This document shows, piece after piece, positions 1-29,348 of a stretch of 29,348 nt of DNA. Location of the stretch: positions 1-29,348 of the IMG/VR virus record IMGVR_UViG_3300032224_001800. One strand, written 5' to 3'. Position 1 is the stretch's first letter. Each line of letters starts with the position of its first letter. The notes under the pieces were generated by a model. The model saw only the letters and a list, made by a program, of their open reading frames with translations. It made no database searches and had not been told where the DNA came from. Made by a program: the position numbers and the translations under genes. This stretch comes from a virus.

Positions 1-6
1 AAAATA

Positions 7-57
7 CAACACCGGCAGGGCCGGGGGGAGGGGGCACAGGTCTTAAACCCGGTGTTG
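7..57. repeat. Long-loop inverted repeat at the left end
   Basis: The 9-bp arms CAACACCGG (7-15) and CCGGTGTTG (49-57) are perfect inverted complements separated by 33 bases that are very G-rich on this strand. Read leftward, the second arm is followed by TATTTT, so it could be part of a terminator downstream of the leftward operon, although the loop is unusually long. I see no gene in 1-103 otherwise. Confidence 0.35.
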
Positions 58-103
58 CGCACACTTGTTACGATAGAACCCGCCAAATGGCTGGGAGCGA
101 TTA

Positions 104-448
104 CTACTTCGACCACGTTGGCTCCTGAGGACGACCGGCCCCCTGTGAAAATAAACCGGCTTGCTTTGCCTCTTTGGTCCACTCTTTGCGCGGGCAGGAG
201 AGCCAGCGTTCATGAGCACGCTTCCGAGTCTCCTCGGCGTCTGTGAGGCGTTCTTGGGCCTCTCGGAGACGCCTTGGGTTCTGGCGAAGGGGAGGCAGGT
301 CTCGCCAATAGTCCAAGTCGTTTATGCAATCTCTGAGGCGCGCCCACGCGTATCGGAGGGCCAATTCGGCGGCCTTAAGGTCGTCGCCCTCGGCGCGGGC
401 CGCCTGGATTTCATCTCGGAGATCGACCTCCGCCTGTAGGGCACTCAT
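104..448 (-). CDS. Small coiled-coil protein of unknown function (114 aa)
   Basis: This is the last complete gene of the left operon. The product is highly charged, rich in Ala, Arg, Glu and Leu, and predicted from composition to be mostly helical: residues 1-90 show heptad-like spacing of Leu/Ala among charged residues. The start ATG at 448 overlaps the stop of the preceding gene as ATGA and has a purine-rich GAGGGGG upstream. The C-terminus is basic (KEWTKEAKQ). No family is recognised. Its position at the end of a replication operon suggests an accessory early protein, which is inference only. Confidence 0.6.
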   Translation of the reverse strand: MSALQAEVDLRDEIQAARAEGDDLKAAELALRYAWARLRDCINDLDYWRDLPPLRQNPRRLREAQERLTDAEETRKRAHERWLSCPRKEWTKEAKQAGLFSQGAGRPQEPTWSK

Positions 449-762
449 AGCGCCCCCTCAAATCCCTTCAGATTGACCGTAGGGCTACCAACCACCGATT
501 GACCGGGTGATGCTGCCCCGTTGCCGGAAGAGGCACTGGAAGCGAAAACAGGGGGCGTCCAGTTGATGGGGTACAGACGGCCCGCGTTCTTCCCACCCGC
601 CGAGGGGGCGAGGAGCCCTTTACGGCGAAGGCGATACACTATGTACGACCGGCACTTGGGGTCCATGCTGGCAAGCCCGGCCATACGGAAGACGCTGAAT
701 GACCGCAAGCCAGGGTGAAGGCGGACGATACGCATGATCGCTTCCTCCCTTTTACTCTTCAT
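445..762 (-). CDS. Winged-helix-like DNA-binding protein (105 aa)
   Basis: Residues about 15-70 read like a winged helix: a helix at GLRSFSVFRMAGL, a second at the SYIVYRLRRKGLL recognition-helix position, then a basic wing-like stretch around AGGKNAGRLYPINW. A Ser/Gly/Pro-rich tail follows. The ATG at 762 has AGGAG four bases upstream; an alternative ATG ten codons in (MRIVRL) also has GGGAGG upstream. The gene starts inside the end of the zinc-ribbon gene and ends in an ATGA overlap with the next. The DNA-binding role is inferred from the helix pattern; the target is unknown. Confidence 0.55.
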   Translation of the reverse strand: MKSKREEAIMRIVRLHPGLRSFSVFRMAGLASMDPKCRSYIVYRLRRKGLLAPSAGGKNAGRLYPINWTPPVFASSASSGNGAASPGQSVVGSPTVNLKGFEGAL

Positions 763-1225
763 GTTGCTCCTTTTTGCCGCGTTCTACCGCTGTTAGTGGC
801 CGCCAGTGTCCGCTTGAATCCTGGGCAGTCAGAATATTGTCGATCGTGGCATCTCTCGCCAACCACCCCTCGCACACCTCTCCGATGGGCGTGCCACCAC
901 GGCAGGAGGGGCACTTGAGGGCGGCCTCAATCACCCGTCCTTTCCGCCAGATTGCCACCTCCACCCAGCCAGAAACGCAAGCGGGACACGCACTCGCCGT
1001 CGGGCTGCCCGAGGTGCGGAGGAGATCGAGGAGCCCTTGGAGGGCGTAGGAGCCTGGGCCAGTGATGAATCGGGTCACCGCCAACTCAAGACGATCATCC
1101 GAGGCGGCACTGATGGGGGCATGACGCGCCCACTCATCGGCCTCTCGGTCGATCCATGCTTGCCCCTTGCGCCACCGATGGGCGATGCGATCAAGGGCGG
1201 CGAGGATGGCGATTTTAGTGGCCAC
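752..1225 (-). CDS. Zinc-ribbon protein of the replication operon (157 aa)
   Basis: The C-terminal half has two Cys pairs, CPAC and CPSC, about 25 residues apart around a short beta-like segment (VEVAIWRKGRV), which is a typical zinc ribbon. The N-terminal half is helical and basic (AALDRIAHRWRKGQAW). I chose the GTG at 1225 because it lies in an 11-bp overlap with the preceding gene's stop and has GAGG six bases upstream; the frame stays open further upstream but only inside the preceding gene. Position directly after the helicase-loader-like gene suggests a replication accessory role. No named family is recognised. Confidence 0.6.
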   Translation of the reverse strand: MATKIAILAALDRIAHRWRKGQAWIDREADEWARHAPISAASDDRLELAVTRFITGPGSYALQGLLDLLRTSGSPTASACPACVSGWVEVAIWRKGRVIEAALKCPSCRGGTPIGEVCEGWLARDATIDNILTAQDSSGHWRPLTAVERGKKEQHEE

Positions 1226-1778
1226 GCTTGGCCTCAAGGCGTTTCCGACTTTCAGCCATGAAGTCGACGATCTGGCCCGCCTGCTTGGCTTCGGCCTGGC
1301 GGGACCAAGCGGCAGCGAACCGGCGGCCCATCGAAGCCCGTTCGGCGTCGTGGGTTGCGTTGCAGATCGCCAGCCACCCGCCCGCAGATTCAACACCGTC
1401 TTTCAGGCGTGCCAACGGAAGCTGAAGGCGTTCTGAGAGCAGCTTGGCCCAGTCCTTCTCGTTCCGCCCGATAGAGCCCGCTTGGCGGAGGACTGAGGAC
1501 CAAATATCGCGGCCCGTCAGGGCGTTGTCAGCGGCCAAGGACAACGCTGCTTTTTTGAGGGAGGGGCAATGCCCCAAAACATCGGCAGGGGCAGGCCAGA
1601 AGCGCCCCACCCGAGCGTAAGCCGTGCCAGCCGCCCCCAATTCCTGATCCGAGATATCGGAGCAGAGCAGATCCCAATCCCCAATCAGATCGGCAAAATC
1701 CGACTCAGCCGGAGGATTACCCAGCCGGATACGGGCGAAAAAAGCGAACAGGCTAATAATTGCTTGACGACTGGCCAT
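1215..1778 (-). CDS. Probable helicase loader-like protein (187 aa)
   Basis: The N-terminal 70-80 residues show the pattern of phage helicase loader/inhibitor proteins of the SPP1 G39P type. A helical start (ISLFAFFARI) is followed by an acidic segment with W and D (LIGDWDLLCSDI), then an aromatic-Pro motif RFWPAPADV where that family usually has a PPTPADI-like sequence. The rest is helical with an Ala/Arg-rich end. The ATG at 1778 has an AGGAGGT Shine-Dalgarno five bases upstream. The gene overlaps the end of the iteron-bearing initiator gene by 26 bp, an O-P-like arrangement in which the loader would bring the host replicative helicase to the initiator. The family call rests on motif memory and context, not an alignment. 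Confidence 0.5.
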   Translation of the reverse strand: MASRQAIISLFAFFARIRLGNPPAESDFADLIGDWDLLCSDISDQELGAAGTAYARVGRFWPAPADVLGHCPSLKKAALSLAADNALTGRDIWSSVLRQAGSIGRNEKDWAKLLSERLQLPLARLKDGVESAGGWLAICNATHDAERASMGRRFAAAWSRQAEAKQAGQIVDFMAESRKRLEAKRGH

Positions 1779-2727
1779 CAGAGACCTCCTCAGCGGCAAG
1801 CCGCTGTAATTCAGACATGATACCGTCCTTTTTTGATGCCTTGACGACAACCTGAGCAGGCAAAACCCGTCCATCGGCATCCAACACCGTCCCAGCCCCG
1901 CTCGGAGGCATCGCAGAAGGCCCCGTCCGCCGTTCCTTCGGTGGCACCCATCCCCCCGACCGGAAGGCTTTTACGGTGGCTACCTTCCGATTAATCCCCA
2001 CGATACGCCCCAAGTCCCATTCGTCCAAGGTGGCGGCATCGGTCAAGGTTAGGACCGATGCCAGCCGAAAGGCATTGATAACGGCGCTTGCCGCCCCCAG
2101 ATTCATCCCTGCATTGACCAGGAGGGGCAGCAAGGGCGACTCTTGGGTCTCCTCGGTCTTGGGTGGGGGCGAAATGGACGGCCCGAATTTGACCTCGGAG
2201 ACGCCCTGCTCAGGGGCGGGCTTGCGGCCAATAGACATCCGGCCAGGGTCAGCCGGAGCATGCGCTTTTGGTGGGTTGAGTGGGGGTGGCTCCTCCCCTC
2301 CCCTCTCAATCTTAATCTCTTCTTCTCTCTTAAAAGGATCGCGCGCGCATGAGGCGGTCCGTTTCCGGTCCGATGCTCGGTCCGTTTCCGGTCCGACATC
2401 CACTTTTTTAGCAGGTACATCCTTATTCTCATTGGTCCGATGCTCGGTCCGTTTCCGGTCCGTCGGGCGGTCCGCCACTCGGTCCGACCATGACTTAGGC
2501 ATAGATGCCCCCGCCTCAGCAGCCCAAACCGCCACTTTTGGCATAAACGCCAGTACTCGTCCCTTGCCCCATGCGGTCGCTTTTTGAAAAGCGCATGCGG
2601 AAACGTCCTCTCCCTGATGCCACCGGCCAAGAAGATCCACCCATGCCTCAGCATCGGTCGCAACGTGATCACCGGTGAGGCGTCCGCCGATCCACTGAGG
2701 CACCCGATACCATGCAGCCTCATTCAC
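1753..2727 (-). CDS. Replication initiator-like protein carrying internal iterons (324 aa)
   Basis: The organisation matches phage O-type initiators. Residues 1-80 are a Trp-rich helical domain with a winged-helix look (KATAWGKGRVLAFMPKVAVW). Residues about 81-124 are a low-complexity basic stretch of repeated DRKRT/EHRT units encoded by the iteron array at 2355-2486. A Pro-rich linker follows (residues 140-200), then a C-terminal helical domain near residues 210-270 (LDEWDLGRIVGINRK). The GTG at 2727 overlaps the stop of the upstream gene as GTGA, so translation is probably coupled. The protein would bind its own iterons to open the origin, and the next gene would load helicase. No catalytic motif is visible. 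The initiator role is inferred from iterons, domain layout and the neighbouring loader. Confidence 0.6.
   Translation of the reverse strand: MNEAAWYRVPQWIGGRLTGDHVATDAEAWVDLLGRWHQGEDVSACAFQKATAWGKGRVLAFMPKVAVWAAEAGASMPKSWSDRVADRPTDRKRTEHRTNENKDVPAKKVDVGPETDRASDRKRTASCARDPFKREEEIKIERGGEEPPPLNPPKAHAPADPGRMSIGRKPAPEQGVSEVKFGPSISPPPKTEETQESPLLPLLVNAGMNLGAASAVINAFRLASVLTLTDAATLDEWDLGRIVGINRKVATVKAFRSGGWVPPKERRTGPSAMPPSGAGTVLDADGRVLPAQVVVKASKKDGIMSELQRLAAEEVSDGQSSSNY
2303..2337. other. AT-/pyrimidine-rich segment beside the iterons, candidate unwinding element
   Basis: This stretch inside the initiator gene is much poorer in G than its surroundings (CTCAATCTTAATCTCTTC and the following bases up to TTAAAA). 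It lies about 20 bp from the iteron array. In lambda the analogous A/T-rich tract beside the O-gene iterons is where the duplex opens. The role here is inferred from position and composition. Confidence 0.35.
2355..2486. repeat. Iteron array, candidate phage replication origin
   Basis: CGGTCCG occurs at 2355, 2366, 2378, 2389, 2445, 2456, 2468 and 2480, and TGGTCCG at 2433. This makes two clusters (four and five cores) with spacings of 11-12 bp, about one helical turn. A 29-bp segment at 2367-2395 recurs exactly at 2434-2462. The displacement of 67 bp is not a multiple of three, so the two copies are translated in different frames (GPETDRASD versus DRKRTEHRT). The similarity is therefore kept at DNA level, not protein level. 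A lambda-type origin within the initiator gene is the simplest reading. Confidence 0.65.
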
Positions 2728-2903
2728 GACTGGACCCCAGCGTCATGCTCAATTTTGCTGAGCGGCCCTTCCAAAAGAGCAATGATGAGATCCCGCCTGG
2801 AAACAACCAGGGGGTTTTTGGTAGCCACAACTGGCAACACCCGATCCAGTCGGTCTAAAAGACGCCTAGGGAGGCGTTGAAGAGTGCTATCGGCTGAGTG
2901 CAT
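2724..2903 (-). CDS. Small ribbon-helix-helix-like protein, first gene of the replication operon (59 aa)
   Basis: The sequence STLQRLPRRLLDRLDRVLP followed by a loop and SRRDLIIALLEGPL resembles an Arc/CopG-type fold: a short beta strand with LP, helix, turn, then an SRRD-led second helix. The length is typical for such regulators. I chose the ATG at 2903 because AGAGG lies six bases upstream; a longer version from 2939 would run through the TTGACA promoter-like element. It ends in a GTGA overlap with the initiator gene. It could autoregulate the operon through the GGTATACC palindrome in its promoter. The fold call is tentative. Confidence 0.5.
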   Translation of the reverse strand: MHSADSTLQRLPRRLLDRLDRVLPVVATKNPLVVSRRDLIIALLEGPLSKIEHDAGVQS

Positions 2904-2912
2904 ACCAATCCT

Positions 2913-2939
2913 CTTATAGATGGTATACCGACCTGTCAA
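2913..2939 (-). promoter_or_regulatory. Candidate promoter of the leftward replication operon
   Basis: Read leftward there is a perfect TTGACA (2939-2934), a 15-bp spacer and TATAAG (2918-2913). A perfect palindrome GGTATACC (2922-2929) sits between the two boxes, a good place for a repressor. The spacer is slightly short. The TATAAG overlaps the AGAGG ribosome site of the first gene, so a transcript from here would be nearly leaderless. Confidence 0.45.
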
Positions 2940-3055
2940 CCCAATATCTCAGGTGAACGGTTCTACGACCCAAAAACAAAAAAGCACCGGTCACCCGATG
3001 CCCTTTGGCTCTGCAACACTGACAATCCTCAATACCCCATCCATACCTCAAATTA

Positions 3056-3096
3056 GTGATTGATTTTGAATGTCTGCAACATGCAGACTCAATCAC
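3056..3096. promoter_or_regulatory. Nested double palindrome in an intergenic region
   Basis: An outer perfect inverted repeat GTGATTGA (3056-3063) / TCAATCAC (3089-3096) encloses an inner one, GTCTGCA (3072-3078) / TGCAGAC (3082-3088) around ACA. It lies in the gap between the two leftward operons (2904-3135), which has no supported gene. It could be a composite operator or a processed RNA structure. There is no T-tract, so it is not an ordinary terminator. Confidence 0.45.
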
Positions 3097-3103
3097 CCTA
3101 ACC

Positions 3104-3125
3104 GCCTGACACCCAATCGTCAGGC
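3104..3125. repeat. Intergenic hairpin just past the zinc-motif gene
   Basis: GCCTGAC (3104-3110) and GTCAGGC (3119-3125) form a 7-bp stem with an 8-base loop, 11 bp beyond the stop of the leftward operon. No run of T follows on the minus strand, so intrinsic termination is unlikely. It may protect the 3' end or work with a factor. Confidence 0.35.
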
Positions 3126-3135
3126 ATAGATCACA

Positions 3136-3492
3136 TCAAAAGATCCTCCCCACGTCGATAGCCGCATCAGTCGCCCCATCAGCCCGCCATTGACCCTCAG
3201 GACCGTACAGCGTCCAGAGCCGCCGCCCTGGCAAGGGCTTAGCCGGTCTCTCCAGTCGCCCCAGGAAGCGACCACCCCGCCGAAACAGAGTGCAGACCGC
3301 AGGCTCGACGAGACCGAGCCCGCTAATCTCAACATCCGGAGGCACCCGCAACCGCTCCCGAGTCGCCCGAACGGCATGCCGACAGGGACGGCCAGGCGCA
3401 GCACCACAAACCTCACATGGAATCCATGGTCCCTCAGAGGGAGTGACGTGAACGATCCCATACTCCCCCCACTCAGGGACCGGAGAACTCAT
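3136..3492 (-). CDS. Zinc-motif protein of unknown function (118 aa)
   Basis: Residues 26-39 carry PCEVCGAAPGRPCRH, close to the Cx2CG-x-x-PG-x-x-C pattern of small zinc-binding domains common in phage and bacterial hypothetical proteins. The remainder is Arg- and Gly-rich (FRRGGRFLGRLERPAKPLPGRRLW). The start ATG at 3492 overlaps the exonuclease stop as ATGA, so it belongs to the same operon. Metal binding is inferred from the motif. Nucleic-acid binding is plausible from the basic composition. No further function can be assigned. Confidence 0.6.
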   Translation of the reverse strand: MSSPVPEWGEYGIVHVTPSEGPWIPCEVCGAAPGRPCRHAVRATRERLRVPPDVEISGLGLVEPAVCTLFRRGGRFLGRLERPAKPLPGRRLWTLYGPEGQWRADGATDAAIDVGRIF

Positions 3493-4067
3493 CGGACCCG
3501 CCGCCGCTGAATTTCCACCATGATTTTTGCCGCCGTTTTGGCATCAGCAAGAGCCCGATGTGCAGGCGATTCCATCGGCACCCCGTAAAATTCGGCAGCC
3601 TCACTCAATTTCGGGAATTTGTACTGGCCATTCGAGAACCGAGGCAACGCACCTGCCGCCCCCATCTCAGCATGAGCCTTGCGCATGATGCAGCCGCAAA
3701 AAGGCACCGGTTCAAGGTTCATCCTTAACATCATCTCAACATCAAACCCGAGATTGAAGCTGGTTGAAAACACCTTATCCCCAGCCGGCCCGAGCGCCAG
3801 CATCCATCCCTCAGCCCGTCCTTTTGCCTCCCTGGACTCCAGGCCCTCAGCCCTCAGCATCTCTGGAGTCAGGCCAGAGATGGAGAGCGCCATCGATGCC
3901 CGCTCATCCAAAACATCGGGATAAATCAGGCACTCAAACTGATCGATAATCTCCCCAGAGGTATCGACCAGGACCGCCCCCAGGTCCACCACAGCGGCCC
4001 AGGAGTCCCGAGGGAGGCCAGTGGTCTCAGTGTCCCAAACGATAATCGGCGATGAAAACAACATCAA
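3489..4067 (-). CDS. DnaQ-like DEDDh 3'-5' exonuclease (192 aa)
   Basis: All three exonuclease motifs are present. Exo I is WDTETTGL with D12 and E14, Exo II is NLGFD with D109, and Exo III-epsilon is HRALAD with H170 and D175. These are the four metal-binding acidic residues plus the general-base His of the DEDDh group (DnaQ epsilon, RNase T). The length suits a stand-alone domain. It removes nucleotides from DNA or RNA 3' ends; in a phage it may proofread, process recombination ends or degrade RNA. It overlaps rusA by ATGA on one side and the zinc-motif gene on the other. The fold is confident; the substrate is unknown. Confidence 0.88.
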   Translation of the reverse strand: MMLFSSPIIVWDTETTGLPRDSWAAVVDLGAVLVDTSGEIIDQFECLIYPDVLDERASMALSISGLTPEMLRAEGLESREAKGRAEGWMLALGPAGDKVFSTSFNLGFDVEMMLRMNLEPVPFCGCIMRKAHAEMGAAGALPRFSNGQYKFPKLSEAAEFYGVPMESPAHRALADAKTAAKIMVEIQRRRVR

Positions 4068-4492
4068 ACCACCTCCTCAACAGAAATTAAAACAGACGGC
4101 AACTCCCCCACCGAGCCATACCATCGGGTGACAGAGCCGATCTGTATATGGCAGTCATCCGACACGATCCCGCCACCCTGGAGAGCGTCGCAGACCGCCT
4201 TGAGCACGTTGTCAGCATCGGGCTTAGACCACCGCTTACAACGTCCCCCGCCCCAATCCTCTTTTGAGACCGAGGCAGGCCGAGAAAGAGGACGATCAAA
4301 AATGGCCACGACGGACACCCGGATAGGCCCCTTCCCCATCGGGAAGCCAGCCCGGATCGCCTGATTAGCCAGGATGAGCGCCGCCTTCCGTTTCCAGGCC
4401 ATGTAAGCCTCAGGCATATGGACTCCACGACCCGCAGCCCTCGGTCGTGGGCAGGGGACAGGATCGCCAGGGATGACCAGATCCGCCCTCAT
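4064..4492 (-). CDS. rusA: RusA-family Holliday junction resolvase (142 aa)
   Basis: RusA cuts four-way DNA junctions symmetrically. The N-terminus VIPGDPVPCPRPRA matches the family's opening strand and PxPRPR-type segment. The catalytic region KPDADNVLKAVCDALQ (K90-Q105) holds the paired Asp D92 and D94, with N95 and the following Lys, and GGGIVSDDCHI supplies the third acidic position (D112/D113). The 142-aa length is typical (about 120-150). Overlapping ATGA junctions with both neighbours place it in the leftward recombination/repair operon. It probably resolves recombination intermediates made by the YqaJ-RecT pair encoded divergently. Confidence 0.9.
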   Translation of the reverse strand: MRADLVIPGDPVPCPRPRAAGRGVHMPEAYMAWKRKAALILANQAIRAGFPMGKGPIRVSVVAIFDRPLSRPASVSKEDWGGGRCKRWSKPDADNVLKAVCDALQGGGIVSDDCHIQIGSVTRWYGSVGELPSVLISVEEVV

Positions 4493-5130
4493 GCTCCAAA
4501 CCCCGGAAGTGGTCGCTGCTTCTCTTCTTTTGTGGGGTCCCGACGGCAGATAACCTCGGACGTATCCGAACGGACCTCAACAACCTCCCGAGCCAGTGAA
4601 TCCCACTGGATGACGACCTGCACTTGCCGATCCTCGGCCCCGTCCAACGCCTTCCGACGTTCCCAGCCCGCTGAGGCTTTTAGGGAGTCGATGACCTCCT
4701 TTCTGGCTTTTGCCTCAGCCTTAGCCGCTGCCTCTAGCTCCTCAATTTCCCGATACAGATCCAAGGAGGCGTGAGACGCCGCAGCAACCTCCTCAACCGT
4801 CAATTTCACCGAGAGGCACCTCAGGGTAGTGCCGATGATCTCTAGTGGGGCGACCCCATCCCCAATATCCAGGCGAATTTTCTTGAGGCGATCCAGAACC
4901 AGATCCGCCAGATCCGCCCGGCCGAAGCCCGACCGAAGCCGAGCGGCAACCGCCTCAAGTAGGCTCTCATCAGAGACCTGCTCAAGCTCATCCAAAACCC
5001 CAGGGATCCCGCGAGCCGCAAAGGCCGCGAAAAGCTGCCCTACCAGCCACGCAACGGGCTCAGTCGGTCCAACCGCCCGATCCTCAAGGATCGCATCAAC
5101 AACCTCATCCACCTTCTTTTTACGTGCCAT
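4489..5130 (-). CDS. Phage protein of unknown function with helical/coiled-coil body (213 aa)
   Basis: The start ATG at 5130 follows GAGGA and lies in an 11-bp overlap with the regulator gene; the frame is open further upstream but only within that gene. The product starts MARKKK, continues with acidic helices, has a clear coiled-coil stretch (LYREIEELEAAAKAEAKARK) near residues 130-155, and ends with a beta-like segment and EVRSDTSEVICRRDP, then KEEKQRPLPGFG. That C-terminal pattern (R-x-DT-x-E-V-I...E-x-Q) recurs in many phage proteins of unknown role. It sits directly before rusA, so a DNA-metabolism accessory role is plausible but unproven. Confidence 0.65.
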   Translation of the reverse strand: MARKKKVDEVVDAILEDRAVGPTEPVAWLVGQLFAAFAARGIPGVLDELEQVSDESLLEAVAARLRSGFGRADLADLVLDRLKKIRLDIGDGVAPLEIIGTTLRCLSVKLTVEEVAAASHASLDLYREIEELEAAAKAEAKARKEVIDSLKASAGWERRKALDGAEDRQVQVVIQWDSLAREVVEVRSDTSEVICRRDPTKEEKQRPLPGFGA

Positions 5131-5335
5131 TTTCTTCCTCAGAAACCCCGGACGCGGGGAGCGCCTTGACCGCCGCCAGGATGGCAACGGCCAGGGAATG
5201 ATTGATTTTGCCACCGTCGCGGACTTTCCGAACGGTATTGATCGCGACACCGGTATCTCTGGAGATACCGCGCGCAGTCGCCCCAGAGGGGCCCCAGAGG
5301 GCCCTGATCTGGTCATGGATTTTATCGGTAGACAT
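5120..5335 (-). CDS. Small Cro/CI-like helix-turn-helix regulator (71 aa)
   Basis: Residues 20-40 (ARGISRDTGVAINTVRKVRD) fit a lambda-repressor-type HTH: helix 2 at ARGISRDTG, turn, recognition helix at INTVRKVRDG. A further helix, SLAVAILAAVKALPA, follows. The size is that of Cro or a minimal repressor without a cleavage domain. The ATG at 5335 is preceded by AAGGGGGG and faces the divergent rightward operon. It probably binds the palindrome GGTATC-N6-GATACC at 5402-5419 and the imperfect copy at 5361-5378, controlling both directions. Whether it acts as repressor or Cro cannot be told from sequence. Confidence 0.7.
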   Translation of the reverse strand: MSTDKIHDQIRALWGPSGATARGISRDTGVAINTVRKVRDGGKINHSLAVAILAAVKALPASGVSEEENGT

Positions 5336-5360
5336 GCCCCCCCTTATCGGCACCCCAAGG

Positions 5361-5378
5361 TGTGTCAAGAATGATATA
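5361..5378. promoter_or_regulatory. Imperfect second operator near the regulator gene
   Basis: TGTGTC-AAGAAT-GATATA matches the perfect operator's half-sites (GGTATC/GATACC) at four of six positions on each side with the same 6-bp spacer. The spacer sequence is the reverse complement of that in the perfect site. It overlaps a TTGACA (5368-5363) facing the regulator gene, so it could autoregulate. Confidence 0.45.
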
Positions 5379-5401
5379 TCAAAAATAATACATTGACGAG
5401 A

Positions 5402-5419
5402 GGTATCATTCTTGATACC
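5402..5419. promoter_or_regulatory. Perfect operator-like palindrome in the divergent control region
   Basis: GGTATCATTCTTGATACC has perfectly complementary arms (GGTATCA / TGATACC) around TTCT. A TTGACG (5393-5398) lies just upstream on the plus strand and the rightward operon starts at 5443, so bound protein would block that promoter region. The -10 box is not clear: the best candidates are poor matches. Confidence 0.6.
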
Positions 5420-5442
5420 CCTTGATCGTTCCCAGAGGATCA

Positions 5443-5643
5443 ATGCCACGGTACGATGATGAGCAATTTCGACGGGCTCAAGCCCAATTCGATGAGATGG
5501 AGCAACCATCCGAGGACGATCTACCATCGGATGCAGACGTCCTTGATTTTTGCTGGGGAGAGGATCCCCCAGCCACCCGAACCCAAGCAGCCGCCGCCCT
5601 GGCAGGCATAAGGGGCGGTCTGACTGCCATCGTGCGGCAATGA
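5443..5643 (+). CDS. Small acidic early protein (66 aa), first gene of the recombination operon
   Basis: The ATG at 5443 has AGAGG four bases upstream; an in-frame start at 5422 has no better site. The product is acidic in its first half (EMEQPSEDDLPSDADVLDF) and Ala-rich helical in the second (TQAAAALAGIRGGLTAIVRQ). It ends in an ATGA overlap with the next gene. No family is recognised. As the first gene after the operator region it is expected to be expressed early. Confidence 0.6.
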   Translation: MPRYDDEQFRRAQAQFDEMEQPSEDDLPSDADVLDFCWGEDPPATRTQAAAALAGIRGGLTAIVRQ

Positions 5644-5975
5644 GCGACCGCTACGACAATATGACCATTGAAGAGCTGGCCAGGGAAGCGGCTGCCCGGG
5701 TTGTTCAGGCTGCCGATCGGGGAGAGTCAATCTGGTTCCCTGCTACTGATCTGGTCAAAATCGGGCAGCACGCAGCAGGGTTGAGCCGCCGCCTGGAGGT
5801 GGATCAGGCTGTCATCAAGGCCGCAAAAGCCCTTCATCGGGACTTCATCCAGCTTGTCCAGATGGATGGAGAACCATGCCTGATTTGCGGCAGAACCCAT
5901 CCAGACCCGCATGAGTCCGATTGCACAGCCCTTGCCCTCCGACTGGCCTTGGATGCCCTGGAAGGTGTAGAATGA
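5640..5975 (+). CDS. Protein with Cys/His zinc motif (111 aa)
   Basis: The N-terminal 75 residues are helical (MTIEELAREAAARVVQAAD). The C-terminal part holds CLICGRTHPDPHESDC followed by TALALRLALDALE, a CxxC...H...C arrangement that could bind one zinc. A closely similar arrangement is found in the next gene. Both ends are ATGA overlaps, so it is translationally coupled within the operon. The function is unknown; association with the YqaJ-RecT pair suggests a role in recombination or in protecting phage DNA, which is inference. Confidence 0.65.
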   Translation: MSDRYDNMTIEELAREAAARVVQAADRGESIWFPATDLVKIGQHAAGLSRRLEVDQAVIKAAKALHRDFIQLVQMDGEPCLICGRTHPDPHESDCTALALRLALDALEGVE

Positions 5976-6418
5976 GCGGCTTTTTAGGGCATGATATGCC
6001 AAAGAACGCCCCCAATTGCCTCCTTTGCATGACCCCCCGCGCCCATGCCTCAGGCGAATGCAGCGCCCGCCTGAGGGCAGCACTCAACCAAACTGATGAG
6101 CAATTGGCCCTCCTCAAGAGCGATATGCTGGCAGCCCCAGAAGGGGCCTGTACCTGCATCCACACCCACGCCCCCACCTGCCCAGCCGCCCCCCGCCCGG
6201 TTGACCTTGCCGCCCCTTGGGTGGGGATGCGGATCGCGGTCCAGCACGAAGAGGGGGACATGGATGGAGCAGTCACCGAAGCATCCCCCAAATGGGTTGG
6301 ATGGCGCCTGGATGGCGCACATAGCGACGCCCGCCTTGACAGAGCAACCTGGGATCAATGGGTCCAAAAGGGATGGATCAAAGCCTCCCTCCAATGGACT
6401 TTTGGAGGGAAGCCATGA
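5972..6418 (+). CDS. Protein with related N-terminal Cys/His motif (148 aa)
   Basis: Residues 16-38 carry CLLCMTPRAHASGECSARL, matching the CLxC-x(n)-H-x3-[DE]C-[ST]A layout of the preceding protein. Another Cys cluster follows (ACTCIHTHAPTC). The C-terminal half is Trp-rich (PKWVGWRLDG, ATWDQWVQKGW) and may be a small beta domain. The ATG at 5972 overlaps the previous stop as ATGA. No known family is recognised. The dense Cys/His content suggests metal-dependent folding. Confidence 0.65.
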   Translation: MSGFLGHDMPKNAPNCLLCMTPRAHASGECSARLRAALNQTDEQLALLKSDMLAAPEGACTCIHTHAPTCPAAPRPVDLAAPWVGMRIAVQHEEGDMDGAVTEASPKWVGWRLDGAHSDARLDRATWDQWVQKGWIKASLQWTFGGKP

Positions 6419-7428
6419 TCCCCAAAATCTACCCCACCCGCGAGGCATGGCTTGCCAGCCGCGATCCCCTGAGCATCGGAGCATCGGAGGCCGCAATGGC
6501 CCTCGGAGTCTCCCCCTATGGGGGCCCCTGGGATCTCTATGAGCGCAAACATGGAGCCATCCAACCCGATAGCCCCCAGATGGCAAGGGGGAGGAAGTGG
6601 GAGGCCAGGGTGCTGGAGGACTACGCAGAGGCCGCCGAAGTCCAGATCGTAGACCCGGCGATCCACTTTTCCGGGAAGCCTGGAATTGTCACGATGGCAC
6701 ACTCAGACTTCCCCTGGCTCAGATGCTCCCCGGACTCCCTCAGCCGCTCTAATGGGGTTTTGGGTGGGGTGGAGGCCAAAACCGCCACCGACGCCGGAGC
6801 GTGGACCCCTGAGAAGGGGATGGTTTTGGATCGATGGACCGATGACGCCGCCACCATGATCCCCGCTCACTATGCAGTCCAGGTCTATGTCAGCCTGGAA
6901 ATCTCAGGGCTGCCTTATTGGGATTTATGCGCCCTTGTCCCCGCCGCTGGGTGGCTGGAAGTGCGGTGGGTCCGAGTGATGCGGGACACCGCGACCCAGG
7001 GGCAGATCTTGGAAGCCTTGGCCGATTGGCAAGGCCGACACCTGGCGCACGGCGAGCCGCCCCCCATCGATGGGTCGGGCGCATGCAATCGGCACCTCAG
7101 CGCCTCTTTCCAGAAGCGCCCCGCCCGCGAGGCCACCGGAGACGAGTTGGCCAGCCTCACGGAGTACGCAGCCCTTAAGGCCCAAATCAAAAGCCTTGAG
7201 GACCGCTCGGACCTCCTCAAGAACCAACTGATCCAGATCTCTAATGGGGCCCGCCTTCTCGCCAATTCAGGGAAAGGGGCTCCCTACGGTCAACCACAAT
7301 TCAACCAAGGAAAAACAGGAATCGACACCGAAAAGCTCAAAGCAGAATTCCCCGAAGCATGGGCCGCCTGTCAAAAGCAGGGAGCCCCCTTTACAACATT
7401 CAATCTGTACAAATTCAGCAAGGAATAA
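6415..7428 (+). CDS. YqaJ-family viral recombination exonuclease (337 aa)
   Basis: This is the 5'-3' exonuclease partner of RecT, related to lambda exonuclease (PD-(D/E)xK fold). Visible motifs in order are IGASEAAMALGVSPYGGPWD (residues 21-40, the hallmark substrate loop), RGRKWEARVLE (59-69), SPDS (105-108, catalytic Asp), GGVEAKTA (117-124, the ExK catalytic pair) and YAVQVYVSL (153-161, the Q motif). The C-terminus (about 235-337) is a coiled-coil segment (YAALKAQIKSLEDRSDLL) and a conserved-looking end. The ATG at 6415 overlaps the previous stop. It chews 5' strands of double-stranded ends so that RecT can anneal the resulting 3' tails. Confidence 0.9.
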   Translation: MIPKIYPTREAWLASRDPLSIGASEAAMALGVSPYGGPWDLYERKHGAIQPDSPQMARGRKWEARVLEDYAEAAEVQIVDPAIHFSGKPGIVTMAHSDFPWLRCSPDSLSRSNGVLGGVEAKTATDAGAWTPEKGMVLDRWTDDAATMIPAHYAVQVYVSLEISGLPYWDLCALVPAAGWLEVRWVRVMRDTATQGQILEALADWQGRHLAHGEPPPIDGSGACNRHLSASFQKRPAREATGDELASLTEYAALKAQIKSLEDRSDLLKNQLIQISNGARLLANSGKGAPYGQPQFNQGKTGIDTEKLKAEFPEAWAACQKQGAPFTTFNLYKFSKE

Positions 7429-7430
7429 CC

Positions 7431-8459
7431 ATGACCACCGAAATCGCCAAACCCTCCTTTGACCGCCAGCTCTCAACCTACGTCAAGGGCTTGGGCTCTC
7501 TGGTCCCTGAATCCGTCCGAAATCGCCTCCTCCGCCTCGTCACGGTCGAAGCCGCTCTCAATCCCAAAATCCAAGAATGCACCCAGGCGTCCGTGATGCG
7601 GGCGGTGTACCTCTCCGCCCAATTGCAGCTTGAGCCGGGGGCGGTCAAAGGCGAATTGTACTTTATCCCTCGCCTTATCACTGTGAAGCGTGAGAATGGC
7701 TTTGATAAAGAAATGCAGCTCCAAACCCAAATTGGGTATAAGGGCTATCTGACCCTTGCCCGCCGTTCCGGCCAAATCAGTATGATCGATGCCCATGCAG
7801 TTTTTGAGGGTGACGCCTACGAGATTGCTCTCGGCACCGAACCCAAATTGATCCACGTCCCGCAGAAGGGCGTAGACCGCACCAAAAGCGCCAATATCAT
7901 TGGGGCTTATTGTATTGTGAAGCTCAAAGATGGTAGCACTTATTTTGAGTGGCTTTGGAAAGACGAGATCGACGCCCGCCGCGCCCGCTCAGAAAACCGC
8001 AGCGACAAGGGCCCTTGGTCAACCGACTATGCAGCGATGGCACGGAAAACGGCGATCCGTGCCTTATTCACAGGCGGACGCGTCCCGATGGCGGACCAAA
8101 TTGGACTGGCCACCCTTTTAGACGAGGAAGCCACCCCAGAACAATCGCGGGCAGCCCTGGCAACGATGGCTGAGGAGATGCGCCAAAACGGCCTGGACGC
8201 GACCATTATTGAATCCGTCCCCGAAGCTGCCCAGGAAGCCCCCGCCCCACCCAAAAACGCCCTCGGCATCTCCCTCACCGAGATCCCCGCGATTGAAGCC
8301 GTCCGGGAGGCCGAAAAGGCCCTCCCCGAAGCGGAGATCAAAGCGATTCGTCGTGCCCGCAAGCTCAGCGAGTCCGACGACATCTCCAAAATCGCCCCTG
8401 GATTTTGGCCCGCATACCTGTTTGAGCTCAAAAAGGCCCACACCGAGCTCAACAAATGA
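7431..8459 (+). CDS. recT: RecT-family single-strand annealing protein (342 aa)
   Basis: RecT coats single-stranded DNA and anneals homologous strands. The core (residues about 10-230) shows the family's sequence run: LVTVEAALNPKIQECTQASV, LSAQLQLEPGAVKGELYFIP, QTQIGYKGYLTLARRSGQI and WSTDYAAMARKTAIRALF. The C-terminal third is Pro/Glu-rich and variable, with a final helical segment. The start lies two bases after the YqaJ stop, so the pair is co-translated. The next tiny gene overlaps its stop by ATGA. The exonuclease-annealase order is the standard one. Confidence 0.92.
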   Translation: MTTEIAKPSFDRQLSTYVKGLGSLVPESVRNRLLRLVTVEAALNPKIQECTQASVMRAVYLSAQLQLEPGAVKGELYFIPRLITVKRENGFDKEMQLQTQIGYKGYLTLARRSGQISMIDAHAVFEGDAYEIALGTEPKLIHVPQKGVDRTKSANIIGAYCIVKLKDGSTYFEWLWKDEIDARRARSENRSDKGPWSTDYAAMARKTAIRALFTGGRVPMADQIGLATLLDEEATPEQSRAALATMAEEMRQNGLDATIIESVPEAAQEAPAPPKNALGISLTEIPAIEAVREAEKALPEAEIKAIRRARKLSESDDISKIAPGFWPAYLFELKKAHTELNK

Positions 8460-8560
8460 CCTGTTCTTGCGGGGCGGCCTGTAGCCCCGACATCAAGAAT
8501 TGCGGGCGGTGTTTCTGGCTGGCAATGAAGGCACGCCGCCCCTGGTGGCGGTTCTGGTAG
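8456..8560 (+). CDS. Cys-rich microprotein coupled to recT (34 aa)
   Basis: The ATG at 8456 overlaps the recT stop as ATGA, exactly like the other junctions of this operon. The 34-aa product has five Cys spaced C-x-C-x3-C-x6-C-x2-C (CSCGAACSP, NCGRCFW) and a basic Trp-rich tail (RRPWWRFW). The terminator begins five bases past its stop. The tight fit between recT and the terminator supports it as a real gene. It could bind zinc and nucleic acid or a membrane surface. No family is recognised. Confidence 0.55.
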   Translation: MTCSCGAACSPDIKNCGRCFWLAMKARRPWWRFW

Positions 8561-8564
8561 GGTG

Positions 8565-8597
8565 AAGCCGGGTATCTTTGCGGATACCCGGCTTTTT
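8565..8597 (+). terminator. Rho-independent terminator of the recombination operon
   Basis: The 12-bp perfect stem AAGCCGGGTATC / GATACCCGGCTT with loop TTTGCG runs directly into TTTTT. The loop-proximal part is GGTATC-N6-GATACC, identical in half-sites and spacing to the operator at 5402-5419. Confidence 0.9.
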
Positions 8598-8602
8598 ATT
8601 AT

Positions 8603-8619
8603 ATCATAATCATTATGAT
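8603..8619. repeat. Perfect AT-rich palindrome after the terminator
   Basis: ATCATAAT-C-ATTATGAT has 8-bp arms around a single base. It lies between the terminator and a TTGACG element, so it may be an operator for the downstream rightward genes. Confidence 0.4.
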
Positions 8620-8627
8620 TTATTTTA

Positions 8628-8656
8628 TTGACGGGGCACGTAGGGCAGGGTAATTA
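8628..8656 (+). promoter_or_regulatory. Candidate rightward promoter
   Basis: TTGACG (8628-8633), a 17-bp spacer and TAATTA (8651-8656). The -35 box is good and the -10 box is a weak match. It would serve the genes starting at 8701 and 8951, which need their own promoter because a strong terminator lies just upstream. Confidence 0.35.
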
Positions 8657-8700
8657 AGAATCACCAAGGGCGGAAACAACCCACCTTGCAGGAGCCTCAA

Positions 8701-8901
8701 ATGACCACCCGCCAAGAATTAGCATCCCGCATCGCAGAAAGCCTCGGCACCCCCGACCATGTTGAGGCTATCGACGATGCACTGTGTGACCTGCACCGCA
8801 ACGGAAAAATCGACAGTTACGATCTCAATCAGGATGACTACACTGCCGCATGTCGCCTTGTTTGGGATGAGATTTTGTCAGAGTGCGACTACCCTTTCTG
8901 A
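8701..8901 (+). CDS. Small acidic protein of unknown function (66 aa)
   Basis: The ATG at 8701 is preceded by AGGAG with six bases spacing. The product is acidic and helical, with a possible short repeat of D-rich loops (GKIDSYDLNQDDYTAACRL). It ends at SECDYPF. No known domain is recognised. It is the first gene after the recombination operon's terminator and is followed by a gap of 49 bp with its own AGGAG before the next gene. Confidence 0.6.
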   Translation: MTTRQELASRIAESLGTPDHVEAIDDALCDLHRNGKIDSYDLNQDDYTAACRLVWDEILSECDYPF

Positions 8902-8950
8902 ACCTGTAAGCCCTGCTTACAAGTTGCCAAATCACAATCAGGAGCCACCA

Positions 8951-9517
8951 ATGCCCAACCCCATCCTCATTCCTCTCTCCCTCCCCAATAAACGCCCCGC
9001 CATGGCCACGCTGGTCCACGCGACCCACACCACGATCCTCGCCAGTCTCAACGGGGAGACAATCACCTTCACCCGCCAGGGCGATCGCCTCGGCGTCGGG
9101 ACGCCCTACAAGATCGCACCCCAATTCCTAAGCGGAATCCCCCGCCCCAAAGGACGCCCGCCGACCAAACCGAAGGCCGAGCCCGCCCCCGTCGGGCGGC
9201 CGAAGGAACCGCCGAAAGAGCGGGGCCGCTTCGACTTCCGTCTACCAAAATCCCAGGTCGATGCCATCGACGCCATCCGGGGAGAGCTGTCCCGGCATGA
9301 GTGGGCGAGGCGAGTTGTCACTGACCGGTTGGAAGAAGTTGACCATCTACGAGCCAAAGTCATCGACAAGCAAGCCGACGCCGGTAATTGGCGGAGGCAG
9401 TTCGACGCCGCCCGTGATGCCCTGGACGCGTGCCACTTTGAAAAGGCGGCCCTTGCCACTGCGCTTGCCGATGCCAAGGCTGAGATTGAGCGGTTAAGAC
9501 AGCACTTTGCGGCGTAG
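8951..9517 (+). CDS. Possible AT-hook, ribbon-helix-helix and coiled-coil DNA-binding protein (188 aa)
   Basis: The ATG at 8951 has AGGAG six bases upstream. In order the protein shows a beta-rich N-terminus (residues 1-55), a Pro/Lys-rich linker with two GRP elements typical of AT-hooks (PKGRPPTKPK, VGRPKEPP; about 62-90), a segment FDFRLPKSQVDAIDAIRGEL then SRHEWARRVVTDRL that fits a CopG/Arc ribbon-helix-helix (about 93-128), and a C-terminal coiled coil (RLEEVDHLRAK to AEIERLRQH). This combination suggests a regulator or nucleoid-type protein that oligomerises. A strong terminator follows 46 bp later. The individual motifs are visible; their use together is inference. Confidence 0.65.
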   Translation: MPNPILIPLSLPNKRPAMATLVHATHTTILASLNGETITFTRQGDRLGVGTPYKIAPQFLSGIPRPKGRPPTKPKAEPAPVGRPKEPPKERGRFDFRLPKSQVDAIDAIRGELSRHEWARRVVTDRLEEVDHLRAKVIDKQADAGNWRRQFDAARDALDACHFEKAALATALADAKAEIERLRQHFAA

Positions 9518-9562
9518 TACCCGCAAAAGATACGCCCTCCGCAGCAGTTGAGGGCTGTGCCG

Positions 9563-9598
9563 GGGCGGTGAGGGTCTTGTGCCCCTCACCGCCCTTTT
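9563..9598 (+). terminator. Rho-independent terminator after the AT-hook-like gene
   Basis: The stem GGGCGGTGAGGG (9563-9574) / CCCTCACCGCCC (9583-9594) with an 8-base loop is followed by TTTT. It closes the rightward transcript. The gap 9518-9619 holds only this element and the ribosome site of the next gene. Confidence 0.85.
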
Positions 9599-9619
9599 GC
9601 TTTAAGTGAGAGGTGTCAA

Positions 9620-9895
9620 TTGCCCATACTTATCACCGCCCTATACATCGCAGGCACGGCCCTATCCGTCGCCGCCTGCATCGTCAGCCCCGCAGCGATC
9701 CCCGCCCTGGCCCTTGTGGGTGCAGGGTGTGGGTTTATGATGCGGGCGTGGGAGGTAGCCGCAAGCCAAAGCAGACAAACCAGCCAAGCAAGCAAGCCTT
9801 CTTGGCAATCACAACGCCCTGCCACGACGCGGTGCAAAGCGGCTCGGTCTGTGCCTATCTTTCAAGAGCACACAATAGAGCCACTGTCACTTTGA
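9620..9895 (+). CDS. Small membrane protein with two hydrophobic helices, possible holin-like (91 aa)
   Basis: The reading frame starts at TTG 9620 with AGAGG six bases upstream, the same Shine-Dalgarno used by many genes here. Residues 2-20 (ILITALYIAGTALSVAACI) and 23-41 (AIPALALVGAGCGFMM) are hydrophobic helices, with a polar Ser/Gln/Lys-rich tail. It converges on the endolysin gene and overlaps its end by 9 bp. Small two-helix proteins next to endolysins are often holins, but this one is on the opposite strand and downstream of a terminator, so a role in superinfection exclusion is equally possible. Confidence 0.45.
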   Translation: MPILITALYIAGTALSVAACIVSPAAIPALALVGAGCGFMMRAWEVAASQSRQTSQASKPSWQSQRPATTRCKAARSVPIFQEHTIEPLSL

Positions 9896-10474
9896 GGTAG
9901 AAGCCACCGTCCGAATCGCCGCTATCCGATTGAGCCACCCGCCCAGGAATTTCGCTTGGGTGGCATCTCTCGCCACAATGCGCCGCACAAAAGCCTCCCT
10001 CGCACTGACCACCAACACCGGATCGACGGCCTTTGCGGCTTCCAGCGTTTTGGGCCCAATCACGCCGTCGATGGCCAGCCCAGGACACGCCCCCTGAAGC
10101 AGCTTGATCGACCTGGATGGACCCGAATTGACCGCGCAGTCAAAGACCACAAAAGCCAGGGGCCAAGGCAAACTATCGCACTTGCAGACGTCCCAATAAT
10201 TCCGCCGATAGATAATCTCGACCTCCTCATCCCGGATCTCTTTGACCGGATGCGATGGCACAAAAACAGCCAGGGCCGCATTATGCGCCGCATCAGAACT
10301 GAAGTCGGAACGGGATGGCGGATATGAAACGCTGACACCAATCGACCGGAGATAAGCGTCGTAGACCGCCTGAGTTATCCCCCGGTTCGTTGCCCCTCCG
10401 TGGTCCGAGGGATTGTTGACGTACCCCCCTTCCCAGGTGAGGGTGGCGGCCAAGGCTTTATGAAAGCTATCCAT
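9887..10474 (-). CDS. Endolysin: GH108 N-acetylmuramidase with PG-binding domain (195 aa)
   Basis: It cleaves the peptidoglycan glycan chain at lysis. The N-terminal domain begins with WEGGYVNNPSDHGGATNRGI (residues 14-33), the signature of glycoside hydrolase family 108, with E15 as catalytic acid. The C-terminal part (about 125-185) fits the PG_binding_3 domain that accompanies it, including GVIGPKTLEAA and FLGGWLNRIAAI. There is no signal peptide, so release needs a holin. The ATG at 10474 follows GGAG and overlaps the upstream gene's stop by 8 bp. It is the last gene of the long leftward late operon. The length (about 190) is normal for this family. Confidence 0.9.
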   Translation of the reverse strand: MDSFHKALAATLTWEGGYVNNPSDHGGATNRGITQAVYDAYLRSIGVSVSYPPSRSDFSSDAAHNAALAVFVPSHPVKEIRDEEVEIIYRRNYWDVCKCDSLPWPLAFVVFDCAVNSGPSRSIKLLQGACPGLAIDGVIGPKTLEAAKAVDPVLVVSAREAFVRRIVARDATQAKFLGGWLNRIAAIRTVASTSK

Positions 10475-10718
10475 AGAATCTCCACAAGAATTTGGGCAGC
10501 CACCAGGGCCCCCGTTTGGTCAATGCGACGACAATCAGGACAATGTTTTGTCGCTCTGCTTTCTCGTCTAACTCCAGAAGGGCGATTTGACGCCTTACAG
10601 CGGGCGAATCGATATAGTCGGGGTCAATCGACAGACAGACGTGGAGCGTTCGTGCCGCCCGCGCCGTGTCGGTCGCCCGGCTTTCGATTCCTACCAGGGC
10701 ATCTATCGCCCGCTCCAT
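10467..10718 (-). CDS. Small lysis-region protein with hydrophobic C-terminal segment (83 aa)
   Basis: The ATG at 10718 lies two bases after the upstream stop. The first 55 residues are charged and helical (VRRQIALLELDEKAERQ). Then come NIVLIVVALTKR, a short hydrophobic stretch, and an aromatic basic end (GPWWLPKFLWRFYG). The hydrophobic part is short for a full membrane helix, so it may be a peripheral membrane protein. Its place directly before the endolysin suggests a lysis accessory role. No family is recognised; a spanin component is possible but has no direct sequence support. Confidence 0.55.
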   Translation of the reverse strand: MERAIDALVGIESRATDTARAARTLHVCLSIDPDYIDSPAVRRQIALLELDEKAERQNIVLIVVALTKRGPWWLPKFLWRFYG

Positions 10719-10720
10719 GA

Positions 10721-11071
10721 TCAGATATTCGCCAGGGTACGGGCGCGGGCACGAAGGCGGGCGCGTGTCTCTGAGTTTTGGGCAGCGTACCAGGTGCGGT
10801 GGATCTGATTTGGGTGGGTATTCAGGTTCCACCCATCCCAGGCGGCCTGGGATATCTCGGCCTGGGCACGCGCCCCGCCGGGTCCGGTCCAAGAGGCCCA
10901 TGGGTAGGTGACCTCCGTCCCCATATCGCTCAGGATTACAGCATCGGGGACGAGCCCGGCGACGCGCCATACAATGTGGACGTCTGAGTCGGGGTCGTAG
11001 TTCCCCGCTTGTACAGGGGCTGAGCAGGCAAGGAAGAGAGTTGAGAGGAGAAGGAAAGAGCTGAATTTCAT
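10721..11071 (-). CDS. Secreted protein of the lysis region (116 aa)
   Basis: The ATG at 11071 shares its A with the preceding TGA. The N-terminus MKFSSFLLLSTLFLACSAPV is a signal peptide: one Lys, a hydrophobic core and small residues. VQA|G offers a signal peptidase I site; a Cys at residue 16 could alternatively be a lipidation site, but Phe at -3 makes a weak lipobox. The mature part is Trp-rich and ends in an Arg/Ala helix (RARLRARARTLAN). Export to the periplasm next to an endolysin suits an outer-membrane-disrupting or inhibitor role, but no family is recognised. Confidence 0.6.
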   Translation of the reverse strand: MKFSSFLLLSTLFLACSAPVQAGNYDPDSDVHIVWRVAGLVPDAVILSDMGTEVTYPWASWTGPGGARAQAEISQAAWDGWNLNTHPNQIHRTWYAAQNSETRARLRARARTLANI

Positions 11072-11256
11072 CAGGACCCCTGAGACTGAGGGTTGACCGA
11101 CAGAAAAAGCGAGGGCCACCCATCGGGGGAGCGGTCGGTCTCAATCAGCAGATCGATCGCCCTTTCGATGGCGGCCCGTGGCCAGTGTGTAAAGTCGATG
11201 TCCTCCTCGCCTTTTTTGGGGCTGGGAAGGGGGTTACTCGTTTGTAGGGAGGGCAT
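11071..11256 (-). CDS. Small soluble protein of unknown function (61 aa)
   Basis: The start chosen is the ATG at 11256, inside the end of the holin-like gene; GGAG lies nine bases upstream, a poor spacing. A TTG at 11310 would add 18 residues. The product has a Pro/Ser/Lys N-terminus and a helical body (HWPRAAIERAIDLLIETDR) ending PQSQGS. It overlaps the secreted protein's ATG. No domain is recognised. Open frame and tight packing support it. Confidence 0.5.
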   Translation of the reverse strand: MPSLQTSNPLPSPKKGEEDIDFTHWPRAAIERAIDLLIETDRSPDGWPSLFLSVNPQSQGS

Positions 11257-11500
11257 GGATGGAGGCTCCGAGGACTGAGGGTAGGAGGGAAAGCTGGCCG
11301 GAAAGGGCAAGCAGCAAGGCCAGAAAGATGAAAGCCGCTGGCCATGGGTGCGTTTTAGCCCACTCCCACCCGCCCTGGATAGGGACGGCTTTATCCTGCC
11401 TTTCCCTGATTTCTTTTATATCACCTCTAAGCTCAACAATTTGAGCAGCCAAAAGCTTGACGGCTACCGTCAGCCCCTGGATCGCCTCAGCAGTCGTCAT
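11234..11500 (-). CDS. Holin-like / XhlA-like single-TM protein (88 aa)
   Basis: The ATG at 11500 has GAGAGG five bases upstream. Residues about 1-38 form an amphipathic, coiled-coil-like helix (VKLLAAQIVELRGDIKEIRE). A linker (PIQGGWEWAKTHPW) leads to one strong membrane helix (PAAFIFLALLLALSGQLSL) and a short tail. This helix-plus-C-terminal-TM layout is that of XhlA-type hemolysin/holin accessory proteins and of some phage holins. It is the first membrane protein of the lysis cluster and the best holin candidate in the late operon. Topology and holin function are inferred. Confidence 0.65.
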   Translation of the reverse strand: MTTAEAIQGLTVAVKLLAAQIVELRGDIKEIRERQDKAVPIQGGWEWAKTHPWPAAFIFLALLLALSGQLSLLPSVLGASIHALPTNE

Positions 11501-11529
11501 GCGCACCTCTCAAGGGTTTTAGCATGATT

Positions 11530-11580
11530 TTAGTCTTTTGGCTTATACGCGCGTTGCACTACCTCTTCTTTAGTCGCCAT
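11530..11580 (-). CDS. Possible 16-aa microprotein
   Basis: ATG at 11580 is preceded by AGAGGTG with four bases spacing and encodes MATKEEVVQRAYKPKD before TAA at 11530. It overlaps the stop of the 56-aa gene by 11 bp, in the same style as other junctions of this operon. Such a short product may simply be a coupling device. No homology can be judged. Confidence 0.3.
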   Translation of the reverse strand: MATKEEVVQRAYKPKD

Positions 11581-11740
11581 CTTTCACCTCTGGTATCCAC
11601 CCAACGCCATACTCGCACCACTCGCCGTTGATCTCAATCTGAAAACCCCACACCTCATCGCCGCGCACGTCGGTCACAAAACACGGTGCGCCGCCGTCAA
11701 CGGGTGCAAGGATATCTCCGATTTCAGGGGGTATTTTCAT
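11570..11740 (-). CDS. Small acidic protein downstream of the tail fibre (56 aa)
   Basis: The ATG at 11740 overlaps the tail fibre stop as ATGA. The product MKIPPEIGDILAPVDGGAPC... is rich in Gly, Asp, Trp and Val and looks like a compact beta domain (EVWGFQIEINGEWCEYGVGW). It might be a fibre chaperone or a small structural part, a common position for such genes, but this is inference. Confidence 0.6.
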   Translation of the reverse strand: MKIPPEIGDILAPVDGGAPCFVTDVRGDEVWGFQIEINGEWCEYGVGWIPEVKDGD

Positions 11741-13413
11741 GTTCTGAATACCTGTTGGAAGTGTGCGCCATAAATGTAATTTGTATTCGTGCCACTCGTA
11801 GCGCCTGAATAGTGATACATCCCGTTATAGGTATTAGATGCTGGCAAAGTCGCCGTGACTGTTACTGACGTTGTAGAGGTCCATGTGTTTATATCGCCGG
11901 TCTTTATCGTGACTGTGACCGATCCCCCACCTGCCGCACACACGATTTCTATTTTGTAAAACGTGCCTACGGCGACCGTCACGCCGCTATCGGTATCGGT
12001 GGTTGTAGTGGCATTTCTTGTGATTATGCGCCAATTGCCACCGCTTGCTTGACGATAGACGACACTCACCTGCTGAACAGCATCAGCAAGCGCGGTCGTC
12101 ATTGTGTTGCTGGTTGTAAGCCCAAACTTATAGACGTTTCCGGTCAACGCAGTTGTGTTCGTCAGCACAACAATAGACGCAGTAAAAGCCCCACCCCAAA
12201 TACAGGTATCAAGGTTCGTTGTGTAAATTGCGCCGCTACCTGTACGACGCCCTACCCTGTTGCCGTTGCTGTCGAAAATAAGGGCGGTCGTGCCTGTCTG
12301 TGTCAATGTTCCGTTGTCAGCCAAGAAACTCGACAGTTGAGGATACCAGTCCACCGTGTAGGCAAAGGTGGCGTCTCTATCAGTGTTCGATCCGCCCGTC
12401 ATTGATATTGTAGGATTACTGCTTACACCGTCACCGTTGGTAATTGTGACGCCTGTACCTGCTGTAAGGGTGCGGGCCGCTACCGTACCCGCGCCCGTGC
12501 GAGCAATGAACCCGGTTGCCGATAGTGCAGATATTGCCGTCAATATCGCCGAGTACGCCTGCGCCCCGCCCGACGCGCCAAGTTTCAATAGCCCCGCAAC
12601 AGTTGTTGATGCGGTACTAATCCACGAATCAACCTTACCACCCGCATCTGCCACCACGACATAGCTTGCAGTCGGCGTTGCACTGGCACTGACGCCCGCA
12701 ATCGTCGTACCCGACCGCCCCAAAAGCTGGCCAGCCGATACCGCGCCCATTGTGAGGGTTGTGCCACCGCTTTCACGTAGGCCCCGTGCCTGCGTCACCG
12801 TCGGGTTGGGGTACGTGCCGCCGAGGTCACCGCCTGCTGATCCTGTGGGGGCCCGACTGTCAGAGAGGCGGCTGTCACTGCCTTGGCATACAGTACCCGC
12901 CGTTGTGCCGTAGGTAAGCGACAAATAGCTCATCGCTATTGCGCTGCCCTGCCAAGTGCCGCCTGTGATTGTGCCAAGGGTGGTCAGATTTGTAGAGCCT
13001 GCCCACGTCGAAAGGGCGGTGTTTTCGACGTTATTGAGCGACAAATCCGTCTTTACGGTACTTGGTGACTTCCACAGGGGGTCTGTGCCGTTGCTGCCCA
13101 GAAGGTACGTCGATGCGCCCACCGCCAGCCCAGACCACGTAGCCGCCCCACGAGTGGGGATCATACCCCGTGTGGTAGCTACAAGGTCAAGGGCGGTTGA
13201 TCCTGTATAATACGCGGCTGCCCCTGCGCCGTCGAAGCCTGCCAGTCGTGAAGCAGTGCCTGTGTATCCGCTCGATGTCCAGGGGCCACCCCCGCCCCCA
13301 CCAGGGGGCGTATAGACCGCCTCTCCTGCCGATTGCGTGAGTGTGCCCGTAGCAAAGCGCAAAACCGACGAGACAACCCGCCCGCTGCCCTGTCTGAAAA
13401 TCACTGGTGGCAT
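11737..13413 (-). CDS. Tail fibre / receptor-binding protein (558 aa)
   Basis: The sequence is Ser/Thr/Gly/Ala-rich with fibre motifs seen in many phage fibres: LSLNNVENTALSTWAGST, LGTITGGTWQGSAI, SDSRLSDSRAPTGSAGGDLG followed by GTYPNPTV, and TAGTGVTITNGDGVSSNPTI. The N-terminus (residues 1-50) contains a Gly-rich hinge and should attach to the tail. Residues about 345-558 form a beta-rich head with a Trp/Tyr-rich start (YTVDWYPQL) and a lectin-like end (YHYSGATSGTNTNYIYGAHF), likely the receptor-binding part. The ATG at 13413 has AGGAGG four bases upstream. It follows the hub and Asp-box proteins in the tail module. Confidence 0.85.
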   Translation of the reverse strand: MPPVIFRQGSGRVVSSVLRFATGTLTQSAGEAVYTPPGGGGGGPWTSSGYTGTASRLAGFDGAGAAAYYTGSTALDLVATTRGMIPTRGAATWSGLAVGASTYLLGSNGTDPLWKSPSTVKTDLSLNNVENTALSTWAGSTNLTTLGTITGGTWQGSAIAMSYLSLTYGTTAGTVCQGSDSRLSDSRAPTGSAGGDLGGTYPNPTVTQARGLRESGGTTLTMGAVSAGQLLGRSGTTIAGVSASATPTASYVVVADAGGKVDSWISTASTTVAGLLKLGASGGAQAYSAILTAISALSATGFIARTGAGTVAARTLTAGTGVTITNGDGVSSNPTISMTGGSNTDRDATFAYTVDWYPQLSSFLADNGTLTQTGTTALIFDSNGNRVGRRTGSGAIYTTNLDTCIWGGAFTASIVVLTNTTALTGNVYKFGLTTSNTMTTALADAVQQVSVVYRQASGGNWRIITRNATTTTDTDSGVTVAVGTFYKIEIVCAAGGGSVTVTIKTGDINTWTSTTSVTVTATLPASNTYNGMYHYSGATSGTNTNYIYGAHFQQVFRT

Positions 13414-13733
13414 CCGGCCTCCTGGGTGGCTATCGTCCAGTGGCGAGGTCTAAAATGCTTCTGATTCTGGCATGCGCTTCCGCTCCGATTGATTCGACCG
13501 TAGCCGCCCCCGCCGCCCCCACCTTCTCCGAGGTCGCCGTCGAGTGCGACCGAGGCCAGGCGTCGCTCAAAAGTGCTGCGCTGATTGGTTCCACCGTCGT
13601 CAACGTCTGGCAGTGCCAGAACACCACAGACAATCCGCTTTGCACCAACAACAATATCTATTGGTGGCGTGACGCTTCGGGGGCGATGACCTTCTTTTGT
13701 AGTGACGGCGATACCATCCACGTCCTCACGCAT
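13401..13733 (-). CDS. Small Gly-rich tail protein (110 aa)
   Basis: The ATG at 13733 overlaps the preceding stop by 8 bp and has GGAGG six bases upstream; the stop overlaps the tail fibre start. This fits the junction style of the operon. The sequence has a beta-rich N-terminus (PIDIVVGAKRIVCGVLALPD), a run of seven Gly, and YGRINRSGSACQNQ. It could link the hub to the fibre. Base use is less typical than in neighbours (third-position GC about 54 percent by hand count), and an opposite-strand frame at 13455-13736 also looks protein-like, so the call is not secure. Confidence 0.6.
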   Translation of the reverse strand: MREDVDGIAVTTKEGHRPRSVTPPIDIVVGAKRIVCGVLALPDVDDGGTNQRSTFERRLASVALDGDLGEGGGGGGGYGRINRSGSACQNQKHFRPRHWTIATQEAGCHQ

Positions 13734-15291
13734 TAGGCACCTCCCAGCATACAAGCTCCAATTCAACGCGCCCCTCAATCGTGAGATCCACCTGCTGCAC
13801 CCATGCGGGGCGCTCGATTTTGAGCAGGGTGTCGACGAGCCACACCAAAGATCCAGGCGATAAAAACGCATATTCAAGCATACACGAATAACGGACGACC
13901 GTCCGGGTGAATCCGTAGGCGACGGCTTGCCAGCGAAGCAGCCGGTAGGCGGTCGACGTATCGTAAACGGCCACCGTCTCAATCGTTTTGACGCGCCGCC
14001 CGTATGTCTGCAAAGAAAGCTGACTCGATAGGCTGGTATGGTCGCCACCAACAAAACCTTGACCCGTCATGCGGGCGGAGGATGCGGTTGCATTATTGGT
14101 GAGGTCCATCGCGTATTTTATCTCAATCTCATTGGCCACATCGTCAAAGCCCGCCCGCTGGGCACGATCCATTCGGACCACCTGCGTATAGGCGGGGCCC
14201 GCATAAAGAGTCCCCACGCAATCGGCCTGGGTGGGTACAATCGGGATCGGAATCACCCGCCACCCATCCGGGCCTATCAGGACGGCGACCGGGAGGAGGG
14301 GGAGGATCGCCCTTGTGATCCAGTCCAAGGGGCTGAGTTGTTGCTGTACAAACGCCCCGATTTGATACGCATTGAGGGCGTCCCGCGCCGATGCGAGTGC
14401 ACCGCGATCGATAGGCAGCGTCGAAAGGGCCAAGACCGCCTCCAAAACCGAGCCCGCTCCAAGGGCTGCCCCCGTGCCCGTGATCGCCAGAAGCCCCGCC
14501 CCGCCCTGGTCCCAGGCGACCTGATAGGTGATTGCTGGGTCGCTGGCGATCGTGGTCGCTGCCGTCAGATCCACCAGAGTCACGATTCGCCCAAGCCCAT
14601 CCGGACCAACGTAGACCGGTAGAACCTCGGTCGTCGATCCGTCGGAGACGGTCACATATTCGGCTGACACCGGGTGCCCCGCCACAAGAAGGGTCAGCGC
14701 ATCAAATTGTGTAGCTTCGACCACCAGGGCTACCGCCCCGATCGTGCCATCAGATCCAGGTGCACCCAGGATCGTTGGGTAAAAAAGACCGATCGCAGGT
14801 TCCGCAGCATCCGGCCAGGTCGAAGCCGAGACGACCGCGCCGGGGTCGGGGATTAGGCCACGGTCCTGGGTCGCCGCTTCGGTTCCTTCGATGGTCAGGA
14901 CCTCATTGGGGCCGCCCCACTGGTAGCCCGTCACGAAGCCGCTTAGAAGTATTTGGCGTTCTTCCCAGGTATCGCCTTGCTTCCATAGGGCAATCTCAAC
15001 GGGGGCCCCATCTAAAATATACTGAGCGGCCAGGGCAGCCGACGGGTTGAGGTCCACCGACGGCGACAGGTCGACGGTCGCCTGTCTCTGTTCGGGTTGC
15101 AGGCCAAGCCAAGGGGCCGTCTGGGTCACCTGAGCGCCCGTGAGACCGCCACCGATAGATAGCCCACCTCCGTCGGAGTCGATCTCCAGAGGCGATTCAG
15201 CCCAGCGGTAGACGCGTCCGGCGACGGTGAGGGAGACAACCCACCAAAGCGACGCCCCTTGGAGGTCCTGTCTTGTCCAGTGGCGTCTCAT
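13726..15291 (-). CDS. Tail hub / baseplate-like protein (521 aa)
   Basis: The protein begins MRRHWTRQDL and continues with beta-rich segments (WWVVSLTVAGRVYRWAESPL) resembling the hub proteins that cap siphovirus tail tubes. A long central part with Val/Ala/Leu-rich beta strands (VTYQ-like, GLLAITGTGAALGAGS) is followed by a helical insertion (RDALNAYQIGAFVQQQL) and a C-terminal region with FDDVANEIEIKYAMDL and VVRYSCMLEYAFLSPGSLVW, which recall Mu gp44/T4 gp27-type hub sequences. The start ATG follows GGAGGA and overlaps the upstream stop. Position after the large tail protein and before the fibre supports the hub role. The family is inferred, not proven. Confidence 0.6.
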   Translation of the reverse strand: MRRHWTRQDLQGASLWWVVSLTVAGRVYRWAESPLEIDSDGGGLSIGGGLTGAQVTQTAPWLGLQPEQRQATVDLSPSVDLNPSAALAAQYILDGAPVEIALWKQGDTWEERQILLSGFVTGYQWGGPNEVLTIEGTEAATQDRGLIPDPGAVVSASTWPDAAEPAIGLFYPTILGAPGSDGTIGAVALVVEATQFDALTLLVAGHPVSAEYVTVSDGSTTEVLPVYVGPDGLGRIVTLVDLTAATTIASDPAITYQVAWDQGGAGLLAITGTGAALGAGSVLEAVLALSTLPIDRGALASARDALNAYQIGAFVQQQLSPLDWITRAILPLLPVAVLIGPDGWRVIPIPIVPTQADCVGTLYAGPAYTQVVRMDRAQRAGFDDVANEIEIKYAMDLTNNATASSARMTGQGFVGGDHTSLSSQLSLQTYGRRVKTIETVAVYDTSTAYRLLRWQAVAYGFTRTVVRYSCMLEYAFLSPGSLVWLVDTLLKIERPAWVQQVDLTIEGRVELELVCWEVPNA

Positions 15292-18200
15292 GGCTCCTCC
15301 TCAAGAATCATACCGGTCAACGTCAGAACTTCGCTACTTGCCTCGTTTCCACGCACGATATTAAGCGAGCCTGGATCGGTGATTCGACCGTATGTGATCT
15401 GGCCAGGGTTCGTGTAATTTTTGGTGCCTGTGTTGTTGGCTTGTTGGGAGATGTTGCCGATATAGACGACGTACCTCCCAAGGTTTTCTTCAACCACGCC
15501 CACCATTGAAAGGGCCGTGGCATGGAGAGCAGCATTGCCCACGCCCGCCGTCGACAAGCGCACGTAGTCTGGGGTCGGGGACGTTGCAAAAATCTGCGAG
15601 GTAGGCAGCAATTCGCCAAACTCTAAAGGCACCCGGCGAATCGACGGGCCCAGGCGGCGCCATGAACGGGGACCACCCGGAGGGCGTGAGGATTGCGCCT
15701 GTTGCACAAAGCTAATTTGCCGACCGTTGCTTGGCCGACGCCCCAGAACCGCCACCGATCCGAGAAGGACTTGGCCGACGATTAGATACCCCTCTGCCGT
15801 AGTGATGGCTGGGAAAGTCAGCTTATACTTCTGATAAATCGTTGGTTGAGCGACGATTGCGACCGTGCTGGGTGAATACAGGTACGCAGTGCCAGAGGTG
15901 CCCTCGGTCCCGTCGATACCGTCAAGCTGGAAAATAGCGGAGAAGCTGGAAGATGCGCCTATTTGCCCCTCTGTATTGGCAGCGATTTTGCGCACCTTCC
16001 CGCCACCAAGGTCGATGGAGCCGCCCGCATACTGATTGCGGACTGCAAAACCGGCCGTCCCTCCTGAGGGAATCGTGACAAAACGTCCGCTTCGGGTGTA
16101 CGAAGCGCCCCCCGTTACGGTCGAATTCCAGGAGGCTACCAAAACCCATGCGGCTCCAGACCACCCGTAGAGGCCGGCCGTCTGAGCATTGGTGCCCAGG
16201 ATGGCCAGTGCCAGGGGGCGACCGAGAAACCCGTCAGTCTCAGCGACGCTATGAAGGTCGAAAACCAGGGAATTCGACACCGATGAATCGAGCCAAAGGG
16301 CTTGACGGGGGGAGGGCGCTATCGAGGGGAAGATGCTGTCTGGCCCATGCTCGTACCTTGCATCTATCGCCCATTTTTCGCCAGCGAAGGTGGGGCCGGA
16401 GGTCGCCAGGATTGACGTGGAGCCGTCCAGGCTGACAGGGCTTGATGCGTACCGACGCCCCAAAAGCCCATCGGGGAGGTCCACCGCACCGAGCCCGGTG
16501 CCGACGTAGTCGGCGCCCTCGTCGTCGATCCAGAAAAACGACCGCCACGAGACGTCGCTGGCAGCGCCCACTCCAGGGGGTACTCCCCAATCAATCAGGT
16601 TGGCGGCCCATCCCGCGCCGTTATCACCCAGCGCCACCGAATCGACGAGGCGCGTCCAGAGGCGGCGGGGGGAGGTGGGATCGGTGACCGCCGACCGATA
16701 CCAGACTGAGGCGACGCCGTCGGTGATCGACGCCAAGACATTGACCTCGCCTGAAATTGTGGCCGTGGCCAGGGTGGCCCCCGATTGCTGGTCGACCACC
16801 GTGAGGGTCGTGGCCGATACGGTGATCGTAAGCTGGTACCCGCTGGTCCCGTCGGCAGTGCGGATGCGGGTGCGGTAATTGCCCGTCGATACCGACGCCG
16901 ACCACGCGGCGATCGCCCCGCCCGCTACGGTCCCACCAGGTGCGGCCGAATACAGGATCGACTCTCCGAGGGTGGTGGCGTCTCGCAAAAGGCCGGAGGA
17001 TAGGGACTCGGTGGGGGTGCCCACCACCGTCCGCGTCCAGCCAGAATCGCCGGGGAGATCCAGAGGGAGCCACGTTTGGCCCCAGGTGACCTGTCTGCTA
17101 TCCGTGCGTTGGGGATCGTAGCCCGGCATGGTCACACTTGAATAGCCACCTAACAAATAAAGCGACAACGAACCGCCATCGTAGGCACTCGGATTGCTTT
17201 GTTGAGACGCCAGGATCGCCCATTGGCCCTGGTACCAACAGCTATGTCCATCAGAGGGATACGTCCCAGAATCCGCCGACCACCATTTGCCCGCACCACT
17301 GGTAAATGACGATTTGGCCATCGCAATCCACGTTGCATCCAAATCCTGAGACGTAAAAGCGACCCATGCGTTACCAGTTGTTGGCAAACGTCCGGAGCAG
17401 AAAAGAACGCCCGTCTCATCGGCAGTCAGCAAAAACTCCCCATCGGTCGCATATTTTCCGCCACCGTTTAGCGTCGCCCAGACCTCGGACGTGGGGGCGA
17501 CCGATACCTTGGTGGCGTCGCCAAAAGCCTGATAGCCGCTTTCGATTCTGGCCACGTAGGGAAGCAGGGTGATATGCGAGATATACCCTATATAAAACGA
17601 ACCACCGGAGGCGATTACTTCGATATGGCTTCCGCCGTTTTGGGCAGACCCCACCAAGGTTCTATCAGACGACCACACCAGACTAAACGAAGAACCGCCA
17701 TCAGAGCTTGCGTATTGCCTAAGCTCATCCTGGGTATCCGTGGATGTGTCGCTGCTTCTAAGCCAAGCCATGTACACAATTTGGCCAGCGGAATAGGCGA
17801 CGCGGCAGCGCATGATCGTATAGTAGGTCGCGCCCCCGATGGCGACGGCTTCGGGGAGGACGCCGCTGGACGACAAAGCCCAGGTCGTACCATCATCATC
17901 GGACTGCATACAGCGGGTGATAGCCGTGGAGTCCGAGAGATTGGCGACCCAAGCGAACAGTAAAACCTTGCCGGACGGAAGCTGCACTAAACACGGGGCG
18001 GCACCGAGGCTCCAAGATGAGTCGGTTGTGATCGTGGCGGGGGTTGACCATGATCCGCCGGGGGATTTACTTGAGACGTAAATCGTACGGGCCAACGAGC
18101 CATAAGTCCAGACCGCTAACAGCTTCCCAGACTGTAAAACAATTATGTTTGGATGGCTTTTAAGATTGGAGGTTGACCAGACGACCGGCTCCCAGCCCAC

Positions 18201-18497
18201 CAAAACGGTAGGGGCGTCCCACCCGTAATCAGACCCACCATTGTTCCACCGGAAAGAAGCGCCCGTCCGGCCAACGTTTCCACCCTGCTGAGTGGTGATG
18301 GTGAGGGTTTTGCTGGCGTCGGCAAATTTGCCGGATGCACCAAGGCCCATCGCATACGTCGATTCATCGGGCTGAGGCGTGCCCGGCAATGGCGAAAAGC
18401 CCGTGTAGCTGGATCCCGCTGCTATTGCGTCAGGAGCCCAGTTAGAATCGGGGATAAGCAGGGCCTGGAGTAGGGCGGGGGAGCGATCAATAGCCAT
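15288..18497 (-). CDS. Large tail protein with sialidase-type Asp-box beta-propeller (1069 aa)
   Basis: The region from about residue 100 to 470 carries Asp-box motifs (SxDxGxxW) typical of sialidase/BNR beta-propellers. SDDDGTTW at 199-206 is a perfect match, SSDGGSSF at 264-271 a near match, SSKSPGGSW at 142-150 and SQDLDATW about residues 382-389 degenerate. Between them are Trp-rich strands (VLQSGKLLAVWTYGS, VQLPSGKVLLFAWVA). The C-terminal half is beta-rich and fibre-like. The N-terminus DRSPALLQALLIPDSNWAPD resembles tail-tip proteins. It follows the tape measure gene with an 11-bp overlap, where minor tail proteins lie. The fold could bind or cleave host glycans; catalytic Arg and Tyr/Glu residues of true sialidases cannot be assigned here. 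Confidence 0.75.
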   Translation of the reverse strand: MAIDRSPALLQALLIPDSNWAPDAIAAGSSYTGFSPLPGTPQPDESTYAMGLGASGKFADASKTLTITTQQGGNVGRTGASFRWNNGGSDYGWDAPTVLVGWEPVVWSTSNLKSHPNIIVLQSGKLLAVWTYGSLARTIYVSSKSPGGSWSTPATITTDSSWSLGAAPCLVQLPSGKVLLFAWVANLSDSTAITRCMQSDDDGTTWALSSSGVLPEAVAIGGATYYTIMRCRVAYSAGQIVYMAWLRSSDTSTDTQDELRQYASSDGGSSFSLVWSSDRTLVGSAQNGGSHIEVIASGGSFYIGYISHITLLPYVARIESGYQAFGDATKVSVAPTSEVWATLNGGGKYATDGEFLLTADETGVLFCSGRLPTTGNAWVAFTSQDLDATWIAMAKSSFTSGAGKWWSADSGTYPSDGHSCWYQGQWAILASQQSNPSAYDGGSLSLYLLGGYSSVTMPGYDPQRTDSRQVTWGQTWLPLDLPGDSGWTRTVVGTPTESLSSGLLRDATTLGESILYSAAPGGTVAGGAIAAWSASVSTGNYRTRIRTADGTSGYQLTITVSATTLTVVDQQSGATLATATISGEVNVLASITDGVASVWYRSAVTDPTSPRRLWTRLVDSVALGDNGAGWAANLIDWGVPPGVGAASDVSWRSFFWIDDEGADYVGTGLGAVDLPDGLLGRRYASSPVSLDGSTSILATSGPTFAGEKWAIDARYEHGPDSIFPSIAPSPRQALWLDSSVSNSLVFDLHSVAETDGFLGRPLALAILGTNAQTAGLYGWSGAAWVLVASWNSTVTGGASYTRSGRFVTIPSGGTAGFAVRNQYAGGSIDLGGGKVRKIAANTEGQIGASSSFSAIFQLDGIDGTEGTSGTAYLYSPSTVAIVAQPTIYQKYKLTFPAITTAEGYLIVGQVLLGSVAVLGRRPSNGRQISFVQQAQSSRPPGGPRSWRRLGPSIRRVPLEFGELLPTSQIFATSPTPDYVRLSTAGVGNAALHATALSMVGVVEENLGRYVVYIGNISQQANNTGTKNYTNPGQITYGRITDPGSLNIVRGNEASSEVLTLTGMILEEEP

Positions 18498-20427
18498 AGC
18501 TGGGCCTATGTCCTGGGCGTCCAGGGGTAGAGGTGGGGGCGCGGTTATTGGCGCGTCTAAACTCGCTTAGGAGGGCTTGTAGAAGGGCAGGAACGGAAGA
18601 CCGATCCATTCCTTCGGCGACGTCATCCGGATGAACCGTCTGAGTGGGGGCACCCGTCGACATGGCGGCCACAGCCTCACGCACACCATGCCTGCTGGCC
18701 GTTTGGCGGTCGACTACAATCTCGCCCCGTTGCAGGGTGGCAGAAAACTCATCGGCGGCCAGCCCGCCCGCTGGGCTGGCAAACATTGTGCCTGAGTGGA
18801 ATTTCGGTGGGGGAGACGCTGCGATCACGCCCACATTGATTGCACCGGCAACACCGGCGGCGGCGGCCAGGGCAAAATTCACGGGGGGAGGTGCGGAGCC
18901 GAGAGCCTGGGAGACGGCCAATGCTGCGTTGACCGTAGCCGTGGCGATGGCTGCGGCTTTTTGAGCGCGCCAAATTGCCATATAGGCCCGCTTATGCCCC
19001 TCTGGGTCGATGGAGTCCAGGAGCTGCCCGAAGCTGCTTTGAAGTCCGCCCATCGCAGAAGCGGCGGCGGAGACGTAGCCGGTGATGGCGGCCTTTTGGG
19101 CTGCTGCTGCGTCCTTTGCAGACTTGGCGATCTTTTGGTCGTAAAGCTCAATCGTCGCATACTTGGCGGCCTCGTAGGCCTTTATCGCCTCAAGGCGCTG
19201 AGGGTCGCCGGAAGCCTGCTTGAGTGTCTGTTGGTATGTCGCCTCAAGCGCCGCCAACTCCTCTTTTTTTGCAGCCTTGATCGCAGCGACGCCGGATAAC
19301 TGGGCGTTTGTGGCTTTTTTTGACGCTTCCTGCAACCGCTCAATACCGGATGCAAAGTCTTTTTGCGCTCTATCCTCCTCCTCGACATCGGCCTTATAGG
19401 CATCGGCAGCCTTTTTGCGAGCCTTCGCCAAGTCCTCGGCGGCCTTCTTTTCGGCGTCCGCCTGCTCTTTGGCTGCCTTCGCCCCGTCTTTTTGCGATGC
19501 GGTTACCCGCTCTTGAGTCTGGATAAAATCCGCCCCCTTGGACGATGCGCCCTCCAGAGACGCGCCCAAAGCCTTGACGGTATCCGAATCCTCAATCGCT
19601 GTGATTGCAGATTTGGCCAGCGTTTTATTCAGGTTGTCGAACGCGATCAGTGCGTCCTTAGCCCCGTCGGGGAGGGCTACGCCGGTCACCTCACTCAGAT
19701 AGACGATCGATTTGGCGAGCCCTTGGATGGGGGCGAGGGGGGCCAAGAGGGCACCAAAAAAACCTTCGGCCATAAAGACCGCAAAATCCTCCAGAAGATT
19801 GCGGCCTTTGGAGAACGTCTCAAAAAGCTCCATCCCTTCCAACGCCAGCCCGACGGCGGCGTTGGCTGCCTTCTCAAAAGCGGGGGCAACGTTGCCGCCC
19901 ACGTCGACGACGAGACGCTGGCCTATCGACAAGAGGGCGTCAAAGGCGGCGTTTACATTTTTGATAGACTGGATCGTTTCTGGCGGCACGGCGGGGTAGA
20001 AATCGCTTCCAATCGCTTTGAACCCGTCCAACGCCGTCAATGCGTCATCGGCGGCGAGGGTGGCGGCACCGAGGGCGACGACACCGAGACCGGCGGCGGC
20101 GGCAAAAGCGGCCATCCCTGCGGCGGCAGCGACCAGGGGATCGGCGGCCAGAGCCGAGAAGGCTTCGGCGGTGTCCTCGATTTTGCCTTTTAGCCCCTCA
20201 AGGCCCAATGCCTTCATCGCAGATCCCGCGCCCTTCCACGCGTCGGCGGATTCTTTGGCCGCGCCCTTGGCGCTTTTGGCGGCGTCGGCCTCCATTTTTG
20301 CGAATTGCTGCCCCATTTTTAGGGCGGCAGCGGCGGCAGCTTTATCGGTGACGCCTGGCACCTTGGCCAGCTCGGAGGCGTAGGCGGCGATATCGCCGCT
20401 GATTTTGAAGACGTATGCCTCAGCCAC
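18487..20427 (-). CDS. Tail tape measure protein (646 aa)
   Basis: The protein is Ala/Lys-rich and mostly helical. A hydrophobic segment near residues 97-123 (AAAAGMAAFAAAAGLGVVAL) and another near 550-575 (ALAAAAGVAGAINVGVIAAS) could enter the host membrane. A long coiled coil (about 315-445) includes DAEKKAAEDLAKARKKAADA. The C-terminal end AQKAAAIATATVNAALAVSQ and FHSGTMFASPAGGLAADE fit tape measure tails. At about 0.15 nm per residue the tail would be near 97 nm. It sets tail length and is ejected with the DNA. The GTG start at 20427 overlaps the upstream stop. It follows the tail assembly chaperone, as usual. Confidence 0.88.
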   Translation of the reverse strand: MAEAYVFKISGDIAAYASELAKVPGVTDKAAAAAALKMGQQFAKMEADAAKSAKGAAKESADAWKGAGSAMKALGLEGLKGKIEDTAEAFSALAADPLVAAAAGMAAFAAAAGLGVVALGAATLAADDALTALDGFKAIGSDFYPAVPPETIQSIKNVNAAFDALLSIGQRLVVDVGGNVAPAFEKAANAAVGLALEGMELFETFSKGRNLLEDFAVFMAEGFFGALLAPLAPIQGLAKSIVYLSEVTGVALPDGAKDALIAFDNLNKTLAKSAITAIEDSDTVKALGASLEGASSKGADFIQTQERVTASQKDGAKAAKEQADAEKKAAEDLAKARKKAADAYKADVEEEDRAQKDFASGIERLQEASKKATNAQLSGVAAIKAAKKEELAALEATYQQTLKQASGDPQRLEAIKAYEAAKYATIELYDQKIAKSAKDAAAAQKAAITGYVSAAASAMGGLQSSFGQLLDSIDPEGHKRAYMAIWRAQKAAAIATATVNAALAVSQALGSAPPPVNFALAAAAGVAGAINVGVIAASPPPKFHSGTMFASPAGGLAADEFSATLQRGEIVVDRQTASRHGVREAVAAMSTGAPTQTVHPDDVAEGMDRSSVPALLQALLSEFRRANNRAPTSTPGRPGHRPSYGY

Positions 20428-20944
20428 CAGACACCTCTCTTAAAGCCGCTTCGGTGGCCTCTATGGCGGCCGCCTTGCCTGGGCCCCCTAACAGTTTTCG
20501 GGTCGGGCTGCCCTTAATCAGGGGCGCATACGGGGCCAGATCGGCCAGGACTGCCTCAAAGGTCGTGCCCTTCGGGTTGAAGGACAACGAGAGGGACGCC
20601 TTGGAATAGCCGCTTGATACTGGCCAATCGTCGAAAGCTCGGAACATGACGGTGGCGAGGCGAGCGTCCATCTCAGCTAAGAGCTTCGCCTGGAGGGCGT
20701 TGAGGAGGGCCAGAATCGGGGCGGCCACGTCGGGGGCGGTGACGGTGACGCCTTGGGACGCGGCGAGAACACCTTGGCGATTGGCAAGGTATTTGCTGGC
20801 GTTTAGCTCCCAGCGTGACGCTTGCTCATTGAGCGTCGGACGACGGAAGCGAGTCGCGCCCCGCTTTGTGGCGGCTTGTCTGGCCTGGGTGGCGGCGGCC
20901 CAGGCATCTCGGACGGCCCAGAATTTAGAAGTAGCTTCGAGCAT
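20420..20944 (-). CDS. Minor tail component (174 aa), possible HK97 gp10-like region
   Basis: The ATG at 20944 follows GGAGG and shares bases with the preceding stop (TAATG). Helical N-terminal half (RDAWAAATQARQAATKRG), then AFDDWPVSSGYSKASLSLSF, which resembles the WPVxTGxSxxS motif of HK97 gp10-like tail completion proteins. The C-terminus (LAPYAPLIKG, EATEAALREV) is again helical. The place between chaperone and tape measure is unusual for gp10-like proteins, so another role in the tail is possible. Structural membership is likely; the family is tentative. Confidence 0.55.
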   Translation of the reverse strand: MLEATSKFWAVRDAWAAATQARQAATKRGATRFRRPTLNEQASRWELNASKYLANRQGVLAASQGVTVTAPDVAAPILALLNALQAKLLAEMDARLATVMFRAFDDWPVSSGYSKASLSLSFNPKGTTFEAVLADLAPYAPLIKGSPTRKLLGGPGKAAAIEATEAALREVSGG

Positions 20945-21036
20945 TACCCCTCCAAATCAAGAGCCTCTATCGCTGCCTTTTCGTGCGCGGTCATGCTGAA
21001 CCACCGAAGGGCATCGCCTGTCCAGTGGTGCGCCAT
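20944..21036 (-). CDS. Tail assembly chaperone C-terminal extension (T-like), probably reached by -1 frameshift
   Basis: The frame in minus one relative to the chaperone gene continues past its stop for about 32 codons and ends at 20944. The encoded end, HHWTGDALRWFSMTAHEKAA, resembles the aromatic-helix tail (Dx-x-x-FW-x-x-T-x-x-E) of short tail assembly chaperone proteins. As a free gene it would start at the ATG at 21036 (30 aa), two bases after the chaperone stop, with no convincing ribosome site. Alternatively a slip on C-GGG-GGC just before the stop would fuse it to the chaperone, as gpG-gpGT in lambda. Either way it is a chaperone part for tape measure assembly. Confidence 0.55.
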   Translation of the reverse strand: MAHHWTGDALRWFSMTAHEKAAIEALDLEG

Positions 21037-21038
21037 TT

Positions 21039-21542
21039 TCAGCCCCCGTCGGACGTGTGAGCCGGCGGGGGTAGCGTAAAAACCATCGCGTCTAAGGTGT
21101 CTTTTTCGGGGGCCGGCATCAGTTCGGCCACCCATGCGCTTACCAGTTTTTCGCCTACTTCGCTCCATGCAATTGGGGCAACGCCTACCGAGGCCATCCG
21201 CTCCATCGCCAAGCGTGCATCCTCACGGACGTCACGGAGGGCGAAGGCTGTTTCGGCGAAGGCTTCTTGGGCCTTTTGTAGATTCTGGCGGGCGGTCAGG
21301 AGCGCCATCCGGGCGCCAGAAACCTCGTCAGGTTGGGCCACCTTTAGGAATTGGCGTGATTCCAACTCCTCTTGGGTGGCGCAATCGACCTCGGCCTGGG
21401 CCTTGGCTTGCCACGGAGGCGACGGCCAGGCCAAAGCGAGGGCGAGAGCTTGGAGGGCGACGCGTTCCGGGACGGTGGCTGATAGGTACAGCCCCGCCAC
21501 GGTGTGCCGGATTTCTGGTGCTGGGAGACGGAGTGCGATCAC
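21039..21542 (-). CDS. Tail assembly chaperone (gpG-like, 167 aa)
   Basis: The gene lies between tail tube and tape measure, the fixed place of the chaperone. The GTG at 21542 has AGAGG five bases upstream. The product is helical and acidic with coiled-coil-like stretches (LLTARQNLQKAQEAFAETAF) and ends in PEKDTLDAMVF followed by a Pro-rich tail to SDGG. The end coincides with a G-rich candidate slip sequence and an overlapping -1 frame. It would bind tape measure protein and tail tube subunits during assembly. No sequence signature proves the family; synteny and frameshift context carry the call. Confidence 0.65.
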   Translation of the reverse strand: MIALRLPAPEIRHTVAGLYLSATVPERVALQALALALAWPSPPWQAKAQAEVDCATQEELESRQFLKVAQPDEVSGARMALLTARQNLQKAQEAFAETAFALRDVREDARLAMERMASVGVAPIAWSEVGEKLVSAWVAELMPAPEKDTLDAMVFTLPPPAHTSDGG

Positions 21543-21551
21543 GAATACCTC

Positions 21552-22022
21552 TTAGGTGCGGGTGCAACCACCGTAACACGTGATGTCAAAAGACAGCTTA
21601 TTCCCTGCGTCGCTTTCTTCCCAGGAGGCGATCCCGCGACACTTTGCCAGGGTGTACGTATTGGTCGCACCCGCGTAAGATTCGACGGCGATCATCGTAA
21701 AGGCCCAGACGACGCCGCCAGGGTCGGTGGTCGTGGCCGAGGCCCAGTCGCCGGTCTTGAGGAAGGCGTCGATCACGGATGAGCCGGTCTGATCGCCGTC
21801 GACGTAGATCGTACCGGACATCTTGATCTCGTTGTCGTCGCCGGGGATCAATTCATAGAATTGACCACGATCCAGAATCTTGATCGCCGCGTAGTTCCCA
21901 TTCTCCAGAGTGGAGAATTTGAAATCGCCGGGGCCTGGGCCGACGGCACGGGTGAGGGGGGTGCCAGTACCGTCTTTGATTGTGATCGACGTGTAGCGAC
22001 GACCAATAACGCCATGTGCCAT
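21552..22022 (-). CDS. Major tail tube protein (156 aa)
   Basis: The beta-rich protein starts MAHGVIGRRYTSITIKDGTG and continues with GDFKFSTLENGNYAAIKILD, EIKMSGTIYVDGDQ and NTYTLAKCRGIASWEESDAG, all of the kind seen in tail tube proteins that also match the phage T4 gp19-like/Hcp fold. The ATG at 22022 has GAGG nine bases upstream; a longer version from 22055 would start inside the upstream gene. It polymerises into the tail tube. It lies after the tail terminator and before the chaperone, as expected. Confidence 0.75.
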   Translation of the reverse strand: MAHGVIGRRYTSITIKDGTGTPLTRAVGPGPGDFKFSTLENGNYAAIKILDRGQFYELIPGDDNEIKMSGTIYVDGDQTGSSVIDAFLKTGDWASATTTDPGGVVWAFTMIAVESYAGATNTYTLAKCRGIASWEESDAGNKLSFDITCYGGCTRT

Positions 22023-22023
22023 T

Positions 22024-22479
22024 TTAGACTGCCTCAGTGGAGAAGGTGATTTCAAAGCTAAGATTTACGGCGACCCAATCGCCGATAATCTGGAAAGTTG
22101 AGAACGTGTCAGCGGGGGTGATTCCGAATTCGGTGGTCCAGCCAGAAGCGAGCAGCCACTTCCAGAGGGCCACGCGGGCGACGTCGGCTTTGTCCCAATC
22201 GTCGACGCGGGCGGTCGCGCGCATCCTGCTCAGGAAGCGGATTGTCCAGATTGTTCGGGGGTATAACTGTTCGTTGGCGTTGGCCCGGCTTCTGGTCAAG
22301 TTGAGATTGCGGTTGTCTACAAAGAAGCTGAGGTGCGCCGCTGGTTCGGGGTCATACTCAGGGACGAGCGGGACTTTTGCCTCTCGCCAAGCGTCGGTCG
22401 TTGTGGATCCGTAGCTGCTATCGACGGGGAGAGCAGCGATTCGGGTAGTGATGGCCTGCCTTACTTCGGAGGGGGTCAC
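22024..22479 (-). CDS. Tail terminator / completion protein (151 aa)
   Basis: The alpha-beta protein opens with a helix MTPSEVRQAITTRIAALPVD, has strands in AAHLSFFVDNRNLNLT and RTIWTIRFLSRM, a helix in DDWDKADVARVALWKWLLA, and strands at the C-terminus (VAVNLSFEITF). This resembles tail terminator (gpU-like) proteins that cap the tail tube and join it to the head. The GTG at 22479 overlaps the preceding stop (GTGA). Place between connector and tail tube supports the role. It is a context-based call. Confidence 0.6.
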   Translation of the reverse strand: MTPSEVRQAITTRIAALPVDSSYGSTTTDAWREAKVPLVPEYDPEPAAHLSFFVDNRNLNLTRSRANANEQLYPRTIWTIRFLSRMRATARVDDWDKADVARVALWKWLLASGWTTEFGITPADTFSTFQIIGDWVAVNLSFEITFSTEAV

Positions 22480-23258
22480 AGGCCATACCTGCGATAAGTG
22501 TTGCGGAACATCGTGCGGGGTTGACCGCCATTGAGGCTGACAACGCCGGAGGAGGAGGCACGGGCCAGAGGGTTATCGACGAGGCCATCTTGGTCCTGAT
22601 CGAGTTGGACGGACGCCGCCGACCACGCCTTTTCGTAGCGCCCCATCTCCTCTTTTGCCAGCTCTCTCCAGTGGTTCCCGTCGGCGTTGAGCCCGAAGGA
22701 CTGGAAGAGCTTGGAGAGGGAGAGGTGGAGGTGGGCTTCCCGCAAGGCGTCGGGGGTGCGGACCATATAGGGGAGGCGCCCCTCTTGGATCAGGCGGGTG
22801 ACCACCTGCTTCCACGCTTGGTCGATGGGGCCTTGAAAATTGGCCATCCGGCCGACGCGTTGATCGGCCAGGGCGTCGTACTCAGCGATCAGGTCAAGAT
22901 CTGTCACGACCGGAAAGACGGGGCATTTTGCCAGGGCGGCAGTACGTCGGAATTCACGGACGGCGGATTCGCCCGTAAACGAGAGCAGCCAGACCTCGAT
23001 ATACCCCTCTCCCAGCGGTAAGGTGCTAGCGAGACTGGCCGCCGGAATCGTATAGGTCGCGATGCTGCTGACGATCGACACGGAGGCGGAGACCACCGAT
23101 GCGCCGCCGATCGCCAAAAGTTGGTACGTGCCTGAGGCGGGGGCCACCAGTGCGCCGTCGTGATAGACTGGCAATTGCACCCGTGTATCCTTGGCCAATA
23201 CCAAAAGGCTTGGGTAGGCCACACGGGCGGAATATGTGGTGATCCCCGACGGTGTCAT
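22476..23258 (-). CDS. Head-tail connector with N-terminal Ig-like extension (260 aa)
   Basis: The first about 115 residues are beta-rich (LLVLAKDTRVQLPVYHDG, YTIPAASLASTLPLGEGYIE) like an Ig or jelly-roll domain. The second part is helical (DLDLIAEYDALADQRVGRM, AWKQVVTRLIQEGRLP, AHLHLSLSKLFQSFG, RYEKAWSAASVQLD) and fits gp6/gp15-type adaptor proteins, followed by an acidic DQDQDGLVD and basic end. The ATG at 23258 overlaps the previous stop as ATGA. It lies between head decoration and tail terminator genes. An adaptor joins portal and tail; the extra beta domain may decorate the neck. Confidence 0.6.
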   Translation of the reverse strand: MTPSGITTYSARVAYPSLLVLAKDTRVQLPVYHDGALVAPASGTYQLLAIGGASVVSASVSIVSSIATYTIPAASLASTLPLGEGYIEVWLLSFTGESAVREFRRTAALAKCPVFPVVTDLDLIAEYDALADQRVGRMANFQGPIDQAWKQVVTRLIQEGRLPYMVRTPDALREAHLHLSLSKLFQSFGLNADGNHWRELAKEEMGRYEKAWSAASVQLDQDQDGLVDNPLARASSSGVVSLNGGQPRTMFRNTYRRYGL

Positions 23259-24220
23259 CCGGTGACCTTGACCACGAAGTCGTCACAGAGGACCGTGTTG
23301 GATGTGCTTGCGGCGCTCCAAGTGGCGGTCAGGCGGACGATTAGGGCACCATTGGTGGCCAGTGTGGGCGGCGTGACGCTACTCACGGTGGTCCCGACGG
23401 TGCCGGAGAGCTTGGCGGTGGCGGTCCCGTTGGCGCTCACGGCGGAGGATGCGCTGGCGGCGGCCTGGCCGACGAGGCGGAAGGTCAATTGGTAGTAGTC
23501 GTTGGCCAAGACCGCGACGGCGGTGGTTTGGGCTAAGACGGTGCTACCAATGTACAGCTTCAGATTGAGGGTGGGTGTCGCCGTGATCCCGGTGATCCGT
23601 GCGGTCGTTGTGATTTCGACCAGCGTCCCCAAACCAATCGAGCTGGCCTCCAGGGTATGGGTGCCCAGATCTGTTTCGGTGGTGGTATTGGTGACGGTGG
23701 TCGTGCCCTGCTTGATGTGGACGGGGCCGCCGATTTTGCGGGCGGTTCCGCCGGCGACGCCGCCTGTCGTGGTCATCGTCGAAGTCGACGTAACGGCGGC
23801 GGCGAAGTTCTGGGCGGCTGTCCAAGTGTTTGCCGTGCTCAGGATGGTCGCAAGGGCGTTTGCGGCGGCGACGGTAGACATCGCGGTCCAGGCGGACCCG
23901 TTGTGGAAGATCACCACCCAATCACCCGGCTTCAGGGTGGCGATTGTTGCGGGCGCGGAGGACCGGATCACAAGGTTGTTGGTGGAGCCGGAGTTGTAAA
24001 AAGCCTTGAGCATCCCGCCGATTTCGCAGGTGGCCACGGCGGTCACGTTCCGATTGGCCACCCCGCCGTTGATCAGACTCACCGCAGCGGAGGACTCGTC
24101 AAAAGTCGCGTCAGCGGAGATTGTGGTGCTCTTGACCCCGTGGTCGCCGGCGTTCTCAAGAACCATCTGGCGGCCCCAACGCAGGAGAGAGCGACCGGTG
24201 TATCCTTCTAAAAGTGCCAA
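23255..24220 (-). CDS. Head fibre / decoration-like beta-rich protein (321 aa)
   Basis: Translation starts at TTG 24220 with AGAGG six bases upstream. The N-terminal 100 residues (YTGRSLLRWGRQMVLENAGD, DWVVIFHNGSAWTAMS) resemble capsid-associated domains. The middle has fibre-like repeats (ANTWTAAQNFAAAVTS). The C-terminal 150 residues form beta-sandwich-type sequence (HTLEASSIGLGTLVEITTT, LKLYIGSTVLAQTTAV, ALIVRLTATWSAAS). Its gene lies among head genes, between capsid and connector, so a capsid decoration or head fibre is likely rather than a tail fibre. No exact family is recognised. Confidence 0.55.
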   Translation of the reverse strand: MALLEGYTGRSLLRWGRQMVLENAGDHGVKSTTISADATFDESSAAVSLINGGVANRNVTAVATCEIGGMLKAFYNSGSTNNLVIRSSAPATIATLKPGDWVVIFHNGSAWTAMSTVAAANALATILSTANTWTAAQNFAAAVTSTSTMTTTGGVAGGTARKIGGPVHIKQGTTTVTNTTTETDLGTHTLEASSIGLGTLVEITTTARITGITATPTLNLKLYIGSTVLAQTTAVAVLANDYYQLTFRLVGQAAASASSAVSANGTATAKLSGTVGTTVSSVTPPTLATNGALIVRLTATWSAASTSNTVLCDDFVVKVTG

Positions 24221-24229
24221 GGTGTACCT

Positions 24230-24373
24230 CTATTTTTCGGTTTTTTCTTGCCGGAGTACGGCGGAGCGTACGCGCTTTTCCGCTGCTTCCTGGCTCAGTT
24301 TCGGGTTGTTTTTGCGGAGGTCGCGTGCGGTTGACGCGATGGCCTCGCGCTTTTCAGATTCACTATTAGCCAC
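24230..24373 (-). CDS. Small basic helical protein (47 aa)
   Basis: The frame is open upstream to 24412, but the GTG at 24373 has GAGG six bases upstream and overlaps the preceding stop by 8 bp (GTGGCTAA), the operon's usual pattern. The product is a charged helix, SESEKREAIASTARDLRKNN, then SQEAAEKRVRSAVLRQEK. No family is recognised. It lies in the head module. Confidence 0.55.
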   Translation of the reverse strand: MANSESEKREAIASTARDLRKNNPKLSQEAAEKRVRSAVLRQEKTEK

Positions 24374-25082
24374 GATAAACCTCGGCCTTCGCTTGGGCGA
24401 TGCGGGTTTCAATGGCGCTCAATTTCTCAGCTTTTAGGCCCGCGTCCGCGTAGCTCTTGGAGCGGGTCGTGCTGTACAGCGAATCCAGCTCGGCCCGACG
24501 CCCCTGGACGGAATACTCCGATGCGGGCTGGACTTTCCCAGCTTTCACCAGGGAGGCGATCCAGCAAGCCCGGAGAGCCGGGTGAGAGACAGGGATCGCG
24601 GGCTGGCGAGGATCGACGACCCGAAGACCGCCCCAGGGGGTGTGGTAGTGCGCGCCGTTTTTGACCGGGAGAACCCGGAGAAGCGCGCCACCGTTGACGC
24701 CAGGGGGGCAGAACTCCGAGGGGACTTCGGTCCAGGGATCGAGCAGCACTAACCCCGCCTCTCGTTCCTCGTCAGAGAGGGCGGGCTTGCCGCGTACCAG
24801 CGTTTCCTCTGGAGACCATCCGGGCTCGGACCAAACGCCGTTCACACCAGGGACGGCGGCGAATTCGTGCGCCTCTGGCAGCCATGCAAAATCACCGAGA
24901 CCGAGAGCCTTTTTGAGACCATCGGGGGCGTCGCGCAAGTCAGCCAGGAAGGGACGAGAAGGGTCAAAGCGTAGCCAGAAGGCGGGCTTTGCAGGTCCGT
25001 CGATGGTGGAAGCGGCGGTCGGCCTTGCGGCCGGATTCGCTGCTATCGCAGATTGGGCAGTGGAAACGCTGGGAACGGCCAT
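24366..25082 (-). CDS. Head-module protein of unknown function (238 aa)
   Basis: The ATG at 25082 follows AGGTG and lies ten bases after the capsid gene's stop. The N-terminus is Ala/Ser-rich and probably disordered. The middle is Trp/Pro-rich (FAWLPEAHEFAAVPGVNGVW, HYHTPWGGLRVVDPR), and the C-terminal 60 residues are helical and charged (RAELDSLYSTTRSKSYADAG, IETRIAQAKAEVYR). No known domain is recognised. Position after the major capsid protein suggests a minor head or decoration protein. Confidence 0.6.
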   Translation of the reverse strand: MAVPSVSTAQSAIAANPAARPTAASTIDGPAKPAFWLRFDPSRPFLADLRDAPDGLKKALGLGDFAWLPEAHEFAAVPGVNGVWSEPGWSPEETLVRGKPALSDEEREAGLVLLDPWTEVPSEFCPPGVNGGALLRVLPVKNGAHYHTPWGGLRVVDPRQPAIPVSHPALRACWIASLVKAGKVQPASEYSVQGRRAELDSLYSTTRSKSYADAGLKAEKLSAIETRIAQAKAEVYRG

Positions 25083-25092
25083 CAGTCACCTA

Positions 25093-26070
25093 TCAGGAGG
25101 GGGTCTTGGTGTTGACGAGGATCTGGATCGAGGTCAAGGGCTCAGAGAGGGTGGCACCCAGGAAGCCCAGGATCTGCTTGCCAAGGGTCGCGCTGTTGAG
25201 GGCTTGCACAAGGTCATACAGCACAATTCCCAGGTCGGGGAGATAGACCGGGTTCACGGCGGCAGGAAGGGCGACGCGAGTGGGATCGGCCTTCACGCGG
25301 CGGATTGCGCCGGGGCTGACTGCGAAGCCGAGGTCGGCACCGCCGGAGGTCTGGACGTCATTGGTGAGGACGACATCATAGCCGAGGCCGAAGGGATCGC
25401 TCAGGCGTTGCATCCCGGTATAGCGGGCGGCCTGGCGGAGGGCGTCCAGATTGAAGGTGAAGCCGGGCTCAGACCGCAGCGAATTGATCGCGCTGTTGAA
25501 GGACGCGGGGGACACCGTGAGGGCAGGGGTGCCTAAAGCCTGTGCGCCGAGGCGTAAACGGGCCTTGTAGGCGATGGAAAACAAATTGTCGCTATTGAGC
25601 TCCAAAGCGGTATCGCCAACGGTGGCGTAGCTGATACCGGAGCCCGCAACTGCGAATAAATAGCGGTTGGTGGCGATGTAGTTGGCGACTACCATATCGG
25701 CCAGCATCTCCAGGGTCACGGTGGCACCCTGGAGGCCGATCACCCGATTCTGAGCGGATTGGGTGTAGCTCAGGTCGTATTGGGCGACGCTGGCGGTGCT
25801 ATAGCCGACATCGTAGGCCGAGGCCGCATTGAGGCTGGTCTCACCGCCAGATGCGGTCATGCGCTTGGAATAACCGACGTTATTCATAAACGGCAGGCGC
25901 ATCGACGTGGAGCCGAGACCGGAGAGGTCGACGGGCATCCCCATCAGGTCGGTGACGTCGGCCTGATCCATGATCGCCAGAGCGATCAGTTCCATCAGGC
26001 GGTAGGAATACTGGACGCCGGCGGCAAGCCCTTGGGCCTGTGTTGCTGGCGAGGTAATAGAGGTGGTCAT
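25093..26070 (-). CDS. Major capsid protein (325 aa)
   Basis: The gene lies just after the scaffold and has its own leader of 159 bp. The product is rich in Ala, Leu and Ser with the flavour of HK97-fold capsid proteins: a helical N-arm (QGLAAGVQYSYRLMELIALA), GETSLNAASAYDVGYSTASV, a long helix (EMLADMVVANYIATNRYLFA), a P-domain-like stretch (SFNSAINSLRSEPGFTFNLD) and a beta-rich end (VYLPDLGIVLYDLVQ, TSIQILVNTK). The length of 325 aa suits a capsid protein without a delta domain, matching the separate scaffold gene. The ATG has GGAG ten bases upstream, partly within a hairpin. Confidence 0.8.
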   Translation of the reverse strand: MTTSITSPATQAQGLAAGVQYSYRLMELIALAIMDQADVTDLMGMPVDLSGLGSTSMRLPFMNNVGYSKRMTASGGETSLNAASAYDVGYSTASVAQYDLSYTQSAQNRVIGLQGATVTLEMLADMVVANYIATNRYLFAVAGSGISYATVGDTALELNSDNLFSIAYKARLRLGAQALGTPALTVSPASFNSAINSLRSEPGFTFNLDALRQAARYTGMQRLSDPFGLGYDVVLTNDVQTSGGADLGFAVSPGAIRRVKADPTRVALPAAVNPVYLPDLGIVLYDLVQALNSATLGKQILGFLGATLSEPLTSIQILVNTKTPS

Positions 26071-26229
26071 AACTCAAATTCTCCAGGGAAAGACTGTTTT
26101 CCTGGGCTTCGAGTTTAGCGCCTTCGAGGCGTAGCCCTCAATATGTGGCAGCCCTTCCCGCGCTTTTTACGAGAGCGACTCGTGAGGGCGGCTGCGATAC
26201 TATAGAGCTACCACAGCCACCCCGTAACG
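26071..26229 (-). promoter_or_regulatory. Structured leader upstream of the capsid gene
   Basis: This is the largest gap in the late operon and holds no gene. A 9-bp hairpin with one G-T pair (26083-26091 / 26097-26105, loop GACTG) covers part of the GGAG ribosome site (26081-26084). A second small hairpin, CGCCT-TCG-AGGCG, lies at 26119-26131. Read leftward the region also contains TTGACG and TATAGT, though not at standard spacing. It may give the capsid gene extra expression or translational control. Confidence 0.45.
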
Positions 26230-26811
26230 TCAACCAGGGGAATCGAGCAGCGACCAATTTTTGTCCGTCTCCGCCTTGATCTGCGCCCGCCGTTCTGGCG
26301 TCGCCGTTCTGGCCTCGGACAAAAGTTTCGCATTGGCGGCTTGGATTTGCTCGGCGGTCATCCGAACGACCGGCGGGGCGTTGGTGGCTGTGGGGGTCGT
26401 CGGAAGCTTGCTCGGAGGCGGTTCGGTGGGCTTGGCAGCGGGCGGGGGTTCGGTCTTCGGAGGGGCGGCTTGGGTGGTTTGGGCCTGGGCGGCACGGAAG
26501 CGCTGAGCCACGGCATCCCGGGCGGCCCCTTCGGCGTCACCGAGCCACGCCGCAAAGTCCGTTTCGTAACCGGCTTTCTGGGCCTTCTCATACCGAGTCT
26601 GGAGGGTCTCCAGGCTATCGGGGTCGAACTCAAAGCCGTTGGCCTTGGCAGCCAGGGGGGCGGCTTGCTTGGCGAGCCCTTCGGCCTTTTGGAGGCTCAT
26701 GGACAGCTCTTTGTTTTTCTCGGATAGCTTGGATACCCGCTCGTCAAAGGTTGCCTTTGGTACGACGTTATCCACTGCCTTAGAGCAGTGGGGACACATA
26801 AAATCACTCAT
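26230..26811 (-). CDS. Capsid scaffold protein with N-terminal CPHC (193 aa)
   Basis: The gene directly before the capsid gene encodes a charged, helical protein. Residues 6-9 are CPHC, one half of a zinc ribbon. Residues 20-60 form a coiled coil (VSKLSEKNKELSMSLQKAEG). A helical region (RYEKAQKAGYETDFAAWLGD) is followed by a Pro/Ala/Thr-rich linker and a C-terminal basic helix (ARTATPERRAQIKAETDKNW) that would bind the capsid protein. The ATG at 26811 has GGAG six bases upstream and overlaps the preceding stop as ATGA. Composition, size and place fit a scaffold; no protease motif is seen. Confidence 0.75.
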   Translation of the reverse strand: MSDFMCPHCSKAVDNVVPKATFDERVSKLSEKNKELSMSLQKAEGLAKQAAPLAAKANGFEFDPDSLETLQTRYEKAQKAGYETDFAAWLGDAEGAARDAVAQRFRAAQAQTTQAAPPKTEPPPAAKPTEPPPSKLPTTPTATNAPPVVRMTAEQIQAANAKLLSEARTATPERRAQIKAETDKNWSLLDSPG

Positions 26812-27128
26812 GTTTTACTCCGCTGGGAATTGACAATACGTTTCGCCCAAGCCCGGCCGGGGTTGCCACCCCAAAGGAGCCAAGCCTGATAGCCTTTCGA
26901 GTCTACGCCCCATCCTTCGCCGGATTTATCGACTTCGTGACGGGCAAAAAAGGAGACCATTCTTTTGAGGGTAGACAGAGACACCGGGCGGCGGTTGGCG
27001 AGATCGCGGGCGCGGGCGACACCCACCGCCGTTCCGCCACGGTTTGACGGGGGCTGCTCGGCCCGAAGGTCGAGGCCACGACGGGCGGCAGCGGCCACAG
27101 AGGCGGGCGGGGTCCAGGATTCGGTCAC
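26808..27128 (-). CDS. Head-module protein with conserved WLLWGG-type domain (106 aa)
   Basis: The sequence PPASVAAAARRGLDLRAEQP, NRGGTAVGVARARDLANRRP, TLKRMVSFFARHEVDK and GYQAWLLWGGNPGRAWAKRI follows a pattern I recognise from many phage head-gene neighbours and tails of head maturation proteins. Its biochemical role is not known to me. The GTG at 27128 overlaps the portal stop as GTGA. It lies between portal and scaffold, so it probably acts in head assembly. The core from residue 30 to 100 looks complete. Confidence 0.7.
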   Translation of the reverse strand: MTESWTPPASVAAAARRGLDLRAEQPPSNRGGTAVGVARARDLANRRPVSLSTLKRMVSFFARHEVDKSGEGWGVDSKGYQAWLLWGGNPGRAWAKRIVNSQRSKT

Positions 27129-28858
27129 TTCAGATCCAGGGCGGCCCGGATGTTGGCTAAGGAGGCTTTGATAGCCGGTATATCAATATCGGCTCCGTCG
27201 GCGTCGATAGGGAGGAGTTCGTCCAGGGCGTCCAGCTCCCCGGCCACATCGTCGATGGCCTTGGCCTCGGCCTCCTCGGAGGTGTCGTCTTCCCTTGGTA
27301 GTTCGGTCGACGCCTCTTCGGAGGTGCTGTCCTCCTTGGGAAGCTCATCGGATTCTGTTATATCTTCCTCTTTTTCTGCTTCTGGTAGAGGTGCGCTCAG
27401 GAGCGTCTCTTCTTCGCGAATCCGGCGAAGGTGGAGAACGGCCTCCGCCCGGCTTTGGCCAGGGTGACGGCGGAGCCAGAGGTCGACCGTCGAAATTAGC
27501 CCGAGGCTTTTGTCATGGTCCTCTTGTTCCCGTTGGGCCTTCTCTTCGTCGGGGCTGAGGGGGATTTGCTGATAAGAGATCGACCACCCGCCTTCGGGCC
27601 AATCGCCGACACCGGCCAGGCGTGCCAGGGCGGCGATCTTTTTGAGGGCTTGCAGGTCGCACTTGCGGAAGAAAGGGGCGACCATGGCGGCGACCATTCG
27701 CTTGGCGGATTGGGTGATGGAGAGGGCACCGGCGCTTGTGGGGTTACTGGTGTTGCGCTGGACTTGATCGCCCGCGAGGCCGAGGCGGGCGAGCTGCCCT
27801 TGGGTGTAGCCGTCGGTAAATTGCGAGAGGGCTTGCAGATTGTTTCCGCCCTGAAGCTGGGACACGGAGGGGGAGCTTTTGGCGTCGGCGGATTCTTGCA
27901 GGAAAAGGATCGACCCAGGGGTGACGGGGATCGAATCGCTGGACGACGGATCCCCGCCTTGGGTGCCCATCATTAGGCCCCTCTGGTTCCCAGCGGGCTT
28001 CTGGAGGTTGATCGCCATAATCGGAGGGACGGCTGCCGATAAGGCAGCGCGAAGGCCGTAAGTCGATAGCACGATACTATTGAGCGCCCCCACGCGTGCG
28101 CCGCGTCGGCCGGTGAGGTTCCAGAGGGATCCGCTGTCAATATCGCTGTAGAATTGATAGGGAATAAAGGGGGTTCCGTCGGCGTAGCGGTAGGGGTAGG
28201 CGTCGCCTTCCAGCCCTTCGGGCGGGGCGTACTCGCCACCGACTAAGAGGTGGAGGTTTGAGCAGTAATTTCCTTCGGCGTCCAGCACGTAGTGGCAGGG
28301 GGTGCCGTCGATCTTGTAGCAGAACCAATACCACGCATAAGACGGAGAGCCAGGAGCAACGCGGCAATATCGCAGTTCACGAAGCTCTAAAAGCTCCGAA
28401 GCATCCACGGTGTCCGTCCTCGTCCAGATTCGGTGGGGGTACGCGTTGCGGACGACGAGGTCGCCCTTGGTGCCGAGGCTGAAAGCCAGAACCCAATCCC
28501 CGATACCAAAAACGCACTTCTGGACGTATTGCATCTTGGTCCACAAACCGGCTTCCGACGCCCAGCTAAGCAGTCCACCGCCGTCGGGGATCAGATGCTC
28601 AATCATCGGGGCACCGAGGCCATAGAGGCCAGGGGTGCTGAGTTGAACGGCGGCGGTGAGTAAGGTGTTGGCGGAAACGTCGGGCGGCCCGACCATATCG
28701 GCGGCAGCGCCAAGGTGTTGCTGCATCCATCCGTTGACGACATCATTGGGGTCGTCGCCGTAGCTCTCCGAGAGCAAAATCAGCATGGTCGCCTGGGAGC
28801 GCCAACGGGCGTCGGTCTCGTCATCAGGTGGACGGGGAGGCGGGGGAATAGATTGCAT
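27125..28858 (-). CDS. Portal protein (577 aa)
   Basis: It forms the dodecameric ring at the capsid vertex through which DNA enters and leaves. The length and place between terminase and scaffold fit. Sequence features include an alpha-beta stem/wing region (MQYVQKCVFGIGDWVLAFSL, GDLVVRNAYPHRIWTRTDTV, ELRELRYCRVAPGSPSYAWY), a crown-type helix region (LARLGLAGDQVQRNTSNPTS, AKRMVAAMVAPFFRKCDLQA) and a long acidic C-terminal tail (about 495-560). The ATG at 28858 has only AAGG about 13 bases upstream; the start is the first ATG of the frame. The gene starts ten bases after the terminase stop. Confidence 0.82.
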   Translation of the reverse strand: MQSIPPPPRPPDDETDARWRSQATMLILLSESYGDDPNDVVNGWMQQHLGAAADMVGPPDVSANTLLTAAVQLSTPGLYGLGAPMIEHLIPDGGGLLSWASEAGLWTKMQYVQKCVFGIGDWVLAFSLGTKGDLVVRNAYPHRIWTRTDTVDASELLELRELRYCRVAPGSPSYAWYWFCYKIDGTPCHYVLDAEGNYCSNLHLLVGGEYAPPEGLEGDAYPYRYADGTPFIPYQFYSDIDSGSLWNLTGRRGARVGALNSIVLSTYGLRAALSAAVPPIMAINLQKPAGNQRGLMMGTQGGDPSSSDSIPVTPGSILFLQESADAKSSPSVSQLQGGNNLQALSQFTDGYTQGQLARLGLAGDQVQRNTSNPTSAGALSITQSAKRMVAAMVAPFFRKCDLQALKKIAALARLAGVGDWPEGGWSISYQQIPLSPDEEKAQREQEDHDKSLGLISTVDLWLRRHPGQSRAEAVLHLRRIREEETLLSAPLPEAEKEEDITESDELPKEDSTSEEASTELPREDDTSEEAEAKAIDDVAGELDALDELLPIDADGADIDIPAIKASLANIRAALDLK

Positions 28859-28867
28859 GGGCGGATT

Positions 28868-29348
28868 CTACCTTGTTTTTTGAGAGACGACAACGGAGGC
28901 GGTTTTCGTTTTAGAGGCGTGCTCCAAGCCGTAACGCACCGAATCTAAAATATCTTTGAGCGGGCTACGTTTATCGCCATTCCATTTTTGACAGGAGCGC
29001 ACGAAGCCGACGCACCGAGGGTCCACTGTTATTTGGTGCTCACAGAATATCGAGTTGAGGAGGGAGAAGCCCTGGATAAACGAGCCGCCGGTTTTATAGG
29101 GGACTTCCAGGCGGGGGAAACGGTCCTGCTCCACCCTGTAGACTTCGGCCAAGTGTAAGCGTAGGAGCTTGTTGCTTTTTTTGACTTCTTGGCGGTAGGC
29201 GTCGGCGGAGCGGTCAAAAACCCAGTCGTCGATGTGCTCCCAGGAATAGCCCCAAGCATCCAACATTCTCTTGATGTTTTCGGCGTCTTGCTTGCTGGTA
29301 GTCGGTTTCATGTTTGAGGGGTCGCAACAGACCTCCCCAAGCAAGATC
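28868..29348 (-). CDS. terL: Large terminase subunit, C-terminal nuclease part (cut by window edge)
   Basis: The frame is open to the window edge, so the start lies outside. The visible 159 residues fit the RNase H-like nuclease domain end: EVCCDPSNMKP (catalytic Asp after the strand), a helix with KRMLDAWGYSWEHIDDWV, GGSFIQGFSLLNSIFCEHQI, TVDPRCVGFVRSCQKWNGD, and the conserved final SPLKDILDSVRYGLEH (the Asp-x-x-Arg-Tyr of terminases). It cuts concatemeric DNA during packaging. It is followed by portal, as in most tailed phages. The ATPase domain is not in the window. Confidence 0.82.
   Translation of the reverse strand, partial: ILLGEVCCDPSNMKPTTSKQDAENIKRMLDAWGYSWEHIDDWVFDRSADAYRQEVKKSNKLLRLHLAEVYRVEQDRFPRLEVPYKTGGSFIQGFSLLNSIFCEHQITVDPRCVGFVRSCQKWNGDKRSPLKDILDSVRYGLEHASKTKTASVVVSQKTR

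Follow-up and report, generated by a model that had tools for sequence, protein, structure and literature searches.

The oriL origin of Bacillus phage SPP1 consists of direct repeats and an AT-rich region located inside gene 38, and is bound by the replisome organizer G38P (gp38) (PMC6316719). For Staphylococcus phage 80alpha, the G38P homologue did not complement in trans, suggesting an embedded origin (PMC5499656), and in phage lambda iterons and an AT-rich tract lie in the middle of gene O, followed by a helicase-loading gene (PMC7466680). The window studied here (i.e., the whole analysed stretch of 29,348 nucleotides, itself a fragment, from IMG/VR virus record IMGVR_UViG_3300032224_001800) carries a repeat array within a gene on its minus strand (1753–2727; GTG start, 324 aa), the product of which is a putative initiator (replisome organizer) as judged from the position of the array and from a structure model.

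Nine CGGACC cores are situated on the strand of this gene between 2356 and 2486 (i.e., as GGTCCG on the plus strand, starting at 2356, 2367, 2379, 2390, 2434, 2446, 2457, 2469, and 2481), eight of them in the form CGGACCG and one as CGGACCA. Spaced 12, 12, 11, 12, 44, 11, 12, and 11 bp in the direction of the gene, they make up a first cluster of five cores (2434–2486, minus strand) and a second cluster of four (2356–2395, minus strand), each with 11–12 bp spacing, with a gap of 44 bp between the clusters. This recount, together with a stability profile, agreed with the initial annotation, which had described nine cores 11–12 bp apart in two clusters and an AT tract at 2303–2337. A 29-bp exact repeat (CGGACCGGAAACGGACCGAGCATCGGACC), also described there, was confirmed by its coordinates, its copies lying 67 bp apart and hence in different codon frames, with copy 1 (2434–2462, minus strand) being read as ...DRKRTEHRT and copy 2 (2367–2395, minus strand) as GPETDRASD. 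The spacers between the cores have a partially common sequence, via this 29-bp duplication.

With nine occurrences in 131 bp, GGTCCG reached the highest count of any 6-mer per 131-bp stretch in the whole window, and the initiator gene obtained a one-turn, non-codon repeat score of 25, compared to 0–5 in 28 control genes. Such a repeat could in principle serve the protein, i.e., as a Lys/Arg/Asp/Thr-rich flexible linker that grew by slippage and has no DNA function, given that the array codes for a low-complexity linker, which is disordered in the AlphaFold2 model, and that part of the array is made up of the recent 29-bp duplication. However, when the linker peptide was recoded with the codon usage of the other window genes, a mean of 1.05 and a maximum of six CGGACC cores were obtained versus the nine observed, with none of the 20,000 draws reaching nine, indicating that peptide constraint accounts for approximately one of the nine cores. 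A stricter shuffle, in which the gene's own codons were permuted, yielded more cores (mean of 2.9 and maximum of nine in 5,000 shuffles) as many of the gene's codons come from the cores. Moreover, the nine cores make use of all three codon frames (i.e., 1, 1, 1, 0, 0, 2, 1, 1, 0), as do those of the relatives described below.

The fitted period of the array was approximately 11.3 bp (R = 0.96), while coherence at 10.5 bp was poor (R = 0.08), so that successive cores, although separated by approximately one turn, gradually shift their position around the helix. Of the earlier description of the iterons as helically phased, the spacing of about one turn was thus retained, while phasing at 10.5 bp gave way to the 11.3 bp period.

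In the direction of the gene, the last iteron is followed by a GC box (CGCGCGCGC, 2340–2348, identified from its sequence and its recurrence elsewhere), an element that the initial annotation had not described, and then by the AT-rich, purine/pyrimidine-biased tract (2303–2337, 34% GC), which is a candidate unwinding element. The best 35-bp stretch of this tract ranked within the 0.15% of lowest stability in the window and belonged to its third least stable region. GC skew computed over the window displayed no clear inflection at the array and gave no origin signal.

Relatives of the array were sought with a DNA pattern scan of viral contigs for CGGACC cores repeated at exactly 11 bp. In the contigs retrieved, an ORF of the same strand contained the array, approximately 70–170 codons from the start of the ORF and past a helix-turn-helix. 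Seven contigs (L008, L074, L075, L095, L152, L161, and L168) form one group with an array spacing of 11, 35, 44, 11, 11, and 11 bp, while L143 displays a spacing of 11, 11, 11, 44, 11, and 11 bp and L162 of 11, 11, 55, 11, and 11 bp; further array-bearing contigs are L117/L137, L051, L148, L150, L166, L169, L102, and L109. Altogether, at least 10 initiator groups that are dissimilar in sequence carry 11-bp CGGACC arrays just past their helix-turn-helix code, with in-phase gaps of 22, 44, or 55 bp, and taken together these ORFs read the core in every frame. The initiators of L143, L162/L165, and the L008/L075/L095/L152 group resemble that of the window in their core, their 11-bp spacing, their 44- or 55-bp gap, and a GCGCGC box followed by an AT/purine tract, although their proteins have no demonstrable homology to that of the window outside the linker. 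Moreover, no link between the compact L008-type initiators and the window's protein was found upon comparison.

Several of these initiator genes are followed by replication genes, i.e., a DnaB-like helicase downstream of the L162 initiator (PHROG match, E = 8.6e-49), helicases recognized by sequence inspection downstream of the initiator in L143 and L342, and a helicase-loader match downstream in L154 (E = 1.1e-4). In L144 (region 2923–3416), an ORF of 114 aa with a winged helix-turn-helix (wHTH) stops at 3267 and the next gene, primase/helicase-like by inspection, starts from 3417. Inside the untranslated 149 bp preceding 3417 lies the L144 array, in which four or more exact CGGACC cores follow each other at 11 bp. 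That this array is intact though untranslated points to selection on DNA.

The scan itself was read with caution, since the motif alone proved unspecific: a control scan with the reversed core CCAGGC returned 40 viral stretches versus 61 for CGGACC. Raw motif counts were therefore set aside, and position within a replication gene was used as evidence instead. In bacterial genomes, three CGGACC cores at 11 bp were mostly intergenic or part of a high-GC actinobacterial tandem repeat. The Bacteroidales MAG UBA3630 (G002) contained 336 matches to the triple CGGACC array (CGGACCATCCC-type 11-bp repeats) scattered genome-wide, several of them outside ORFs, and the corresponding loci (L216, L224, L230, L236, L246, and L249) do not by their appearance represent phage origins. 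Several of the control stretches (L174 and L208) harbored CCAGGC in 11-bp in-gene arrays of G38P-type initiator genes, and these arrays would by their sequence be the same kind of origin with another core. In three further loci (L163:2494–3357, L058:11316–12062, and L159:5785–6303), the array was found in the opposite orientation, its cores reading GGTCCG on the gene strand, inside wHTH replication genes. No description of the CGGACC core was found in the open literature searched, a search outside of which the original SPP1 origin papers fell.

The frame-independent cores, the codon test, the recurrence, and the untranslated L144 copy together support that the array is under selection at the DNA level, as had been claimed from the sequence of the window. 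With the same 6-bp core in unrelated initiators and the L144 array kept outside any reading frame, a linker repeat without DNA function is already contradicted and has next to no probability left; the DRKRT linker residues arise secondarily from the DNA repeat. The opposite pattern, in which homologous genes would keep these residues through other codons and lack a common DNA core, was not what emerged, as it is the DNA core that is conserved.

The GC box recurs as well. A GCGCGC within 40 bp past the last core was found in 4 of 13 initiator groups, whereas 0.34 would be expected (P = 2e-4, or P = 0.0035 when the window is left out), suggesting that the candidate origin includes the box as an additional conserved element. 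The frame in which it is read differs between the window (TGC GCG CGC) and L162 (CGC GCG CGT), while a 13-mer following the box (TTAAGAGAGAAGA) is common to both. Such boxes lie 7–33 bp past the last CGGACC core in the window, L143, L162, L075, L095, L152, L161, and L168, which represent several initiator groups whose proteins are dissimilar. A similar composite, with a spacing of 12, 45, and 12 bp plus a CGCGCGCG box, was present in L342 and L397, which were left out of the GC-box evidence since they had been retrieved with CGCGCGCG in the query.

The window's initiator matched no Pfam or PHROG family at E ≤ 1, including the lambda-O families (Phage_rep_O and the O-like PHROGs). AlphaFold2 predicted a helix-turn-helix unit at residues 21–84 with a pLDDT of about 60–83 and low values for the rest, and an N-terminal, possibly winged, helix-turn-helix domain was accordingly placed at about these residues (2476–2667, minus strand) from this model, its fold matches, and hhalign. 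The best fold matches of the model were wHTH DNA-binding proteins with Z values of 4–5.6, values also reached by unrelated models, while a Foldseek search of the full low-confidence model against BFVD was uninformative. When the N-terminal domain was aligned to the G38P profile (phrog_2514/phrog_186) with hhalign, a probability of 34% and a score of 25.9 were obtained, exceeding the maximum of 21.1 in 200 shuffles and of 17.8 in 80 other pieces of the window. The G38P family was not matched in an hmmscan of the initiator, the similarity stays below significance, and the window's domain is also shorter; homology of the window's initiator to G38P is likely but unproven. Protein searches of IMG/VR, INPHARED phages, and 337 genomes belonging to the class of L270's genome yielded no credible close relative of either the initiator or the next gene, and the top match (L439) was checked and judged to be due to chance.

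A direct connection between CGGACC arrays and the SPP1 family comes from L117, the array-bearing initiator of which matches phrog_2514 (E = 4e-40) and is 54% identical to SPP1 G38P over the N-terminal domain, making it by sequence a homologue of G38P. Moreover, G38P-type genes picked regardless of repeats displayed one-turn, non-codon repeat scores of 6–39 in all 12 annotated phage genes, compared to 0–5 in 28 neighboring genes, and z > 4 was reached by 24 of 35 prophage genes that had been retrieved with phrog_2514 from genomes of proteobacteria and Bacteroidota, usually at codon 70–120. The cores of G38P-type genes vary and include GACCAG, CCGACA, CGGCAC, GGGCCA, and CGACGC, among others.

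The window thus shares with SPP1 oriL the direct repeats and AT-rich unwinding element in the initiator gene past the N-terminal DNA-binding domain, with repeats that lie approximately one turn from each other and do not keep to the codon register. The SPP1 repeats are AACGACA/AAGACA-like, whereas the window's core is CGGACC, and SPP1 gene 38 lacks the GC box present in the window. Like the window, 80alpha carries its inferred origin in the initiator gene (ORF20), whose product is G38P-type, but both its host and its sequence are unrelated. The lambda origin has four long iterons of 18 bp each. It resembles the window in layout only, i.e., a central position of the iterons and AT tract within the initiator gene, while the window has nine 6–7-bp cores at 11–12 bp. 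The label lambda-like therefore holds for this layout but not for the protein, for which no lambda-O family was detected, nor for the length of the iterons, and SPP1 oriL is the closer model. The same comparison overturned the suggestion of a distinct iteron type, as initiator genes of the SPP1 G38P type have repeats one turn apart as a rule and oriL in gene 38 was already known; the array is of a kind already described.

On the basis of these comparisons, we consider it very likely that the window's array is an origin that lies within the initiator gene and has the layout of SPP1 oriL. The earlier proposal of an iteron origin at this position gained support from the frame-independent cores and the codon test, from the untranslated L144 copy, and from the recurrence of the array past wHTH code in dissimilar replication genes, the scan having recovered CGGACC arrays in initiator genes of many dissimilar viral contigs. 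Origins of this kind should be findable from DNA alone, as out-of-frame one-turn repeats past winged-helix code, even where protein homology fails. For the present uncultured phage, whose initiator fits no named family, a candidate origin is thereby provided that can be checked experimentally.

The hhalign alignment to the G38P profile also placed a putative recognition helix at residues 54–62 (GKGRVLAFM; 2542–2568, minus strand). In the G38P family, a K or R as second residue of this helix went together with a GGAC core in 11 of 12 genes, 6 of which had been picked by their core, and an N or I with a C/A-GAC core in 5 of 5. Among the genes not picked by core, GGAC accompanied K/R in 5 of 6 cases versus 0 of 5 for the others (Fisher P = 0.015, uncorrected for shared ancestry and counted partly on the same data from which the idea arose). 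The window agrees with this relation, its helix (GKGRVLAF) having K at the second position and its core being CGGACC. If the relation is true, the protein would predict the origin and the origin would predict the site of the protein, and initiator–origin specificity could be read for many phages and tested by simple binding assays.

These data also bear on whether some other phage factor or a host factor (e.g., a partition or nucleoid protein) reads the array instead. The dyad-like CGGACCG form of eight of the nine cores would suit a dimer, but the covariation of core base and recognition-helix residue across G38P-type initiators (Fisher P = 0.015), as well as the fact that the array tracks the initiator gene, make this very improbable. 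A broader generalization can be put forward tentatively, and we consider it somewhat less probable than its opposite: a very widespread class of phage origins may have 6–7-bp cores every 11 bp, superimposed on the reading frame past the winged helix, with CGGACC as one recurrent core common to initiators without detectable sequence similarity, with the second residue of the helix setting the base before GAC (GGAC for K/R and C/A-GAC for N/I), and with the GCGCGC box as an undescribed extra element in one sub-group.

By analogy with SPP1 and lambda, the phage would start theta replication from this array within its initiator gene. The CGGACC cores may be bound by the winged-helix domain at the N terminus of the 1753–2727 product, with one protomer per core, so that a nucleoprotein array with approximately one protomer per 11 bp would form over the two clusters. 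Such assembly would strain and melt the adjoining AT tract (2303–2337), after which the C-terminal part and the product of the following gene might recruit the replicative helicase. Plasmid iterons often control copy number as well, and the sequence evidence in itself reveals an array of binding sites, both of which would fit an operator through which the initiator represses or times its own gene, or a decoy that titrates the initiator. However, the position of the array 3′ of the helix-turn-helix code and beside a melting-prone tract is the layout of the SPP1 and lambda origins, and the 80alpha homologue behaves as if its gene carried an embedded origin, rendering an operator or decoy unlikely compared to an origin.

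The next gene (1215–1880, minus strand, with an alternative start at 1823) overlaps the end of the initiator gene and is by its position a candidate helicase loader. Its product had no family match in profile searches and matched an ORF in similar position in L109 weakly (pairwise BLASTP, E = 0.003), so that the earlier designation as a probable helicase loader is backed by position and this weak match but not by a family assignment. No helicase gene was recognized within the window.

Elsewhere in the window (6358–8459 and 3489–4492), the genes of a RecE-like exonuclease/RecT pair diverge from those for RusA and a DnaQ-like exonuclease. The sole relative found for RecT is in L124 (79% identity), a 24.5-kb fragment in which no CGGACC array is present. 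The least stable and most AT-rich stretch of the window is located just past recT (8584–8630).
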